A stretch of DNA of 64,000 nucleotides, taken from the NCBI GenBank assembly GCA_017647795.1, contig JAGCJX010000020.1, forward strand, positions 1 through 64,000. Direction: 5' to 3'. Made by a program: the position numbers and the translations under genes. Below are positions 1 to 64,000 of this stretch, one piece after another. The stretch is from Bacteroidales bacterium. GTDB lineage: Bacteria > Bacteroidota > Bacteroidia > Bacteroidales > UBA932. Each line of letters starts with the position of its first letter. Position 1 is the stretch's first letter. A model generated the notes under the pieces. It was not told where the DNA came from, searched no databases, and saw only the letters and a list, made by a program, of their open reading frames with translations.

Positions 1-50
1 CCCATCCACAAAACCCGCCCCTCCCGTGGACGCGCACTCAAAAAGCAAAC

Positions 51-83
51 AAAAAAAGGGGCCGACTTCATGGTCAGCCCCTT
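51..83 (-). terminator. Rho-independent terminator of the surface lipoprotein gene
   Basis: A GC-rich stem (GGGGC plus GAC pairing with GTC plus GCCCC, one internal mismatch, six-base loop) lies at 58-81. On the minus strand it is followed by a run of seven T. It sits directly downstream of the lipoprotein stop codon. Bases 1-50 hold nothing recognisable. Confidence 0.85.
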
Positions 84-106
84 CGCAATTTATGTAGCGT
101 CCGCTA

Positions 107-2803
107 CTAGTAGGTAACTTCGCCGGTATAAGTTGAACGGACGAGTTTGTGACCGTTTCTCCAGATGTACACTGCAACATCAATGGTATAAGTACCATCA
201 CCATTGTCAATTACTTCAAAGGTACCACCACCGATGTAGTAAGGATAAGGGTTCGGGTAATCTACCATGGTCAAAGTAGTACCGTTACCGTAATAAGTGA
301 ACGGATCGTCCTCGAATTGGTAAACGTAAGTGTAAAGACCCGGAGTGAGAGAAGTAGCAGAAACGCTATCATCGTTGAAGCAAACTTTCAAGCGGTCACC
401 ATAGCTGTTGCTCAAAGTTACATAACGTCCACCAGCACCGTCGGTAGTACCGATCTTGCAAGAATCAAACTCGAGTTTGTGATCCGCAGGGTATTTGTAA
501 CCCGGGTTTTGGAAGTCGTAAGAAGCGTTGTCGCTCTTCAATACAATACCGCTGTAGGTTGCATTGATCTTGGTCTTCATTTGGTCTTCCACGCTCAACA
601 CGAGTTCATAACCAACATCCAAGTGTTTCACTTCCAAGGTTGCAGCAGTCAATTCCAAGCTTTCAGCACCGTGCAAAGTCATGTTACCATAGTGAATGAT
701 GTACTCATCACCACCCAAAGTATAGAGACCTTCTTTCAAGATACCGTCGTAAGCAACCGGGCATTCCAATTGCAATTGAACATCGTAAGGACCTTCTTCG
801 GTTGTGAAGTACAATTCAAACCAACCGTCAGCACGGAGCGGAGCCGCGTGGTTACCGGTCACGCTGGTGAAAGTAGTGTTGATGGTAATGTCGTTGTACG
901 GGATCGGAGGGTTGTTGAAAGTATCGTTGCTGGTATAGGGTTCAGCAATACCTTTGAAAGAAGCTTTGAAGCGGTTTCCATCGGTATCTTTCACATCTAC
1001 ATACATATCATAACCTTCTTCCAAGTGGGTCACGATCAATTTACCGGAAGCCAATTTCTTGGAGTAGGGAGCTTTCATTTTGGATTTTGCACCGTTCACG
1101 TAGAAGTTGGACAAAGAAGAACCAGCCCATTCGTCAGCGTTCGGGTCCACGATGTATTCACCTTCCGGCAATACACTAACTACGGAACCGGGGCAGTTCA
1201 CATCCAATTCCAATTTCTTGTCACCGGCTTCCATGTACAAGGTGTACGATTTTGAGCTGTTGCATTTTCCTTCAACAGTCATTTCCAAGATTTCTTCACC
1301 TTGACCGGGGTGGTTGATGTCCGGGTCAGCTTCCCAACGTTTTTCAATCACACCTTCCCAGGTAGCTTTGATCTTGGTTTTCAATTCGTTTTCGATGTCC
1401 AAAGTCAAACGGTATTCGCCATCGAGGTGTTCCACCAACAAGGTGCTACCTTCCAACAAGCGCATGTACACTTGACCTTCGGTTTGAGCATGGTGGTAAC
1501 CTTCTTCAGCGAAAATCACCAATTCATCGATTTCTTCGTCAGAAACCCAATCGGTAGTTTTCAAAGTATAGAGACCTTCCGGAATGATACCGTCCATCAC
1601 TTTCGGGAACAAAAGGTTGAAGTAGATATCGTACGGACCGTCAGCAGTTTGCATCCAGAATGAGAAGCTAGTACCCGGATCGCTGTAGTGTTGGCCACCT
1701 ACGTAGGTCAAAGTTGTTTCATAGGTGTAATCGTGCCAAGGAATCGGAGGGTTGCAGAAAGGTTCTTGTTCGAATTGCGGGGGAACATAACCTTCCCAAG
1801 TACCTACGATGCGGTTGCCTGCTTCGTCGGTCAAATCAACATCCACTTTATAACCATTGTCCAAGTGAGAAATGATGATGCGACCTGATTGCAACAAAAC
1901 ATAGTCTTCGCTGTTGCGGTCGGTACGGATGAATGAACCTTGAGCTGCGATGCAGTTTTGTTCTGCTTCGTAGTACGGAGGTTCCGGCAAATCAACCACG
2001 GTGTATTCACCTTCCGGCAAGACACCTGCAGTAGAAGTTTCTGCCAAATACATATCCACGAACGCTTGTTCTCCTTTAGCAGTGTAGAGGTTGAAACCGA
2101 AGTTGAAACGAGACCATTTACGGCCATAGATTTCAATGATGTCAGATTCGTTCAATTTGGTGGTCATTTCCAAAGCTTCAGAAACCACAGAAACCGCACC
2201 GTTAGAAACCGCTGCAAACACATAGTAGGTCACACCAGCTTCCAAATCAGAAACGGTTTGAATGGAAGTTTCCTTTGCAGCAACTGCAGTACCGTTTGCA
2301 AACACGTCAGCAGCAGCCGGAGCTTCGTTTTCAGTCAAAACCACGAATGCACAAGAAGTTGCATCTTGGGGTTTCACCACGAAAGAAATGGAGTTACGAG
2401 TTGCAGAACCAGCTTCCAAGGTCACTACCGGATCCGCAGCAGCGGTGGTAGACATTTTCAACACATTGGAGAGCACAGCTGCTTCACCAGAACCCACAGC
2501 AGCCACGATGTTGTATTCAGTGCTGGGAGTCAAATCACTGATGGTTACAGTAGAAGCTGCTTTTGCATCCACAGCCACACCGTTGGCCAACACCATCTTT
2601 GCATCCGGAGTTGCCACACCATTTTCATAGTACAAATAAGCACAGGTCTCTGCGTTCTCCGGAGTCACGGTGAACGACAAAGTCGTACCTGTTACTTCAC
2701 CTGCGGTCAGGACCGCTTTCACGTTTGCAAGCTTATCGTCTTCTTGACAACCCACGAGGGCCAAGACGAAAGTCAATGCAAGCAACAAATAGTTTTTCTT
2801 CAT
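107..2803 (-). CDS. Modular surface lipoprotein, duplicated beta-rich domains
   Basis: No named family is recognised. Residues 1-19 are a lipoprotein signal with lipobox ending LVGC; the mature end C-Q-E-D-D resembles the Bacteroidota lipoprotein export signal, so the protein is probably on the cell surface. Two fibronectin-III-like domains follow (about 26-118 and 122-214). Five modules of about 120 residues come next (about 222-338, 356-484, 504-619, 637-754, 775-896). Each has a G-x-Y-T-type strand and most end with H-L-(D/E)-x-x-Y, then A-T-W-x-G or similar. Modules 1 and 3 share a D-x-x-G-N-R ending and modules 2 and 4 share K-T-K-I-x-A-T. The linkers NPPIPWHD (351) and NPPIPYND (631) also match, so a two-module unit was duplicated (A-B-A-B-C). 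Binding of a glycan or protein is possible but not shown. The gene has its own promoter and terminator. Confidence 0.85.
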   Translation of the reverse strand: MKKNYLLLALTFVLALVGCQEDDKLANVKAVLTAGEVTGTTLSFTVTPENAETCAYLYYENGVATPDAKMVLANGVAVDAKAASTVTISDLTPSTEYNIVAAVGSGEAAVLSNVLKMSTTAAADPVVTLEAGSATRNSISFVVKPQDATSCAFVVLTENEAPAAADVFANGTAVAAKETSIQTVSDLEAGVTYYVFAAVSNGAVSVVSEALEMTTKLNESDIIEIYGRKWSRFNFGFNLYTAKGEQAFVDMYLAETSTAGVLPEGEYTVVDLPEPPYYEAEQNCIAAQGSFIRTDRNSEDYVLLQSGRIIISHLDNGYKVDVDLTDEAGNRIVGTWEGYVPPQFEQEPFCNPPIPWHDYTYETTLTYVGGQHYSDPGTSFSFWMQTADGPYDIYFNLLFPKVMDGIIPEGLYTLKTTDWVSDEEIDELVIFAEEGYHHAQTEGQVYMRLLEGSTLLVEHLDGEYRLTLDIENELKTKIKATWEGVIEKRWEADPDINHPGQGEEILEMTVEGKCNSSKSYTLYMEAGDKKLELDVNCPGSVVSVLPEGEYIVDPNADEWAGSSLSNFYVNGAKSKMKAPYSKKLASGKLIVTHLEEGYDMYVDVKDTDGNRFKASFKGIAEPYTSNDTFNNPPIPYNDITINTTFTSVTGNHAAPLRADGWFELYFTTEEGPYDVQLQLECPVAYDGILKEGLYTLGGDEYIIHYGNMTLHGAESLELTAATLEVKHLDVGYELVLSVEDQMKTKINATYSGIVLKSDNASYDFQNPGYKYPADHKLEFDSCKIGTTDGAGGRYVTLSNSYGDRLKVCFNDDSVSATSLTPGLYTYVYQFEDDPFTYYGNGTTLTMVDYPNPYPYYIGGGTFEVIDNGDGTYTIDVAVYIWRNGHKLVRSTYTGEVTY

Positions 2804-2835
2804 AAATTGAATTGATTGGATTAAAAAAATTTTTT

Positions 2836-2866
2836 CAAAAATATACTATTTCTTTATTTTTACAAA
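2836..2866 (-). promoter_or_regulatory. Promoter of the surface lipoprotein gene
   Basis: On the minus strand TTTG (2863-2866) is followed after 19 nt by TATTTTTG (2836-2843). This matches the Bacteroidota sigma-ABfr consensus TTTG-N19-TAnnTTTG exactly. The predicted leader is about 25-30 nt and very A/T-rich. Confidence 0.75.
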
Positions 2867-2874
2867 CAATTTTG

Positions 2875-3327
2875 CTATTTCAGCAGGATATTTTCGATCA
2901 ACTTTTTCAAGTTGTTCTTCGGCATCGAACCCTTTTGGATCTGAGGATCCCCTTCCATCGGAATAAAAAGCATCGTCGGAAGTGCGGTAATACCGAAATC
3001 TCCCGCCAAAGCCCGCTCCTTGTCCGTATTGATCTTATAAATCACAATTTGACCTTCGTATTCCTGGGCCAAGTCTTCCAATATCGGAGACAAACGTTGA
3101 CAAGGGACACACCAATCTGCGTAGAAATCCACAATTGCAGGACGATCCCCCAAATATTTCAAACTACTATCTTTCTTATAATCAAATACTTTCTCTATGA
3201 ATTCCGCTTGGGTCAGATGCTGAACCAAGGGTTGCTTTTCCTCGGGATGAGCCGATCCTGCAAAAACCGGAACTGACAAGATCAGGAGCAATCCCAAGAG
3301 GATGAATGTGATAAATCCTTTCTTCAT
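2875..3327 (-). CDS. Exported thioredoxin-fold protein
   Basis: A thiol-disulfide protein of the thioredoxin family. The chosen ATG at 3327 gives a classical signal sequence (K-K, then a hydrophobic core, cleavage near V-F-A-G); the in-frame start at 3354 would only add nine residues before it. The active site WCVPC lies at about residues 73-77, and the cis-proline loop A-L-P-T-M follows near 118. The protein is therefore probably a periplasmic disulfide reductase or exchanger of about 150 residues. It is monocistronic and divergent from the NifX-like gene. Its redox partner cannot be read from the context. Confidence 0.88.
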   Translation of the reverse strand: MKKGFITFILLGLLLILSVPVFAGSAHPEEKQPLVQHLTQAEFIEKVFDYKKDSSLKYLGDRPAIVDFYADWCVPCQRLSPILEDLAQEYEGQIVIYKINTDKERALAGDFGITALPTMLFIPMEGDPQIQKGSMPKNNLKKLIENILLK

Positions 3328-3398
3328 AATTTCAAAAAATAAAAATTTGCGCAAGATATAAAATTTTTATCACTCATCCATCATCGAAGAAATGTTAT

Positions 3399-3406
3399 TA
3401 TTTTTG
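3399..3406 (+). promoter_or_regulatory. -7 box upstream of the NifX-like gene
   Basis: TATTTTTG lies 49 nt before the start codon of the NifX-like gene, giving a predicted leader of about 43 nt. No clear TTTG is seen at the -33 position. Confidence 0.45.
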
Positions 3407-3455
3407 TGCGGATTTTAGCATCCTCAACGAAAAATATAAATATACACATAGTGCC

Positions 3456-3821
3456 ATGAAAATTGCCGTTCCCACCCGTGAAGGTCACATCGATGACCAC
3501 TTCGGACACTGCGACCACTACACCATCTACACAGTTGAAAACCAATCTATTTTGAGCAAAGAAGACCTTCCCTCCCCCCAAGGATGCGGTTGCAAATCCG
3601 GCATTGCTGCCGACTTGCAAGCCATGGGCGTCACCGTGATGCTCGCCGGCAACATGGGTCCCGGCGCTTTGAACAAACTGCAAGCCCACGGAATCCAAGT
3701 CATTCGTGGCTGCCACGGACCGATTGACACCGTTGTCAACCTCTTCCTCGCAGGTGTACTGGCCGATTCTGGTATTGGTTGTGCCGGTCACAGCTCAGAA
3801 CACCACTGTGGTGGACATTAA
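3456..3821 (+). CDS. NifX/NifB-type iron-molybdenum cofactor-like protein
   Basis: A small protein of the dinitrogenase iron-molybdenum cofactor biosynthesis fold (NifX/NafY/VnfX family), 121 residues. The family start M-K-I-A-V-P and the D-x-H-F-G-H motif are present, followed by G-C-G-C, G-C-H-G-P-I-D, and a C-terminal tail rich in Cys and His (C-A-G-H-S-S-E-H-H-C-G-G-H). No nif gene is in the window, so a nitrogenase role is not supported; family members in non-fixers are thought to bind metal clusters. It is 24 bp ahead of the YbaK gene on the same strand. The Cys/His tail suggests metal binding (inference). Confidence 0.85.
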   Translation: MKIAVPTREGHIDDHFGHCDHYTIYTVENQSILSKEDLPSPQGCGCKSGIAADLQAMGVTVMLAGNMGPGALNKLQAHGIQVIRGCHGPIDTVVNLFLAGVLADSGIGCAGHSSEHHCGGH

Positions 3822-3845
3822 TCGTCCCATTGACTATCCGAAGCC

Positions 3846-4328
3846 ATGGCTGCCATCAACAAAACGAACGTCGCCCGCCTGCTGGATGCCCGCAAGGTTG
3901 CTTACGAACTCATCCCCTACACCGTGGATGAAAACGACCTCGCGGCCACCCACGTAGCCGAGGAGCTCAACGAAGACATCGCACAAGTCTTCAAAACCCT
4001 CGTCCTGCGCGGAGACAAAAACGGCCTCTTTGTCTGCGTCATCCCCGGAGATCAGGAGGTTGATTTGAAAAAAGCAGCCAAACTCTCCGGCAACAAAAAA
4101 GCAGAAATGATTGCAGTCAAAGAACTGCAACCCCTAACAGGCTACATCCGGGGTGGCTGTTGCCCCATCGGAATGAAGAAGCCCTTCCCGACCTGGATCC
4201 ACGAAACCTGCCAATTGTTCCCGTACATATTCGTCAGTGCAGGCGTACGGGGCCTACAACTCAAAATAAACCCCGACGACTTGTTACAAGTGGTCGGGGC
4301 TAAACCTGCAGATTTGATCAAAGACTAA
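3846..4328 (+). CDS. ybaK: Cys-tRNA(Pro)/aminoacyl-tRNA deacylase, YbaK/EbsC family
   Basis: A trans-editing deacylase expected to hydrolyse mischarged Cys-tRNA(Pro). The protein has 160 residues, the usual length of free-standing YbaK. Visible family features are the N-terminal T-N-V-A-R-L-L-D, the central F-K-T-L-V-L-R-G strand, the lysine-rich K-K-A-A-K-L-S-G segment, and the loop G-Y-I-R-G-G-C-C-P-I-G (about residues 98-108), which forms the substrate pocket in this family. It follows the NifX-like gene by 24 bp and overlaps the stop of the convergent creatininase-like gene by 4 bp. Confidence 0.92.
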   Translation: MAAINKTNVARLLDARKVAYELIPYTVDENDLAATHVAEELNEDIAQVFKTLVLRGDKNGLFVCVIPGDQEVDLKKAAKLSGNKKAEMIAVKELQPLTGYIRGGCCPIGMKKPFPTWIHETCQLFPYIFVSAGVRGLQLKINPDDLLQVVGAKPADLIKD

Positions 4329-5086
4329 TAAACCGGTCCTTTGACAAAATCTACGACAAAATTCACGATCTTCGGAACCACCGCTTCAACATAGCGACGT
4401 CCCTTCTCTGCTGTTGCTGTCAACGGGTTACCCACACCGGTATCCTCGGTCACAGCCGCCCAATCCCGCGGCAACCATGCCACCTTCTGGTTCAGGCCCT
4501 CAATGGCAAACCGCTTGAAATGACCGTCTCCAGCCAGTTCCATCTTCACCAGTTCCGGGTAGTAATGCAACATCACAGAAGTTTCCATTTCTCCCGCGTG
4601 GTCATCCTCCTTCTCTTCAAAGAAGCCATCCCGTTTGACAATGTTAAACCACTCATTGTGGCAAATCAACAGGCTCGGATCCTCGATCATCAAGTCCCGA
4701 ATCATCGCCTTGAAGATATTTCCCCCGTGTCCGCTCATAATCATCAATTTCTTGATGTTCTGACGTTTGAGAGAATTCACCACATCGCGCAAAATGGCAA
4801 ACTGCGTTGTCTGCGAAGTATGGATACAAAACGGAAGTTCAATCTGTCCGGGATTTTGTGATCCCAAAGGAATGCCCGGCAACACCATGGCCCGTACACC
4901 TTGTTCCGCTGCCAACGCAACCACCTCAAAAGCAATGGCCTGCGCTGTCAACATATCGGTACAATAAGGCAAGTGACGGTTGTGCGGTTCCGTCGCACCC
5001 CAAGGAAGGATGGCCAGGTCATAGGTTTCCTGCTGGCTCACATCCCCCCATTTGGCGTACGTAATATCGTATTTTGAACAGTTCAT
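4325..5086 (-). CDS. Creatininase-family amidohydrolase
   Basis: A metal-dependent hydrolase of the creatininase fold, 253 residues. The metal-binding signature E-P-H-N-R-H-L-P-Y-C-T-D (about residues 33-44) reproduces the family pattern E-x-H-G-x-H-L-P-x-x-T-D; S-G-H-G-G-N (about 118) and H-A-G-E-M-E-T-S (about 163) supply the remaining ligands. Family members open cyclic amides or cleave C-N bonds (creatinine, the mycofactocin precursor, formamides). Here it is the last gene of a ROK-MFS-SIS operon, 12 bp after the SIS gene, so a sugar-derived amide or cyclic substrate is more likely than creatinine (inference). Confidence 0.88.
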   Translation of the reverse strand: MNCSKYDITYAKWGDVSQQETYDLAILPWGATEPHNRHLPYCTDMLTAQAIAFEVVALAAEQGVRAMVLPGIPLGSQNPGQIELPFCIHTSQTTQFAILRDVVNSLKRQNIKKLMIMSGHGGNIFKAMIRDLMIEDPSLLICHNEWFNIVKRDGFFEEKEDDHAGEMETSVMLHYYPELVKMELAGDGHFKRFAIEGLNQKVAWLPRDWAAVTEDTGVGNPLTATAEKGRRYVEAVVPKIVNFVVDFVKGPVY

Positions 5087-5098
5087 GCAATCCTCGGA

Positions 5099-5860
5099 TT
5101 AAACGCCTTTTACGCGTTCTTTGTATTCTTTGATACAAGCATCCAAACGTTCGTGCGCGGTGGTGTCGCCCGGAACGTTGTGTGACGGGTGGATGTACAA
5201 TTTCACGCCTCTTTCTTCCAAAATTTCAGCCACGGTACAGATGGTCATCCAAACGGTGGTAATGAAGGCCATGGTTGAGAGGGGACCGATCTTGTCTTGG
5301 TGGTTCTTCAAAGAAACAGAAGCATCCACGATGGGGCAGCATGAATCCACTACATAGTCAGCAATTTGGAAGAGGTTCTTTCCACCGGAGTGACGGGGAA
5401 CTTTAGCACCGGTTTGTTCTGCCGAACCGTAAACGATCACTTTCATGCCACGTTTTTTAGCTTCCAAAGCCACGTCGATGTTCACGGCATTGATACCGGT
5501 GTGTGAGAAAATCCACAACACGTCGCGTTCATCGAAGTTCCAGCTATCCATAATGGCTTTACCATAACCTTCAGTTCTTTCCAAGAACAGGAATTGGTTG
5601 ATACCCATTTCACCGGTGATGTGGGTGAAGAAAGTCAACGGAAGTTCACAAAGCGGGTGAAATCCCACGAAACCACCAATTCTCGGATACATTTCTTCGA
5701 TCGGCAAATTGGCGTGACCGCAACCGAAGGTGTGCACCCAACGACCCGCTTGAATCGCATCAGCCATGACTTCAGCTACTTTCTTAATTTGCTCCATTTG
5801 AGTTTCCTCAATTTTGTTCATCACGCCAAAGGCGTTCTTTTTCCATTCGTTTGCTAACAT
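5099..5860 (-). CDS. SIS-domain sugar-phosphate binding protein (UPF0309-like)
   Basis: A single SIS (sugar isomerase) domain protein of 253 residues. The N-terminal helix is followed by the phosphosugar loop T-F-G-C-G-H-A-N (about 44-51) and a second site I-F-S-H-T-G-I-N (about 119-126). It resembles the UPF0309-type SIS proteins rather than MurQ or GlmS. SIS proteins isomerise or cleave phosphorylated aldoses or amino sugars, or sense them. Its place between an MFS transporter and a creatininase-like hydrolase, behind a ROK kinase, suggests it acts on the product of that kinase. Spacing is 32 bp to the MFS gene. Confidence 0.85.
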   Translation of the reverse strand: MLANEWKKNAFGVMNKIEETQMEQIKKVAEVMADAIQAGRWVHTFGCGHANLPIEEMYPRIGGFVGFHPLCELPLTFFTHITGEMGINQFLFLERTEGYGKAIMDSWNFDERDVLWIFSHTGINAVNIDVALEAKKRGMKVIVYGSAEQTGAKVPRHSGGKNLFQIADYVVDSCCPIVDASVSLKNHQDKIGPLSTMAFITTVWMTICTVAEILEERGVKLYIHPSHNVPGDTTAHERLDACIKEYKERVKGV

Positions 5861-5892
5861 CTTAGTAATAGTTAAGTAGTTATTGAATCTAG

Positions 5893-7053
5893 TTAATTGT
5901 TTTTCTCTGTAAAATTCTTAGCCACACGTGTCGCAATGGGCAAAACCGCCAACATCAAAACCACGGCCAAGATCAGAAATACCGGGAACAGGTTGGAGCT
6001 TCCGGCTTGGAACGTACGTCCTGCCACAAAATTCAGCGAATAATTACCGCACAGACCCAGGAACATCGCAATGGAAATGGCAGAACCGGTCATCCGACTA
6101 AAAGCAGATCCGACGCGGGCCAGGATAACGGGGAAGGTCGCACTCACCCCGATACCGAGCAGCAAGGTACTCACGTACGGCAAGATCACCGATGCATCGG
6201 CAAAGTACATCGTCAATGCTCCCAACAACGCCACAACCAAAAAGCCCGCCAACAAGGCAACATCCTTGAAACGACCCATCAACACACTCAGACCCACGCG
6301 GCCGATCAACATACCCACGGTCAACAAGGTCAAGGCCAATGTTGCCATGCTGGGATCCAAGCCTTGCTTCGTCAAGAACATGGCCGTATAATTCCCCGAA
6401 ATTGCTTCCAAACCGCTTTGGAAGAACAACACCAAAGAGAACAGCAGGATCACCGGATAACGCAACAAGCGAATGGAATCGGTATAACCCACCTGCCCTT
6501 GCGGTTTGGCTTTCGGAAACGAAATGCAGCAGAAATACACAATGAACAACACAATGAGTACCGAAGCCACGGTCAACGGAATCGTATAATCATCGATGAA
6601 CGAGCAGGCCAAGGTCCAGCAAAGGGCCCCCACACAATAAAATGCGCTCATGATACTCATCATCCGACCGCGTTTGGGATCCTCGTAAATATCCGACACC
6701 AAGGCATTGGTCGCCCCGTTCAAGATACCGCCACCGATCCCCAAGACAATCATACACAGGCGTAACGGGCCCATGTGTTCAAAGTTTGCCAATCCCAACA
6801 AACCGCCCAAAGCAAGGACGGATGCGGCAATCATCAAACCTTTGTATCCAAACTTATCGACTACAGGACCGAAGAAAATAGTCCCTAAAATAATACCGAT
6901 GGACAAAAACTGCGGCAGGGTCACCGCCTGCGGAAGTCGCAGTGTCAAAGGATTCATAATAGCCCCGAGTGCCAACATGATTACGCCGAAGATGGCGATC
7001 CCGGCACAAGCTGCCACAAATACCTTCGGAACAGAATAAGATTTACTTTCCAT
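5893..7053 (-). CDS. MFS transporter, probably for a sugar or sugar derivative
   Basis: A major facilitator superfamily permease of 386 residues with about twelve hydrophobic segments. A G-x-x-x-D-K-F-G-Y-K motif in the loop after helix 2 (about residues 62-71) and D-P-K-R-G-R-M after helix 4 match MFS loop signatures. It starts 5 bp after the ROK kinase stop, so the two are co-translated. The companion kinase, SIS protein and hydrolase point to uptake of a phosphorylatable carbohydrate; the substrate is not determined. Confidence 0.88.
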   Translation of the reverse strand: MESKSYSVPKVFVAACAGIAIFGVIMLALGAIMNPLTLRLPQAVTLPQFLSIGIILGTIFFGPVVDKFGYKGLMIAASVLALGGLLGLANFEHMGPLRLCMIVLGIGGGILNGATNALVSDIYEDPKRGRMMSIMSAFYCVGALCWTLACSFIDDYTIPLTVASVLIVLFIVYFCCISFPKAKPQGQVGYTDSIRLLRYPVILLFSLVLFFQSGLEAISGNYTAMFLTKQGLDPSMATLALTLLTVGMLIGRVGLSVLMGRFKDVALLAGFLVVALLGALTMYFADASVILPYVSTLLLGIGVSATFPVILARVGSAFSRMTGSAISIAMFLGLCGNYSLNFVAGRTFQAGSSNLFPVFLILAVVLMLAVLPIATRVAKNFTEKNN

Positions 7054-7058
7054 AAGAC

Positions 7059-8012
7059 TTACTGATTAAATGACCGTAATACCAGATAGGCAGCGCCCAA
7101 CAAAGCGGCATCTCCTCCAACTTGGGAAGCACAATACTGCACCTGCTTCATCGAAATAGGCTGGCCCCATCGGCACGCCTCCTGATAAATCCGATCGATA
7201 AAACGTACGGCAGGACCAAAGACGCCCCCGCCAAAAATTATTTTCTCAGGATTGAAGAGACTGACCAGATTGGCCGTTCCCATCCCCCACATCTGAATGG
7301 CCTTATCCAAGACTGCAACCGCAATCTCATCCTGCTGGTCGTACACAGCAAAGACATCGTGAGAGGTCACTTCTTCGATTGGCTTCTGACGCAAGGGACC
7401 TTCGTACAAAGGACGCTCCTGCAACAAACGTCGAGCATTCGTTCCGATACCATTACCGGAGGCATAATATTCAAAACAGCCTACGGGCACAAACTCCTCA
7501 CGATAAGGATGCTCCAACGCCATCCATCCGGTCGCTCCGACAATATCATTAGCTCCGTGGATAACCCGGCCATCCAGCAAAATTCCGGCACCGATACCGG
7601 TACCTACCGCCAGGTAGATGGCATTTTCACAACCACGGGCTGCTCCCTGCCACACCTCTCCCAAGATGTAACAAGTACGATCACTTTCTATGCAAACAGG
7701 TGTTTTCGGATTGTTGAGTATTGTTTTGATTTTTGCTTTCAACGGATAATTGTCCCAACCCGGAATGTTGGGTGCCCAGACCCGATCGGTCTTGGAATAC
7801 ACAATTCCCGGCACACAAACCCCGACCCCTTGGATAACTTCGGTCAAGTTTTCTCCCAACAGAGAGAGAATGACTTCATTGATCAAATCACCCACCTGAT
7901 CGCCGGTCCGTCCGGCTAACAAAGCGTTTTTGCGGGCAAGAATTTGGCCATTCTGATCAAAAATCGCAGCGGCCACTTTTGTTCCACCCAAATCAATACC
8001 GATGACTGCCAT
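7059..8012 (-). CDS. ROK-family sugar kinase
   Basis: A ROK kinase of 317 residues. The ATP-binding start I-G-I-D-L-G-G-T-K (residues 3-11) and the conserved G-T-G-I-G-A-G segment (about 139-145) are clear, and F-G-G-G-V-F-G lies near 267. The canonical ROK zinc motif C-x-C-G-x-x-G-C is absent: the region reads H-P-Y-R-E-E-F-V-P-V-G-C-F-E, with one cysteine of the usual three. No helix-turn-helix is present, so it is an enzyme rather than a ROK repressor. It is the first gene of the ROK-MFS-SIS-creatininase operon and probably phosphorylates the imported sugar. Substrates of ROK kinases (glucose, GlcNAc, ManNAc, fructose) cannot be told apart by eye. Confidence 0.9.
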   Translation of the reverse strand: MAVIGIDLGGTKVAAAIFDQNGQILARKNALLAGRTGDQVGDLINEVILSLLGENLTEVIQGVGVCVPGIVYSKTDRVWAPNIPGWDNYPLKAKIKTILNNPKTPVCIESDRTCYILGEVWQGAARGCENAIYLAVGTGIGAGILLDGRVIHGANDIVGATGWMALEHPYREEFVPVGCFEYYASGNGIGTNARRLLQERPLYEGPLRQKPIEEVTSHDVFAVYDQQDEIAVAVLDKAIQMWGMGTANLVSLFNPEKIIFGGGVFGPAVRFIDRIYQEACRWGQPISMKQVQYCASQVGGDAALLGAAYLVLRSFNQ

Positions 8013-8034
8013 AACGAAAGAGTTTAGACAGCAA

Positions 8035-8042
8035 CAAAGTTA
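8035..8042 (-). promoter_or_regulatory. -7 box of the ROK-MFS-SIS-creatininase operon
   Basis: TAACTTTG on the minus strand lies 22 nt before the ROK start codon, immediately after the aminopeptidase stop. No good TTTG is seen at -33. Confidence 0.45.
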
Positions 8043-8048
8043 CAAAAA

Positions 8049-10562
8049 TTATTTCATGCGGAGCAAGCCATCTGCCTGTTGTCGCACTTTGCTCAACAAC
8101 AACGGATGCATCGAGGATTTATGTGCATGCAGGAAATCCAACACCACTCGCTTGGCTTCCAAAGAAGTATGGCCATACAACAAAGCCCCTGCCCAGTTTT
8201 TCGGGAAGAAAATATCGCCCGTTTGCTGGATTTCGGGCATCATCTCAAGACCGGTTCGCAGGTAAGCCAACGCCTCTTGCTGACGGTCCGGATGTCCCAA
8301 CAAACGCAAAGCATCGCTGACCCAAGGTTCAACAACCCGGAAAGCAGGTTGTTTCAAGTCCTCAAAAAACGCAGCACGCATCGCTGGATCGGGGTGGACG
8401 GCCCTAGCCAAGAAATCAAATTCCGCCAACAGATCAGGGTGATCCAACAAGGTCCGGTGTTGGGACAGCCTTTCTATCGCTTGTTCCGGATAAAAGATTG
8501 CCAAACGATAAATCAGTTGCGTACGGTCTTTCAGGCTCCATGCAGGATTCGTCGATTGCTCCAGCAACCAGGCTCGGGTTTCCGATGTTGTCGCCACATC
8601 CATCAAGGCCAGGAAGGACAAACGTCCCTTCACCGGATCCTTCTCGGCGGCGGCAAACTGCAACAGACGCTGTTCAATTTCGGTCAATTCCGGACACCAA
8701 TGCAGGACCGTGGTGAGCTGGTTCAAGGCTTGCGAAAACAGGAGTTGATTTTGTTCCCGCTCCACCACGTCCATCAACACAGTTGCCCAACGCATCGGGG
8801 AAACTTTACCCATCCAAAACAATTCTTGAAAGTTTGTCAACAAAGCCCGACGTTGCAAATCATCGGTCAAAGTCGGCAGAGTCTCCAGCCAATGATTGCG
8901 GGACAAAGTATCCATCACAAACACGCCATAACCCATTGCATCGGCATTGGGCAACACGGGACCGGCTCCTGCAGGCAAAACCAACCGGATCACCTCATCT
9001 GCCAAAACCACCTTTTGGGTCTTCCACACCGAACGGTTTGAACGGTTCGACGCCGGTTCCTGCCAAGCAAACAACACGGACTGATCCCAAGACAAATCCC
9101 GCCCCAACGGATCGATTTGGCGGATGGTCAGCGTATCTCCCCGACGTTGCATTTTGTATCGCGGAGCTCCTTCCGAGGCCACCCAAACATCGCTCCATCC
9201 CACCATATCAATGGGCACTTGCGCATCGAAGACAGCAATCAATTCCTCCCAGGTTGAGTTGCCGTAAGCATATTGTTTCAAATACTGTTGCACAGCCACT
9301 TGGAATGACTTTTCACCCATGCGTTCCACCAGTTTGCTCATGACGATCGGAGCCTTGTTGTAGATGATGTTGGAATAAATCAACCCCGCATCTTTCAGAT
9401 TGCCCAAAGGCTGGCTTAACGACACCGTTCCCGTCGTCCGTTCCTCGGCATAGGCAGACAAGTGATAGGCGGTAAAATTCAGACGATCGTCATAGTCGGG
9501 ATACCACTCCTTGATGATTTCCGCCGCAAAATAATTGGCAAAGACCTCCTTGATCCAAACATCGTCAAACCACGACATCGTCACATAATCTCCGAACCAC
9601 ATGTGCGCAGTCTCGTGTGCAATGACCGAACTCCGGGACATCCGCTCCTTCACCGACGGATTGGTCTCCAAAAACATCCGGGAGGCATTGTACAAGGTTG
9701 CACCAGTGTGTTCCATCCCACCGTACTGAAATCCAGGCAGGATGATCAGATCGTATTTGGCAAAGGGATAAGGTACGGCGGTATAGGCTTCCAACCACGC
9801 CAACGAGGCAAACACCTCTTCTGCGATGACCGGCAACTGCTTCAATTTGGCAGGATCGGTCTCCCGGTGGTAGATACCGATGGTTCGGTCTTTGGTAAAT
9901 TCCTGGTATTCAAATTCACCCACGACAAACGAGAACAAATATGTGCTCAGGGGTTCTGTTTCAAAGAAACGGACAATCTTTTTTCCAGGTTGATACGGAT
10001 CCTCCACCTCTCCCTTAGACTTGCCGTTGGCCACAGCCTCCCAAGACTCAGGAATGGAAAGTCCCAAGGTATAACGGCCCTTGAGGTTCGGCTGATCGAA
10101 GCAGGGGAACAAGGTCCGGGCACGATCGGGCACCAACAACGTATACATGAAATCCGGTCGGCGATTCAACGACTGGTCCGGGCTCACAAAATGAACTTCC
10201 ACCTGATTTTTTCCTGGACGCAAGCCATCCCCCGGCAGACGAAGGTGCTCTGAAATCATTTCTACGGGAATCTGTTGACCGTTCAACACGAGCTGTTTTA
10301 CCTGCCCAGTAAAGTCAAGCCACAAGTCTTTCTTATGCTTGGATCCCTGGGTTTCTGACAGCTCAAAGGTCAGCACATTCTTCCCTTGCACGGCCTTCTC
10401 CTGCTCCAACGGTATGTTGAAGTAGAGGTTGTATTTCAAATTGGTAACACGTGATTTTCGATCTGCTGCCCGCTCCCGGGTCACCCCAACGACAGGGTCT
10501 TGGATTTGTTCACATCCACACATCAGGAAAAGTATCCCCAGAATAAGCCAAACTCGTTTCAT
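8049..10562 (-). CDS. M1-family zinc aminopeptidase, lipoprotein
   Basis: A gluzincin aminopeptidase of 837 residues that removes N-terminal amino acids from peptides. A lipoprotein signal ends at M-C-G-C (residue 17), so it is membrane-anchored outside the inner membrane. The exopeptidase motif appears as G-G-M-E-H (about 280), where many relatives have G-x-M-E-N. The zinc site H-E-T-A-H (about 313-317) with the third ligand in W-I-K-E-V-F-A-N is intact, and a long alpha-helical C-terminal domain follows. It has a perfect 12-bp dyad in its upstream region and is probably monocistronic. With the DPP-IV type and M16 peptidases in this window it fits peptide use. Confidence 0.92.
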   Translation of the reverse strand: MKRVWLILGILFLMCGCEQIQDPVVGVTRERAADRKSRVTNLKYNLYFNIPLEQEKAVQGKNVLTFELSETQGSKHKKDLWLDFTGQVKQLVLNGQQIPVEMISEHLRLPGDGLRPGKNQVEVHFVSPDQSLNRRPDFMYTLLVPDRARTLFPCFDQPNLKGRYTLGLSIPESWEAVANGKSKGEVEDPYQPGKKIVRFFETEPLSTYLFSFVVGEFEYQEFTKDRTIGIYHRETDPAKLKQLPVIAEEVFASLAWLEAYTAVPYPFAKYDLIILPGFQYGGMEHTGATLYNASRMFLETNPSVKERMSRSSVIAHETAHMWFGDYVTMSWFDDVWIKEVFANYFAAEIIKEWYPDYDDRLNFTAYHLSAYAEERTTGTVSLSQPLGNLKDAGLIYSNIIYNKAPIVMSKLVERMGEKSFQVAVQQYLKQYAYGNSTWEELIAVFDAQVPIDMVGWSDVWVASEGAPRYKMQRRGDTLTIRQIDPLGRDLSWDQSVLFAWQEPASNRSNRSVWKTQKVVLADEVIRLVLPAGAGPVLPNADAMGYGVFVMDTLSRNHWLETLPTLTDDLQRRALLTNFQELFWMGKVSPMRWATVLMDVVEREQNQLLFSQALNQLTTVLHWCPELTEIEQRLLQFAAAEKDPVKGRLSFLALMDVATTSETRAWLLEQSTNPAWSLKDRTQLIYRLAIFYPEQAIERLSQHRTLLDHPDLLAEFDFLARAVHPDPAMRAAFFEDLKQPAFRVVEPWVSDALRLLGHPDRQQEALAYLRTGLEMMPEIQQTGDIFFPKNWAGALLYGHTSLEAKRVVLDFLHAHKSSMHPLLLSKVRQQADGLLRMK

Positions 10563-10571
10563 AAGACAAAC

Positions 10572-10607
10572 TTAGCACAATTTCTGCAGATACAAAAATT
10601 GTGCTAA
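10572..10607. promoter_or_regulatory. Perfect 12-bp dyad at the aminopeptidase promoter
   Basis: TTAGCACAATTT (10572-10583) and AAATTGTGCTAA (10596-10607) form a perfect inverted repeat with a 12-nt spacer, 10 nt upstream of the aminopeptidase ATG. On the minus strand the right arm contains AATTTTTG, one base from the -7 consensus, with TTTG 21 nt further upstream. The dyad would straddle the transcription start, suiting an operator or a short 5' hairpin. Confidence 0.5.
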
Positions 10608-10621
10608 CATAAGACCCTAAA

Positions 10622-10657
10622 CAAAAAAGTGGTGTATGCTGTGCTACATACACCACC
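10622..10657 (-). terminator. Terminator of the fibronectin-type lipoprotein gene
   Basis: A perfect 10-bp stem (GTGGTGTATG / CATACACCAC) with an 8-nt loop is followed on the minus strand by six T. It lies 24 nt after the stop codon of the upstream gene. Confidence 0.85.
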
Positions 10658-10680
10658 GTTTATTTTAGTTTAGCAATTAC

Positions 10681-12039
10681 TTAGAAAGCTACTACGTCAG
10701 TAGAAACTACAGAGGCACGTGAAGCAATTTGAGCTTTTGCTTTACCAGTAAACATTTTTGCTGCACGGGGAGCACCGTCTACATCAGCTGAAGTCAAAGT
10801 GATGTCACCTGCGAGGTAGAAGAGAGGAAAGTCCTCTTCATTAGCATAGGGAGAGAGTTGTCCTGTATCTTCATTACATGAATAAACCTCCATGTGACGT
10901 ACGGTAAAGTGATAACCGCCAGTGAGTTCTACTGTTTGGCCAACACCTTCTGCTACATATTGGTCTTTCACGAAAGAATATGCAGGGAATTGTCCGGAAA
11001 CGAAAGTAGAACCACCTTCATAATCACCATAAACCAACCAAGTAGGAGCATATCCTTCTTCGTCTGCTTCATCAAGAGCTACACCGGTATACACGTTCAA
11101 TGAACCATCTTCTGCGACAACACCCACTGCAGGAAGGCTTGCATCCACTTGGCTCCAGCCATAGATCAACACTTGATTAGGATCAACAGTGCTAGCGCTG
11201 ATGGTAACAGGCACTGAGAAATCGTGAGCAACGAAATCCATCGCCAAATAACCGTCAGAACCTACGCTCAATTTCAAAGCCTCTGATGCAGTCAAAGTCC
11301 AATCGCCGAACCAACTTGCTACGGTATCATCCACTTCGAACTCAGCAGTAGTCACCTCGTTGGTAAGCAGGGTGGTTTCACCACTAACGTGTGTTGCATG
11401 TGCAATCACAGAGTAGCTGGTATTGGAAGTACATCCGTCCAAGTAAATCAAGCAACCGTCTGAGTTTACGTATTCAAGACCTTCTGCATCCAAGGTTTGG
11501 AAAACATCTGAATATCCTTCCCATGCTTCTTCTCCACTCATACCTTCGAGACCATCAGTGGCAATTACCAGGAATTTCACTTCGATAACGTCTTGACCAA
11601 TCCATTCGATGAAGATAGAATTGTATGAAGTCAAACCTTCTGATGCATATTCGTCAGTTACAAACATGTCTTGTTCAAACCATACATCCGGAACGGGAGC
11701 GGTGATGGTAACAGTGATGTCTGCAAATTGAGAATCTTTGTACTCTTTAGAGTCAGCAGCCGCATTTGCTTGTACGCGTACGGTGTAAGAACCGGGTTGC
11801 AAGTCAGAGAAAGTTACAGAAGTTTCAGTAGTAGTCGCTTGTTCGGTCATGATGTAGGTGTAACCTACTGCGTTAGCAACTGCATTCCAAGAAATGGTAA
11901 AACCATTTTCAGTTTGGTTAGAAACGGTCAAAACCGGAGTTTCCAAAGCGACCTTTTCTACAGGTTCAGGCTCATTACCTTTTTTGTCGCAAGCAACCAA
12001 TGCCAAAGCAACAAGAGCCAATGCAAAAAATTTCTTCAT
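10681..12039 (-). CDS. Fibronectin type III lipoprotein of unknown function
   Basis: 452 residues. The signal sequence ends in a lipobox (V-A-C at residue 16), so the protein is lipid-anchored; the mature end C-D-K-K-G lacks a clear acidic export signal. Residues about 33-115 form an FnIII-like domain (W-N-A-V-A-N-A-V-G-Y, then L-Q-P-G-S-Y-T-V-R-V). The rest is acidic and beta-rich with no motif I recognise. It ends with about 35 less acidic residues containing several K and R. It carries a good terminator and is probably monocistronic. Such proteins often bind glycans or hold other surface proteins in this phylum, but no direct evidence is seen here. Confidence 0.78.
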   Translation of the reverse strand: MKKFFALALVALALVACDKKGNEPEPVEKVALETPVLTVSNQTENGFTISWNAVANAVGYTYIMTEQATTTETSVTFSDLQPGSYTVRVQANAAADSKEYKDSQFADITVTITAPVPDVWFEQDMFVTDEYASEGLTSYNSIFIEWIGQDVIEVKFLVIATDGLEGMSGEEAWEGYSDVFQTLDAEGLEYVNSDGCLIYLDGCTSNTSYSVIAHATHVSGETTLLTNEVTTAEFEVDDTVASWFGDWTLTASEALKLSVGSDGYLAMDFVAHDFSVPVTISASTVDPNQVLIYGWSQVDASLPAVGVVAEDGSLNVYTGVALDEADEEGYAPTWLVYGDYEGGSTFVSGQFPAYSFVKDQYVAEGVGQTVELTGGYHFTVRHMEVYSCNEDTGQLSPYANEEDFPLFYLAGDITLTSADVDGAPRAAKMFTGKAKAQIASRASVVSTDVVAF

Positions 12040-12100
12040 AATGTTTTGTTTATTAGTAATTAAAATGTTCTAAACATATTCTGCTACCGAATATGAATGG

Positions 12101-12108
12101 CAAATATA
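12101..12108 (-). promoter_or_regulatory. -7 box of the fibronectin-type lipoprotein gene
   Basis: TATATTTG on the minus strand lies 61 nt before the start codon. No convincing -33 TTTG is found. Confidence 0.4.
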
Positions 12109-12140
12109 CGTCTTTTCTAGGAAATAATTGTGAATTTTCG

Positions 12141-12722
12141 CTATTTCAGCATTTCATCAATCGTTGCCACCAATTTCGCAAATTCCTCTTCTTTGAACAA
12201 ACGCGTGAGCATCACAATTTTACCGTCTTTATCAATCAAGACATTGCGGGTAATTCCAGCACTACGAAGGGCGTACTTGGCGAATACATCCGCACCGGGA
12301 TCCAAAGCCAACGGGTAGGTAACACCCGTAGATTCTGCCAATTGCAGCACCTTCTCAACCGGTTCATCCCGGTCAATTCCCAGGAGCACAAAATTCGGAT
12401 TGTCCTTGTGGCGTTGCCAGATCTGCTTCTCAATGTGCGGCATTTCCTGACGGCAGATACCACACCAGCTCGCTGTAAACTGTAGCATCACAACTTTGCC
12501 TCGCTGGTCTGCCAGGTTGACCGAATAGCCATCGGTGAGTTTTACCGTAAAATCCGGAGCCACATCCCCTACCCGGACCAGATAACCATTTTCATCAGCC
12601 ACCAAGGTGTCTGCCGTAGGGACTTCAGTGATTTGCGGGGTTTCTGCAACCTGATTGCGGTTGCGGCAAGCGCCTGCCCCAAAGAGTACGCAAGCCAATG
12701 CAAATAAACAGAATTTTCTCAT
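12141..12722 (-). CDS. TlpA/ResA-like thioredoxin lipoprotein
   Basis: A redoxin-type thiol-disulfide protein of 193 residues. The signal sequence ends at a lipobox (G-A-G-A-C, residue 19). The redoxin pattern V-A-P-D-F-T-V is near 53, and the active site W-C-G-I-C lies at about 85-89. I-D-K-D-G-K-I-V near 165 is typical of TlpA/AhpC folds. It probably reduces disulfides or haem-protein cysteines on the outer face of the inner membrane or in the periplasm. It is divergent from the PAS gene, with about 60 bp between the starts. Confidence 0.9.
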   Translation of the reverse strand: MRKFCLFALACVLFGAGACRNRNQVAETPQITEVPTADTLVADENGYLVRVGDVAPDFTVKLTDGYSVNLADQRGKVVMLQFTASWCGICRQEMPHIEKQIWQRHKDNPNFVLLGIDRDEPVEKVLQLAESTGVTYPLALDPGADVFAKYALRSAGITRNVLIDKDGKIVMLTRLFKEEEFAKLVATIDEMLK

Positions 12723-12759
12723 CGCAGTAAGTAAATCAAATTTGGAACCAAATTAATGC

Positions 12760-12767
12760 TATTTTTG
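12760..12767 (+). promoter_or_regulatory. -7 box of the PAS-membrane protein operon
   Basis: TATTTTTG lies 17 nt before the PAS start codon. A TTTG at 12741-12744 is closer (15 nt) than the usual 19-21 nt. Confidence 0.4.
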
Positions 12768-12784
12768 CGAAAAAAACAAACATA

Positions 12785-13123
12785 ATGACAGAAGGATACG
12801 CTTGGGCACAAGAGATGAATTGTGCCGTAACTGTTTGCGACAAAGACGCAAATATCATTTTTATGAACGACAAGGCGCGCGCCACCTTTGCATCACACGG
12901 AGATCTCCTCGGCAAAAATCTCAAGGACTGCCACCCGGAACATGCCTGGAAAACCATCCAGACCCTGTTGGAAAATGGAGGATCCAATGCCTACACCATC
13001 TTAAAAAAAGGCGTAAAGAAAATGATCTATCAGACCGCCTGGTTCCAAAATGGCGCGGTGGCCGGTCTCGTAGAAATCTCCATGATCATCCCGGAAGACA
13101 TGCCTCATTTCGTACGGGGATAA
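12785..13123 (+). CDS. Stand-alone PAS-domain protein
   Basis: 112 residues made of one PAS domain and nothing else. It has A-V-T-V-C-D-K-D-A-N-I-I-F-M-N-D (about 14-29), the typical PAS core that follows the first strand, and a C-terminal strand pair. There is no kinase, GGDEF or helix-turn-helix output domain. It is followed after 31 bp by a membrane-protein gene on the same strand. It may sense redox state or a small molecule and act through a partner; this is inference. Confidence 0.82.
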   Translation: MTEGYAWAQEMNCAVTVCDKDANIIFMNDKARATFASHGDLLGKNLKDCHPEHAWKTIQTLLENGGSNAYTILKKGVKKMIYQTAWFQNGAVAGLVEISMIIPEDMPHFVRG

Positions 13124-13154
13124 GTCTTCAACCTACAAAACAAACAACAAACCC

Positions 13155-13838
13155 ATGAAAAGAACTGACTTTTACTTTATCATCGTCCTCTTGGCGATCT
13201 TCCTGCCCTTCTTCCTCTCAACCCCCTTGTATGAAGCCTACAAAGCCTTCAATGCCGATCATGGCATGTTCATGAGCTTTCTTAAATTCGGCATCCTCTC
13301 CACCCTGGGAGAAATGTTGGGTGCGCGCATCAGCCGAGGCGAATACCTGCCCAAAGGTTTTGGGATGGTTCCCAAAATGCTGGTATGGGGCGTCCTGGGG
13401 ATGTTCATCAACGGAGCTATGACCGTTTTTTCATCCGGTATTCCAACCCTCATGCAAAACCTGGGCATGCCCGACACCCTGGCCACCTTCCAAGGTCCGC
13501 TGAGTTGGGGAAAATTTGCCATTGCCCTGTCCATTTCTGTTGCCATGAATACCTTCTTTGCACCGGTATTCATGACCTTCCACAAGATTACTGATATGCA
13601 CATCCACAACCATGGAGGCCGCTTGTCAGCACTGGTCACACCCATCCCCATGGGCAAACTCATGGCCGAGCTGGACTGGAAAAAACAATGGGGATTCGTC
13701 TTCAAGAAAACGATCCCCTTGTTCTGGTATCCGGCTCATACCATTACTTTCCTGTTGCCGGGCGAATTACGCGTATTGTTTGCAGCCCTCTTGGGCATTG
13801 TCCTCGGTGTACTGTTAGCGGTTGCTGCTAAGAAATAA
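13155..13838 (+). CDS. Polytopic inner-membrane protein of unknown function
   Basis: 227 residues with about five hydrophobic segments (residues about 7-24, 73-94, 111-135, 183-200 and 203-224). Polar loops carry the conserved-looking sequence G-A-R-I-S-R-G-E-Y-L-P-K-G-F-G near 55 and H-K-I-T-D-M-H-I-H-N-H near 140. The His-rich loop could bind metal. I do not recognise the family with confidence; weak similarity to Mpv17/PMP22-type proteins came to mind but was not verifiable. It forms a two-gene unit with the PAS protein. Its 3' end overlaps the convergent gene by 24 bp. Confidence 0.75.
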   Translation: MKRTDFYFIIVLLAIFLPFFLSTPLYEAYKAFNADHGMFMSFLKFGILSTLGEMLGARISRGEYLPKGFGMVPKMLVWGVLGMFINGAMTVFSSGIPTLMQNLGMPDTLATFQGPLSWGKFAIALSISVAMNTFFAPVFMTFHKITDMHIHNHGGRLSALVTPIPMGKLMAELDWKKQWGFVFKKTIPLFWYPAHTITFLLPGELRVLFAALLGIVLGVLLAVAAKK

Positions 13839-15311
13839 ACTCGGCAGGACCTCTTCCACTTTGACCATATCAGGCATATTCATACCTACATCAGCTCCAA
13901 TGTACGTCGGATCGGAGATGGTGTAGGTTTTTCCTTTGTACTGCAGGGTCGTTCCTTCCACCTTCTCGGTAAAACAAACCGCCGTTGCCATGTGACCCGG
14001 GTAACGGACCAGCACCACGTCCAGTCCCATCAATTCACGAACCAGCAAAGCATACAACACCGAACGGTCTTCGCAGTCGCTATAGGGATAAAAGAACAAT
14101 TCCTCAGCAAACAACGGACGTTCGTAACCAAACTGATCCTGGTCAGTCTTGTAATCAAAACCCGTTTGAACCAGGTTGATGAGGATGTTCGCAGCCTCGC
14201 GTTGACTTTTTCCCTTCAAGAGCGGTTGCAAGCATTCCTTCATCAACGTGATGTTGGGTTCGGAGAAACGGACCGACGAATACACATTGAAGTCGTTGGA
14301 CTTGGGATAATTCTCATAAAATGCTTTCAGACCCGGATTCACCGTCATTTTCATCGTCACCGCAGGGTAACGTTTGGACTGAATGGTACGAACCGTTTCG
14401 TTGGAAGCAGAAGGGAATTTCGGAGGATGGGTTATGAACAAATCCAAGTGCTTTTCTTGGGGGAATTGGAAATTACAGATGTAGCAAGAGGCGCCTTGGG
14501 ACTGGAAGGTCGGATCCATGATATAGAACGACTTCCCATCCAAGGAGAAACGTCCCCGGTTGACCAAACGGTTGTCCGAAGACATCAACAGATACAAGTG
14601 ATCCTTGCAACGCATCAGACGGGCGCTGTATCCAGATTGGCTCAACAAAAAGAAGTGCACGAGTACCGCCTGATCTTTTTGTGAAGTATATTCTTGGGCA
14701 CAACGTTGGGACAACTCGTAAAAAGCCCAGTCCGGCAACTGGTATTGCTCCTTGTACAATTTCAAATCGGCCAAGGTTTGAGCAAAACGGCCATCGGCAC
14801 ATTGGTCCCAAGCCTTTGAAATCGCATCTTCCGATACACCTGACATAGACAGGTTTCCTTGTGCTTTGGCAATTTTGGCCGGAATGCCGTAGTAGTTCAA
14901 ATCAAAACGAGGGATTTGCGGCTCTTTGGGACGAACCGGAATCGGTTCTACGCGCGGAATCGGAATTGCACCCAAATTGGGGCGTGCATCGTCCGGAACA
15001 GTCACCTCCGGCAAATCAATGGTCGGATCGTCCAACTTGGGAGCAGGCGGAGCCACCGGAGCCACCACCGGTTTCGGACCCGGATCCAACGGTTCAGCCG
15101 GCAACAAGTTAAATTCTCGCCAGGCTTCTTTGAGATACGCTGAAAATTCTGCATTCACGCGGGCATAATAATCGTCAAATGACTGTTGACGTTCTTTCTT
15201 AAATCGCTCGAATTCACTGCGATAATCTTGTGCAAACGCCCCTTGTTGAGCACCGATCACCAACCCCGCCAAGAACAAGGACGCACAAACTAATTTCTGT
15301 TTATTTTTCAT
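13815..15311 (-). CDS. Secreted transglutaminase-like protein
   Basis: About 498 residues. The start at 15311 gives a clean signal peptide (M-K-N-K-Q-K, hydrophobic core, cleavage after A-F-A-Q); a start at 15344 would bury it. A coiled N-terminal helix and a proline-rich linker (about 65-130) precede a large unknown region. The C-terminal part has a possible transglutaminase triad: Cys in D-C-E-D-R-S, His in Y-P-G-H-M-A-T and Asp in S-D-P-T-Y-I-G. Proteins of this type are predicted papain-fold hydrolases, probably periplasmic or exported. Its 3' end overlaps the convergent membrane-protein gene by 24 bp. Confidence 0.75.
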   Translation of the reverse strand: MKNKQKLVCASLFLAGLVIGAQQGAFAQDYRSEFERFKKERQQSFDDYYARVNAEFSAYLKEAWREFNLLPAEPLDPGPKPVVAPVAPPAPKLDDPTIDLPEVTVPDDARPNLGAIPIPRVEPIPVRPKEPQIPRFDLNYYGIPAKIAKAQGNLSMSGVSEDAISKAWDQCADGRFAQTLADLKLYKEQYQLPDWAFYELSQRCAQEYTSQKDQAVLVHFFLLSQSGYSARLMRCKDHLYLLMSSDNRLVNRGRFSLDGKSFYIMDPTFQSQGASCYICNFQFPQEKHLDLFITHPPKFPSASNETVRTIQSKRYPAVTMKMTVNPGLKAFYENYPKSNDFNVYSSVRFSEPNITLMKECLQPLLKGKSQREAANILINLVQTGFDYKTDQDQFGYERPLFAEELFFYPYSDCEDRSVLYALLVRELMGLDVVLVRYPGHMATAVCFTEKVEGTTLQYKGKTYTISDPTYIGADVGMNMPDMVKVEEVLPSLFLSSNR

Positions 15312-15332
15312 AAGGTCTGAACTATTTACAAA

Positions 15333-15365
15333 GAATCGGGACACAAGTTGTTTGTGACCCGATTC
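15333..15365 (-). terminator. Hairpin after the YitT-family gene
   Basis: GAATCGGG (15333-15340) pairs with CCCGATTC (15358-15365), and CACAA pairs with TTGTG inside it. It lies just after the YitT stop on the minus strand. The following T-run is weak, so it could instead be a leader hairpin of the next gene. Confidence 0.55.
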
Positions 15366-15381
15366 CAGATTATTTTTTCAA

Positions 15382-16239
15382 CTATTGCGATTTGCGTTCC
15401 ACGCCATACACCGCGGTCACCGGGACGGTCATCATGAAGACATCCGGATCCACGGCCTTCGCCAGTTTTGTAATTTCGTTGGAAGAATTCTTGCGGCTCA
15501 CGACCATCAGGACCTCCTGATCATCTTGCAAAGCCCATTGTACCGAATATACCGGACGACTGCCTTCCACACTGGTTTCATTCAATTGTTGGGCAATTTC
15601 ACGGTTCTTTTTGGAGACAATCAAGGTTTGTACAGACTGTTGGGAACCGGTGGTCATCATATCTACAGCATAGGAGAAGGCAATGATTTCGATGTAACCG
15701 TACACCACATCCTGCAGGCTCTTGTCCGGCAACAACAAGATGGAAATGATGATCAACGAGTCGCAGACCAAGTAGATACGGCCGGGAGAAATGTTTTTGT
15801 ATTTGTTGATGGATAGGGCCACAATGTCGGTACCGCCCGTGCTTCCTCCTTGGGTAAAGATGATGGAAATACCAATCCCGCTGAGAGCACCCCCAATCAA
15901 CGCATTGATGAGGTTTTCCTCAATTCCAGCGGAGAATTCCACCAATCCCGGAATCATCGGCATGAAATGAAAGAGCACAAAGCTCATCACCACGCAATAG
16001 ATGGTCTTGATTCCAAAACCGCGACCCAAGATGATGAATCCAAAGACCAACAGGAGCGCATCAATGGCAAATTTTGCATAGGAAATCGGAATCTTCGGCA
16101 AGCCGTAGTGGATGACAGAAGCCAAACCGGCAATCCCACCTCCGGTAATTTCGTGGGGGTTCAGAAAGGCCACCCATCCGAATACAAAGACGGCCAGACC
16201 CAAGGTCATGATCAAATACTCTTTCGCAAACTTCATCAT
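15382..16239 (-). CDS. YitT-family membrane protein
   Basis: A DUF161/YitT membrane protein with a C-terminal DUF2179 domain, about 285 residues from the M-M-K-F start chosen here (in-frame ATG codons reach to 16284). The first 180 residues hold about five or six membrane segments, including the family motifs N-P-H-E-I-T-G-G-G-I-A-G near 28 and F-T-Q-G-G-S-T-G-G-T-D near 123. The last 100 residues are the soluble DUF2179 domain. The physiological role of this family is not established. It lies 49 bp downstream of the GH3 gene, possibly in the same operon. Confidence 0.9.
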   Translation of the reverse strand: MMKFAKEYLIMTLGLAVFVFGWVAFLNPHEITGGGIAGLASVIHYGLPKIPISYAKFAIDALLLVFGFIILGRGFGIKTIYCVVMSFVLFHFMPMIPGLVEFSAGIEENLINALIGGALSGIGISIIFTQGGSTGGTDIVALSINKYKNISPGRIYLVCDSLIIISILLLPDKSLQDVVYGYIEIIAFSYAVDMMTTGSQQSVQTLIVSKKNREIAQQLNETSVEGSRPVYSVQWALQDDQEVLMVVSRKNSSNEITKLAKAVDPDVFMMTVPVTAVYGVERKSQ

Positions 16240-16288
16240 AGTGTTTCTAGTTATTTTATCCGCGAATTTAGGAAATTTCTTCAAATAA

Positions 16289-18061
16289 TTACTCTAGGTT
16301 ATCAATGAATGCATCGCCATCCGGAACCGCTTCGACATTCACGACCTCAACACCCGAGAGGGTCACCGGCAAAACGCCTTGAGCCTCAATCTCGCCAGCC
16401 AACAGACGGGCCACCGCAGCATTGTTGTAATCAGTATTCATGTGCGCAATGACAAATGCATCCAACATACCGGTGTTTTGGAACAACGTATAACCGTAAG
16501 GGATTCCAAAAAATGCAACCACCAACTGCGGACGTTCGGTCTCTGCCATCCAGGCATCCAAGGCCCCTACTTGCCAGTCATTCATCCCAAAAGCACGTTG
16601 GGGATTGCGGTGGGTGTGATGGAGACCAATCACCACAGTCTGGTATTCCGTTTCGAGGCGGTCCTTCAATGCTTGGAACTCTTCCAAGGTCGCGGTAGCA
16701 GGCAAGAGGAAAGAATCCACTTCGGTGTACGCCGAAAGGGCCTCTCCCAGAAATGCCTGTTCTGCCTGATCGGCCGGATGGAAACCGACATAAGCCACCT
16801 TTTTGTTTTGAAGCGGGAAGGCGGCGGCAGTCTTTTGCTGTTGTCCCTTTTCAAAAAGAATCAGGGTTTCTTCACCAATGCGACGTACGAGGTCCTTGTA
16901 CTCCCGTTTGTTGAGCTCTTGCAACAACGAGGCTTTGGTCACCTTCATCCGGGGCTGATCCAAAGGCAACAAACCCAAATCGTATTTCAAACGCAAGACC
17001 TTGCGGACACGTTCATCCAAGTCTTCGCGAGAAATTCGACCGCGACGTACGGCCTTTTTGAGTTGACGGATGGAACCGGGCACATCACTGGGCATCAGCA
17101 TGATGTCCACACCTGCCTCAAAAGCTGCCAACGGAATCTCTTCGGGAGCCAAGTGGTTCGACACCCCTTTCATTCCCAATGCATCGGTGATAACAATGCC
17201 ATCAAAGCCCATTTCCTCTTTCAACAAACCAGTTACCATCGGTTTGGACAAGGACGAGGGAGTACCCGTCGAATCCAAGGCCGGAACATTCAGGTGACCC
17301 AACATCACCATTTCAATGTTCTCGCGACGGATGAGTTCACGGAAAGGATAGAGTTCAATGGAATCCAAGCGCGCACGGTCAAAGTTCAAAACCGGCAGAT
17401 CGTGGTGGGAATCCACAGAAGTATCCCCGTGACCGGGGAAGTGTTTCAGGGAAACAGCCATACCGGCATCCTGCATTCCTCGCACATAAGCTGCCGCATA
17501 GTCTGTCACACGTTCCGGATCCTCCCCAAAGGAACGGACGTTGATTACCGGGTTATTGGGGTTGTTGTTTACGTCCACCACCGGTGCATAGTTGACTTGG
17601 AAACCGAAACGGCGCAGTTGTTCTCCAACCTGCAATCCCATTTCGTACACCAATTCCGGAGAAGACAGGCTACCCAACTGCATTTGTTGCGGAAACTTGA
17701 CCACATCATCAAAACGCATGGACAACCCCCATTCGGCATCAATGGTCATCAGAAACGGCACCTTGGGACGCTCGATCCAATCGTTCATCAGGTCTGCAGC
17801 TGCCTGCAAATCACTGTACATCAAGATCAATCCACCCAACTCGTAGTCCCGGATGTATTCTTCAATTTGTGCAAGACGTTCCGGTGTCTGGCGGCTGGAA
17901 AATGAGACAATGTACAATTGTCCGATCTTCTCCGTGAGACTCATGTCTTCCAAAATCTCATTGACTACTTTTTCACGAGCCATTTCATCTGCTGTTTGAG
18001 CAGAAATGGTGCCTCCGATACACATCAGAAGCACCATCATCCACGTTGTAATACGATTCAT
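16289..18061 (-). CDS. GH3 beta-N-acetylhexosaminidase, NagZ type
   Basis: An exported glycoside hydrolase of family 3 with 590 residues. The signal peptide ends near T-I-S-A-Q. The NagZ-type catalytic loop K-H-F-P-G-H-G-D-T-S-V-D-S-H lies at about 202-215, and the D-A nucleophile region (V-I-T-D-A-L-G-M) at about 289-296. A C-terminal alpha/beta domain (about 400-590) follows. NagZ enzymes release GlcNAc from peptidoglycan fragments or chitooligosaccharides; many Bacteroidota versions are longer and fused to a beta-lactamase fold, which is absent here. The start codon overlaps the stop of the phosphosugar mutase by one base, so the two are coupled. Confidence 0.9.
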   Translation of the reverse strand: MNRITTWMMVLLMCIGGTISAQTADEMAREKVVNEILEDMSLTEKIGQLYIVSFSSRQTPERLAQIEEYIRDYELGGLILMYSDLQAAADLMNDWIERPKVPFLMTIDAEWGLSMRFDDVVKFPQQMQLGSLSSPELVYEMGLQVGEQLRRFGFQVNYAPVVDVNNNPNNPVINVRSFGEDPERVTDYAAAYVRGMQDAGMAVSLKHFPGHGDTSVDSHHDLPVLNFDRARLDSIELYPFRELIRRENIEMVMLGHLNVPALDSTGTPSSLSKPMVTGLLKEEMGFDGIVITDALGMKGVSNHLAPEEIPLAAFEAGVDIMLMPSDVPGSIRQLKKAVRRGRISREDLDERVRKVLRLKYDLGLLPLDQPRMKVTKASLLQELNKREYKDLVRRIGEETLILFEKGQQQKTAAAFPLQNKKVAYVGFHPADQAEQAFLGEALSAYTEVDSFLLPATATLEEFQALKDRLETEYQTVVIGLHHTHRNPQRAFGMNDWQVGALDAWMAETERPQLVVAFFGIPYGYTLFQNTGMLDAFVIAHMNTDYNNAAVARLLAGEIEAQGVLPVTLSGVEVVNVEAVPDGDAFIDNLE

Positions 18062-19722
18062 TATTTGTTGAATTGTTCCATCAAAGCTTTCAACTTCGCA
18101 TCCACATCGTCACCTTTGACGCCGAAGTAAAATTTGATCTTCGGTTCAGTTCCGGAAGGACGGACAGAAACGACAGAACCGTCTTCCGCGAAGAAACGGA
18201 GCACATTGGACTTGGGCAGACCCGTCACCTCCGGTTGGTTGTAGTCCAATACCTTCACAACCTTCGAGCCGGCCAGTTCTGTCGGAGGGTTGTTGCGCAA
18301 GTCCACCATCATTTGAGCGATTTGTTCCAGACCGTCTTTTCCTTTTTTGGTCAGAGAAATCAAAGACTCTTTGTACAAACCGTATTCTTCGTAAATGCGT
18401 TGCAACAAACCGTAGAGGGTCAGACCTTGATCAGCAGCCCAAGCGGCACATTCAGCCACCATCACGCAAGCGATAACGGCATCTTTGTCGCGAACGAATT
18501 CGCCCACGTTGAAGCCGTAACTTTCTTCGCCACCACCGATAAAGGTGCGTTTTCCTTCGTTGTTGCGAATGACTTCAGCAATGTATTTGAAACCGGTCAG
18601 CACATCGTACATCTGAATGCCAAAACGGTCTGCCATCGCACGCATCAGTTCAGTGGTCACGATGGTCTTGACCATGTAGGTATTTTCGTTCAATTTGCCC
18701 AACTCGTTCCAACGGGTCAGCAAATAATAAGTCAACAAGGAAGCAGTTTGGTTACCGTTCAACAAACGGATGGTTCCTTCTGCATCGCGTACAGCAATAC
18801 CCACGCGGTCTGCATCCGGGTCGGTTGCCATCACCAAGTCGGCTCCTTCACGTTCTGCCACCTCAATGGCCATCGTCAGTGCAGAAGACTCTTCCGGGTT
18901 CGGAGAAGCCACGGTCGGGAAATTTCCATCGCTGATTTCTTGTTCAGGAACGCTGTAAATCTTTTCAAATCCAATTTGGCGCAAAGCACGCGGCACCATA
19001 CGGACACCGCTACCGTGCAACGGAGTATAAACAATCTTCAAGTCGCGATGACGGGCTACCGATTCAGGAGACAAGGTCAAGGACAGGATTGAGTCCAAGT
19101 AAACACGGTCCACGTCTTCGCCAATGGTATGGATACGGCTGTGCGGGCAAGTACCAAAACGTACCATCGACGGATCGGTGATCTTCAACACCTCTTCGAT
19201 GACATTTTTATCGTGCGGAGCGGTCAATTGGGCTCCGTCTTGCCAGTAGGCTTTGTAGCCATTGTATTCTTTCGGGTTGTGAGATGCTGTAATCATCACC
19301 CCTACTTGGCATTGCAAATGACGGATCGAGAAGCTCAATTCCGGAACCGGGCGCAGGTTGTCGAACAAGAATACATCAAAACCGTTTTCGGCAAAAACAC
19401 CGGCTGTAATGCAAGCAAAGTCTGCACTGTTGTTACGGGAATCGTAAGAAATTGCCACGCGCAGGGCTTGATCCGGGAAACTTTTCCGAACGTAGTTTGC
19501 CAAGCCTTGAGTCGCCATACCAACAGTGTATTTGTTCATGCGGTTGGTACCAATGCCCATAATTCCGCGCAAACCACCGGTACCGAATTCCAGGTTCTTA
19601 TAAAATGCATCTTCCAATTCCTTCGGATCTCCGTTCAACATGGCATTCACCCGGGTGCGGGTTTCGACGTCATAGGCTTCACCGGTCCACAACATCGCTC
19701 TTTCTCGATAGTTCATTTCCAT
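18061..19722 (-). CDS. Phosphosugar mutase (phosphoglucomutase/phosphomannomutase)
   Basis: An alpha-D-phosphohexomutase of 553 residues that interconverts hexose-1- and hexose-6-phosphates. The phosphoserine loop T-A-S-H-N-P-K-E-Y-N-G (about 143-153), the magnesium loop D-P-D-A-D-R-V-G (about 303-310), the sugar loop G-G-E-E-S-Y-G (about 396-402) and the phosphate loop R-P-S-G-T-E-P-K (near the C-terminus) are all intact. Length fits the long PgcA-like branch. It is cotranscribed with the GH3 gene and divergent from the methyltransferase gene with 53 bp between the starts. Confidence 0.95.
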   Translation of the reverse strand: MEMNYRERAMLWTGEAYDVETRTRVNAMLNGDPKELEDAFYKNLEFGTGGLRGIMGIGTNRMNKYTVGMATQGLANYVRKSFPDQALRVAISYDSRNNSADFACITAGVFAENGFDVFLFDNLRPVPELSFSIRHLQCQVGVMITASHNPKEYNGYKAYWQDGAQLTAPHDKNVIEEVLKITDPSMVRFGTCPHSRIHTIGEDVDRVYLDSILSLTLSPESVARHRDLKIVYTPLHGSGVRMVPRALRQIGFEKIYSVPEQEISDGNFPTVASPNPEESSALTMAIEVAEREGADLVMATDPDADRVGIAVRDAEGTIRLLNGNQTASLLTYYLLTRWNELGKLNENTYMVKTIVTTELMRAMADRFGIQMYDVLTGFKYIAEVIRNNEGKRTFIGGGEESYGFNVGEFVRDKDAVIACVMVAECAAWAADQGLTLYGLLQRIYEEYGLYKESLISLTKKGKDGLEQIAQMMVDLRNNPPTELAGSKVVKVLDYNQPEVTGLPKSNVLRFFAEDGSVVSVRPSGTEPKIKFYFGVKGDDVDAKLKALMEQFNK

Positions 19723-19763
19723 TTTTGTAAATTTTGCGTTGCGCGAAGTTAATCATTATTCCA

Positions 19764-19771
19764 TATCTTTG
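19764..19771 (+). promoter_or_regulatory. -7 box giving a predicted leaderless mRNA (methyltransferase)
   Basis: TATCTTTG ends 4 nt before the ATG at 19776. In this phylum transcription starts a few bases after the box, so the transcript should begin at or next to the start codon. Confidence 0.6.
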
Positions 19772-19775
19772 CAAT

Positions 19776-21074
19776 ATGCAAGCCCAAGATCGAGAATTCA
19801 TCCTTGCCCACGCAGAGGCGGACCCCAAAGACCTCCTGTTGCACGCCCACCGCTATCCCGGCGTGAACCTGACTTTTTGTGCTGCACAAATCGAGGCCCG
19901 TAAAAAAATCCGCAGCAAACTGCCCGAGTGGTATGCCAATCCAGACCTGTACTACCCCAGCGGTCTCTCCCTGGAACAAGCCAGCAGCCAGACCACTGCT
20001 TTGTACAAAGCACGCCTGATTCAAGCGGGTCGTCGGGAGCAACCGGAGTACTGTTCTGCAGACCTGACCGGAGGCCTCGGCATCGACTCCTCCTACATCG
20101 CACGGGCAACGGACCACCACACCTACATCGAACGCAACGGGCAACTCTGTGAAGCCGCTGTTCATAATTTTGCAACCTTGGGACTGGCTCACAAAACCCG
20201 GATCCTCCACCAGGAATTGACGGAAGCCGATTTGAGCACTGTCCTGGAAGGCGTACACTGCGTGTACCTGGACCCGGCCCGACGTTCCCATAGCGGAGGA
20301 CGCGTTTTCTCCATCGCCGACTGCGAACCGAACCTGCTGGCTTGGAAATCCATCCTGCTGCAGCCCACACGGACCGTCTGGGTCAAACTATCTCCGATGA
20401 TTGACCTGAAAGCCACCCTACAACTTCTGCCCGAGGCACAGGAAGTACACATTCTGTCGGTGAGCAACGAAGTCAAAGAGCTCCTCATCCGTCTGGAGGG
20501 CCAAAGTCCCGACATCCCGGAAACCACCCTGGCTGCCGAACAAGTTCCCATCCATTGTGTAGCCCTGGATGCTACCGACGGAGAGATTCTGTACCAATAT
20601 ACATTTACCCTGGAACAAGAGCAGAACTGTCCCACGGGACAACGGTGGAAGCCGGCCTTGCCCCAACACAACATGGCAACGGACCCAGGCTACCTCTACG
20701 AACCCGACAAGTCCATCCTCAAGGGAGGTGCCTTCAAGTCCATCGGCCAGGCTTATGGTCTGGAGAAACTCTCGACCAACACCCACCTTTACTACGCTTG
20801 CGAACACTTGACCGACTTCCCGGGACGCGCCTTTCGTATCTTGCTGGTTAGTGAATTCAGCAAACGGTCGGCCGCCGAATTGGCCCAAGTCCTGCCGGAT
20901 GGAAAATCCAACGTAACGGCCCGGAATTTCCCCCTGACCTCGGAAGCCCTTCAGCAAAAATTAAAACTAAAAAACGGCGACCGTCACCACGTGTTCTGTA
21001 CCACGCTGGACGATCGCCGCAAAGTATTGCTCTTGACGGAGCCGGTTAGTTATTCCACAAAGAACCGTCAATGA
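19776..21074 (+). CDS. SAM-dependent methyltransferase with THUMP-like domain
   Basis: A class I methyltransferase-like protein of 432 residues. The SAM-binding loop D-L-T-G-G-L-G-I-D lies at about 98-106 and the catalytic-type motif Y-L-D-P-A-R-R at about 162-168. The C-terminal region matches the THUMP-like domain found with such enzymes in this phylum, so an RNA substrate is likely, but the modified base is unknown. The ATG at 19776 is preferred over an in-frame ATG at 19734 because a TATCTTTG promoter box lies between them. The 3' end overlaps the convergent DPP-IV gene by 29 bp. Confidence 0.82.
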   Translation: MQAQDREFILAHAEADPKDLLLHAHRYPGVNLTFCAAQIEARKKIRSKLPEWYANPDLYYPSGLSLEQASSQTTALYKARLIQAGRREQPEYCSADLTGGLGIDSSYIARATDHHTYIERNGQLCEAAVHNFATLGLAHKTRILHQELTEADLSTVLEGVHCVYLDPARRSHSGGRVFSIADCEPNLLAWKSILLQPTRTVWVKLSPMIDLKATLQLLPEAQEVHILSVSNEVKELLIRLEGQSPDIPETTLAAEQVPIHCVALDATDGEILYQYTFTLEQEQNCPTGQRWKPALPQHNMATDPGYLYEPDKSILKGGAFKSIGQAYGLEKLSTNTHLYYACEHLTDFPGRAFRILLVSEFSKRSAAELAQVLPDGKSNVTARNFPLTSEALQQKLKLKNGDRHHVFCTTLDDRRKVLLLTEPVSYSTKNRQ

Positions 21075-23214
21075 TATCGGCCGGAGCCTCTTGATCCAAA
21101 AGATAGCGGTACCAGAATACCAGGTCCTCACGGGTAGAGTGCATTCCTTGGTAACCCCGATAGCCGTGCAAACCGCCCGGATAGATCATCAGTTCAAACA
21201 AAGCACCTTCTTTTTGCATCGCATCCACCAACTGCAAAGTTTGTTGGAAATGCACATTGTCGTCACTGGTGCCGTGGGTGAGACGCAACATGGAAGTGTT
21301 CCGGTCGCCGCGGTACAAATCTACTTGATTCATCACGCGGGTCTTCGCATACCCTTCCGGGTTGGTTTGCGGGGTATCCATGTAGCGTTCGGTGTAGTGT
21401 GAGTCATACAACGCCCAGTCGTACACACCGCCACCAGCGATTCCATATTGGAAGTAATCCGCACCCGCTGTCAAGGCTTGAACAGTCATCGTTCCACCGA
21501 ACGAGAAGCCGGTGATACCAATCTTATTTCCATCAACAAAAGGCAGGCTGCGCAGGTATTTTGCCCATTCAATGAAGTCTTGCAATTCCACCACGCCCAA
21601 TTGACGGAAGATATGGTTCAACGCTTCTTTACCGTTGTGTCCGCCGGCACGACAGTCCACGGTGATTTGAATGATTCCTTCGTTCGCCCACCATTGGTTG
21701 GCAAAAGAGGGATTTTTCCAACGGTCAAAGACTTGGGGTGAGTTCGGACCACCGTAAATGCTAACAATCACCGGATATTTCTTGTTCGGATCCATGTCCA
21801 AGGGCAAGGTCATCAAACCCGGGAGTTCGTAACCGTCCGGGGTGGTGATGCTCACCAATTCCGGCAAAGCCACACGGTACTGGTCAAAGTTCGGACCTTT
21901 GGCATTGTCAAGTTCCACCACTTTCATCTTGCGGCCAGGAACCACCAACGACAAGATCGAAGGAGTTTGTGCATTGTTGTACACGGCCACATATTGTTTG
22001 TTATCCGGAGAAATCAGCACCGTCTCAAAGTTGTACGGACCGAAGGAAATCTTCTCCGTCTTTTGGTTCTTCATGTTCACCTTGTACACATCCCGACGAA
22101 CCGGAGAGTCACAGTTGGCACTGTAGAACAACAGACCTGCTTTTTCATCGACTTTCAAAATACGGATGTTCCAGTTCTTGCCGGTAGTCAATTGTTTCAC
22201 GGGAGCCGAGCCATCGTAGGGCACGTAGTAGATTTGTTCCCACAACGAGAAGTCACGCACCATGTACATGCCTTCGCCGGTAAAATGGCCTTCGGTCACC
22301 CAGTCAATCCACGTCGGTTGGGTTTCTTCGTAGATCGGTGATTTGGTACCTTGCTTCGGATCCACTTGGTAGATGAACATTTCATTTTGCTCCCGAGGCA
22401 TCCACGGAACAATGAAACGTTGGGAGTCACCGGACCAATAAGGAATGCCGAAGTATTGGTCGTCAGCCTCGTTGAAATCAGCCCAAACGGCTACAGGAAG
22501 GTCGCGACTCTTCAAATTGCCAATTTCCACAAAGCCCACACGGACACCCGGGTTGGTGTCGCCTGCCTTCGGATAACGGGTTTCAGTCAAGGTGCCGTGT
22601 TGTCCTTTGGCATCGTAAATCGGGAACATCGGAACTTGGGAGTTGTCAAAACGGTAGAAAGCAATGGATTTGCTGTCCGGAGACCACCAGAATGCACGGT
22701 ATTTCGACGGACGACCCAAAATTTCTTCGTAGTACACCCAAGAAGCCTTACCATTCAAAATCAACTCATTGCCATCGAAGGTGTATTGTTTTTCAATACC
22801 TGTGGCCACTTCGTAGACAAAGAGGTTGTGATTGCGGGTAAAGGCGATCATCGTCGAGTCCGGTGAATACGTCAGGTTTTCTCCTTCAATTTCCACGGCC
22901 GGAGCTGTTGTCTGCGCAGTTTCAGGAGCGACATACGGACGGTATGTTCCCTTGCGAGTGTTGTACACCATCAGATCGTATTTCGCTGTTTCGGTGTTGT
23001 ACTGCATTACCAGGAGGTTTTGGGCATCCACCCAGTCCATTGGCATGGACATCGGCTTGGTCACGCCATGGGGATCCACCAGGTTGCGCGGCATTTGCGC
23101 CAATTCTTGACGCGTAAACTTACGGGCGTCTTCGACTGCGGTCGTCGGTGACTGCGCAAAAAGCGGCAACCCCACCAACAGAGCGGCTACGAAGGCAATT
23201 GTTTTTTTCTTCAT
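21046..23214 (-). CDS. Dipeptidyl peptidase IV-type serine peptidase (S9B)
   Basis: 722 residues with a signal peptide (K-K-K, hydrophobic core, L-F-A-Q). An N-terminal beta-propeller (about 90-470) precedes an alpha/beta hydrolase domain. The nucleophile is Ser in G-F-S-F-G-G (about 575; many relatives have G-W-S-Y-G-G), with the acid in T-S-D-D-N-V-H and the base in G-L-H-G-Y. The propeller E-E motif region reads Y-E-E-I-L-G-R, which binds the peptide N-terminus in this family. It should release X-Pro or X-Ala dipeptides in the periplasm or at the surface. It is the last gene of the sensor-trkH-helicase run, 14 bp after the helicase. Confidence 0.92.
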   Translation of the reverse strand: MKKKTIAFVAALLVGLPLFAQSPTTAVEDARKFTRQELAQMPRNLVDPHGVTKPMSMPMDWVDAQNLLVMQYNTETAKYDLMVYNTRKGTYRPYVAPETAQTTAPAVEIEGENLTYSPDSTMIAFTRNHNLFVYEVATGIEKQYTFDGNELILNGKASWVYYEEILGRPSKYRAFWWSPDSKSIAFYRFDNSQVPMFPIYDAKGQHGTLTETRYPKAGDTNPGVRVGFVEIGNLKSRDLPVAVWADFNEADDQYFGIPYWSGDSQRFIVPWMPREQNEMFIYQVDPKQGTKSPIYEETQPTWIDWVTEGHFTGEGMYMVRDFSLWEQIYYVPYDGSAPVKQLTTGKNWNIRILKVDEKAGLLFYSANCDSPVRRDVYKVNMKNQKTEKISFGPYNFETVLISPDNKQYVAVYNNAQTPSILSLVVPGRKMKVVELDNAKGPNFDQYRVALPELVSITTPDGYELPGLMTLPLDMDPNKKYPVIVSIYGGPNSPQVFDRWKNPSFANQWWANEGIIQITVDCRAGGHNGKEALNHIFRQLGVVELQDFIEWAKYLRSLPFVDGNKIGITGFSFGGTMTVQALTAGADYFQYGIAGGGVYDWALYDSHYTERYMDTPQTNPEGYAKTRVMNQVDLYRGDRNTSMLRLTHGTSDDNVHFQQTLQLVDAMQKEGALFELMIYPGGLHGYRGYQGMHSTREDLVFWYRYLLDQEAPADIIDGSLWNN

Positions 23215-23228
23215 ACTTTATTGTGTTA

Positions 23229-24689
23229 CTAATTAAAAAATTCGTCCCTAAAATTCACCAAATACACCCGTTCAACACCACGGGTAATGGCGGTGTACAA
23301 CCATTTCATATCCTCCAAGGTCAGAACATCCTGCCAGAAAGGATTATCCACAAACACAGCCTTCCACTGCCCGCCTTGCGACTTGTGGCAGGTAATGGCC
23401 GAGGCATATTTGATCTGCAAAGCATTGTAATACAAATCTTCCCGCACCTGCTTCTGGATCTTGCGCTTGGTCTTCAAATGGGCATAATCCTCGTACACTC
23501 CTTCGTAGAGTTGGCGTTGCTGCTCTTGGGTGAGCGAAGCCGACTCCGAAGTCAGGGTATCCAGAATAACCTTGGCCGTAATCTCCACATCGTTGTAATC
23601 CGGGAAACGCAGTTGTGCCTCAGCAAAATGAAGGCCGTAACGCTCTTCGTAGTTCCGGATGCGCAACAGTTCTGCCACGTCCCCATTTGCAATAAAATCC
23701 AATTCCGGCACTTCCTCCAAAAATTGGTAACAGTTCTTGACCACCATCAACTTATCTCCTCGGTTCAACTGTTCCTCCCGATAGAGGACACTGCCCCGGA
23801 TTCCGGCGTTGTAACGGTTCGCCCGTTTGTTCGAGCGGCACAACACCACAGTTTCATCCAAGCCATAACGATCGATGCAATCGGAAAGTTTCTCAATCAG
23901 CTCTCCCCCCGTGATCCGCTCAAAATCCGGAAAGTTCTTCACGTCCAAAGTCGGCGGATCCACTTCGTCCACATAGGCCTCTTCTGCCTCCTGGATGAGT
24001 TCCCGGACCAAGGTTGCATTGTACAGAATTCCGGATTCAGCCGTCTGCCGCACCACACTGGAAAGATGCGTCATCTCTACACAGCCAAACGAGGCCTGCA
24101 GGTAGTCCATATCCAACGCAGGACTGCGTTCCAACGAAATGGGAGGCAGCTGTGCACTGTCTCCAATCAGGATGAGCCGGTTGTTCTGTCCATTCCGCAC
24201 AAAAGTCATCAAGTCGGCCAACAAATCCCCAGTCCCAAACGGAGAGCCCAGGGTCTGTCCAGCGATGAGCGAAGCCTCATCCACAATGAATACCGTATCC
24301 GACGCTTTGTTCACATTCAACGAAAACTGTCCGACTCCGTCGTTCAACGACCGCTGGCGGTAGATGGTCTTGTGGACCGTCGCACTTTTCTGTCCTGTAT
24401 AACCGGCCAGGACTTTGGCAGCCCGGCCCGTCGGAGCCATGAGTTTGAATTTTTGCTGAAAAGCCTGCAACGTCCGTACATAGGCAGCCATCGACGAGGT
24501 CTTCCCCGTACCCGCATAACCATTGATCACCAGCAAATCTTCCTCCTGGCGCGACGTGGTAAAATCAGCCAAACGACGAAACAGTTCAATCTGATCCTCC
24601 GTCGGCTCAAAGGCAAAGGAATCCAACAACTTCTGGTAAAAGAAATCCGCTACACCCATCTGCCTATGCGTTTCGTTTAAAAATGACAA
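23229..24689 (-). CDS. RecD-like ATP-dependent DNA helicase
   Basis: A superfamily 1B helicase of 486 residues. Walker A is G-Y-A-G-T-G-K-T-S (about 58-66), followed by A-P-T-G-R-A-A-K, then F-I-V-D-E-A-S-L (Walker B, about 132-139) and L-I-G-D-S-A-Q-L-P-P. The C-terminal UvrD_C_2-type motif A-I-T-C-H-K-S-Q-G-G-Q-W is present near 440. It lacks the N-terminal domain of full-length RecD2. Start choice is open: ATG 24689 overlaps trkH by 26 bp, while ATG 24659 lies four bases after the trkH stop and still leaves the helicase core whole. Confidence 0.9.
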   Translation of the reverse strand: MSFLNETHRQMGVADFFYQKLLDSFAFEPTEDQIELFRRLADFTTSRQEEDLLVINGYAGTGKTSSMAAYVRTLQAFQQKFKLMAPTGRAAKVLAGYTGQKSATVHKTIYRQRSLNDGVGQFSLNVNKASDTVFIVDEASLIAGQTLGSPFGTGDLLADLMTFVRNGQNNRLILIGDSAQLPPISLERSPALDMDYLQASFGCVEMTHLSSVVRQTAESGILYNATLVRELIQEAEEAYVDEVDPPTLDVKNFPDFERITGGELIEKLSDCIDRYGLDETVVLCRSNKRANRYNAGIRGSVLYREEQLNRGDKLMVVKNCYQFLEEVPELDFIANGDVAELLRIRNYEERYGLHFAEAQLRFPDYNDVEITAKVILDTLTSESASLTQEQQRQLYEGVYEDYAHLKTKRKIQKQVREDLYYNALQIKYASAITCHKSQGGQWKAVFVDNPFWQDVLTLEDMKWLYTAITRGVERVYLVNFRDEFFN

Positions 24690-26109
24690 AAATCAACAGC
24701 ATGGCAAAGATCTCCAGACGGCCAAAGAGCATCTGTGAAGTCAGCACAAACTTGGCAAAACCAGCGAAATGCCCGTAATTGTCCAGGACCCCACAGGATC
24801 CGAAGCCCGGCCCGACGTTCCCCATCGAAGCCAACGAGGCACTCAAAGAATCCATCAGGTCCAAACCTGTGATGGACAGCAAAATAGCTCCAAAGAAGAT
24901 GCAGAGCAGGTACATCAGCACATAGACACATACCCGGGAGACAAATTCCGCATCAACGATGTGGTTGCCGATTTTAATCGGAATCACCGCATTCGGGTGC
25001 AACATCTTGCGCAAGTGCCCACGGAAAGATTGGACCATGATCCAAATCCGGTCCACCTTGATCCCCCCGGTCGTCGAACCGGAGCAGGCACATTGAATGG
25101 ATATGTACATCAACAGGAAAATCGAAAACAGCGGCCAATGGGAAGAGTCAGCATTTGCCAAACCACTGGTCGATGCAAAAGAAATAACGTGGAATGCAGC
25201 ATAACGGAAGGCCTGTCCCCAGGTGGTAACAACCTCTTCCCAGCGAAGGTTGAGGGTCACCAGTACCGTCACAATCAACAGACTACCCAGGTAGAATCGG
25301 ATGATCGGAGACTTGAAAATCTTCAAACTCCGTTTGGCAACGGTCAAGTAGAGCAAACCAAAATGCAAACTGGATATCAACATCATGACCGCACAGACCG
25401 CCTCAATCGCCGGTGAATTGTAGTGGGCAATGGAGAGGTTCTTGGTACTCAATCCCCCGGTCGCCACAATCGTAAACGCATGGTTCACGGCGTCAAACAG
25501 CGGCATACCGGCCAAATAAAGTGCCAGGATGGTCACCACCGTCAGAATAACATAGACGCTGCCAATGATGCGCACTGACTGCTGGGTCTTGTACTGATAA
25601 TTTTCTTTGGACAGGACCGACACCTCGATCTTATACATCCGCGTACGAAGGGACGAACTCGGCAGCAACATGAGCATAAAAATCACCACCCCAAGCCCAC
25701 CCAGGTAATGCGTAGAAGATCGCCAGAACAAAAGACTCGGCGGCAGGGCTTCGATATCCGTCAATATCGTTGCACCCGTCGTTGTAATCCCCGAAACACT
25801 CTCAAACCAGGCATTGATCATCGTAAACTCACCCCCATACAAGAGGTAAGGAAACATCCCGAAAATACAGGAAAGCACCCAAGATAACACCATGATGGCA
25901 AAGCCCTCACGCAGGTTGATGTTTCCGGAAGAGTGCACAAAAATCAACGGAAAAGCACCGAAGAGCATCGTAATGACCGCACTGATGAGCAACGGAGAAA
26001 ATCCCGCATCCGTTCCGTACAGCAACGAAACGCCGACGGACAGGAACATAAAAATTGCCTCAAAAGCCAAGGCAATGCCCACGTAGCGAGAAATGAGTTT
26101 GATGTTCAT
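24664..26109 (-). CDS. trkH: TrkH-type potassium uptake protein
   Basis: The membrane pore subunit of a Trk K+ (or Na+-coupled K+) uptake system, 481 residues. The first selectivity-filter loop reads G-I-T-T-T-G-A-T (about 107-114), the second F-T-I-V-A-T-G-G-L-S-T (about 212-222) and the third F-A-S-T-S-G-L (about 310-316). The fourth lies near M-G-N-V-G-P-G-F-G. No TrkA gene is in the window. The gene overlaps the upstream four-helix-bundle protein by 4 bp, a strong sign of co-translation, and is followed by the RecD-like helicase. Confidence 0.93.
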   Translation of the reverse strand: MNIKLISRYVGIALAFEAIFMFLSVGVSLLYGTDAGFSPLLISAVITMLFGAFPLIFVHSSGNINLREGFAIMVLSWVLSCIFGMFPYLLYGGEFTMINAWFESVSGITTTGATILTDIEALPPSLLFWRSSTHYLGGLGVVIFMLMLLPSSSLRTRMYKIEVSVLSKENYQYKTQQSVRIIGSVYVILTVVTILALYLAGMPLFDAVNHAFTIVATGGLSTKNLSIAHYNSPAIEAVCAVMMLISSLHFGLLYLTVAKRSLKIFKSPIIRFYLGSLLIVTVLVTLNLRWEEVVTTWGQAFRYAAFHVISFASTSGLANADSSHWPLFSIFLLMYISIQCACSGSTTGGIKVDRIWIMVQSFRGHLRKMLHPNAVIPIKIGNHIVDAEFVSRVCVYVLMYLLCIFFGAILLSITGLDLMDSLSASLASMGNVGPGFGSCGVLDNYGHFAGFAKFVLTSQMLFGRLEIFAMLLIFVIFKRNA

Positions 26110-26894
26110 CGTTTCAATGCTTTGTTTTCCTCGATGATTTCACGGATGCCGTCACTCAACGCTTCGACCTGATCACCGCTGCGGTCAAAATGCACGTCAT
26201 ACGACTTGTTGTAATTGCGATAGTCCTGAACAGCCCGGTTCATTTTCAAGAGAGGTGTCAACAAAAAGATGTTCAGGAAATAATTGAAAAGCAACACCAA
26301 CAGGATACCCGCACCCACCGACACGACGCCCGGCATGATGCTGCGGTAAAAACTGTCTTTCAGGTTGTAATAATTGTCTGCCAAGGCCCCTTGCGAGACT
26401 TCCATCAAAGTCTGCAAATAACCATTGATCTGTTCGTAGATAGCCTGCAAACGGTTGAAGTACCATTCCCGCAACTGCACATTGTCCAACACCCACAACT
26501 CATCCAGCTCGTTGGCCACTTGCATGTAAGCCGAATAGGCATAGCGTACCGAATCGGCTGCTATCTGCTCTTGCGGGGTTGTCGCATGCAGCTGAACCTT
26601 TTCCAACTGCTGCAGGTACGGGTCCTCCTCCCGACGTTTGGGCACGAGTTCCGCGTCGCGGTTACCGATGGCCTCAAAAAGTTGGGTATGGTATGCCGTC
26701 AGCGCATTGTGCAACTCCCGGGAAGCATTCACCGATGCGACGTTGTCCGCAATCAACGTGGATACGTGGCGGCTCATCCGTCCGAACTCAAAGAGGGCAA
26801 TCACCCCGGAGAAGAAGAGAATCAGACCGATAACCACAAAGCCAAGACGCACCTTGGAGCGGATTCCCAACGTTGAAAAACTAATTTTTTTCAT
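26106..26894 (-). CDS. Four-helix-bundle (4HB-MCP-like) membrane sensor without output domain
   Basis: 262 residues. A short cytosolic start is followed by a membrane helix (about 16-36), an extracytoplasmic helical region (about 37-185) with the layout of chemoreceptor 4HB ligand-binding domains, and a second membrane helix (about 190-213). A HAMP-like tail of about 50 residues (L-T-P-L-L-K-M-N-R-A-V, then D-Q-V-E-A-L-S-D-G-I-R) ends the protein. There is no kinase, methyl-accepting or cyclase domain. Its stop overlaps the trkH start by 4 bp. A role in gating or regulating TrkH is a reasonable guess only. Confidence 0.78.
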   Translation of the reverse strand: MKKISFSTLGIRSKVRLGFVVIGLILFFSGVIALFEFGRMSRHVSTLIADNVASVNASRELHNALTAYHTQLFEAIGNRDAELVPKRREEDPYLQQLEKVQLHATTPQEQIAADSVRYAYSAYMQVANELDELWVLDNVQLREWYFNRLQAIYEQINGYLQTLMEVSQGALADNYYNLKDSFYRSIMPGVVSVGAGILLVLLFNYFLNIFLLTPLLKMNRAVQDYRNYNKSYDVHFDRSGDQVEALSDGIREIIEENKALKR

Positions 26895-26913
26895 CTACGC
26901 AGAATTAATCACG

Positions 26914-26921
26914 CAAATATA
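26914..26921 (-). promoter_or_regulatory. -7 box of the sensor-trkH-helicase-DPP operon
   Basis: TATATTTG on the minus strand lies 19 nt before the first start codon of the operon. The -33 element is weak. Confidence 0.45.
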
Positions 26922-26975
26922 GAAAATGCCTCGGAATCTCGGCACAATAATTGGGCGAGATTGACGGAAAATTAC

Positions 26976-26983
26976 TACATTTG
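26976..26983 (+). promoter_or_regulatory. -7 box of gapA
   Basis: TACATTTG lies 38 nt before the gapA ATG, giving a leader of about 30 nt. A TTG at 26951 is a possible -33 element. Confidence 0.55.
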
Positions 26984-27003
26984 CGACCAAATAATTTAGT
27001 TAA

Positions 27004-28026
<1,023 letters not shown>

Positions 28027-28052
28027 TCTGGAATCATTCCTTATCGAATACG

Positions 28053-28083
28053 CCGGCTCATCCTTCGATGGGCCGGTTTTTTT
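28053..28083 (+). terminator. gapA terminator
   Basis: A 9-bp stem (CCGGCTCAT / ATGGGCCGG, one G-T pair) with a six-base loop is followed by seven T. Confidence 0.88.
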
Positions 28084-28102
28084 GCACCACGCCGTAGCGC
28101 TT

Positions 28103-28115
28103 GTCATTCCCGGCT
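28103..28115. repeat. Half copy of the GTCATTCCCGGCT repeat
   Basis: A 13-nt exact match to the left part of the 27-bp palindromic repeat, in the same orientation as the full copy at 28126. Confidence 0.7.
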
Positions 28116-28125
28116 CCTGTGTCGC

Positions 28126-28152
28126 GTCATTCCCGGCTTGACCGGGAATCTC
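28126..28152 (+). repeat. 27-bp palindromic repeat, left copy
   Basis: Contains ATTCCCGG-N5-CCGGGAAT. The whole 27 bp is repeated exactly, in reverse orientation, at 29717-29743 on the other side of the Rpn gene. Confidence 0.85.
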
Positions 28153-28166
28153 AAAGACGTGCGCTC

Positions 28167-28259
28167 CCTTCCGCAACCCCCTACGCACACTCAAGAAATA
28201 CAACCGCCTGGCGACCAGCCTTCAGAGAATCCGTACCGTGCGTAGGGGGTTGCAGAAGG
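28167..28259. repeat. 22-bp inverted repeat with 49-nt loop
   Basis: Arms 28167-28188 and 28238-28259 pair over 22 bp with one mismatch; the inner 16 bp (GCAACCCCCTACGCAC) are perfect. There is no T-run after it on the plus strand, so it is not an ordinary terminator. Confidence 0.8.
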
Positions 28260-28377
28260 CGGCGTGTAGAGTTTTAAGAATTCCAGCAATTTTATAAATT
28301 TCACAATTTCTTGCTGCTGCTCGTAGAATTTTACGCTTTGGTAAGGCCAGGTGCTGAAAAATGCCGAGTCTTGCGGC

Positions 28378-29292
28378 ATGGTACATATTAAACAATCAAC
28401 AGAGCATCGTCCACGGAAGGTGGACTTGCTCTCAAATGCCGGTTTTAAGGCAGTCTTTGGCGATCAGAACAACAAGCAGGTACTGATCGATTTTTTGAAC
28501 TCGGTGCTCCCGCGCGGTCGGAAGGTCAAGGACCTGACCTATGCGACGACGGAATTTGCGGGTGCAACGTTGGAGAACCGGGGTGTGGTGTTGGACCTTC
28601 GGTGTGAGGATGAGGACGGTACAACGTTCATCGTGGAGATGCAGCGATACCGGCAGGATCATTTTGCCGAACGGTGTATGATGTATGCCTCGCGGGTGTA
28701 CGACTCCCGGTCCCGCGAGGAGATTGAGAATTTCAAGATTCCGCCGGTTTACTTGGTAGCAATCTTGGCAACCGATGATTTTGACCGGAGCCATCCTGCG
28801 TGGAAAGACCGTTATGTTTCCGTATATTCTATGAGGGAAGATAAAACACATGAGTTGTTAAACGATTCAATTTATATTATCTTTGTGGAGCTGAAGCGAT
28901 TCAACAAGGCGTTGGAAGCGTGTGATAGCCTGCAAGATAAATGGTGTTTTGCACTCAAGCACATGTCCCGGCTGGAGGCCCTGCCTGAGAAGTTGCAGAC
29001 GGATATTTTCCGACGTTTGTTTGAAGCCGCTGAAATAGCAGAATTCAGCATTGAAAAACGACAACAATACGACAAAGACATGATCACCGAACGCGATTGG
29101 GAAAATATCAAAAACACCGCTCGCCGGGAAGGACGAGAGGAAGGACGTGAAGAAGGACGCGAGGAAGGACGCGCTGAGGGACTCGCGCAAGGTCATCGCG
29201 AGGTAGCAAAGAATCTCAAAGCTCTGGGGCTTTCCTCTGCGGATATCGCCAAGGCGACCGGCTTAACGCTTGAAGAAATTGAAGCGCTGTAA
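28378..29292 (+). CDS. Rpn-family recombination-promoting nuclease (PD-(D/E)XK)
   Basis: 304 residues of the Rpn/YhgA-like nuclease family, formerly annotated as transposases. The N-terminal motif K-V-D-L-L-S-N-A-G-F-K-A-V-F-G leads into the nuclease core: D in V-V-L-D-L-R-C (about 72) and E-x-Q in I-V-E-M-Q-R-Y (about 84-88). The C-terminal part has four E-G-R-E repeats encoded by 12-nt tandem repeats, then a helical end (L-S-S-A-D-I-A-K-A-T-G-L) typical of the family. ATG 28378 is preferred over an in-frame GTG at 28351. Family members are DNA endonucleases linked to RecA-independent recombination and, in E. coli, to phage defence. It is flanked by long noncoding DNA rich in inverted repeats. 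Confidence 0.9.
   Translation: MVHIKQSTEHRPRKVDLLSNAGFKAVFGDQNNKQVLIDFLNSVLPRGRKVKDLTYATTEFAGATLENRGVVLDLRCEDEDGTTFIVEMQRYRQDHFAERCMMYASRVYDSRSREEIENFKIPPVYLVAILATDDFDRSHPAWKDRYVSVYSMREDKTHELLNDSIYIIFVELKRFNKALEACDSLQDKWCFALKHMSRLEALPEKLQTDIFRRLFEAAEIAEFSIEKRQQYDKDMITERDWENIKNTARREGREEGREEGREEGRAEGLAQGHREVAKNLKALGLSSADIAKATGLTLEEIEAL
29122..29172 (+). repeat. 12-nt tandem repeats encoding E-G-R-E
   Basis: Four slightly diverged copies of a 12-nt unit of the form CG-x-GA-x-GAAGGA, in frame inside the Rpn gene. Such repeats are common at this place in the family and can change copy number without a frameshift. Confidence 0.7.
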
Positions 29293-29320
29293 TTTCTCCC
29301 GCATCTACTGACTAAACGAC

Positions 29321-29356
29321 AATGCCGCATCTTTCACGGATGCGGCATTGATTTTT
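29321..29356 (+). terminator. Terminator of the Rpn gene
   Basis: A perfect 11-bp stem (AATGCCGCATC / GATGCGGCATT) with a 7-nt loop is followed by a short T-rich stretch. Confidence 0.8.
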
Positions 29357-29595
29357 AATAACACACCAAACCTTCGTGCACGCTATTCTGTCCAATCAGC
29401 AAGTCCAGCAAAGGTTGTTGAGCACGAAGGGTTCCCGCTAAAACCCTTTACAAACACCAATCGACTTTAAAACCGCCTATGGCGCAAATGTGCGTTCACG
29501 AAAGTTTGCGCACAGGCGTCACCCCGTAATACCCTGACAACCAATCCCCCGCAGACCCAGACCCTGACCCAGACTCGCCGCCTCCAGGCGAGCCG

Positions 29596-29652
29596 AGAGA
29601 TTTTCAGAATGTGGGAGGAAGCCTGCGACCGACCTTCTTTCTGAAAATCTCT
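29596..29652. repeat. Perfect 14-bp inverted repeat
   Basis: AGAGATTTTCAGAA (29596-29609) and TTCTGAAAATCTCT (29639-29652) pair perfectly around a 29-nt loop. Confidence 0.8.
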
Positions 29653-29716
29653 GCGGCCGCCTATAATCCAACGCGGGGACCTACCGAGATTTCCGGTCGC
29701 AGCCGGTCATGACGTA

Positions 29717-29743
29717 GAGATTCCCGGTCAAGCCGGGAATGAC
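29717..29743 (-). repeat. 27-bp palindromic repeat, right copy (inverted)
   Basis: The exact reverse complement of 28126-28152. Confidence 0.85.
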
Positions 29744-29776
29744 GTTTGCTTTGTCATGACTGGCTATGTCTGGCGT

Positions 29777-29789
29777 GTCATTCCCGGCT
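29777..29789. repeat. Half copy of the GTCATTCCCGGCT repeat
   Basis: Exact 13-nt match to the left part of the 27-bp repeat. Confidence 0.7.
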
Positions 29790-29800
29790 ATGTTTAACGT

Positions 29801-29827
29801 GTCATTCCCGGCTTGAGCGGGAATCTC
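29801..29827 (+). repeat. 27-bp palindromic repeat, third copy
   Basis: Differs from the copy at 28126 by one base in the second palindrome arm (GAGCGGGAAT for GACCGGGAAT) and has the same orientation. It ends 22 bp before the stop codon of the transporter gene. Confidence 0.8.
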
Positions 29828-29848
29828 AGATGACGCGGTCCCTCTCTC

Positions 29849-31525
29849 CTACGCAAAAATCAGAATCAACAATTGAGCAGCAAGAACCCGCAGGAACATA
29901 GACAACGGATAAACGGTTGCATAGCCCACGGAAGGAGCATCCGTAGAAGTCTTGTCTGAAGAGTAAGCCAACGCCGGAGGATTGGTGGAAGATCCAGACA
30001 ACACACCGATCAAAGTAAAGTAATTGAGTTTGAAGCACAGGCGTCCCACGATACCTGCCACCAACAGAGGCACCATCGTAATCAAGGCACCGTACAATAC
30101 CCACATATAACCACCGTTGACAATGGTCGGCACAAAGCTTTCACCCGCACCAAGACCGACAGCGGCCAGGAAGAGGGAAATTCCGACTTCACGCAACATC
30201 AGGTTGGCACTCATGGTCGTATAGGTAACCATCTTGTAGGCGGGACCATAGCGTCCGATCAAGATAGCCACGATCAGCGGACCACCGGCCAGACCCAATT
30301 TCACCGGTTGCGGAATTCCAGGTATCATAAAGGAGATACTTCCCAAAACAACCCCCAGCGCAATGCCGATAAAAATCGGCAACAAGTTCGGGTGTTCGAG
30401 GCGTTTCAGCGAGTTACCAAAGTGTTTCTCTGCCTGCATCACAGAGAGTTCCGGACCAACCACCGTCACACGGTCACCCAACTGCAACAGCAGGTTTCCA
30501 CTGGCCAACAAGTCAATACCGGCCCGGTTTACACGGGTAATGGTCACCCCACACGTAGCACGAATACGCAAATCTGCCAGGCGTTTGCCATTCAATTCAG
30601 GTTTTGTAATCAGGATCCGGCGTGAGATCATATCCCTTGAAAGGTCGTCCCAATTCATTTGAATAGGCTTACCAACCAAGGCCACCACAGCATCTGCATC
30701 TTCTTGTCCCGCTACGACGAGCAAACGGTCACCGACGTGCAACAAAGTATTACCATCCACCAAGGTCGGATGTTGACCCGGATGACAAATGCGCGAAACC
30801 ACAAAATCACGCAACAGCAGGCGGTGCATATCCACGACCGAAATGCCTTCCAAAGCCTCGTTCGTAATTTCTACCGACATGCGGATGGTAGCCGCATGCG
30901 TATCACTTTCCGCCAGGATTTCCTGTTCTTCTTTTTCGGTACGGACACGCAGGATGTACTGCAGGAGCAAAATCGAAAGGATCGCACCAACTACCCCCAA
31001 AGGATAAGCCACCGCATACCCCATAGCAATGTCAACCCCAGTAGAACCGGTGATATCGCCATAGGCCTGTTGGGCAGCACCCAAACCCGGAGTATTGGTC
31101 ACGGCACCCGACATAATACCCACCATCGTAGTAATGGGCAGACCCGTAATGAAATACAATGCAATCGTCGTCAAAACACCCAAGAAAACAACCAGGATTG
31201 CAATTTGATTGAGTTGCAGACCGCCTTTGCGGAACGAAGCAAAGAAACCCGGTCCTACTTGCAAACCAATGGAATACACAAACAAAATCAAGCCAAACTC
31301 CTTGATGAAGTGAAGCAGGTGTTCGTTCACATTGAGACCAAAATGAGCGAAAGCAATCCCGATGAACAAAATCCCGGTAACCCCCAAGGAAATACCCCGA
31401 ATCTTGATTTTACCGAACAAGATACCGAAGGCAATGACCAAGGCCAGTACCAACACCGAATGGGCAACTCCACCGCCCCATTGGGTTGCAGAGCCCACCA
31501 ACAAATCTCTAAAAAAATCCATCAT
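29849..31525 (-). CDS. YidE/AspT-type transporter with two RCK_C domains
   Basis: A putative antiporter of the aspartate:alanine exchanger family, about 558 residues from the ATG at 31525 (ATGs at 31534 and 31576 are also in frame). Two hydrophobic halves (about 1-190 and 390-558), each with the duplication motif ending in G-Y-A-(V/T)-x-Y-P-L, flank two soluble RCK_C (TrkA-C) domains (about 205-295 and 300-380). The sequence T-N-T-P-G-L-G-A-A in the first half and S-T-N-P-P-A-L-A in the second are the matching substrate-loop motifs. Substrate unknown; dicarboxylate or amino-acid exchange is usual for characterised members. Confidence 0.9.
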   Translation of the reverse strand: MMDFFRDLLVGSATQWGGGVAHSVLVLALVIAFGILFGKIKIRGISLGVTGILFIGIAFAHFGLNVNEHLLHFIKEFGLILFVYSIGLQVGPGFFASFRKGGLQLNQIAILVVFLGVLTTIALYFITGLPITTMVGIMSGAVTNTPGLGAAQQAYGDITGSTGVDIAMGYAVAYPLGVVGAILSILLLQYILRVRTEKEEQEILAESDTHAATIRMSVEITNEALEGISVVDMHRLLLRDFVVSRICHPGQHPTLVDGNTLLHVGDRLLVVAGQEDADAVVALVGKPIQMNWDDLSRDMISRRILITKPELNGKRLADLRIRATCGVTITRVNRAGIDLLASGNLLLQLGDRVTVVGPELSVMQAEKHFGNSLKRLEHPNLLPIFIGIALGVVLGSISFMIPGIPQPVKLGLAGGPLIVAILIGRYGPAYKMVTYTTMSANLMLREVGISLFLAAVGLGAGESFVPTIVNGGYMWVLYGALITMVPLLVAGIVGRLCFKLNYFTLIGVLSGSSTNPPALAYSSDKTSTDAPSVGYATVYPLSMFLRVLAAQLLILIFA

Positions 31526-31608
31526 AACTATCATTCTGTCTAGGGTTGTTTTGAAATCGCCGGCGAAGGTAAGCATTTATTTCTACATACCAAGTTAAAA
31601 AAAATGAC

Positions 31609-31616
31609 TACCTTTG
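31609..31616 (+). promoter_or_regulatory. -7 box giving a predicted leaderless mRNA (surE)
   Basis: TACCTTTG ends 4 nt before the ATG at 31621. Confidence 0.6.
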
Positions 31617-31620
31617 AAAG

Positions 31621-32445
31621 ATGAATTTTGACACAATGAACCGACCCATGGAAATTCTGATTACCAACGACGACGGTATCCAAGCTCGCGGGATCCGCAC
31701 GCTCGCCCAACTGATGTCCCACTATGGAAATGTAACGGTGGTAGCCCCGAAATATGGACAATCCGGCAAAGGAACCGCCCTGACAATGGACGAACCACTG
31801 CGCTTCAGCCCAGTTCCCAACGACCCTGACACGGCTCCCAACATCCGCTTCTTCTGGGTAGAAGGCAGCCCTGTCGATTGTGTCAAAATGGCCATCTTTG
31901 AGCTCTTCCAGGACCGGTTGCCGGACCTGCTGATGTCAGGCATCAACCACGGCACAAACTCCTCGGCAGCCTCCGTATACTCCGGAACCTTGGGAGCTTG
32001 CCAAGAAGGAGCCTTGTACGACATCCCTTCGATCGGTTTCTCCATCGACTCTCACAGCCCGAACGTAGATTTCTCGGCCGTGACTCATTTTGGAAAAATC
32101 ATCCTGGACCGCCTCATCCGCCAAGATGAAACCGGTCTGCACATCGACATCAAACCGGGCACCTACCTCAATGTCAACTTCCCCAAACTGCCCATTGACC
32201 AGATCAAGGGCATCCGCCTCGCCCGCCAAGGCCGGGGACAGTGGATCCAGGAATTTGACAAACGTCAGGACCCCCACGGCCGCACCTATTATTGGATGTG
32301 CGGTCTCTTTCAAAGCCTCGAGACCGACCCGGCCGCTGACGGCGACCACGTTCTGCTGCAGGACAACTGGGTAACCCTGGTCCCGCACCGCATTGACAAC
32401 ACTGACTATGCTGAACTGGAACGCTACCGCAAACAATGGGAATAA
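31621..32445 (+). CDS. surE: 5'/3'-nucleotidase SurE
   Basis: A divalent-metal nucleoside monophosphatase, 274 residues. The family signature I-L-I-T-N-D-D-G-I (about 11-19) has the metal-binding Asp pair, and S-G-I-N-H-G-T-N-S (about 103-111) supplies further ligands. ATG 31621 is chosen because a TACCTTTG box ends 4 nt before it; in-frame ATGs at 31636 and 31648 also precede the conserved core. It is followed by lpxB after 24 bp, a pair often seen together in this phylum. Confidence 0.95.
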   Translation: MNFDTMNRPMEILITNDDGIQARGIRTLAQLMSHYGNVTVVAPKYGQSGKGTALTMDEPLRFSPVPNDPDTAPNIRFFWVEGSPVDCVKMAIFELFQDRLPDLLMSGINHGTNSSAASVYSGTLGACQEGALYDIPSIGFSIDSHSPNVDFSAVTHFGKIILDRLIRQDETGLHIDIKPGTYLNVNFPKLPIDQIKGIRLARQGRGQWIQEFDKRQDPHGRTYYWMCGLFQSLETDPAADGDHVLLQDNWVTLVPHRIDNTDYAELERYRKQWE

Positions 32446-32469
32446 CACCACGAACCGAACCAGCCGACC

Positions 32470-33609
32470 ATGAAATACTACTTGATTGCAGGTGAAGCCT
32501 CCGGCGACCTCCACGGCTCCAACCTGATGAAGGGCCTCCTGGCCACCGACCCCGAAGCTGTTTTCCGCTTTCGCGGAGGCGACCTGATGGCCAGCGTGGG
32601 TGGCACCCTCGCCAAACACTACAAAGACAGCGACATCATGGGCTTCGTGGAAGTACTGATGAATGCCCGTCGCCTACTCAAAGACCTCGACCAATGCAAA
32701 AAAGACATCGAAGCCTGGCAACCGGATGTCCTCATCCTCATCGACTACCCCGGTTTCAATTTCCGGATGGCCGAATGGGCCAAATCCAAAAACATACCGG
32801 TCTTCTACTACATTGCTCCCAAAGTATGGGCCTGGAAAGAACGTCGCGTCAAACGGCTTCAGCAGTTCGTGGACCGCTTGTTCATCATCTTCCCGTTTGA
32901 AATCGACTACTTCAAAAAATGGAACATTGACCCGATCTACAAAGGCAATCCACTGATTGATAGCGTAGACCGAGACCCCAAGATGTTGGAACCCAAAACA
33001 GACTTCCTGCAACGCAATCACTTGTCGGACCAACCCGGTATCGCTCTGCTGGCTGGCAGCCGTCGCGGCGAGATCAAACACCTCCTGCCGACCTTCCTGC
33101 AAGCCGCCGAACGGATCGGCCCCGACTATCAATATTGGTTGGCAGCGGCACCCTCCATTGATGACAGCCTGTTACAACCCTATCTGGACGGCTGCAAAGT
33201 CCCTGTCAAAATCCTACGGGGCGAGACGTATGGAGCGCTACGCCACAGCGAGGCAGCCATTGTTGCATCTGGCACAGCCAGCCTGGAGGCCGCACTCATC
33301 GGCACCCCGCAAGTGGTGGGATATGCGGGCAGTGCCATCACCTTCGCCATCGCCAAACTTCTGGTAAAACTGGAACACATCAGCCTGGCCAACCTCATCC
33401 TACGCCGCCGTGCCTTCCAGGAACTGATACAAAAAGAATGTACTCCGGAAAACCTGGCTTCCGAAGTACACAAACTGATTCACGACAAAGACTACCGCAA
33501 CCGGATGCTGGCCGATTACGCCGAACTCCGTACCCTGTTGGGCGGGCAAGGAGCCTCCGAACAAGTTGCGGCGGCCATGGTCCAAGAGCTGAAAAAGCTC
33601 CAAAGATAA
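32470..33609 (+). CDS. lpxB: Lipid-A-disaccharide synthase
   Basis: The glycosyltransferase that joins UDP-2,3-diacylglucosamine and 2,3-diacylglucosamine 1-phosphate in lipid A synthesis, 379 residues. The N-terminal G-E-A-S-G-D-L-H-G (7-15), the central Y-I-A-P-K-V-W-A-W (about 116-124) and the nucleotide loop G-S-R-R-G-E-I (about 196-202) are intact, and the acceptor region S-G-T-A-S-L-E-A-A is near 263. It is the second gene of the surE-lpxB operon. It confirms a Gram-negative envelope. Confidence 0.96.
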   Translation: MKYYLIAGEASGDLHGSNLMKGLLATDPEAVFRFRGGDLMASVGGTLAKHYKDSDIMGFVEVLMNARRLLKDLDQCKKDIEAWQPDVLILIDYPGFNFRMAEWAKSKNIPVFYYIAPKVWAWKERRVKRLQQFVDRLFIIFPFEIDYFKKWNIDPIYKGNPLIDSVDRDPKMLEPKTDFLQRNHLSDQPGIALLAGSRRGEIKHLLPTFLQAAERIGPDYQYWLAAAPSIDDSLLQPYLDGCKVPVKILRGETYGALRHSEAAIVASGTASLEAALIGTPQVVGYAGSAITFAIAKLLVKLEHISLANLILRRRAFQELIQKECTPENLASEVHKLIHDKDYRNRMLADYAELRTLLGGQGASEQVAAAMVQELKKLQR

Positions 33610-33622
33610 GCAGACTGCCAAC

Positions 33623-34306
33623 TTAGTACTCGCGCGGTCCGAAGATATCGGTCCCGATGCGCACCAGTGTAGCCCCCTCTTCCATCGCAATGTGATAGTC
33701 ATTGGACATTCCAAATGACAAGGTATCGAATTGCGCCAAAGCAGCAACCTCCCCTTCCTCTCGGTAAGTGCAGATGCGTCGGTACAATGCCGTCAAGGAC
33801 TGGAACTCCTGACGAATCAACGCCTCGTCATCGGTCAATGACGCCATGGCCATCAGACCACGGATACGAACCCGTTCGCCACACACCGCCAGCAAATCCC
33901 CCATCAGCAAAGCCTCCGCCTCGGAGAGGGAGAAACCGCTCTTGGTCTCTTCTTGGGCAATGTGAACCTCAATCAACACATCCACCGACAAGCCGTTGTT
34001 TTCACAATAACGGCGGATCGCCTCCAAGAGTCGCACAGAATCCACCGAATGAACCAACTCGACATAGGGCAAGACCATCTTGAGTTTGTTGGTCTGCAGG
34101 TGTCCAATGAAATGCCAACGGATATCTTGTGGCAATTGTCCTACTTTTTGGAAGAGCTCCTGAGGACGGCTCTCGCCGAAGATGCGTTGTCCCGCTTCGT
34201 AAGCCTGACGGATGGGTTCGACGGGGTGGAATTTAGAAACTGCCACCAAATCCACATTTGGCAGCAGTTCCTTTTTTATTCGTTGAAGATTGTCAACTAC
34301 ATTCAT
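33623..34306 (-). CDS. PLP homeostasis protein YggS/PLPBP
   Basis: A pyridoxal-5'-phosphate carrier with an alanine-racemase-like barrel, 227 residues. The PLP lysine lies in V-A-V-S-K-F-H-P (about residues 21-28), and the phosphate-binding and family motif H-F-I-G-H-L-Q-T-N-K is at about 65-74. S-F-G-M-S-N-D-Y near the C-terminus (about 203-210) is also typical. Its start codon follows the yidC stop with no gap, so it is probably translated after YidC. Confidence 0.94.
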   Translation of the reverse strand: MNVVDNLQRIKKELLPNVDLVAVSKFHPVEPIRQAYEAGQRIFGESRPQELFQKVGQLPQDIRWHFIGHLQTNKLKMVLPYVELVHSVDSVRLLEAIRRYCENNGLSVDVLIEVHIAQEETKSGFSLSEAEALLMGDLLAVCGERVRIRGLMAMASLTDDEALIRQEFQSLTALYRRICTYREEGEVAALAQFDTLSFGMSNDYHIAMEEGATLVRIGTDIFGPREY

Positions 34307-36187
34307 CTATCTTCTTTGATTTTTTTGTTGTTCCTTCAACATTTGTTGCTGTTGCTTTTGCATTTCCTCCAGACGTTGTTGGAATTTGGATTTCTTCTTG
34401 GGGGCTGCAGCACGGGTATTGATTTGCGCCAAAATCTTTTGCTCATCCACAAAGAAACGACGGATCACCCAGGTTTGAAGCATGGTCAGCAAGTTGGACA
34501 ACATGTAATAGTAACTCAATGCACTGGACAATGTGTTACAGAAAATCAACATGAAAATCGGCATGAAGTAAACGGTCATGAAGTTCATACCGGCCATTTG
34601 CGGGTTGGAAGCCATTTGTTTGGAGTTCATCTTAGAGTAGAAGAACATGGTGATGGCCATCAACAAGGCAAACAAGCTGACGTGGTCTCCGTACATCGGA
34701 ATCTTGAACGGAAGATCCAAAATGGAATCGTATGTACTCAAGTCACTGGCCCATAAGAAGGATTGCTGACGCAATTCAAACGATACCGGGAAGAAGCGGA
34801 ACATCGCGATGAGGATGGGGAATTGCAACAACATCGGCAGACATCCACCCATCATGCTCACACCACTGCGTTGATAGAGGTCCATCAATTCCTGTTGTTT
34901 CTTCATAGCATCCTCTTGCTTGGGATACTTCGCGTTGATGCGGTCAATTTCAGGTTTGAGTACATTCATCTTCGCGGTTGACATATAAGATTTCAAGGTC
35001 AACGGCGAGATAACCACTTTCAAAACGATGGTCATCAACAGGATGATGATACCGAAGTTACCGATGAAACGACTGAAGAAGTCAAACATCGGGATGATGG
35101 CAAAACGGTTGATGAAAGCCACGATGTTGCGGCCCATCGGAATGATCTTTTCAAAGCTACGGTCGTGGGACTTGAGTTCTTTGTACAAGTTCGGGCCGAA
35201 GTAGAATTCAAACGGCAAAGTAACCGCTGCACTGTGTTCTGTTTCCACCTGCATGTGGGCCTTGCATTCCATCAAATTGCGTTGCGGGTCGTTTTCTCCC
35301 AAGAAACGGAAGGCCAGATCACCGCCTTCAAAACCTTGCTCAGCCACCATGATGGCAGAGAAGAACTGTTGTTGGAAACCCACCCATTCCATGCGGGTAG
35401 TGATTTTCTTCTCAGCGCTAGGTTTGCGTTGTCCCAAGTTTTCGACACCTTTTTCGTTGGGATATTTGAAGGCCAGGGTCGAATAGTTCTTTTCATTTTC
35501 ATACCCTTGTTCCAGACGCGGAATGGTCACATCCCAGTTTACGTCGAAGAAGGTGGCATTGCGGGGAACAAAACGGTCCATGCCGACGAGTTTCACATCG
35601 AAGTCCACCATGTAACTGTCTTGCGGCAAGGTGTAGGCATATTCCACATAGGCTTGCTCATCAAAGTACAAGCGGAGCAACGCGGTTGAATCGTTCACTG
35701 CGACGGGAGTGAAGGTAAAGTCGGCAGAACTCAACATCTGGTCTGAGTAGAATCGGATGTTGAAATTACTTTGGTCCGGTTTCACCAATTCCAGCGCCAA
35801 GCTGTCGTAGGTAAAATAATCCTTGATCACAACGGACTCAAACTGAGCACCGCGGGTAGAAAGGGCGACGGCCAGTTTGTTGTTTTCCAGACGCAGGATT
35901 TGCGATTCTTTTTGGTAAGCCGCCTCCAAATAGGGGTTTTTGTAGGTACTTTGGTATTGTGCTTCCTCCGTTTGGGGAAGGGCACTTACCTCATTGACCT
36001 CGGTTTGGGCTTGGTTGGCTTGTTGTTCTGCCAGCTCTTGGGCATATTCAAACGCCCGAACTGCAGCAATGGAATCTTGCTGCAGTTGGTATTGGCGTTG
36101 TTGTTCAAATTGTTTCGTGTTGTACCAGCTGAACCCAATCAAAATAAGTCCGATTAAGGCCAGCCCGATGATGTTCATTCTTTTCAT
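34307..36187 (-). CDS. yidC: Membrane protein insertase YidC
   Basis: The Sec-linked insertase for inner-membrane proteins, 626 residues. An N-terminal membrane helix is followed by a large periplasmic P1 domain (about 75-340) and the conserved C-terminal five-helix core (about 350-590), where L-K-S-Y-M-S-T-A-K-M and G-G-C-L-P-M-L-L-Q-F-P are diagnostic. The tail is rich in Q and K and probably contacts ribosomes. It begins 3 bp after the DUF349 gene and is followed directly by yggS. Confidence 0.96.
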   Translation of the reverse strand: MKRMNIIGLALIGLILIGFSWYNTKQFEQQRQYQLQQDSIAAVRAFEYAQELAEQQANQAQTEVNEVSALPQTEEAQYQSTYKNPYLEAAYQKESQILRLENNKLAVALSTRGAQFESVVIKDYFTYDSLALELVKPDQSNFNIRFYSDQMLSSADFTFTPVAVNDSTALLRLYFDEQAYVEYAYTLPQDSYMVDFDVKLVGMDRFVPRNATFFDVNWDVTIPRLEQGYENEKNYSTLAFKYPNEKGVENLGQRKPSAEKKITTRMEWVGFQQQFFSAIMVAEQGFEGGDLAFRFLGENDPQRNLMECKAHMQVETEHSAAVTLPFEFYFGPNLYKELKSHDRSFEKIIPMGRNIVAFINRFAIIPMFDFFSRFIGNFGIIILLMTIVLKVVISPLTLKSYMSTAKMNVLKPEIDRINAKYPKQEDAMKKQQELMDLYQRSGVSMMGGCLPMLLQFPILIAMFRFFPVSFELRQQSFLWASDLSTYDSILDLPFKIPMYGDHVSLFALLMAITMFFYSKMNSKQMASNPQMAGMNFMTVYFMPIFMLIFCNTLSSALSYYYMLSNLLTMLQTWVIRRFFVDEQKILAQINTRAAAPKKKSKFQQRLEEMQKQQQQMLKEQQKNQRR

Positions 36188-36190
36188 TAC

Positions 36191-38035
36191 CTAATTCTCC
36201 AGGCTCTTGATTCTTTCTTCCAGTTCTTGAAGTTCAATTCTTGTTCGGTTGATTTTTTCTTGCAACTGAGCGATCAACGCATCGGCATTGCGGGACATCG
36301 CGAAGAAACCGATGTTGTTTTCGTAGGTTGCCAATTCGCTTTCCTTGGTGCGGAATTGTTGAATCAAGATCTCGCGTTCAGAGCGGGGTGCCACTTGACG
36401 TGAACGGTTTTCCTTGCGGGGAGCATTGCGACGTGCACGGGGATCCAAGCTGAAGTTCGGGAATTTCTCAGCCATCACGGCTTTGTATTCCGCAGTCAGG
36501 CGGTTCTTTTCACGGATCGGAACAAAACCAATGGCATTCCAACGGTTGAAGAACTCGCGAGCGGCTTGGAAATCGGTTTGCTCGTCAACGTTCACATAGG
36601 CTTTCGCTTCTTCGATCAATTGGGTTTTGGCTTGAAGGTTTTCCACCAATTTCGGATCCACACCGCCGTAGTTCTTCTCTTTGTTGTCAAAGAAATGATC
36701 ACAAGCAGCACGGAAACGTTTCCACACTTGATCGGATTTCTTGCGGGATACCGGACCACTCTCTTTCCACAACTGTTGCAAACGAATCAACTCTTCGGTT
36801 GTTGCCTTCCAGTCGGTGCTACCCATCAAGGCTTCCGCTTGCTCGCACAAGGCTACTTTTTGTTCGTAGTTGCGGGTCATTTGGTCCTTGAAGTCGTTGT
36901 AGAACTCGCGTTTGCGGTCAAAAAACTTGTCGCAGGCCGCACGGAAACGTTCGTACACCTTTTGGTTATCCTTTTTGGAAGCAAAACCAATGGTCTTCCA
37001 TTCTTTTTGCAGGTTTTCCAACTCTTTGGAGGCCTTGTTCCAAGCAGCAGCTTCGTTGATTTCACGTTCTGCAATTGCCTCAGCACGTTCGCACAAACCA
37101 GACTTGGCTACGAAATTGGCTTTTTGCTCTTCTTTGGCCTTTTCAAAGTATTGTTGGTGTTTTTTGTTGATCACAGAGGTGGCTGCTTTGAAACGATTCC
37201 AGATAGATTCTCTGGATTCGCGATCAACCGGTCCAAACTCTTTCCATTCTTCGTGCAACTTTTGCAGACGGTTGAAAGCGCTGATCACGTTTTCTTCGGC
37301 TGCCAAAGCTTCTGCTTGTTCGCACAACTGAATCTTGCTTGCCAAGTTCTTCTTGAAATCCAAATCACGCAACTCGTTGTTGATCTTCACGTAATCGTAG
37401 AACATTTCCACGTGGTGCTGATAGGTTTCGTACACGTCCTTCACGCGGGCTTGCGGCACAGGACCGGTCTCACGCCAACGGGCTTGCAAGGCACGAAATT
37501 CGTTGAAAGTTTGGTTGATATCTTCTTGCTTTTCGGAAAGCTGTTTGATTTCTTCGATGATTTGCAATTTGGCAGCCAAGTTGTTTTCTTTTTGTTGTTC
37601 TTGGGCTTGCACAAAATTTGAGCGCAGTGTTTTGTAACGGGCATACAATTCTTTGAATCCGCGTTCCACTTCCGCGAAGGGATTGTTGGAAACTTCTTCG
37701 GCTTGTCCGTCTTCCTCCAACACTGTTTCATCCACCGGTGCAGCAGGTTCCACATAGCCTGCAGCAATTTTTTCACGTTTCAACGCTTTGTAGAAAGAGG
37801 CCTTGATGGGGTCTGCACAACGGTACATCTCCTGTTGGTTACCGCGTTCCAAAACTTCTTCAAAGACCCGGAGAATCTCGTTCAAGCTTTGCTCGGAAAG
37901 ATTCATCAGGAGTTCTTCCACCAAAGTTTCGGTTTCTTGTTCTTCTACAAATTCCATCGTAGTTTCGGGGAGGGTTTGGTTGTCCACTTCCTCGAATTGC
38001 CCGGTGGGGGCAGTGTTTTTCATTTCTTCGCTCAT
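36191..38035 (-). CDS. DUF349-repeat coiled-coil protein
   Basis: 614 residues, mostly charged alpha helix. After an acidic N-terminus (1-110) there are about five DUF349 units of 70-75 residues, each with a W-K-x-x-G-x-(V/A)-x-(R/K)-x-x-x-x-x-(V/I)-W-x-R-F-like pattern (for example E-F-G-P-V-D-R-E-S-R-E-S-I-W). Proteins of this type are conserved in Bacteroidota, with unclear function; RNA or ribosome association has been discussed for the family. It heads the DUF349-yidC-yggS operon. Confidence 0.9.
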   Translation of the reverse strand: MSEEMKNTAPTGQFEEVDNQTLPETTMEFVEEQETETLVEELLMNLSEQSLNEILRVFEEVLERGNQQEMYRCADPIKASFYKALKREKIAAGYVEPAAPVDETVLEEDGQAEEVSNNPFAEVERGFKELYARYKTLRSNFVQAQEQQKENNLAAKLQIIEEIKQLSEKQEDINQTFNEFRALQARWRETGPVPQARVKDVYETYQHHVEMFYDYVKINNELRDLDFKKNLASKIQLCEQAEALAAEENVISAFNRLQKLHEEWKEFGPVDRESRESIWNRFKAATSVINKKHQQYFEKAKEEQKANFVAKSGLCERAEAIAEREINEAAAWNKASKELENLQKEWKTIGFASKKDNQKVYERFRAACDKFFDRKREFYNDFKDQMTRNYEQKVALCEQAEALMGSTDWKATTEELIRLQQLWKESGPVSRKKSDQVWKRFRAACDHFFDNKEKNYGGVDPKLVENLQAKTQLIEEAKAYVNVDEQTDFQAAREFFNRWNAIGFVPIREKNRLTAEYKAVMAEKFPNFSLDPRARRNAPRKENRSRQVAPRSEREILIQQFRTKESELATYENNIGFFAMSRNADALIAQLQEKINRTRIELQELEERIKSLEN

Positions 38036-38065
38036 AAGAAAGATTGGTTTTAATTAAACAACTCG

Positions 38066-38073
38066 CAAATATA
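38066..38073 (-). promoter_or_regulatory. -7 box of the DUF349-yidC-yggS operon
   Basis: TATATTTG on the minus strand, 30 nt before the DUF349 start codon. It lies 13 nt from the opposing trmD box at 38087, so the two promoters are back to back. Confidence 0.5.
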
Positions 38074-38086
38074 CATTATTTATTTT

Positions 38087-38094
38087 TAATTTTG
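38087..38094 (+). promoter_or_regulatory. -7 box giving a predicted leaderless mRNA (trmD)
   Basis: TAATTTTG ends 4 nt before the trmD ATG at 38099, the same spacing as for surE and the methyltransferase gene. Confidence 0.6.
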
Positions 38095-38098
38095 CGCT

Positions 38099-38779
38099 AT
38101 GAGAATAGATATTATCAGCGCTGTTCCAGAATTGCTGGAAAGCCCCCTCAACCACTCCATCGTGGCCCGTGCCCAAAAGAAAGGGCTCGTGGAAATCGTG
38201 GTCCACAACCTCCACGATTATGGCAAAGGATCGTACAAACAAATTGACGATTACTGCTTCGGCGGCGATGCCGGCATGGTCCTGATGATCGAACCCATTC
38301 ACCGATTGATCAGCGACTTGCAAAAGGAACGTCACTACGACGAAATCATCTACGTCACCCCCGACGGACCGGTCCTCGACCAACCCATGGCCAACCGCCT
38401 GTCCTGTCACGAAAACCTCATCATCCTCTGCGGACACTACAAAGGCATTGACCACCGCATCCGCGAGCACATCATCACCCAAGAGATCTCCATCGGAAGT
38501 TATGTTTTGAGTGGTGGAGAACTGCCGGCGGCTGTGATCTGCGACGCCATCGTCCGCCTCGTTCCCGGCGTTCTTTCCGACGAGACCTCGGCCCTGAGCG
38601 ATTCTTTCCAAGACGAATTGCTGGCTCCCCCGATCTACACCCGGCCGGCTGACTACAACGGATGGAAAGTCCCGGACGTACTCTTGTCGGGCAACCCGAA
38701 ACTCATCAAGAACTGGCAAGAAGAACAGGCGTTGGAACGCACCCGCCTGCTTCGCCCCGATCTACTGAAAGACAACTAA
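38099..38779 (+). CDS. trmD: tRNA (guanine37-N1)-methyltransferase
   Basis: The SPOUT methyltransferase that makes m1G37, preventing +1 frameshifts, 226 residues. It starts with M-R-I-D-I-I-S and has [18 protein letters not shown] (about 110-120) and the SAM-binding knot region [14 protein letters not shown] (about 131-144). The C-terminal tail is slightly short but complete. It is followed closely by DUF4492-cydAB. The usual rpsP-rimM-trmD-rplS neighbourhood is absent. Confidence 0.96.
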
Positions 38780-38796
38780 TTACTAATAAATATTCC

Positions 38797-39000
38797 ATGA
38801 ATACCTTGAAGAAAATCTGGAACTTCTACTACGAAGGGATCCGCAGCATGACGCTGGGGAAAACCCTTTGGGCATTGGTTCTGATCAAACTCTTCATCAT
38901 GTTCGTCATCCTTCGGATCTTCTTCTTCAAACCGGCGCTGGCCGACTACGAAACGGAAGAACAAAAATCCGAAGCCGTTATTGAGCAACTTACCAAATAA
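38797..39000 (+). CDS. DUF4492 small membrane protein of the cytochrome bd operon
   Basis: 67 residues with one membrane helix (about 23-43, L-W-A-L-V-L-I-K-L-F, then V-I-L-R-I-F-F-F). It begins 17 bp after trmD and ends 15 bp before cydA. DUF4492 genes regularly precede cydAB in Bacteroidota, so it may be a small accessory subunit like CydX (inference from position and size; no sequence similarity to CydX is claimed). Confidence 0.88.
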   Translation: MNTLKKIWNFYYEGIRSMTLGKTLWALVLIKLFIMFVILRIFFFKPALADYETEEQKSEAVIEQLTK

Positions 39001-39015
39001 TCTAAACTATCACGT

Positions 39016-40569
39016 ATGAACTCGGACAGCTTGATCCTTCTTTCGCGTCTGCAATTTGCATTGACTGCGATGTATCACTGGTTATTTGTCCCGCTAACCC
39101 TCGGCTTGGGCTTCATTATTGCCTTTATGGAGACCAAGTACTACCGTACCGGTGATGAATTCTGGAAAAAAATGACCAAATTCTGGATGAAACTCTTTGC
39201 CATCAACTTTGCGGTTGGCATCGCAACCGGCATCATCCTGGAATTCCAATTCGGCACCAACTGGAGCAACTACTCCTGGTTTGTCGGAGACATCTTCGGA
39301 GCCCCGTTGGCCATCGAAGGCATCTTTGCCTTCTTTATGGAAAGCACCTTCTTTGCCGTCATGTACTTCGGTTGGGAAAAAGTCAGCAAAAAAGCCCACT
39401 TGGTGTCCACCTGGCTCACTGCCATCGGCACCAACCTCTCGGCTGTCTGGATCCTCATCGCCAACTCGTGGATGCAATACCCGCAAGGCATGGCCTTCAA
39501 CCCGGAAACTGCCCGCAACGAGATGGTGAACTTCTGGGACGTGGTGTTCTCGCCCGTAGCCCTCAACAAGATTCTGCACACCGTAACCAACGCATACGTC
39601 CTGGCCAGCATCGTGGTCATCGGCGTTTCTGCCTGGTTCCTGCTCAAGCACCGCGAACAACTCCTGGCCCGCAAATCCATCAAGGTAGCCGGCATCTTCG
39701 GAGTCATCTCCCTGCTGTTGCTCGTCTTCTCCGGTGACGGTTCTGCCTACAACGTAGCCAAGGTCCAACCGATGAAACTGGCGGCGATGGAAGGTTTGTA
39801 CGACGGAGAAAAAGGTGCCAGCCTCGTGGCCATCGGCATCCTGAACCCCGAGAAAGAAATCTGCGAAGATCCGGCCGTTGCAGAAGATCCCTACTTGTTC
39901 AAGATTGCTTTCCCGAAAGCCTTGTCGTTCCTGGCCACCCGTGAAATGGACGGATTCGTACCCGGTATCAACGACATCATCCGCGGTGGATACGAATTCA
40001 CCGACCGCGATGGCAACACCTACATCGAACCCTCGTTTGAAGAGAAGAAAGCCCAAGGCACCTTGGCCGTCAACGCCTTGAAAGACTTCCAAACCGCCAA
40101 AGCGGCCGGTGACGAAGCCGGTATGGCCGCAGCCCGCGAAGTCCTGGAAGCCAACTTCGATTACTTTGGCTACCACTACATCGAAGAAGCGGAAGACCTC
40201 GTGCCGAACGTGCCCGTGACCTTCTATGCCTTCCACCTGATGGTCGCTATCGGTCTATTCTTCTTCCTGACCTTCGGTCTTTTCCTCTGGTTTGAACGCA
40301 AAGACCAACTGGAAGGCAAACGCTGGTTGCTCTACCTGGGCATCCTCAGCGTGCCGCTCGCCTACATCTGCACCGAATGCGGATGGATCGTTGCCGAAGT
40401 CGGCCGCCAACCCTGGACCATCCAAAACCTCTTGCCCGTCAACGCCTCCGTTTCCGGCGTGGGTGCTGGCAACGTATTGACCACCTTCATCCTCTTCGCC
40501 GTTCTCTTCACCACCATGCTGGTAGTAGAATTGCGCATTATGTTCAAACAAATTAACAAAGGAGCTTAA
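39016..40569 (+). CDS. cydA: Cytochrome bd quinol oxidase subunit I
   Basis: The haem-bearing subunit of the bd-type oxidase, 517 residues with about nine membrane helices. A haem-ligand His is in A-M-Y-H-W-L-F-V-P (about 24), and the GWIVAEVGRQPW motif (about 455-466) is characteristic. The quinol loop between about 255 and 390 is well developed. It reduces oxygen to water with quinol and generates a proton gradient by vectorial chemistry. Finding bd as the oxidase here fits life at very low oxygen. Confidence 0.97.
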   Translation: MNSDSLILLSRLQFALTAMYHWLFVPLTLGLGFIIAFMETKYYRTGDEFWKKMTKFWMKLFAINFAVGIATGIILEFQFGTNWSNYSWFVGDIFGAPLAIEGIFAFFMESTFFAVMYFGWEKVSKKAHLVSTWLTAIGTNLSAVWILIANSWMQYPQGMAFNPETARNEMVNFWDVVFSPVALNKILHTVTNAYVLASIVVIGVSAWFLLKHREQLLARKSIKVAGIFGVISLLLLVFSGDGSAYNVAKVQPMKLAAMEGLYDGEKGASLVAIGILNPEKEICEDPAVAEDPYLFKIAFPKALSFLATREMDGFVPGINDIIRGGYEFTDRDGNTYIEPSFEEKKAQGTLAVNALKDFQTAKAAGDEAGMAAAREVLEANFDYFGYHYIEEAEDLVPNVPVTFYAFHLMVAIGLFFFLTFGLFLWFERKDQLEGKRWLLYLGILSVPLAYICTECGWIVAEVGRQPWTIQNLLPVNASVSGVGAGNVLTTFILFAVLFTTMLVVELRIMFKQINKGA

Positions 40570-40571
40570 CG

Positions 40572-41678
40572 ATGAACACCTTATATTTCTTGCAACATTA
40601 TTGGTGGGCGCTGGTATCCCTATTGGGCGCCATCCTGGTATTCCTGCTGTTCGTTCAAGGGCTGCAAAGCCTGTTGTTGCGGACCGCTTCCACCCCGCAA
40701 GCCAAAGACCTGGTCTGCAAATACGCCGGTCACAAATGGGAAATCACCTTCACCACCCTGGTGACCTTCGGCGGCGCGGCCTTCGCCTCGTTCCCGCTGT
40801 TCTATTCCACCAGCTTCGGCGGTGCCTACTGGTTGTGGATGACCATCCTCTTCCTCTTTGTGGTGCAGGCTGTTTCGTTTGAATTCCGGGACCATGCCCA
40901 CAACTTGCTCGGCGCCCGCACCTTCGAGATCCTGCTCTTCCTCAACGGAGCTTTCGGTTCGTTCCTGCTCGGTGTTGCCGTAGCTACCCTCTTCTCTGGC
41001 GGATCCTTTGTAATGGAGAAAACTGCCATCACAGACCTGAACGAGCCGGCCATTTCTTATTGGACCAACGGTTGGCACGGTCTGGAAGGCCTACTCAACC
41101 CCTTCAACCTCCTGTTGGGATTTGTGGTTTATTTTGCAGCCCGCACGTTGGCCTTGTTGTACGTCATTTCTAAACAGGACAACGACGAAGGTGCCGAAGC
41201 CTTCCGCAACAAATGCCGTCGCCATTTCCCCATTTCTGCAGCAATTTTTGTCCTGCTGTTCGTGGTCTTTGCATTGTGGCTTTGCCTGCGCAGCGGTTAC
41301 CGCGAAATTGACGGCACGATGACCGAAGTGGCCTTTGCCTACTGGAACACCCTATGGACCAACCCGTGGATCTTGATCATTCTGCTGGTCGGTGTGGTCG
41401 GCGTCCTTTTCGGTATCGTACGCCAATTCCTCCCAAAAGGAGAAGCCCGCAACTTCTACTGGGTCGGTGGCGGTGTGGTACTGGCCGTTTGGGCAGTCCT
41501 CTTGTCTGCCGGTTTCGGCGGCAATGCCTATTTTATCTCTACCCACGATCCCAGCATGTCCCTGACCCTGGTCAACAGTTCGTCCAGCCTGTTCACCCTC
41601 CGCGTCATGGCCATTGCTTCCATCGCAATCCCCTTCGTCATCGCCTACATTACCTGGGCATGGCGCCACATCCGATAA
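40572..41678 (+). CDS. cydB: Cytochrome bd quinol oxidase subunit II
   Basis: The second core subunit of the bd oxidase, 368 residues with about nine membrane helices. The N-terminal Y-W-W-A-L-V-S-L-L and V-S-F-E-F-R-D-H-A (about 99-107) are recognisable CydB features. It starts 2 bp after the cydA stop. Genes for the CydCD exporter needed for assembly are not in the window. Confidence 0.96.
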   Translation: MNTLYFLQHYWWALVSLLGAILVFLLFVQGLQSLLLRTASTPQAKDLVCKYAGHKWEITFTTLVTFGGAAFASFPLFYSTSFGGAYWLWMTILFLFVVQAVSFEFRDHAHNLLGARTFEILLFLNGAFGSFLLGVAVATLFSGGSFVMEKTAITDLNEPAISYWTNGWHGLEGLLNPFNLLLGFVVYFAARTLALLYVISKQDNDEGAEAFRNKCRRHFPISAAIFVLLFVVFALWLCLRSGYREIDGTMTEVAFAYWNTLWTNPWILIILLVGVVGVLFGIVRQFLPKGEARNFYWVGGGVVLAVWAVLLSAGFGGNAYFISTHDPSMSLTLVNSSSSLFTLRVMAIASIAIPFVIAYITWAWRHIR

Positions 41679-41682
41679 GCAG

Positions 41683-41708
41683 CCTGCGCAAATAATATTT
41701 GCAGGTTT
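41683..41708 (+). terminator. Possible terminator of cydB
   Basis: CCTG and CAAAT pair with ATTTG and CAGG (two unpaired bases in the left arm), followed by GTTTCAT. The T-run is short. The right arm contains the TTTG used as the -33 element of the next operon. Confidence 0.45.
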
Positions 41709-41728
41709 CATAAATTAGACTACCTTTG
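41698..41728 (+). promoter_or_regulatory. Promoter of the ABC-GntR operon
   Basis: TTTG (41698-41701), a 19-nt spacer and TACCTTTG (41721-41728) match the Bacteroidota consensus exactly. The predicted start site (about 41733) falls inside a large palindrome. Confidence 0.72.
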
Positions 41729-41780
41729 CAGTGTACTAATTAACTAATACAGTTAGTCACTGACAAAGGTAGTTTAATTT
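41712..41780. promoter_or_regulatory. Nested palindromes, probable GntR operator
   Basis: Outer arms 41712-41733 and 41758-41780 pair almost fully (one mismatch, one extra base) and each carries ACTACCTTTG. Between them AGTGTA (41730-41735) and TACAGT (41748-41753), 12 nt apart, resemble the AGTGTA-N13-TACACT operator that I recall for Bacillus YtrA. The dyad covers the predicted transcription start of the operon whose third gene encodes a YtrA-like GntR protein. Confidence 0.6.
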
Positions 41781-41787
41781 TACGCTT

Positions 41788-42630
41788 ATGATTGACATCC
41801 AAAACCTGGAGTTTTGCTACGGCAAACACAAAGTATTTGACAACATTACCCTGCACCTGGAAACAGGAAAAATCTATGGACTGCTGGGCGAAAACGGCGT
41901 GGGCAAAACCACCCTGCTCCGCATCCTCTGCGGCCTGTTGCGAAGCCACCAGGGCTGCTGCTCAGTTCAATTTACCGGACAACAGTCCTTCAACCCAGGT
42001 GACCGCCATCCGGATTTCCTGAGCCAGGTCTTCTACCTCCCGGAACTTTTTGTAGTCCCTGCAACCACAGCGGAATGTTTTGCACGCAGCCACAGCCAAC
42101 TCTACCCGAACCACAGTTGGGAACTGTTCTGCAAGTTGATGAACGATTTCGAACTGGACCCCAAATGCCGGCTGGACCGTCTCTCACACGGACAACAAAA
42201 GAAGGCGATGATTGCCTTTGCCCTCTCCTTGCGCACCCCGCTGCTGCTGTTGGATGAACCGAGCAACGGCCTGGACATCCCGTCCAAGACCCAATTCCGC
42301 AAGGTCATTGCCGAATGTGCCACCGAGGAAACCACCCTGGTCATTTCAACCCATCAGGTTCGCGACCTGGAAAACCTCATCGACCCGGTCATCATCCTGG
42401 ATCGGGAAGGCGTGGTCATGAATGCCAGCGTGGAACAAATCGCAGAAAAACTCTATTTCTCCGTTGAAAACCAATGCTCCGCAGACGCATACTTCGGAGA
42501 ACAGACTTTGAACGGATATGTACAAGTTGCACCCAACACCCAAGGATTGGAGAGTCGGGTCAATTTGGAAATCCTCTTCAACGCTGCCCTGAATAACAAA
42601 CGAACCTTCCAAACCCTCTTCCAACGATGA
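41788..42630 (+). CDS. ABC transporter ATP-binding protein
   Basis: 280 residues. Walker A is G-E-N-G-V-G-K-T-T (about 33-41), the signature reads L-S-H-G-Q-Q-K-K (about 132) and Walker B with the catalytic Glu is L-L-L-L-D-E-P-S (about 150-157). The switch His lies in S-T-H-Q-V. The C-terminal 70 residues are an extra domain without motifs. It overlaps the permease gene by 4 bp (ATGA). With a YtrA-type regulator the system is probably an exporter responding to envelope stress, although the substrate is not shown. Confidence 0.93.
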   Translation: MIDIQNLEFCYGKHKVFDNITLHLETGKIYGLLGENGVGKTTLLRILCGLLRSHQGCCSVQFTGQQSFNPGDRHPDFLSQVFYLPELFVVPATTAECFARSHSQLYPNHSWELFCKLMNDFELDPKCRLDRLSHGQQKKAMIAFALSLRTPLLLLDEPSNGLDIPSKTQFRKVIAECATEETTLVISTHQVRDLENLIDPVIILDREGVVMNASVEQIAEKLYFSVENQCSADAYFGEQTLNGYVQVAPNTQGLESRVNLEILFNAALNNKRTFQTLFQR

Positions 42631-43442
42631 ATACCTATTTTAGTTTCACTCGCTTTGGCCGTCTGTTACGTCAAGACTGGCAAGACTGCTCCCGCCATTT
42701 TTGGATCCTCATCCTTTCATCGGTTGGCGCTTACCTGGCCTTCTGGTTGTTCTGTGCGCTTTTCTTTGACTTTAGCATCGGCACAACCGGCCGCAGCATC
42801 CTGACCCAATGTCTTTTCTCCTTGATGATGTTCCTGGCCCCCTACCGGCTCTTCCAAAACGTCAACAAACGGCTGGAAGGCTACCTGTACGGCATCACCC
42901 CGGCATCCGTATTGGAGAAAGTCCTGTCAATGATCCTCATCGCTTCCGTCTTTTTCGGCTGCGTAGAAGTGGTTTCTATCTACTCCGTTGACTCGCTGCT
43001 GAGTCTGCTGCCGACCCCCTACGGTTTTGAAGGACACCTCTGGCAAAACGCTATCCAATGCGAAACCAGCATGCTGAACACCCTTATGGACTCTCAGACC
43101 TATGAATTCGTCACAACCCTAGCTGCTCCGCCAATGCTGCTGAGCCTCATGCTCAAACAGTCGTGGTTCATCTATTTCAACACGCTCTTCCGTTCCAACA
43201 AGATCGGTTACACCATCCTGGTGTTGATCGGCATCTCCATCGCATCCAGCACCTTATCGGGTCTGTTTGCCTTTGCTTCCTTGTATGCAATGGATATCGA
43301 ACTCATGGAAGGCACCGTGACCATGGAAACAATTTTCAGCAACCTGACCCCTTATATCTGGGTTGCCAGCCTGCTGACCTACGTTGTCCCGGTGATTTTC
43401 TGGGTCCTGACGTATTTCCGAATCAAAAAAATCCAATACTAA
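42627..43442 (+). CDS. ABC transporter permease
   Basis: 271 residues with about six hydrophobic segments and no periplasmic-binding-protein gene nearby, so an ABC-2-like exporter arrangement is likely. It overlaps the ATPase gene by 4 bp and ends 2 bp before the GntR gene. The sequence gives no substrate clue. Confidence 0.85.
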   Translation: MNTYFSFTRFGRLLRQDWQDCSRHFWILILSSVGAYLAFWLFCALFFDFSIGTTGRSILTQCLFSLMMFLAPYRLFQNVNKRLEGYLYGITPASVLEKVLSMILIASVFFGCVEVVSIYSVDSLLSLLPTPYGFEGHLWQNAIQCETSMLNTLMDSQTYEFVTTLAAPPMLLSLMLKQSWFIYFNTLFRSNKIGYTILVLIGISIASSTLSGLFAFASLYAMDIELMEGTVTMETIFSNLTPYIWVASLLTYVVPVIFWVLTYFRIKKIQY

Positions 43443-43444
43443 CC

Positions 43445-43816
43445 ATGGACTTCAAAGAGCACAAACCCATATACTTACAGATTGCTGACACCATCAGCAA
43501 CCTCGTCCTGAGCGGCACGTGGAAAGAAGGAGACCGCATCCCTTCGGTCCGGGAACTGGGCACCAACTACGGCGTCAACCCAAACACCGTTGCCCGTGCC
43601 TACGATGCCCTGCAAGACCAGGGCATCATCCAGAACAAACGGGGCATCGGCTTTTTCATCTGCCCGGATGCAAGCCAAAAATTGACCGAACGCGAACGCA
43701 AAGCCTTTGTCGAAGAAGAACTCGTTGAAATCTTCAAGAAAATTGAACAGTTGCGTATCTCCGACGAAGACTTGCACGCAGAGTGGAAAAAATGGAAAAA
43801 CAGACAGAACTTCTGA
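43445..43816 (+). CDS. GntR-family regulator, YtrA subfamily
   Basis: 123 residues: a winged helix (about 10-76; the helix R-I-P-S-V-R-E-L-G and N-P-N-T-V-A-R-A-Y are diagnostic of GntR) followed by only a short helical tail. The lack of a ligand-binding domain places it in the YtrA group, which regulates ABC exporters. It is the third gene of the operon it probably controls. The likely binding site is the palindrome at 41712-41780. Confidence 0.92.
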   Translation: MDFKEHKPIYLQIADTISNLVLSGTWKEGDRIPSVRELGTNYGVNPNTVARAYDALQDQGIIQNKRGIGFFICPDASQKLTERERKAFVEEELVEIFKKIEQLRISDEDLHAEWKKWKNRQNF

Positions 43817-43825
43817 AAAAACTAG

Positions 43826-43833
43826 TACATTTG
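43826..43833 (+). promoter_or_regulatory. -7 box of the M16 peptidase gene
   Basis: TACATTTG lies 56 nt before the chosen ATG at 43890, with a leader of about 50 nt. No clear -33 TTTG is present. Confidence 0.45.
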
Positions 43834-43889
43834 TAGCTAGTTTGCTTGAAAATAGGACTATTAAAAAATACAACTTAATTACACACACA

Positions 43890-46715
43890 ATGAAAAGATT
43901 CTTTAAATGTTTCACTTGGGTAGGTGTGCTGTTCTTTGGCATCGGCCAATTGCTTATGGCGCAACCGGCAGACCCCAACCTCCCGTTGAAAAATGATGAA
44001 TCAGTTCGTTACGGAAAATTGCCCAACGGACTGACTTACTACATTCAACACAATGCAAAACCTGAACAACGTGCTGAATTCTACTTTGTAGCAGACGTGG
44101 GAGCCATCCAAGAAACTCCGGCTCAAGACGGTTTGGCTCACTTCCTGGAACACATGGCTTTGAACGGTTCCAAAAACCTTCCTGGCAAAATGATGTTGGA
44201 CTACTTCCGCACCATCGGTGTTGAATTCGGTCGTAACATCAACGCGGGTACCGGTGTTGAACAAACTTCTTACATGTTCAACAACATTCCGGTTCACCGC
44301 CAAGGCATCATCGACACCGCAATGTTGGCTTTGCACGACTACTGCGCATTCGTAACCAACGACTTTGAAGAAATCAACAAAGAACGTGGTATCATCGTGG
44401 AAGAATGGCGTACCCGCCGTTCTGCTGACTGGCGTATGCACGAACAAGAACTCAACTACTTGTACAAAGATTCCAAATATGCGACTTGTACATTGATTGG
44501 TTCCAAAGAAAACTTGGAAACTTTCAACCCCCAAGAATTGGTTGACTTCTATGAAAAATGGTACCGTCCGGACTTGCAAGCTGTCATCATCGTGGGTGAC
44601 ATTGATGTGGATGCCATCGAAGCTCAAATCAAAGAAATGTTTGCAGACCTCCCGGTTCCCACCACCCCCAACCCGAAAGTATTGTATCCGGTGCCGGGTA
44701 ACGAAGAACCCATTGTCGCTATCCTGACCGACCCCGAAGCTCGCAACACCCAAGCCACCATCTACTTCAAGAGCGAACCGCTCCCGAAAGAATTCAACAA
44801 CTTGGGCGCAGCATACTTGAACAGCTTGGTTGAATACATCATTTCATCAGTATTGAACGAACGTTTGAGTGAAATTTCACAACAACCCGATGCTCCCTTC
44901 TTGGGCGGCGGTGCCGGTTTCGGAGCAATCTGCAACACTTGTGATGCATTCCTCGGCCGTATTTCTACCCGCGACGGTGAAATCCTTCCTGGTTTCGAAG
45001 CGTTGATGGTAGAATTCGAAAAAATGAGACGTTTCGGTATGACCGATGCAGAAGTGGAACGTGCAAAAACCAACTTGATCAACTACTTGGATCGCGCAAG
45101 ACAACGTGCAGAAGGCCGTACCAACGCAGAATTGGTTGACCCGTTGATGAACCACTTCCTCTCCAACGAGCCCTACATGACTCCGGAATACGAATACGAA
45201 GTAGCTTCCGGTTACTCTCAAATGTTGAACGCGATGGTGTTGAACCAAGTTGTAGCTCAAATGGACTTGGAACACAACGCAGTCATCATCTACAACGCTC
45301 CCCAACGCGAAGGTTTGGTTCACCCGACCGAAGCTGATTTCGTAGCAGTTATGGAAAAAGTCCGCAACTCAGAAATCACTGCGAACGAAGAACAAGACAT
45401 TCCGACTGAATTTATGAACGCGGATGGTTTGAAAGGCTCAAAAGTGAAGAAGACCCAAGACGGTATCTTTGGAACCACCGTATGGACCTTGAAAAACGGC
45501 ATCAAAGTTTATTTGAAACACACCGACTTCAACAAACAACAAGTAATGTTCAACTTGTCAACTCCGGGTGGTCGCTCTTTGATCGAAACCGCTGACTTGG
45601 CAAACTTTGAAGGCAACATCTACAGCACCATCATTGGCTCTGCCGGTGTATCTGACTTCAACGTGAACGTATTGGGCAAAATGATGACCGGTAAGAGCGT
45701 AAACGTACACGCCTCCATCGGCAATTACACCCAAAACTTGAGCGGTTCCTTTGCACCCCAAGATATGGAAGATGCCTTCCAAATGCTCTATTTGATGGCA
45801 ACCGAACCCCGTTTTGAAGAAAGCGAAATCCAATCTGGCTTGAACCAATTGGCTTCCATCCTTCCGAACTTGCTGGGCCAACCGAACTTCGTTTACCAAC
45901 GCGAACAAATCGATGCTCTCTATGGTGGCAACGAACGCCGTCAATTCATCAGCGAAGAAATGTTGAGCCAAGTGGACCTCAAACGCATGAAAGAAGTGTA
46001 CTCTTACCTGTTCTCTAACTTCAAAGGTGCAGAACTCGTAATCGTAGGTAACTTTGACGAAGCTGCTTTGAAACCGATGGTTGAAAAATACATTGGTTCA
46101 CTCCCCGTAGCTCGCAAACCCTTCTCTGTAATTGAACGCAACGACAGTTTCGTACGTGGCACCGTAGAACGTCACTTCACTACCCCGATGACCACTCCGA
46201 AAACCACCGTTGGCTTCATCCTCAGCGCTGATATGCCTTACACCTTGAAAAACGAATTGACCATTTCGGCCATGAACTACATCTTGGATGTACTCTACAC
46301 CGAAACCATCCGTGAAGAAGAAGGTGGCACCTATGGTGTACAAGCATTCGGTTACTTGAACCCGAAACCCGAGCCCATGGCATTGTTGCAAATCCAATTC
46401 GATACCAACGAAGAAAAAGCTCAGATCTTGGCGCAAATGGCAAAAGACGGTTTGAGAAGCATTGCTGAAAACGGCGTTACCGCAGCAGAGTTGAGCAAAG
46501 CTACCGAAAACATGTTGAAAAACATTCCGGAAGAACGCATCAACAACCACTACTGGTTCAATTTGATTACTACCTATTTGAACCACGATGCAGATATGGA
46601 CTCCAACAAGGAAGAAATCATCAAGAGCATCACTCCGGAAGATGTACAAGCAATGGCAGCTGCCTTGTTGAACTCAGGCAACTTCATTGAAGTCATCATG
46701 AACCCTGCTAAATAA
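43890..46715 (+). CDS. M16-family zinc metallopeptidase (pitrilysin type), exported
   Basis: 941 residues with a signal peptide (M-K-R-F-F-K, hydrophobic core, L-L-M-A-Q). The inverted zinc motif H-F-L-E-H (about 84-88) with N-G-S-K-N after it marks an active N-terminal M16 domain. A second, inactive-type M16 half follows (about 500-941), as in pitrilysin. The upstream in-frame start at 43707 would run through the GntR gene and is not used. It should degrade peptides in the periplasm. The strong codon bias suggests high expression; it has its own promoter and terminator. Confidence 0.93.
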   Translation: MKRFFKCFTWVGVLFFGIGQLLMAQPADPNLPLKNDESVRYGKLPNGLTYYIQHNAKPEQRAEFYFVADVGAIQETPAQDGLAHFLEHMALNGSKNLPGKMMLDYFRTIGVEFGRNINAGTGVEQTSYMFNNIPVHRQGIIDTAMLALHDYCAFVTNDFEEINKERGIIVEEWRTRRSADWRMHEQELNYLYKDSKYATCTLIGSKENLETFNPQELVDFYEKWYRPDLQAVIIVGDIDVDAIEAQIKEMFADLPVPTTPNPKVLYPVPGNEEPIVAILTDPEARNTQATIYFKSEPLPKEFNNLGAAYLNSLVEYIISSVLNERLSEISQQPDAPFLGGGAGFGAICNTCDAFLGRISTRDGEILPGFEALMVEFEKMRRFGMTDAEVERAKTNLINYLDRARQRAEGRTNAELVDPLMNHFLSNEPYMTPEYEYEVASGYSQMLNAMVLNQVVAQMDLEHNAVIIYNAPQREGLVHPTEADFVAVMEKVRNSEITANEEQDIPTEFMNADGLKGSKVKKTQDGIFGTTVWTLKNGIKVYLKHTDFNKQQVMFNLSTPGGRSLIETADLANFEGNIYSTIIGSAGVSDFNVNVLGKMMTGKSVNVHASIGNYTQNLSGSFAPQDMEDAFQMLYLMATEPRFEESEIQSGLNQLASILPNLLGQPNFVYQREQIDALYGGNERRQFISEEMLSQVDLKRMKEVYSYLFSNFKGAELVIVGNFDEAALKPMVEKYIGSLPVARKPFSVIERNDSFVRGTVERHFTTPMTTPKTTVGFILSADMPYTLKNELTISAMNYILDVLYTETIREEEGGTYGVQAFGYLNPKPEPMALLQIQFDTNEEKAQILAQMAKDGLRSIAENGVTAAELSKATENMLKNIPEERINNHYWFNLITTYLNHDADMDSNKEEIIKSITPEDVQAMAAALLNSGNFIEVIMNPAK

Positions 46716-46737
46716 TCCTGTCCATCAGGTTTTATAC

Positions 46738-46771
46738 AAAAGCGGCCTTGTGCAGACAAGGTCGCTTTTTT
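46738..46771 (+). terminator. Terminator of the M16 gene
   Basis: A 10-bp stem (GCGGCCTTGT / ACAAGGTCGC, one G-T pair) with loop GCAG is followed by T6. Confidence 0.9.
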
Positions 46772-46810
46772 GTATGCAGGTCGGGCGGAACCGTACAAAC
46801 CCGTCGCTAT

Positions 46811-46839
46811 CAAAAAAACGAGACCGGAATCCGGTCTCG
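46811..46839 (-). terminator. Terminator of the deoxyhypusine-synthase-like gene
   Basis: A perfect 9-bp stem (CGAGACCGG / CCGGTCTCG) with a 3-nt loop is followed on the minus strand by seven T. Confidence 0.88.
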
Positions 46840-46863
46840 CTTGTCTTTCAGGCGGTCTTCAGA

Positions 46864-47841
46864 CTACCATCCGAGGATGTATGCGAAGATCAACGGAGCC
46901 ACAATGGTTGCGTCAGATTCTACGATGAATTTCGGAGTATCTACGTCCAATTTACCCCAAGTAATCTTTTCGTTCGGAACAGCTCCTGAGTAAGAACCGT
47001 AAGAGGTAGTAGAGTCAGAAATTTGGCAGAAGTATTTCCAGAGCGGAACATCGTGCCATTCCAAGTCTTGAGCCATCATCGGCACTACGCAGATCGGGAA
47101 GTCACCAGCAGTACCACCACCGATTTGGAAGAAGCCTACGCCTTCGCCACCTGCATTTTCACGATACCATTCGGTCAGGAAAATCATGGTTTCGATACCG
47201 TTTTTCACCAAGTCGGGTTTGAATTCGCCACGGATTACGTGAGCGGTGAAGATGTTGGCAGTGGTGCAGTCTTCCCAAGCGGGAACCACGATCGGAATGT
47301 TCTTTTCGCATGCAGCCAATACCCAGCTGTCTTTCGGATCAATTTCGTAGTATTGTTCCAGAACACCACTACGGATCAATTTGTACATGAATTCGTAAGG
47401 CAGGAGGCGTTCTCCTTTCTTCGCAGAATCTTCCCACACTTCCAACAAGTGACGTTCCAGACGACGGAAAGCTTCCTCTTCCGGAATGCAGGTGTCGGTT
47501 ACACGGTTCAAGTGTTGGTCCAACAACTCTTTTTCTTGTTCGGGGGTCAGGTCACGGTAGTTCGGTACACGTTTGTAGTGGGAGTGAGCCACCAAGTTCA
47601 TGATGTCTTCTTCCAAGTTGTTTGCCGAGCAAGAAACGATGTGAATCTTGTCTTGACGGATCATTTCTGCCAAAGAAATACCCAACTCAGCAGTACTCAT
47701 TGCACCGGCCATAGCCAACATCATTTTACCTCCGCGTTGGATGTGCGCATCGTAAGCTTTTGCAGCATCTACCAACGAAGCAGAGTTGAAGTGACGGTAA
47801 TGGTGCGTGATAAATTGAGAAATAGGTCCTCTGTTTTCCAT
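46864..47841 (-). CDS. Deoxyhypusine-synthase-like protein
   Basis: 325 residues of the deoxyhypusine synthase fold. The N-terminal half includes A-M-A-G-A-M-S-T-A-E (about 43-52), and the C-terminal half has Q-I-G-G-G-T-A-G-D-F-P (about 240-250) and I-T-W-G-K-L (about 292-297); the Lys corresponds to the enzyme-imine lysine of the eukaryotic enzyme (W-G-K-I). V-E-S-D-A-T-I-V-A-P-L matches the closing motif. Bacteria lack eIF5A, so the true reaction is probably NAD-dependent aminobutyl transfer to a small polyamine, as shown for some bacterial homologues; the product is not known here. It is divergent from lysA. Confidence 0.88.
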   Translation of the reverse strand: MENRGPISQFITHHYRHFNSASLVDAAKAYDAHIQRGGKMMLAMAGAMSTAELGISLAEMIRQDKIHIVSCSANNLEEDIMNLVAHSHYKRVPNYRDLTPEQEKELLDQHLNRVTDTCIPEEEAFRRLERHLLEVWEDSAKKGERLLPYEFMYKLIRSGVLEQYYEIDPKDSWVLAACEKNIPIVVPAWEDCTTANIFTAHVIRGEFKPDLVKNGIETMIFLTEWYRENAGGEGVGFFQIGGGTAGDFPICVVPMMAQDLEWHDVPLWKYFCQISDSTTSYGSYSGAVPNEKITWGKLDVDTPKFIVESDATIVAPLIFAYILGW

Positions 47842-47899
47842 ACGATTTATCTTTTTGATTAGACAATAACTATTAATGCGCGAATTTATTAAATTTTCT

Positions 47900-47907
47900 T
47901 AAATTTG
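47900..47907 (+). promoter_or_regulatory. -7 box of the lysA-ffh-folD operon
   Basis: TAAATTTG lies 30 nt before the lysA ATG. Only a TTTA is seen near -33. Confidence 0.45.
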
Positions 47908-47937
47908 CGGGAATTTTAACGCAATATTCGGCGATTT

Positions 47938-49119
47938 ATGTTGAGAAAAGAAAACATCCCTTCGTTAGCAATCTGGGAAACGCCATTCTACTACTACAAC
48001 CTGGATTTGTTGGACCGAACCCTGACGGCTTGTCGCCAAGGCTTGGACCGCTACGGATACAGCGCCCATTTTGCGTTGAAAGCCAATGCAGAACCCCGGA
48101 TATTGGAACGCATCTGCCAAGCCGGTTTTGGTGCGGACTGCGTGAGTGGCAACGAAGTGGCCCTGGCTGTCCGTTCAGGATTTGCGCCGGATCAAATTGT
48201 TTTTGCCGGCGTTGGCAAGTCCGACCGCGAAATCAACATCGCCTTGGAGGCCGGGATCTTCTCGTTCAACTGCGAATCCATTCCGGAAATCGAAGTCATT
48301 GGTGCTTTGGCGGCAGCTCAAGGCAAGACCGCCCGAATTGCATTGCGCATCAACCCGGACGTCGATGCCCACACCCACCACTACATCAGCACAGGCAAAA
48401 AGGAAAACAAGTTCGGCATCTCTCCGTGGATGTTTGAACAAGCCTTGACCGTCATCCGCAACACCCCGTCGGTAGAGCTCATCGGTCTGCATTTCCACGT
48501 CGGTTCACAAATCACCGACTTGTCCGTCTTTGCCACCTTGTGCAAACGGGTCAATGAGATCCAACAATGGTTCGTGGATCGGGGTGTAAAGTTGCCTCAC
48601 CTGAATCTGGGAGGAGGCCTGGGAATCAACTACAAACATCCGACCGAAGATCCGATTCCGAATTTCGAAGGATGGTTTGAACAGGTTTACCGTCACCTGA
48701 CTCCCCTGCCCGGCCAACAAATCCATTTTGAACCCGGCCGGTCCTTGGTGGGACAATGTGGTCACTTGATTTCCCGAGTCCTGTATATCAAAGAGGGATT
48801 GGAAAAACGGTTCCTGATTTTGGATGCCGGCATGAACGACTTGATTCGTCCTGCCTTGTATCAGGCTCATCACCGAATTGAGAACCTCTCGGCAAGCAAC
48901 CGCACCGATTGGAACCCGGATGCAGAAACACTTCGCTACGAAGTGGTCGGCCCCGTCTGCGAATCGTCAGACCTCTGGGCACCCGAAGTGGACCTGCCGA
49001 TTTCCCAACGTGGCGATTTGGTTGCCCTGCACAGTTCCGGAGCCTACGGCCAGGTAATGGGAATGCGCTACAACCAACGCGACTTGGCCCCGGCACATTA
49101 CTCCGATGAATTGGCATAA
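47938..49119 (+). CDS. lysA: Diaminopimelate decarboxylase
   Basis: The last enzyme of lysine synthesis, a PLP enzyme converting meso-diaminopimelate to lysine, 393 residues. The PLP lysine is in H-F-A-L-K-A-N-A (about 42-49), H-F-H-V-G-S-Q near 186 and N-L-G-G-G-L-G near 222 are typical of the barrel, and the substrate loop has E-P-G-R-S-L-V. It starts a lysA-ffh-folD group with short gaps (46 and 32 bp). The divergent deoxyhypusine-synthase-like gene may use lysine-derived or spermidine-type amines, but no functional link is shown. Confidence 0.95.
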   Translation: MLRKENIPSLAIWETPFYYYNLDLLDRTLTACRQGLDRYGYSAHFALKANAEPRILERICQAGFGADCVSGNEVALAVRSGFAPDQIVFAGVGKSDREINIALEAGIFSFNCESIPEIEVIGALAAAQGKTARIALRINPDVDAHTHHYISTGKKENKFGISPWMFEQALTVIRNTPSVELIGLHFHVGSQITDLSVFATLCKRVNEIQQWFVDRGVKLPHLNLGGGLGINYKHPTEDPIPNFEGWFEQVYRHLTPLPGQQIHFEPGRSLVGQCGHLISRVLYIKEGLEKRFLILDAGMNDLIRPALYQAHHRIENLSASNRTDWNPDAETLRYEVVGPVCESSDLWAPEVDLPISQRGDLVALHSSGAYGQVMGMRYNQRDLAPAHYSDELA

Positions 49120-49165
49120 CCGATAGAACAAATAGAAATAAAACGATATAAACGAAGAGAAAGAT

Positions 49166-50503
49166 ATGTTTGAGAACCTGATTGACAAACTGGAGCACTC
49201 GTTCAAGCTCATCAAAGGACAAGGCAAGATCACCGAAATCAACATCGCGGAAACCCTCAAAGAGGTTCGCCGTGCTTTGTTGGATGCCGACGTAAGCTAT
49301 AAAATTGCAAAATCGTTCTGCGACGATGTGAAGCAAAAAGCCTTGGGACAAGACGTCTTGAAAGCGGTTCGTCCGGACCAAATGATGATCAAGATCGTCC
49401 ACGACGAACTCACCTCATTGATGGGTAGCGAAGCCTCAGACATCAACATCAAAGGCAACCCCGGCGTTGTTTTGGTTTCGGGTTTGCAAGGTTCCGGTAA
49501 AACCACCTTCTCCGGAAAACTGGCTTTGAACTGCAAAACCAAACGCGGTTTGAAAGTCATGTTGGTAGCCGGTGACGTGTATCGCCCTGCGGCAATCGAC
49601 CAATTGAAAGTGTTGGGAGAACAAGTGGGTGTATTCGTTTATAGCGAAGATGGCGTAAAAGACCCGGTTGCCATTGCACAAAACGCAATTGCGTTGGCAA
49701 AACGGGAAGGCTACTCTCTGGTCATCGTCGATACCGCCGGTCGTCTGGCCATCGACGAAGAAATGATGCGTGAAATCGAAAATGTCAAAGAAGCCGTTCG
49801 ACCGACCGAAACCTTGTTCGTCGTGGATGCGATGACCGGTCAGGATGCTGTGGAAACTGCCCGCGTCTTCAACGAACGCCTGGACTTTGACGGCGTTGTA
49901 TTGACCAAGATGGACGGTGATACCCGCGGGGGTGCGGCCCTCTCCATCAAAGCCGTCGTTCACAAACCCATCAAATTCATCTCTGCCGGTGAAAAGATGG
50001 AAGCCTTGGATGTATTCCACCCGAAACGGATTGCTGACCGGATCTTGGGCATGGGTGACATCGTTTCCTTGGTAGAAAAGGCACAAGAACAATTCGACGA
50101 AGAAGAAGCTCGCAAACTCCAAAAGAAATTGGTGAAAGACCAATTTACCTTGTGGGACTTCTACGAACAAATCCAATCCATCAAGAAGATGGGGAACATC
50201 AAGGACCTGGCCTCCATGATCCCGGGTGTGGGCAAAGCCCTCAAAGATGTGGACATCGACAACAACTCATTCAAAGGCATCGAAGCCATCATCTTGTCCA
50301 TGACCCCGTACGAACGCGAAAACCCCCAAATCATCAACGGAAGCCGTCGTCGTCGGATTGCTGACGGTAGCGGTACCAGCATCAACGAAGTGAACCGCCT
50401 GCTCAAACAATTCGAAGACACCCGAAAAGTAATGAAGACGGTAGCCGGAGGTGGCATGCGCAAAGCGATGCAAATGGCCCGCACAGCCAAACACAGAAGA
50501 TAA
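49166..50503 (+). CDS. ffh: Signal recognition particle GTPase Ffh
   Basis: The SRP54 homologue that delivers nascent membrane proteins to FtsY and SecYEG, 445 residues. The N domain is followed by the G domain with G-L-Q-G-S-G-K-T-T (about 106-114), D-T-A-G-R (about 189-193) and T-K-M-D-G-D (about 247-252). A methionine-rich M domain ends the protein (M-R-K-A-M-Q-M-A). No SRP RNA gene was found in the window. Confidence 0.97.
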
Positions 50504-50535
50504 TTGATCACTCAAAGCATAAGACCGAACGAACT

Positions 50536-51411
50536 ATGATTCTGATTAACGGAAAAGAAACTGCCGCGAACCTCAAAAAAGAGATCGCGAAAAAGGTGGA
50601 AGACCGCCTGGCAGCAGGCAAACGCGCACCCCACTTGGTTGCCATTTTGGTCGGCAACAATGGAGCGAGCATGACCTATGTCGCCAACAAAGAAAAGGCC
50701 TGTCAACAAGTAGGTTTCAAATCCTCCGTCTTGACCTATCCGGACACCATCACCCAAGACGAGTTGATTGCTGAGATCCAAAAACTCAACAACGACCCGA
50801 CCGTTGACGGTTTCATTGTCCAACTTCCGTTGCCCAAACACATCGACGAACAAAGTGTGATCGAATCCATCGATCCCAGCAAAGATGTGGACGGTTTCCA
50901 CTCCGTGAACGTAGGTAACATGACCTTGGGTCTCCCCTGCTTTGTCTCTGCAACGCCGCACGGAATCATGGAGTTGCTCAAAGCCTACAACATCGAAACC
51001 AAAGGCAAACACTGTGTCATCTTGGGCCGCAGCAATATCGTAGGCCGTCCGATGGCCAACTTGCTCTCGCAAAAAACTTATCCGGGCAACTGCACCGTGA
51101 CCGTTTGCCACAGCTTGACCCCGAACATCAAGGATTTGACCCTGCAAGCCGACATCATCATTGCTGCCATCGGTGTTCCGGAATTCTTGAAAGGAGACAT
51201 GGTGAAAGAGGGTGCTACCGTGATTGACGTAGGCATCACCCGTATCCCGGCAGACAACGAAAAAGGCTACCGCATTGTCGGTGACGTGGCCTTCGACGAA
51301 GTGGCTCCCAAATGTTCCCACATCACCCCCGTTCCCGGTGGTGTCGGCCCGATGACCATCATCTCGTTGATGGAAAACACCTTGCGTGCTGCAGAAATTA
51401 ACGAAAAATAA
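50536..51411 (+). CDS. folD: Methylenetetrahydrofolate dehydrogenase/cyclohydrolase
   Basis: A bifunctional enzyme of one-carbon metabolism, 291 residues, using NADP to convert methylene-THF to formyl-THF. Y-V-A-N-K-E-K-A-C carries the catalytic Lys (near 56), and [19 protein letters not shown] and [11 protein letters not shown] are the family motifs. It is the last gene of the lysA-ffh-folD group; a tetranucleotide repeat and a terminator follow. Confidence 0.97.
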
Positions 51412-51420
51412 CCTCTATTC

Positions 51421-51443
51421 AAGAAAGAAAGAAAGAAAGAAAG
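51421..51443. repeat. AAGA tetranucleotide repeat
   Basis: Five AAGA units plus AAG just after the folD stop codon, running into the terminator stem. It lies outside coding sequence. Confidence 0.9.
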
Positions 51444-51477
51444 GGGGATGACCGCAAAACTCGGCCATCCCCTTTTC
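51442..51477. terminator. Bidirectional terminator between folD and nhaD
   Basis: GGGGATG and CCG pair with CGG and CATCCCC (one mismatch, loop CAAAACT). T-rich tracts lie on both sides, so it can serve both convergent genes. Confidence 0.8.
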
Positions 51478-51495
51478 TGTTTTCATACTGTTCCT

Positions 51496-52836
51496 CTACA
51501 CGGTCATCCAAAAGAGGGACTCCAAGTAAATGACAACGACTCCTGCAAGATAGCCCAGCAAAGCCAACAAACTTACATGCTTGAAATACCAACCAAAGTC
51601 GATCCTCTCAAGACCCATTGCAATAACCCCTGCTGCAGAACCGATGATCAGGATACTTCCCCCTACACCCGCACAATAAGTCAACAGCAACCAGAACAAT
51701 CCATTTTGTGCAAATGCTTGCAGATAAGCGGGGTCGGCACTGGCCGCAATCACCTCCGGCGAAGCGATGGGATACATACCCATACAGCCGGCCACCAAAG
51801 GCACGTTATCCACCACCGAAGACAGCATACCCACCGCTGTGGAAATGGTAAACACCTCGTGCACATTCTGGTCCAAATAATTGGCTACTGATCCAAGAAT
51901 CCCAGCACTCTGCAGGCCTGCAACAGACATCAAAATACCCAAGAAAAAGAGAATCGTAGGCATATCGATGTGTTTCAATACTTTCGAAACCCGGTTCTTG
52001 ATGCTCTCCTCAATCTCCCGCTTCCGACCGTACACAATCTCGGTAATCACCCACAATCCACCCAGCACAAACATCACACCCACATACGGCGGCAATCCCG
52101 TCAAAGTTTTGAAGACGGGAACCGAAAGCAGGCCCAAAACACCGGCAAAAAAGATTCCCCGGCTGAAACGTTTGCCGACACCTTGGGGCAAACGGAGTTC
52201 CAGAGGCTGCGACGAAAGGTTGTCTCCATGACTTTTCCGGAATTGGAACGAGGTAATGAAGAGGGGAACAAACAAAGAAACCAGACAAGGCAAAACCAAA
52301 TATGCCATCAAAGGCACCGTGGTCACATGGCCCCGCATCCAGAGCATGATGGTCGTGACATCGCCAATCGGTGACCAGGCGCCCCCACTGTTGGCAGCAA
52401 TGATGATAATACCAGAAAAAATCCAGCGGTCCTGGGGTTTGGCAATGATTTTTCGAAGCATCATAATCATGACAATGGTGGTTGTCATATTGTCGAGCAC
52501 GGCGGACATAAAAAATGTAATGCCTGCCATCAGCCAAAGGAGGCGGAATTTATTGCGGGTCGTGATGTACTGGGTAATGATGTAGAATCCTCCATGCATA
52601 TCAATGAGGTCAACGATTGTCATCGCACCGATGAGAAACAGCAGTGTCTCACAGGTACTACCCAAGTGTTCCATCAATTGGGCCCCGGTATCTGCCTGCG
52701 GGCCCATCAGGGCATAGACCGACCAAATCAGCCCGAACATCACGAGCGAAGAAGCGGCCTTATCAATTTTAAGTTTGTGCTCAAGCGCAATGCACGCATA
52801 ACCGAGCACAAAGATTACAATTATCCATGTTATCAT
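51496..52836 (-). CDS. nhaD: Na+/H+ antiporter, NhaD type
   Basis: 446 residues with about eleven or twelve membrane helices, of the ion transporter superfamily NhaD group. D-N-M-T-T-T-I-V-M (near 113), N-S-G-G-A-W-S-P-I-G-D-V-T-T (near 149) and S-S-V-V-D-N-V-P-L-V-A (near 336) are the paired conserved loops of this family. It expels Na+ using the proton gradient, or the reverse. It stands alone, convergent with folD. Confidence 0.93.
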   Translation of the reverse strand: MITWIIVIFVLGYACIALEHKLKIDKAASSLVMFGLIWSVYALMGPQADTGAQLMEHLGSTCETLLFLIGAMTIVDLIDMHGGFYIITQYITTRNKFRLLWLMAGITFFMSAVLDNMTTTIVMIMMLRKIIAKPQDRWIFSGIIIIAANSGGAWSPIGDVTTIMLWMRGHVTTVPLMAYLVLPCLVSLFVPLFITSFQFRKSHGDNLSSQPLELRLPQGVGKRFSRGIFFAGVLGLLSVPVFKTLTGLPPYVGVMFVLGGLWVITEIVYGRKREIEESIKNRVSKVLKHIDMPTILFFLGILMSVAGLQSAGILGSVANYLDQNVHEVFTISTAVGMLSSVVDNVPLVAGCMGMYPIASPEVIAASADPAYLQAFAQNGLFWLLLTYCAGVGGSILIIGSAAGVIAMGLERIDFGWYFKHVSLLALLGYLAGVVVIYLESLFWMTV

Positions 52837-52912
52837 TTGTGATCCGTTTTAAGTTAAGAAATGTGTTCAGAAAATAGTTCGCGAGAACCGCAATCAGCAA
52901 ACGGTTACGGAC

Positions 52913-53290
52913 CTAAATGATAATTCGCTCCAACGCATAGACATATTTGTCCACGCTTCTGGACGCAAGAATGAAAAGGTGGCTACGGTATTTATAATAG
53001 AGAAGGGGCTTTGCAAAACAAGCCCCTTGTTTTTCTTTACGGGCAGCGCCGTGAGACGAAAAGGAATGCGACTTCCCTCCCTTCGTTCTTGAAACAGGAT
53101 CCAAAACCGGACTCGGAAGGGTTGCAGAAACGACGGCATCACCAGGGGTAAAGACACCCGACAAGTTATCGTCCGCAGATGAGACCACGTTCTCCTGCCA
53201 ACATGAAACACTGGATTCTACAGACGCAGAGCGCTCGGAGACTACCGAACCCAGAACCAGGATTGCTAACAGGAATACCAACTTTTTCAC
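52913..53290 (-). CDS. Small secreted protein of unknown function, GTG start
   Basis: 125 residues beginning at a GTG (53290), which gives a clean signal sequence: M-K-K-L-V-F-L-L-A-I-L-V-L-G, then a Ser-rich stretch. No ATG places it so well; a longer in-frame ATG start (53335) lies inside the DUF4301 gene. The mature part has C-W-Q-E, a basic patch near 80 (K-E-K-Q-G) and a C-terminal Y-V-Y-A-L-E-R-I-I-I. It starts 10 bp after the DUF4301 stop and is probably its operon partner. No family is recognised. Confidence 0.55.
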   Translation of the reverse strand: MKKLVFLLAILVLGSVVSERSASVESSVSCWQENVVSSADDNLSGVFTPGDAVVSATLPSPVLDPVSRTKGGKSHSFSSHGAARKEKQGACFAKPLLYYKYRSHLFILASRSVDKYVYALERIII

Positions 53291-53300
53291 GGCACAAATT

Positions 53301-54764
53301 CTACTCTGCAGCGTGTTCTTTGCGCAGCAGGTCAAGAACAGTTTTGACCGGATTGAAGGTCAACAGCGGCACTTCCACAAAAACGGTGTTCCAGTTGCTC
53401 ATGGAACCGTTCCACAAACCCGGCAATTCTTGGGCCTTCAAAACACGGCCTTCGTAACTTTTCTCACTGATGAAGCCAGTCTTCGGATCCACAAAGGCAT
53501 CCAAATCGTACTTGCTTCCATCGTAACGACGCAAAGAGCAAACCAAATCCACCGGGTTGAAGTGAGTTGAAGCGGCTTTAGCGGCTTGTACGCGTTCATC
53601 GGCAGGATTCAACTGCGCCCCTTCGAGAATTTGCAACGACGTCGTACCATCTTCCTCGCGGATCACAAACGGGCCACCACCCGGTTCCCCTTCGTTCTTG
53701 ACCATTCCACAGACACGGATCGGACGGTCCAACTTTTTTCGAAGCAGGGCAACCAGTTCATCGCCCTCTACCTCCGGCAACTGAATCAGGAAGGAATCAG
53801 CCAGGTAAGCACGCACCTCGCAGCAGAATGCTGCATCCCGTTCCCCGGCTTCCAGACGACGCAAATAGTCAAACGCCTTTTCACGCAGGCGCAGGAGTTC
53901 TCCGACCAGAATTCGTTTCCAATGGACGGTTGTCGGCAACAATTCTTCTCGAACGACGTTATCAATGTTTTTGATGATGGCAATGTCCGAATCCAAAGCA
54001 TTCAGGTTGCGAAGCAAAGCTCCGTGTCCACCCGGTCGGAACAACATCGTACCATCCTCTTTCAGGAACGGTGTATTGTCCTCATTGGCCGCAACGATAT
54101 CGGTTTCAGGATCTTGGGTCGAGAAGGAAACGTGGTAACGGCAGCCAAAACGGGCTTCGTAAATCGGCAACACACGGGACAACAATTCACGGAAGCCTTC
54201 CAGGTGCTCCGGTGAAGCCGTAAAATGCAAATAGGCATTGCCTGCTTGGTCGCAAGCATACTCCGCCGCTTCTACCAGGTGTTCTTCAAAGGCTGTACGA
54301 ACCTGATCATCATACAAGTGGAAAAGAATCTGACCCTTCGGACGGGCTCCGTAGTTGTAACCCCGGCCATCCGCCTCTCCCAAGACAGTATTCAAGGCAG
54401 CCAAACAACCGGCCGTGGTTTGCAAGTCATCTGCTCCGAAGAGATCGTCTGTATAGAAAGGGAATTTTTTCAAATTTTGGAGAAAACGTTGCGCTGCGGG
54501 CTTCAAGTCTGCGGGTTGAGCGCCTCCTTCAAGGGCCTCCTTGGCTTCAAACAAATCTTTGAACATCCGGGAAGCCGCTCCGGATGCCGGAACAAATTTC
54601 ACCAGGGAGCCTGCAAAAGCAGCACGAATTTCCAAGGCCTGGGCCTGTTCTGCTTCAGACAAGCAACGGATTCCTGCTCCAGGTACGGCCGCTGCCAACA
54701 CGTTCAAATAAGGAAAACCACTGCGGTAGTTTGCCAATTGTTTTTCGATTCTTTCGTTTTGCAT
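53301..54764 (-). CDS. DUF4301-family protein
   Basis: 487 residues, recognised as DUF4301 from F-V-P-A-S-G-A-A-S-R-M-F-K (near 57), G-H-G-A-L-L-R-N-L-N near 248 and V-C-G-M-V-K-N-E-G-E-P-G-G-G-P-F near 350. The P-A-S-G-A-A-S-R-M and G-G-G-P-F-type motifs recall nucleotidyltransferase or sugar-nucleotide folds, but the function is unknown. It follows pdxB by 44 bp and precedes the small secreted protein by 10 bp. It has no signal peptide, so it is cytosolic. Confidence 0.9.
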   Translation of the reverse strand: MQNERIEKQLANYRSGFPYLNVLAAAVPGAGIRCLSEAEQAQALEIRAAFAGSLVKFVPASGAASRMFKDLFEAKEALEGGAQPADLKPAAQRFLQNLKKFPFYTDDLFGADDLQTTAGCLAALNTVLGEADGRGYNYGARPKGQILFHLYDDQVRTAFEEHLVEAAEYACDQAGNAYLHFTASPEHLEGFRELLSRVLPIYEARFGCRYHVSFSTQDPETDIVAANEDNTPFLKEDGTMLFRPGGHGALLRNLNALDSDIAIIKNIDNVVREELLPTTVHWKRILVGELLRLREKAFDYLRRLEAGERDAAFCCEVRAYLADSFLIQLPEVEGDELVALLRKKLDRPIRVCGMVKNEGEPGGGPFVIREEDGTTSLQILEGAQLNPADERVQAAKAASTHFNPVDLVCSLRRYDGSKYDLDAFVDPKTGFISEKSYEGRVLKAQELPGLWNGSMSNWNTVFVEVPLLTFNPVKTVLDLLRKEHAAE

Positions 54765-54808
54765 ATCGATAAGATTAAGAGTTTGAGCAAATTATTAAAA
54801 ACGTAAAG

Positions 54809-55930
54809 TTACGATTCTTTTTGGGGAAGACAATCTTTTTCATCAAAGTCAAAGTCGAACTCCCGGCGGAAATGGAAAGACGTACGAAATTCCTCAAAGT
54901 CTTCCGGTGAGGCCTTCAGGCGGGCACTGATGCCCGGCAAGTCAAAAATCCCTTCAAAACGATGCGCCAACTGCGCATGGGTTTCTGTCCGCAATGCCTT
55001 CATTGACCAGCGAGGAACCGCTTCCACGGCAACCTCCGGCATAAAGTCCACGAGGGACGTCCAGCCAAAATGCTGCGCCATCGCGCGCACCACCCCGACG
55101 GTTCCGTTGACCTTGCCTTCGTGGGAGTACCCAGCAATGTGCGGGGACGCCACATCGGCACACGCCAACAACTCCAAATCCAATTCCGGCTCTCCGGGCC
55201 ACACATCCAACACCAAAGCGCCGAGCTGTCCGCTCCTACGAGCACGAATTAAGGCAGCCCCCCGGGCCACCGGACCACGGGAACTGTTGATCAAAATGGA
55301 ACCCGGCTTCATCCGGGACAAAAAATCTTCGTTGATCATCCCCCGTGTTGTCGCATCCAAGGGAACGTGTACGGTTACGATGTCGGAAGCAGCCAACAAG
55401 CAGTCCAGATCCACAAAGGGCGATGCCTGCGGTTCCTGAGCAAACTCAGCGGCATGCCGCGGCGGGTCACAAGCCAGTACCCGAAATCCCAAGGCTTGAG
55501 CGACTCGCACAACCTGCGAACCAACGTGCCCCACGCCAATGACCCCCAAGGTCCGTCCCTGCGCCCCAACGGCATCGGGTTCCGGCGCCAGGACGTCGGT
55601 CCCCCGGGAAAGCAGACCGTACAAGGCCGTAAACACATATTGCATCACTCCTCCGGCATTACAACCCGGGACATTCGCAAAAGCAATGCCCATCTGCTGC
55701 AGAGCAGGCACATCCACATGGTCCGCGCCAATGGTGGCCGATCCGATAAACGAAACCGACGAACCGTGCAACAAGGCCTCGTCGCACCGGGTCCGGGTTC
55801 GAACCAACACCGCGTCTGCCGAACGTACCAGCGCAGCATCAATGTCGCTGCCTTTGCTGTACACGACCTCCGCATAGGGTTCCAACACTCCCTGCAAAAA
55901 CGGGATGTCCCGATCCACGACTACCTTCAT
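54809..55930 (-). CDS. pdxB: Erythronate-4-phosphate dehydrogenase
   Basis: An NAD-dependent D-2-hydroxyacid dehydrogenase of pyridoxal phosphate synthesis, 373 residues. The start M-K-V-V-V-D-R-D-I-P and length fit PdxB, and the dinucleotide loop G-V-I-G-V-G-H-V-G-S lies at about 132-141. Catalytic Arg (N-S-S-R-G-P), Glu and His (S-P-H-I-A-G-Y-S) are present. A C-terminal dimerisation domain (about 285-373) distinguishes PdxB from SerA. Its start overlaps the DUF721 stop by 4 bp. Confidence 0.94.
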   Translation of the reverse strand: MKVVVDRDIPFLQGVLEPYAEVVYSKGSDIDAALVRSADAVLVRTRTRCDEALLHGSSVSFIGSATIGADHVDVPALQQMGIAFANVPGCNAGGVMQYVFTALYGLLSRGTDVLAPEPDAVGAQGRTLGVIGVGHVGSQVVRVAQALGFRVLACDPPRHAAEFAQEPQASPFVDLDCLLAASDIVTVHVPLDATTRGMINEDFLSRMKPGSILINSSRGPVARGAALIRARRSGQLGALVLDVWPGEPELDLELLACADVASPHIAGYSHEGKVNGTVGVVRAMAQHFGWTSLVDFMPEVAVEAVPRWSMKALRTETHAQLAHRFEGIFDLPGISARLKASPEDFEEFRTSFHFRREFDFDFDEKDCLPQKES

Positions 55931-56217
55931 CGAAGTACGATTTTCTTGATGGTTCCCAGACCGACAATCTGGTTGATTTTTTTACAATAGTAATCCAACG
56001 AACCTTGAATCATAAAACGCAAGGCCGAGGAAGAAATATGACAATACAAAATGTGGTTCTTCACGTATTTCCGCACAGTCGCCAAACGGACCGCCTCGTC
56101 CACAACCCGATCCCAGGCATCCAGAATATCGGCATGCAACAGACCGGTCTGCCAACCCGATTCTTGAATCAGTTGGGGCAACAGGTCCTTCAACAATTTG
56201 GGCTCTTGACGTTCCAT
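55927..56217 (-). CDS. DUF721 (DciA-like) protein
   Basis: 96 residues with the DUF721 pattern: an N-terminal helix, then W-D-R-V-V-D-E-A-V, a basic strand (N-H-I-L-Y-C-H-I-S-S) and S-A-L-R-F-M-I. DUF721 proteins next to recF or dnaA are related to DciA, which helps load the replicative helicase in bacteria lacking DnaC. It sits between recF (1-bp gap) and pdxB (4-bp overlap), so its translation is coupled to both. Confidence 0.88.
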   Translation of the reverse strand: MERQEPKLLKDLLPQLIQESGWQTGLLHADILDAWDRVVDEAVRLATVRKYVKNHILYCHISSSALRFMIQGSLDYYCKKINQIVGLGTIKKIVLR

Positions 56218-56218
56218 A

Positions 56219-57307
56219 CTATCCGATGACTTCTCCGTTGCTAACTTGCAGGAAACGAGATTCCTGCGTTACTGCATTGACCACTTTTTCCAAACGGACC
56301 TTGTTGCTGTCCGTGATAAAAATCTGACCAAAATCCTCGCGGGATACCAACTCCACCAAAAACTCTACCCGACTCATATCCAGCTTATCAAAGACATCGT
56401 CCAGCAACAGGATCGGACTGAAGCCATACTGCTCACGCATCATCGCAAACTGAGCCAACTTCAAGGCGGTCAAAAACGTCTTTTGCTGCCCCTGTGAACC
56501 ACTTTTACGCAGCGGATGGCCGTTCAAAGAAAAAACAAAATCATCGCGCTGCACCCCGGCAGAGGTATAACGCAGTACCCGGTCACGCTGGAGCGTTTCC
56601 CGGAAGACATCGGCCAACGACCCGCGCAATGCATCGGACTCATAGGCAATTGAAACCGTTTCCTTGCCCCCACTGAGCTGGTGGTAATAGTCTGCCGTCC
56701 ACCGGTTCAGCGACTCGGCCAATTCCGCCCGACGACGGGCTACCGGTTCTCCATATTGGACCAGCATTTGGGTAAAGGCATCCAACAGTCCTTCGTCCAA
56801 CCGGTCTTCTTTCAACATCTTGTTACGTTGCTGCAACGTCCTGTTGTACAACTTAATGGCCCGCAAATAGGCCGGATCCGTCTGAGATAGAATCAGGTTC
56901 ATCAGCCGTCGACGTTCTTCTCCGGAATCCTGGATCAGGGAGGTATCCGTCGGAGAAACGGCTACTATCGGCAGGAAGCCGATGTGGTCAGACAGCCGAG
57001 ACATCGTCTTGTCGTTACGACGCAAGACCTTGTCCCCGTCCGGACGCACAGAAATGGCCACTTTTTCCGGAACGCCTCCTTTCGTATACTCCCCGTGCAA
57101 CGCGCATTCCGACTCCCCGTAACGACAGATGTAACGGTCCTGCAATGGCAAAAAACTCTTGGTCATCGAAAGGTAATGAATGGCCTCCAGCAAGTTCGTT
57201 TTGCCAGCCCCATTTTCCCCCGTGATGCAGTTCAATTTCGGAGAAAAACGGACCTCTGCCTGTGCCAGGTTCTTAAAATTGCTAAGTATTATCCGGTTCA
57301 AGTACAT
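56219..57307 (-). CDS. recF: DNA recombination and repair protein RecF
   Basis: An SMC-like ATPase for gap repair, about 362 residues from the ATG at 57307 (M-Y-L-N-R-I-I-L-S-N-F-K-N); longer in-frame extensions lack family similarity. Walker A is G-E-N-G-A-G-K-T-N (about 31-39), the signature G-S-Q-G-Q-Q-K (about 298) and Walker B L-L-L-D-D-V-F-D-K-L (about 323-332). It heads the recF-DUF721-pdxB-DUF4301 run and is divergent from the TPR gene. Confidence 0.96.
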   Translation of the reverse strand: MYLNRIILSNFKNLAQAEVRFSPKLNCITGENGAGKTNLLEAIHYLSMTKSFLPLQDRYICRYGESECALHGEYTKGGVPEKVAISVRPDGDKVLRRNDKTMSRLSDHIGFLPIVAVSPTDTSLIQDSGEERRRLMNLILSQTDPAYLRAIKLYNRTLQQRNKMLKEDRLDEGLLDAFTQMLVQYGEPVARRRAELAESLNRWTADYYHQLSGGKETVSIAYESDALRGSLADVFRETLQRDRVLRYTSAGVQRDDFVFSLNGHPLRKSGSQGQQKTFLTALKLAQFAMMREQYGFSPILLLDDVFDKLDMSRVEFLVELVSREDFGQIFITDSNKVRLEKVVNAVTQESRFLQVSNGEVIG

Positions 57308-57335
57308 ACGTAAAGATTTGTGCCGATTGTGTAAG

Positions 57336-57343
57336 CAAAGATA
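57336..57343 (-). promoter_or_regulatory. -7 box of the recF operon
   Basis: TATCTTTG on the minus strand, 28 nt before the recF start codon. Confidence 0.5.
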
Positions 57344-57364
57344 TGAATAAATAGCAAAATAATA

Positions 57365-57395
57365 ATTGGGGTTTTCACTTTTTGTTTTAATTTTG
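57365..57395 (+). promoter_or_regulatory. Promoter of the TPR-yebC operon
   Basis: ATTG (57365-57368), 19 nt and TAATTTTG (57388-57395). The transcript should begin near 57400; an ATG directly followed by TAA (57403-57408) lies at its 5' end. Confidence 0.6.
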
Positions 57396-57423
57396 CGCAA
57401 ATATGTAAAAACCATAAATAGAG

Positions 57424-58104
57424 ATGGCACAGAACACGAAAAATCAATCGAATGAGGCCAATGAGGCCGTAGGACAGGTGGTTTCCAAAGCGGAACTTTT
57501 CCTGGAAGCAAACAAAAAGAAAATCACGATCATCACCTTGGCTATCGTGGCAGTCGTGGCAATCGTTTTACTCTTCAACCAATTCTACACCAAACCGTTG
57601 AAGGCTGAAGCCGAAGCACAAACTTTTGTTGCTGAACAGTACTTCCGCGCTGACAATTTCGAAGCAGCTTTGAAAGGTGACGGCAACGCACTCGGATTCG
57701 AACAAATCATTGACGAATACGGTAACAAAGCTGGTGCTGCTGTTTATTTCTACGCTGGTATCTGCGAATTGCAATTGGGCAACTATGCAGCGGCTGTGGA
57801 TTATTTGTCCGCTTACAAAGGAACAGACCCGATCTTGAAAGCACGTGCACTCTGCTGCATCGGTGATGCTTACGTAGGATTGGAACAATTCGAGAAAGCA
57901 GTTCGCTACTTCTTGGATGCAGCCAACGTAATTGACAATGAATTCGTTGCTGGATACTTGTTGAAAGCCGGTATCATCTACGAAGAAATGGGCAAACCGA
58001 TGGAAGCTTTGAAGCAGTACGAAATCATCAAAGAACAATACGGCAACACCTACGAAGGCCGCGAAATCAACAAATACATCACCCGTATTAAAGTGGCTGA
58101 ATAA
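57424..58104 (+). CDS. Membrane-anchored tetratricopeptide repeat protein
   Basis: 226 residues: a charged cytosolic start, one membrane helix (about 38-58; I-I-T-L-A-I-V-A-V-V-A-I-V-L-L) and at least three TPR-like units (about 70-215), with W/G/Y/A/F-pattern residues such as A-L-C-C-I-G-D-A-Y-V-G-L-E-Q. It resembles YfgM-type proteins in layout, an anchored TPR chaperone partner; that assignment is only by architecture. It precedes yebC by 2 bp. Confidence 0.85.
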   Translation: MAQNTKNQSNEANEAVGQVVSKAELFLEANKKKITIITLAIVAVVAIVLLFNQFYTKPLKAEAEAQTFVAEQYFRADNFEAALKGDGNALGFEQIIDEYGNKAGAAVYFYAGICELQLGNYAAAVDYLSAYKGTDPILKARALCCIGDAYVGLEQFEKAVRYFLDAANVIDNEFVAGYLLKAGIIYEEMGKPMEALKQYEIIKEQYGNTYEGREINKYITRIKVAE

Positions 58105-58106
58105 TC

Positions 58107-58832
58107 ATGGGAAGAGCTTTTGAATTCCGTAAAGAACGTAAGTTCAAACGCTGGGGCAACATGGCCCGCGTATTTACCCGTTTGGGCAAAGAAATCACCA
58201 TTGCTGCCAAATCCGGTGGTCCGGATCCCGACAACAACCCTCGTCTGCGTACCTTGATTCAAACTGCACGCAGCGAAAACATGCCGAAAGACAACATCGA
58301 ACGCGCAATCAAACGTGCGTCCGAAAAAGACAAAGGCGATTACAAAGAAGTAGTATACGAAGGTTACGGTCCTCACGGCATCGCATTCTTGATTGAAACC
58401 GCAACCGACAACCCGACCCGTACCGTGGCCAACATCCGTAGCTACTTGAACAAAGCCGGCGGATCCCTCGGCACCTCAGGCAGCGTGGATTTCATGTTTG
58501 AGCACAAATGCGTATTCAAAATGAAGAGCGAAAACCCCGTTGATATGGAAGAGCTCGAACTCGAACTCATCGACTACGGTGGAGAAGAAGTTTTCCAAGA
58601 AGAAGACGAAAACATCAACATCTACGCTCCCTTTGAATCGTTCGGACAAATCCAAAAATTCATCGAAGACAACGGTTATACCTTGGTATCCGGTGGATTT
58701 GAACGCATCCCGACCGTAGAACTCAAACGTTTGGGCGCTGACGAACGCGCAGGTTTGGAAAAACTCATCGAAAAACTCGAGAACGACGAAGACGTACAAA
58801 ACGTTTACCACACCATGTCTCTCGCAGAATAA
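58107..58832 (+). CDS. YebC/PmpR-family protein
   Basis: 241 residues. The N-terminal M-G-R-A-F-E-F-R-K, A-R-V-F-T-R-L-G-K-E-I and A-A-K-S-G-G-P-D-P (about 33-41), with M-P-K-D-N-I-E-R-A-I near 58, identify the family. Members were annotated as transcription factors (PmpR) and some are now known to help ribosomes through polyproline or to activate mitochondrial COX1 translation. It probably shares an operon with the TPR gene; the epimerase gene follows 33 bp later. Confidence 0.93.
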   Translation: MGRAFEFRKERKFKRWGNMARVFTRLGKEITIAAKSGGPDPDNNPRLRTLIQTARSENMPKDNIERAIKRASEKDKGDYKEVVYEGYGPHGIAFLIETATDNPTRTVANIRSYLNKAGGSLGTSGSVDFMFEHKCVFKMKSENPVDMEELELELIDYGGEEVFQEEDENINIYAPFESFGQIQKFIEDNGYTLVSGGFERIPTVELKRLGADERAGLEKLIEKLENDEDVQNVYHTMSLAE

Positions 58833-58865
58833 TACTGAAACATAAACCTTTTTATCAATAGAGTT

Positions 58866-59279
58866 ATGGAATTAACACACATTGAGCACATTGGAATCGC
58901 TGTTAAATCATTGGAAGAAGCTATTCCTTACTACGAAAACATTCTCGGCTTGAAATGTTATGCCATCGAAGAAGTGGCTGATCAAAAAGTTAAAACCGCT
59001 TTCTTCAAAATTGGCCAAACCAAAATCGAATTGTTGGAAAGTACCTCTCCGGACGGAACCATCGCAGGTTTCATTGAAAAACGTGGCGAAGGTATTCACC
59101 ACATTGCATTTGCAACCAACGATGTAACCGCAGCTTTGGCTGACGCAGAAGCAAAAGGCGTTCGTTTGATTGACAAAGCACCCCGCAAAGGTGCAGAAGG
59201 TTTGAACATTGCTTTCTTGCATCCGAAGTCAACCATCGGTGTTTTGACCGAATTGTGTGAAGATCCGAACAACAAATAA
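58866..59279 (+). CDS. mce: Methylmalonyl-CoA epimerase
   Basis: A VOC-fold metalloenzyme of 137 residues that interconverts (S)- and (R)-methylmalonyl-CoA. H in I-E-H-I-G-I-A-V, E in I-E-L-L-E-S, H in I-H-H-I-A-F-A-T and E in L-T-E-L-C form the metal site. It is the first gene of the methylmalonyl-CoA decarboxylase cluster and links the mutase product to the decarboxylase in the succinate-to-propionate pathway. Confidence 0.95.
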   Translation: MELTHIEHIGIAVKSLEEAIPYYENILGLKCYAIEEVADQKVKTAFFKIGQTKIELLESTSPDGTIAGFIEKRGEGIHHIAFATNDVTAALADAEAKGVRLIDKAPRKGAEGLNIAFLHPKSTIGVLTELCEDPNNK

Positions 59280-59300
59280 TCATTAACAAAAATACAAATT

Positions 59301-60854
59301 ATGAGCCAACAGCTTGAACAAGTAAAGGCTTTGATTAGCCTCCGCGAAAAAGCGCGTTTGGGTGGTGGTCAAAAGAGAATTGACTCCCAACACCAAAAAG
59401 GAAAATTCACTGCTCGTGAAAGAATCAACATGCTCCTCGATGAAGGCAGCTTTGAAGAATTTGATATGTTCGTTACACACCGTTGTACGAACTTCGGTAT
59501 GCAAGCAACCACCTTCCTCGGTGACGGTGTTGTAACCGGTTACGGTACTGTAGCAGGTCGTTTGGTATATGTATTTGCACAAGACTTCACCGTATTCGGT
59601 GGTTCATTGTCAGAAACTTTGGCAATGAAGATCTGCAAAATCATGGACCAAGCTATGAAAATGGGTGCTCCTGTGATCGGTTTGAACGACTCAGGTGGAG
59701 CTCGTATCCAAGAAGGTGTGAACGCATTGGCTGGTTACGCTGAAATCTTCCAACGCAACATCTTGGCTTCTGGTGTAGTTCCTCAAATTTCTGCTATCCT
59801 CGGTCCTTGCGCTGGTGGTGCCGTTTACTCACCGGCTTTGACCGACTTCAACATCATGACCAAAGGTACCAGCTACATGTTCTTGACTGGTCCGACCGTT
59901 GTAAAATCAGTAACTGGTGAAGACGTTACCCAAGAACAATTGGGTGGTGCAAGCGTACACGCAACCAAGAGCGGTGTGGCTCACTTCGCTGTTGACACTG
60001 AAGAAGAAGCAATCGCAACCATCCGTGAATTGTTGAGCTTCTTGCCTCAAAACAACATGGAAGAACCGCCGTACTTGCCGACCAACGACGCGATCGACCG
60101 CTTGGAAGACTCCTTGAACGAAATCATCCCGGACAGCCCGAACAAACCGTACGATATGTACGAAGTAATCGGTGCTATCGTGGACGACGGCCGCTTCTTG
60201 GAAGTTCACCGCGACTACGCGAAGAACATCATCGTAGGTTTCGCTCGCTTTGGTGGTACAGCTGTAGGTATCGTTGCCAACCAACCGAAAGTATTGGCCG
60301 GTGTATTGGACAACAACTCTTCTCGTAAAGCTGCCCGTTTCATCCGCTTCTGCGACGCATTCAACATTCCTTTGGTTACCCTCGTTGACGTTCCTGGCTT
60401 CTTGCCCGGTACCCAACAAGAATACGGTGGAATCATCCTCCACGGTGCTAAATTGTTGTACGCATACGGTGAAGCTACCGTTCCGAAAGTTACCGTTACC
60501 CTGCGTAAATCATACGGTGGAGCTTACTGCGTAATGAGTAGTAAACACCTCCGTGGTGACATCAACTATGCTTGGCCGACCGCTGAGATCGCTGTAATGG
60601 GTCCTTCAGGAGCTATCGGCATCCTCTACGGCAAAGAAGTGGCTGCTGCTGAAGATCCCGTTGCATTTGCAGCTGAAAAAGAAAAAGAATACAGAGATGC
60701 ATTTGCAAACCCGTACAACGCAGCGAAATACGGTTACATCGATGACGTGATCGAACCGAGAAACACCCGTTTCCGCGTGATCCGCGCCCTCGAACAACTT
60801 TCAACCAAGAAATTGGCCAACCCGGCTAAGAAACACGACAACCTCCCGTTGTAG
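59301..60854 (+). CDS. mmdA: Methylmalonyl-CoA decarboxylase alpha subunit (carboxyltransferase)
   Basis: 517 residues with two crotonase-like carboxyltransferase domains (about 1-260 and 265-517). [10 protein letters not shown] (about 130-139) and G-P-C-A-G-G-A-V-Y are the CoA-binding region, and [13 protein letters not shown] near 370 the biotin-side motif. It transfers CO2 from methylmalonyl-CoA to the biotin carrier. A propionyl-CoA carboxylase is possible by sequence alone; the following gamma, biotin and beta genes favour the Na+-translocating decarboxylase. Confidence 0.95.
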
Positions 60855-60877
60855 TCAAACCCTTTAAGAAATTACAA

Positions 60878-61792
60878 ATGAAACATATCAAATCATTATT
60901 GATTGCAGGGCTGATCTTGATGGGGCTGAACGTGAGCGCTCAAAACCAAACCGACATGCGTCTGAACGAGTACTTGGTAGAAAATACCAACGACTTCCAA
61001 GACGATTTCGGTCAACAAAACGCTTGGTTTGAGTTGTTCAACACATCCTACGGTACCGTAAACATCGGAGGATGCTACTTGTCCAACGACATCAACAACC
61101 TGCAAAAGTACATCATCCCCAAGGGTGACGTTCTCACGGCGATCAAACCCCGCCAACACGTCCTCTTCTGGGCTGACGAACAACCTTTCCGTGGTACTTT
61201 CCACGTAAACTTCACCTTGGCTGAGTCGGACACCATCTACTTTGTCAGCAGCGACGGACGCACCATCATCGACCGCATTGCTGTTCGCAAAGACATTGAA
61301 CCGAACGTATCCGTTGGTCGTTCTCAAGACGGTGTAGGTTCTAACGATGGTAAAGGCGAAGGTTGGCAAATCATGCCGAACACCTCACCGAGCACCAACA
61401 ACGCTGGTGTAGACGCAAAAAGTAAAAGTTCTATCATGGCAGAACAAGACCCGTACGGGGTCTTGATTGCAATCACTGCAATGTCAGTGGTGTTCCTCGC
61501 CTTGATTATCCTGTACTTTGTCTTCAAATTCACCGGTCGCCTGGCAATTCGCAACCAACAAACCCGCTCAGACATTGCTACCGAAGGTAAGATTGAAACG
61601 GTGAAAGCAGAAGAAAATACCGGCGAAGCCATCGCTGCTATTTCAACCGCTTTGTACTTGTATGCTGTTGACAACGAAGCTCACGACGAAGAAAGCTTCC
61701 AAATCACCATGCGTCACACTGACCGCAGCTACTCACCTTGGAGCTCGAAGATTTACACCTTGAGACAAGCTCCCCAAGTTAAAAAGAATTAA
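60878..61792 (+). CDS. OadG/MmdD-type gamma subunit fused to a lamin-tail domain
   Basis: 304 residues. A signal sequence (to S-A-Q, residue 21) precedes a lamin-tail-type beta domain (about 27-175; L-N-E-Y-L-V, F-E-L-F-N-T, G-G-C-Y-L-S-N). One strong membrane helix follows (about 194-216), then a cytosolic tail of about 90 residues. Short OadG subunits are usually 80-120 residues, so the exported LTD is an addition, known from other Bacteroidota but with unknown role. The subunit ties the carboxyltransferase and biotin carrier to the membrane pump. It is fourth from the end of a same-strand run. Confidence 0.86.
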   Translation: MKHIKSLLIAGLILMGLNVSAQNQTDMRLNEYLVENTNDFQDDFGQQNAWFELFNTSYGTVNIGGCYLSNDINNLQKYIIPKGDVLTAIKPRQHVLFWADEQPFRGTFHVNFTLAESDTIYFVSSDGRTIIDRIAVRKDIEPNVSVGRSQDGVGSNDGKGEGWQIMPNTSPSTNNAGVDAKSKSSIMAEQDPYGVLIAITAMSVVFLALIILYFVFKFTGRLAIRNQQTRSDIATEGKIETVKAEENTGEAIAAISTALYLYAVDNEAHDEESFQITMRHTDRSYSPWSSKIYTLRQAPQVKKN

Positions 61793-61812
61793 CGGATAAC
61801 CAGAACACAAAT

Positions 61813-62268
61813 ATGAAAGAATATCAATTGAAAATCAATGGTAACGACTACAACGTTGTTATCAAAGAGGTAGAGGACAACACCGCAGATGTTGAAGTAA
61901 ACGGTACTCCTTACCGCGTAGAATACGAAAAACCGATCACCAAACAAGCGAAGAAAGTGATCAAGAGCGTAACTCCGGTTGCTAGACCGGCTGCTGCTGC
62001 TCCGACCGCTGCTCCCGCTGCCCAACCTGCTGCAGCTCCCGCTGCCGGTGGTGCTGGTGCGACTGTAACTTCACCCCTCCCGGGTATCATCTTGGACATC
62101 GCTGTGAAAGAAGGTGATGTAGTGAAGAAAGGTCAAAAGATCGTTGTACTCGAAGCAATGAAGATGGAAAACGTCATCGAATCTACTGCTGACGGTACCG
62201 TAACTAGTATCAAAGTTAACAAAGGAGACTCTGTATTGGAAGGTGCTCCGCTCGTAATCATTGGCTAA
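61813..62268 (+). CDS. mmdC: Biotin carrier subunit of the decarboxylase
   Basis: 151 residues: an N-terminal domain (1-45), an Ala/Pro linker (about 52-75) and a biotinyl domain (about 80-151). The biotin attachment lysine is in E-A-M-K-M-E-N (Lys about 118). It shuttles carboxyl groups from MmdA to MmdB. The downstream beta-subunit start follows its stop by one base. Confidence 0.96.
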   Translation: MKEYQLKINGNDYNVVIKEVEDNTADVEVNGTPYRVEYEKPITKQAKKVIKSVTPVARPAAAAPTAAPAAQPAAAPAAGGAGATVTSPLPGIILDIAVKEGDVVKKGQKIVVLEAMKMENVIESTADGTVTSIKVNKGDSVLEGAPLVIIG

Positions 62269-62269
62269 T

Positions 62270-63424
62270 ATGGAACATACTCAAACAGGTTTCTTGAGTA
62301 ACCTCGTACAGTTCTGGGAATACACCGGATTTGCGAACTGCAACTTCCAGTATCTCCTCATGATCTGCATCGGCTTGATCTTCATCTACCTGGCCATTAA
62401 AAAGGACTGGGAACCGATGTTGCTCGTTCCGATCGGATTCGGTATCATTATCGGTAACATTCCGTTGTTCCCTGGCTTGAGCGTTGGGGTTTACGAAGAA
62501 GGTTCCGTATTGAACATTCTCTACCAAGGGGTGCGTCAAGGATGGTATCCTCCGCTGATCTTCTTGGGTATCGGTGCAATGACCGACTTCTCAGCTTTGA
62601 TCTCCAACCCGAAACTGTTGTTGATCGGTGCTGCGGCTCAGTTCGGTATCTTCGGTGCATACGCCATCGCTTTGTTGTTGGGCTTTACTCCCGCTGAAGC
62701 AGGTGCGATCGGTATCATCGGTGGTGCTGACGGTCCGACTGCAATCTTCTTGTCTTCTCGCTTGGCTCCGGACTTGATGGGTGCTATCGCGGTATCTGCT
62801 TACTCTTACATGGCATTGGTACCGGTGATCCAACCCCCGATCATGCGTCTGTTGACCACCGAGAAAGAACGTCTCATCCGCATGAAGACTCCCCGCGCGG
62901 TGTCTCCGACTGAAAAGAAAATTTTCCCGATTGTTGGTTTCCTGTTGACCGCGTTCATCGTTCCCTCAGGTATTCCCCTCTTGGGTATGTTGTTCTTCGG
63001 TAACTTGATCAAAGAAAGTGGTGTTACCCGCCGTTTGGCTGAAACCGCTCGCGGACCACTGATCGACGTTATCACCATTTTGATCGGTATCACCGTAGGT
63101 TGCTCTACCCAAGCTGACAAATTCCTCCAATGGAGCTCTATCAAGATCTTCATCCTCGGTTTCTTGTCATTCGTAATTGCAACAACTGCTGGTGTGGCCT
63201 TTGTGAAATTCTTCAACTTGTTCTTGAAAGAAGGTAACAAGATCAACCCGCTCATCGGTAACGCAGGGGTATCAGCCGTTCCGGATGCTGCACGTATCTC
63301 TAACAACGTAGGTTTGGAATACGACCGTACCAACTACCTTTTGATGCACGCAATGGGCCCGAACGTGGCTGGTGTAATCGGAAGTGCTGTTGCTGCCGGT
63401 ATTTTGCTCGGCTTCCTCGCCTAG
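62270..63424 (+). CDS. mmdB: Na+-translocating decarboxylase beta subunit
   Basis: 384 residues with about eleven membrane segments. Family signatures include G-G-A-D-G-P-T-A-I-F (about 156-165) with the key Asp, N-A-G-V-S-A-V-P-D-A-A near 325 and N-V-A-G-V-I-G-S-A near 367. It decarboxylates carboxybiotin and pumps Na+ outward. ATG 62270 is chosen; a TTG nine bases earlier overlaps the biotin-carrier gene. A strong terminator follows. Confidence 0.95.
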   Translation: MEHTQTGFLSNLVQFWEYTGFANCNFQYLLMICIGLIFIYLAIKKDWEPMLLVPIGFGIIIGNIPLFPGLSVGVYEEGSVLNILYQGVRQGWYPPLIFLGIGAMTDFSALISNPKLLLIGAAAQFGIFGAYAIALLLGFTPAEAGAIGIIGGADGPTAIFLSSRLAPDLMGAIAVSAYSYMALVPVIQPPIMRLLTTEKERLIRMKTPRAVSPTEKKIFPIVGFLLTAFIVPSGIPLLGMLFFGNLIKESGVTRRLAETARGPLIDVITILIGITVGCSTQADKFLQWSSIKIFILGFLSFVIATTAGVAFVKFFNLFLKEGNKINPLIGNAGVSAVPDAARISNNVGLEYDRTNYLLMHAMGPNVAGVIGSAVAAGILLGFLA

Positions 63425-63444
63425 TTACTAGGAATTTATAACTG

Positions 63445-63486
63445 AAAAGACGTGATCAAAAAAAGTTTGGTCACGTCTTTTTTTTT
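63445..63486 (+). terminator. Terminator of the decarboxylase cluster
   Basis: A perfect 11-bp stem (AAAAGACGTGA / TCACGTCTTTT) followed by eight or nine T. Confidence 0.92.
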
Positions 63487-63555
63487 GTCTAATTTTATAG
63501 TCTTATTTGCGAACCTCATTCGTGTACAGAATTTTATAATTAAACACCATACATT

Positions 63556-64000
63556 ATGCAGAATAAATTGCAAGAACTCACCGACAAGCTCTACAACGAA
63601 GGGCTGTCCAAAGGGAAACAAGAAGCGGAAGATTTGAAGGCAAAAGCTCGCAAAGAAGCCGCTGCGATTGTGGAAAAAGCAAGAGAAGAAGCGGAAGCTT
63701 TGTTGGCTCAAGCCCGCAAAGATGCAGAAGAACTCCGCAAAAAAGCAGAAACCGACATCCGCATGGCCTCTGCCCAAACAGTTGCCTCCATCAAACAAGG
63801 TGTCGAAACCATGATTACCACCCGCACCATTGCAGAACCTGCGAAGGCTGCTTTGGCCGCTCCGGAATTCATCCAAGAATTGGTTAAAACCATCGTGGCT
63901 GCTTTCCGTGCTGATAGCGAAGCTTTGGATTTGACCGTTATCCTCCCGGCCAACCTCCAAAAAGAGTTGGAAGAATTTGCGAAAGCTCAAACTGCTGCCG
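63556..64000 (+). CDS. V-type ATPase subunit E, 5' part only
   Basis: An open frame from ATG 63556 runs off the window end (148 codons visible). The N-terminal half is a long Lys/Glu/Ala-rich helix (K-A-R-K-E-A-A-A-I-V-E-K-A) followed by a more globular part (P-E-F-I-Q-E-L-V-K-T), as in subunit E, the peripheral stalk of A/V-type ATPases. In Bacteroidota V-ATPase operons commonly begin with this gene. Downstream genes must be read beyond this window to confirm it. Confidence 0.8.
   Translation, partial: MQNKLQELTDKLYNEGLSKGKQEAEDLKAKARKEAAAIVEKAREEAEALLAQARKDAEELRKKAETDIRMASAQTVASIKQGVETMITTRTIAEPAKAALAAPEFIQELVKTIVAAFRADSEALDLTVILPANLQKELEEFAKAQTAA

What the first reader, a model, noticed from the sequence alone, without database searches (positions are those of the whole stretch)
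28126..29743. Rpn nuclease gene enclosed by 27-bp perfect inverted repeats
The 27-bp sequences at 28126 and 29717 are exact reverse complements and bracket the Rpn gene with its noncoding flanks. Each is itself a palindrome, and a near-identical third copy (29801) and two half copies (28103, 29777) lie just outside. They occur nowhere else that I see in 64 kb. Rpn proteins are nucleases tied to recombination and to defence. The segment may be a mobile or nuclease-targeted unit, or the Rpn gene may have landed in a REP-like cluster.
Basis: partly seen in the sequence, partly recalled or inferred. Interest (0 to 1): 0.65.

Follow-up and report, generated by a model that had tools for sequence, protein, structure and literature searches.

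The report
Toxin genes bracketed by REP palindromes
The inverted repeats around this DNA-cutting toxin gene are ordinary dispersed hairpin repeats (REPs) rather than the ends of a transposon, but in this gut bacterium pairs of them enclose toxin-type genes unusually often, which suggests how such genes might be shuffled.

Summary
The repeats are real: 28126-28152 and 29717-29743 are exact reverse complements (28 bp with the outer C/G), far beyond chance. They are REP elements of the CGTC-tagged type: CGTC tag, 8-bp stem starting AT, 5-nt loop, short tail. About 20 copies lie in this 1.82-Mb Bacteroidales MAG, including stem-compensated variants. They do not end a transposon. In the only congener held (G001) an rpn gene sits at the same place after gapA, but the REPs around it differ. 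Homology among rpn copies ends 3' at another hairpin (about 29,660), not at the REP. I found no target-site duplication. What remains interesting: of seven gene-containing REP-to-REP intervals, six hold a toxin-family gene or the genome's only Y1 (RAYT-like) gene. A REP-rich block with rpn and a toxin-antitoxin pair is absent from G001, where ferritin and the next gene lie 9 bp apart; the Y1 interval is also empty there. Rpn 3' flanks share a hairpin family with the Y1 gene's flanks. Best reading: a REP mosaic with an embedded rpn toxin gene exchanged through its repeated flanks; RAYT-driven cassette movement is possible but unproven.

The parts
28103..28116 (+). partial REP (GTCATTCCCGGCTC)
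28125..28152 (+). CGTC-type REP, left copy: CGTC + 8-bp stem + CTTGA loop + CTC tail. Homology between the C17 and C16 rpn copies begins 1-2 bp upstream, at about 28124
28162..28264 (+). leader hairpin (27-bp arms, GCAACCCCCTACGCAC); the leader as a whole recurs at G000:C16 before a RelB/PIN pair and before a second rpn, where the 5' arm of the hairpin is deleted
28378..29292 (+). rpn gene (Rpn/PDDEXK_2 nuclease, 304 aa from ATG), with 12-bp repeats in the C-terminal part
29080..29292 (+). predicted intragenic antitoxin RpnS (70 aa from the internal ATG, MITERDWENI...); by analogy with E. coli and with standalone copies in relative G032
29369..29430 (+). hairpin of the AACCTTCGTGNACG family, shared with the flanks of the Y1 gene on contig C22
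29586..29669 (+). terminal hairpin at which homology among rpn-unit copies ends (also C3 start twice, C25 start once, C16 start twice)
29717..29744 (-). REP, right copy, exact reverse complement of the left one; absent from the equivalent place in G001
29777..29790 (+). partial REP
29801..29827 (+). REP, third copy (1 mismatch); a REP also lies on the aspT side in G001

Best explanation
The 27-mers are CGTC-type REP palindromes that form a mosaic cluster in the convergent gap between gapA and an AspT-like transporter. An rpn toxin gene with its own repeated, hairpin-rich flanks sits inside the cluster. Shown: the repeats are dispersed, structure-conserving REPs; rpn copies share flanks that begin at a REP and end at a hairpin; such blocks are present or absent between two congeneric species; in this genome REP pairs enclose mainly toxin-family genes. 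Inferred: rpn and toxin-antitoxin modules change places by recombination between the repeated flanks, perhaps helped by breaks made by Rpn or by the Y1 transposase-like protein at the hairpins, while the REPs are gained and lost independently. The toxin modules survive there because convergent gaps tolerate insertions and losing a toxin-antitoxin pair is costly.
For: 20 genome-wide copies within 3 mismatches, including GTCATTG..CAATCTC and GTCATCC..GGATCTC variants that keep the stem paired. Geometry fits the CGTC families of PMC3733652. Same leader (86-91% identity) before rpn on C17, rpn on C16 and RelB/PIN on C16. Block absent in G001, where ferritin and the next gene are 9 bp apart; Y1 interval empty in G001. 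Rpn 3' flank 98% identical between species, against 36-56% 4-fold divergence in neighbours, and only about 70% identical to same-genome copies. Six of seven gene-holding REP intervals carry toxin-type or Y1 genes against 1 of about 54 genes in the window.
Against: The gene categories were chosen after seeing the loci, from one incomplete MAG. GNAT and DUF3990 are only toxin-like; DUF3990 looks truncated and PIN frameshifted. In other genera the same REPs are mostly solitary or inside genes and do not flank toxins. The C30 rpn has no such REP nearby. No recombination event was observed, and the C16-C3 join is inferred from synteny. The 98% flank could partly reflect constraint.
Confidence: 0.6

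Rival explanations
1. REP/RAYT cassette mobility: the genome's Y1 HuH protein, whose gene is itself bracketed by CGTC REPs, excises and inserts single-stranded segments delimited by REPs and hairpins, moving rpn and toxin-antitoxin genes as passengers.
For: The only Y1 gene lies between two REPs in direct orientation; most other bracketing pairs are direct too; the interval is absent in G001; a hairpin family is shared by rpn and Y1 flanks (7 of 7 hits in 159 kb, chance 0-1); the HuH (NHVH) and YIDRN motifs are readable in the protein.
Against: REPtrons are reported not to move as units (PMC6006769). The Y1 match is weak (22.7 bits against a cut-off of 23; 17.4 against 80). The window pair is inverted. 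Unit ends vary, and no junction with a defined target was found. In G001 the Y1 homologue lies elsewhere, without this REP.
Confidence: 0.17
2. Coincidence of two tolerant passengers: REPs and toxin modules each accumulate in convergent, non-essential gaps, without any mechanistic link.
For: REPs are known to favour convergent and downstream sites (PMC3733652). Window, ferritin and Y1 loci are convergent gaps. In other genera REPs occur without toxins.
Against: Different toxin genes share the same leader starting at the REP. Six of seven intervals is far above a 2-10% baseline (binomial 4e-10 to 6e-6, post hoc).
Confidence: 0.2
3. The 28-bp inverted pair is the terminal inverted repeat of an rpn-encoded transposon.
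For: Perfect inverted arms around a gene annotated as a putative transposase; several rpn copies in the genome.
Against: Copies do not end at the 3' REP; G001 has rpn at the same site with different REPs; no target-site duplication; published work finds no terminal repeats and no autonomous rpn transposition (PMC10327210).
Confidence: 0.03

Closest known systems
CGTC-tagged REP superfamily (Di Nocera et al. 2013, PMC3733652), including Neisseria dRS3 and rickettsial RPE-6/RPE-4
   Same: CGTC tag, 8-bp stem starting with AT, 5-nt loop, short unpaired tail, dispersed and clustered copies, in-frame copies inside genes, mosaics with other repeats as in Neisseria
   Different: tail CTC rather than the usual CCA; low copy number; [quoted passage not shown]
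rpn (YhgA-like) toxin with intragenic antitoxin (Kingston 2017 PMC5350276; Zhong 2023 PMC10327210)
   Same: PD-(D/E)XK family gene, variable 12-bp (4-aa) repeats near the C-terminus, internal start for a small C-terminal protein, patchy presence, several copies per genome
   Different: the paper reports no defined ends; here copies share flanks starting at a REP and ending at a conserved hairpin
REPtron: REP-flanked TnpA-REP/RAYT gene (PMC6006769)
   Same: Y1 gene with NHVH and YIDRN motifs bracketed by REPs and by hairpin repeats, as described for a Bacteroidetes subclass with atypical structures
   Different: the bracketing REPs are of the CGTC type; the protein scores below or only just at the family cut-offs

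Membership tests
CGTC REP | unpaired CGTC tag at one end | tested here: met
   definition
CGTC REP | 8-9 bp stem beginning with AT pairs, 4-5 nt loop | tested here: met
   ATTCCCGG/CCGGGAAT stem with CTTGA loop; fold
CGTC REP | short unpaired tail, mostly CCA | tested here: inconclusive
   tail present but CTC
CGTC REP | dispersed, mainly intergenic copies with compensated stem variants | tested here: met
Rpn toxin-antitoxin | PDDEXK_2/Rpn nuclease domain | tested here: met
   PF12784 E=4e-54; TIGR01784 127.7 bits against cut-off 52.1
Rpn toxin-antitoxin | variable 4-aa repeats after an internal start | tested here: met
   12-bp repeats; number differs between G000 and G001
Rpn toxin-antitoxin | RpnS translated separately and blocking the toxin | not testable with these tools
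   standalone RpnS-like ORFs in G032 are consistent
IS-like transposon with terminal inverted repeats | both ends fixed across copies at the inverted repeats | tested here: not met
IS-like transposon with terminal inverted repeats | target-site duplication | tested here: not met
   nothing beyond a REP-derived 7-mer in the flanks
REPtron/RAYT | Y1 HuH transposase gene flanked by REPs | tested here: inconclusive
   flanking REPs met; protein below family cut-offs, though the genome-level match is just over the Pfam cut-off

The most novel reading that the evidence does not exclude
CGTC REPs, said to lack a dedicated transposase, work here with a divergent Y1 protein, and REP pairs delimit exchangeable cassettes carrying rpn and other toxin modules, giving rpn genes a vehicle for their known horizontal spread.
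Probability: 0.15. Interest if true: 0.72.

Novelty: new variant of a known kind. Interest (0 to 1): 0.42.

Why it matters
How rpn genes move, and what mobilises CGTC REPs, are both left open in the papers read here (PMC10327210, PMC3733652). A genome where REP pairs enclose toxin modules and the only Y1 gene, with present/absent sites in a sister species, makes both questions testable.

Tried and rejected
Terminal-inverted-repeat transposon: rejected on unit boundaries and G001 synteny. A recent single insertion at gapA: not supported, since rpn is at the same place in G001. A link of the 27-mer to rpn across the family: not found; G035 has five near-exact copies and no rpn, while G032 and G013 have many rpn genes and no near-exact 27-mer. 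Rfam: no meaningful match. Viral contigs: no exact copy of the 28-mer. Plasmids: only distant rpn homologues below 60% identity. Papers linking REPs with toxin modules: nothing direct among the titles and abstracts listed.

Full report
Observation. The 27-mers at 28126 and 29717 are exact reverse complements and extend to 28 bp with the outer C/G. A third copy with one mismatch lies at 29801, with half copies at 28103 and 29777. None is expected by chance. Each is a hairpin with an 8-bp stem and 5-nt loop. Between the outer pair lies an rpn gene, in a convergent gap between gapA and an AspT-like transporter.

Identity of the repeat. The window is contig C17 of a 1.82-Mb, 86% complete assembly. 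The 27-mer occurs 5 times exactly and 20 times within 3 mismatches. Variants GTCATTGCCGG..CCGGCAATCTC and GTCATCCCCGG..CCGGGGATCTC change both stem sides together, so the hairpin, not just the sequence, is kept. The make-up (CGTC tag, AT-starting 8-bp stem, 5-nt loop, short tail) fits the CGTC REP superfamily of Di Nocera et al. 2013, which includes Neisseria dRS3 and rickettsial RPEs (PMC3733652). The tail is CTC, not CCA. Exact copies also occur in other genera of the family, some inside coding frames.

Not transposon ends. In G001, the only congener in the set (JAFYSH01, MAG RGIG7376, water buffalo cecum), an rpn gene 95% identical in protein follows gapA in the same orientation. The REPs differ: G001 has REPs at C6:14791 and 14351 and a long hairpin element upstream of rpn, no copy at the place of 29717, and one next to the transporter side at 5188. 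Homology between the C17 and C16 rpn copies starts at the left REP (about 28124), but the rpn 3' halves at the starts of contigs C3 and C25, and the hairpins at the start of C16, match C17 only to the hairpin at about 29,660. I found no target-site duplication.

What lies between REPs. Seven REP-to-REP intervals hold a gene: rpn (C17), RelB plus PIN (C16), RelE/Gp49-type plus XRE (C1), GNAT (C22), DUF3990 (C28), the only Y1 transposase-like gene (C22), and one lipoprotein-like host gene (C1). A second rpn on C16 lies just after a REP, but its contig ends inside the gene. GNAT has no visible partner, DUF3990 matches only part of its profile, and the PIN frame looks shifted. In the window, about 1 of 54 genes is of this kind (ten small genes were scanned, the rest judged by inspection). 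The binomial value is 4e-10 at a 2% baseline and 6e-6 at 10%, but the categories were chosen afterwards.

Presence and absence. In G001 the ferritin gene and the next gene (fucosidase-like by sequence) are 9 bp apart. In G000 ferritin is followed on C16 by three REP units, a long hairpin element, leader plus RelB/PIN, a second hairpin element, then leader plus rpn to the contig end; the orthologous next gene is on C3, preceded by an rpn 3' half and hairpins. That C16 and C3 flank one gap is inferred from this synteny. The Y1 interval is likewise absent in G001, where 144 bp separate the flanking alignments. A toxin pair on C1 has no counterpart next to the orthologous gene in G001. Gain in G000 and loss in G001 cannot be told apart with two species.

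Shared flanks. The same leader precedes two rpn copies and RelB/PIN (86-91% identity). A hairpin family AACCTTCGTGNACG has 7 hits in 159 kb of fetched G000 sequence, all in rpn 3' flanks or Y1 flanks (0-1 by chance; the sample is biased toward these loci). The 3' flank of the gapA-linked rpn is 98% identical between species, while 4-fold sites differ by 36% in gapA, 56% in aspT and 52% in ferritin, and 21% in rpn; same-genome copies C3 and C25 are only about 70% identical there. Exchange of the unit between lineages explains this more easily than constraint alone, but both are possible.

Mechanism. Most likely REPs spread independently, and rpn and toxin modules with repeated flanks are exchanged by recombination in convergent gaps. 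Movement by the Y1 protein is a rival: its gene is REP-bracketed and its flanks share hairpins with rpn units, but its family scores are weak and REPtrons are described as not moving as units. Zhong et al. report no fixed ends for rpn genes; here the 5' limit coincides with a REP and the 3' limit with a hairpin, which is the new element.

Noticed in passing
L153:3348-3614 and 3678-3932 (G032:C6); L154 reverse strand 3405-3635: Full-length rpn followed by one or two tandem standalone ORFs equal to its C-terminal part, each starting at the internal Met (MITERDEINIRR...), like separate antitoxin copies. PMC10327210 mentions small homologues downstream of some rpn genes.
   Followed up: partly
L053:3886-3912, L054:3908-3934, L057:3861-3887: REP copies inside open reading frames in G035 and G052, adding peptides such as HSRLDRES or IPGQAGND, as in rickettsial RPE insertions.
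   Followed up: no
L025:16419-16612 and 17701 onward; L048:14760 reverse: A long (about 195 nt) hairpin element (fold z about -8 for the region) found twice on C16 and once at gapA-rpn in G001.
   Followed up: partly
L026:4803-5040 and 6117-6340: Long direct repeats with internal hairpins on both sides of the Y1 gene, inside the outer REPs.
   Followed up: partly
L027:1-428; L029:about 3560-3754; L119:2996-3403: Tandem-repeat tracts giving repetitive peptides such as RPSTKTASGMDTRHKN and CLRVDFLRVD in G000 and G001.
   Followed up: no
L150:1 and L151:1 (starts of contigs C3 and C25): Both contigs start just before the internal RpnS start codon, which suggests assembly breaks in multicopy rpn sequence or standalone RpnS copies.
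   Followed up: no
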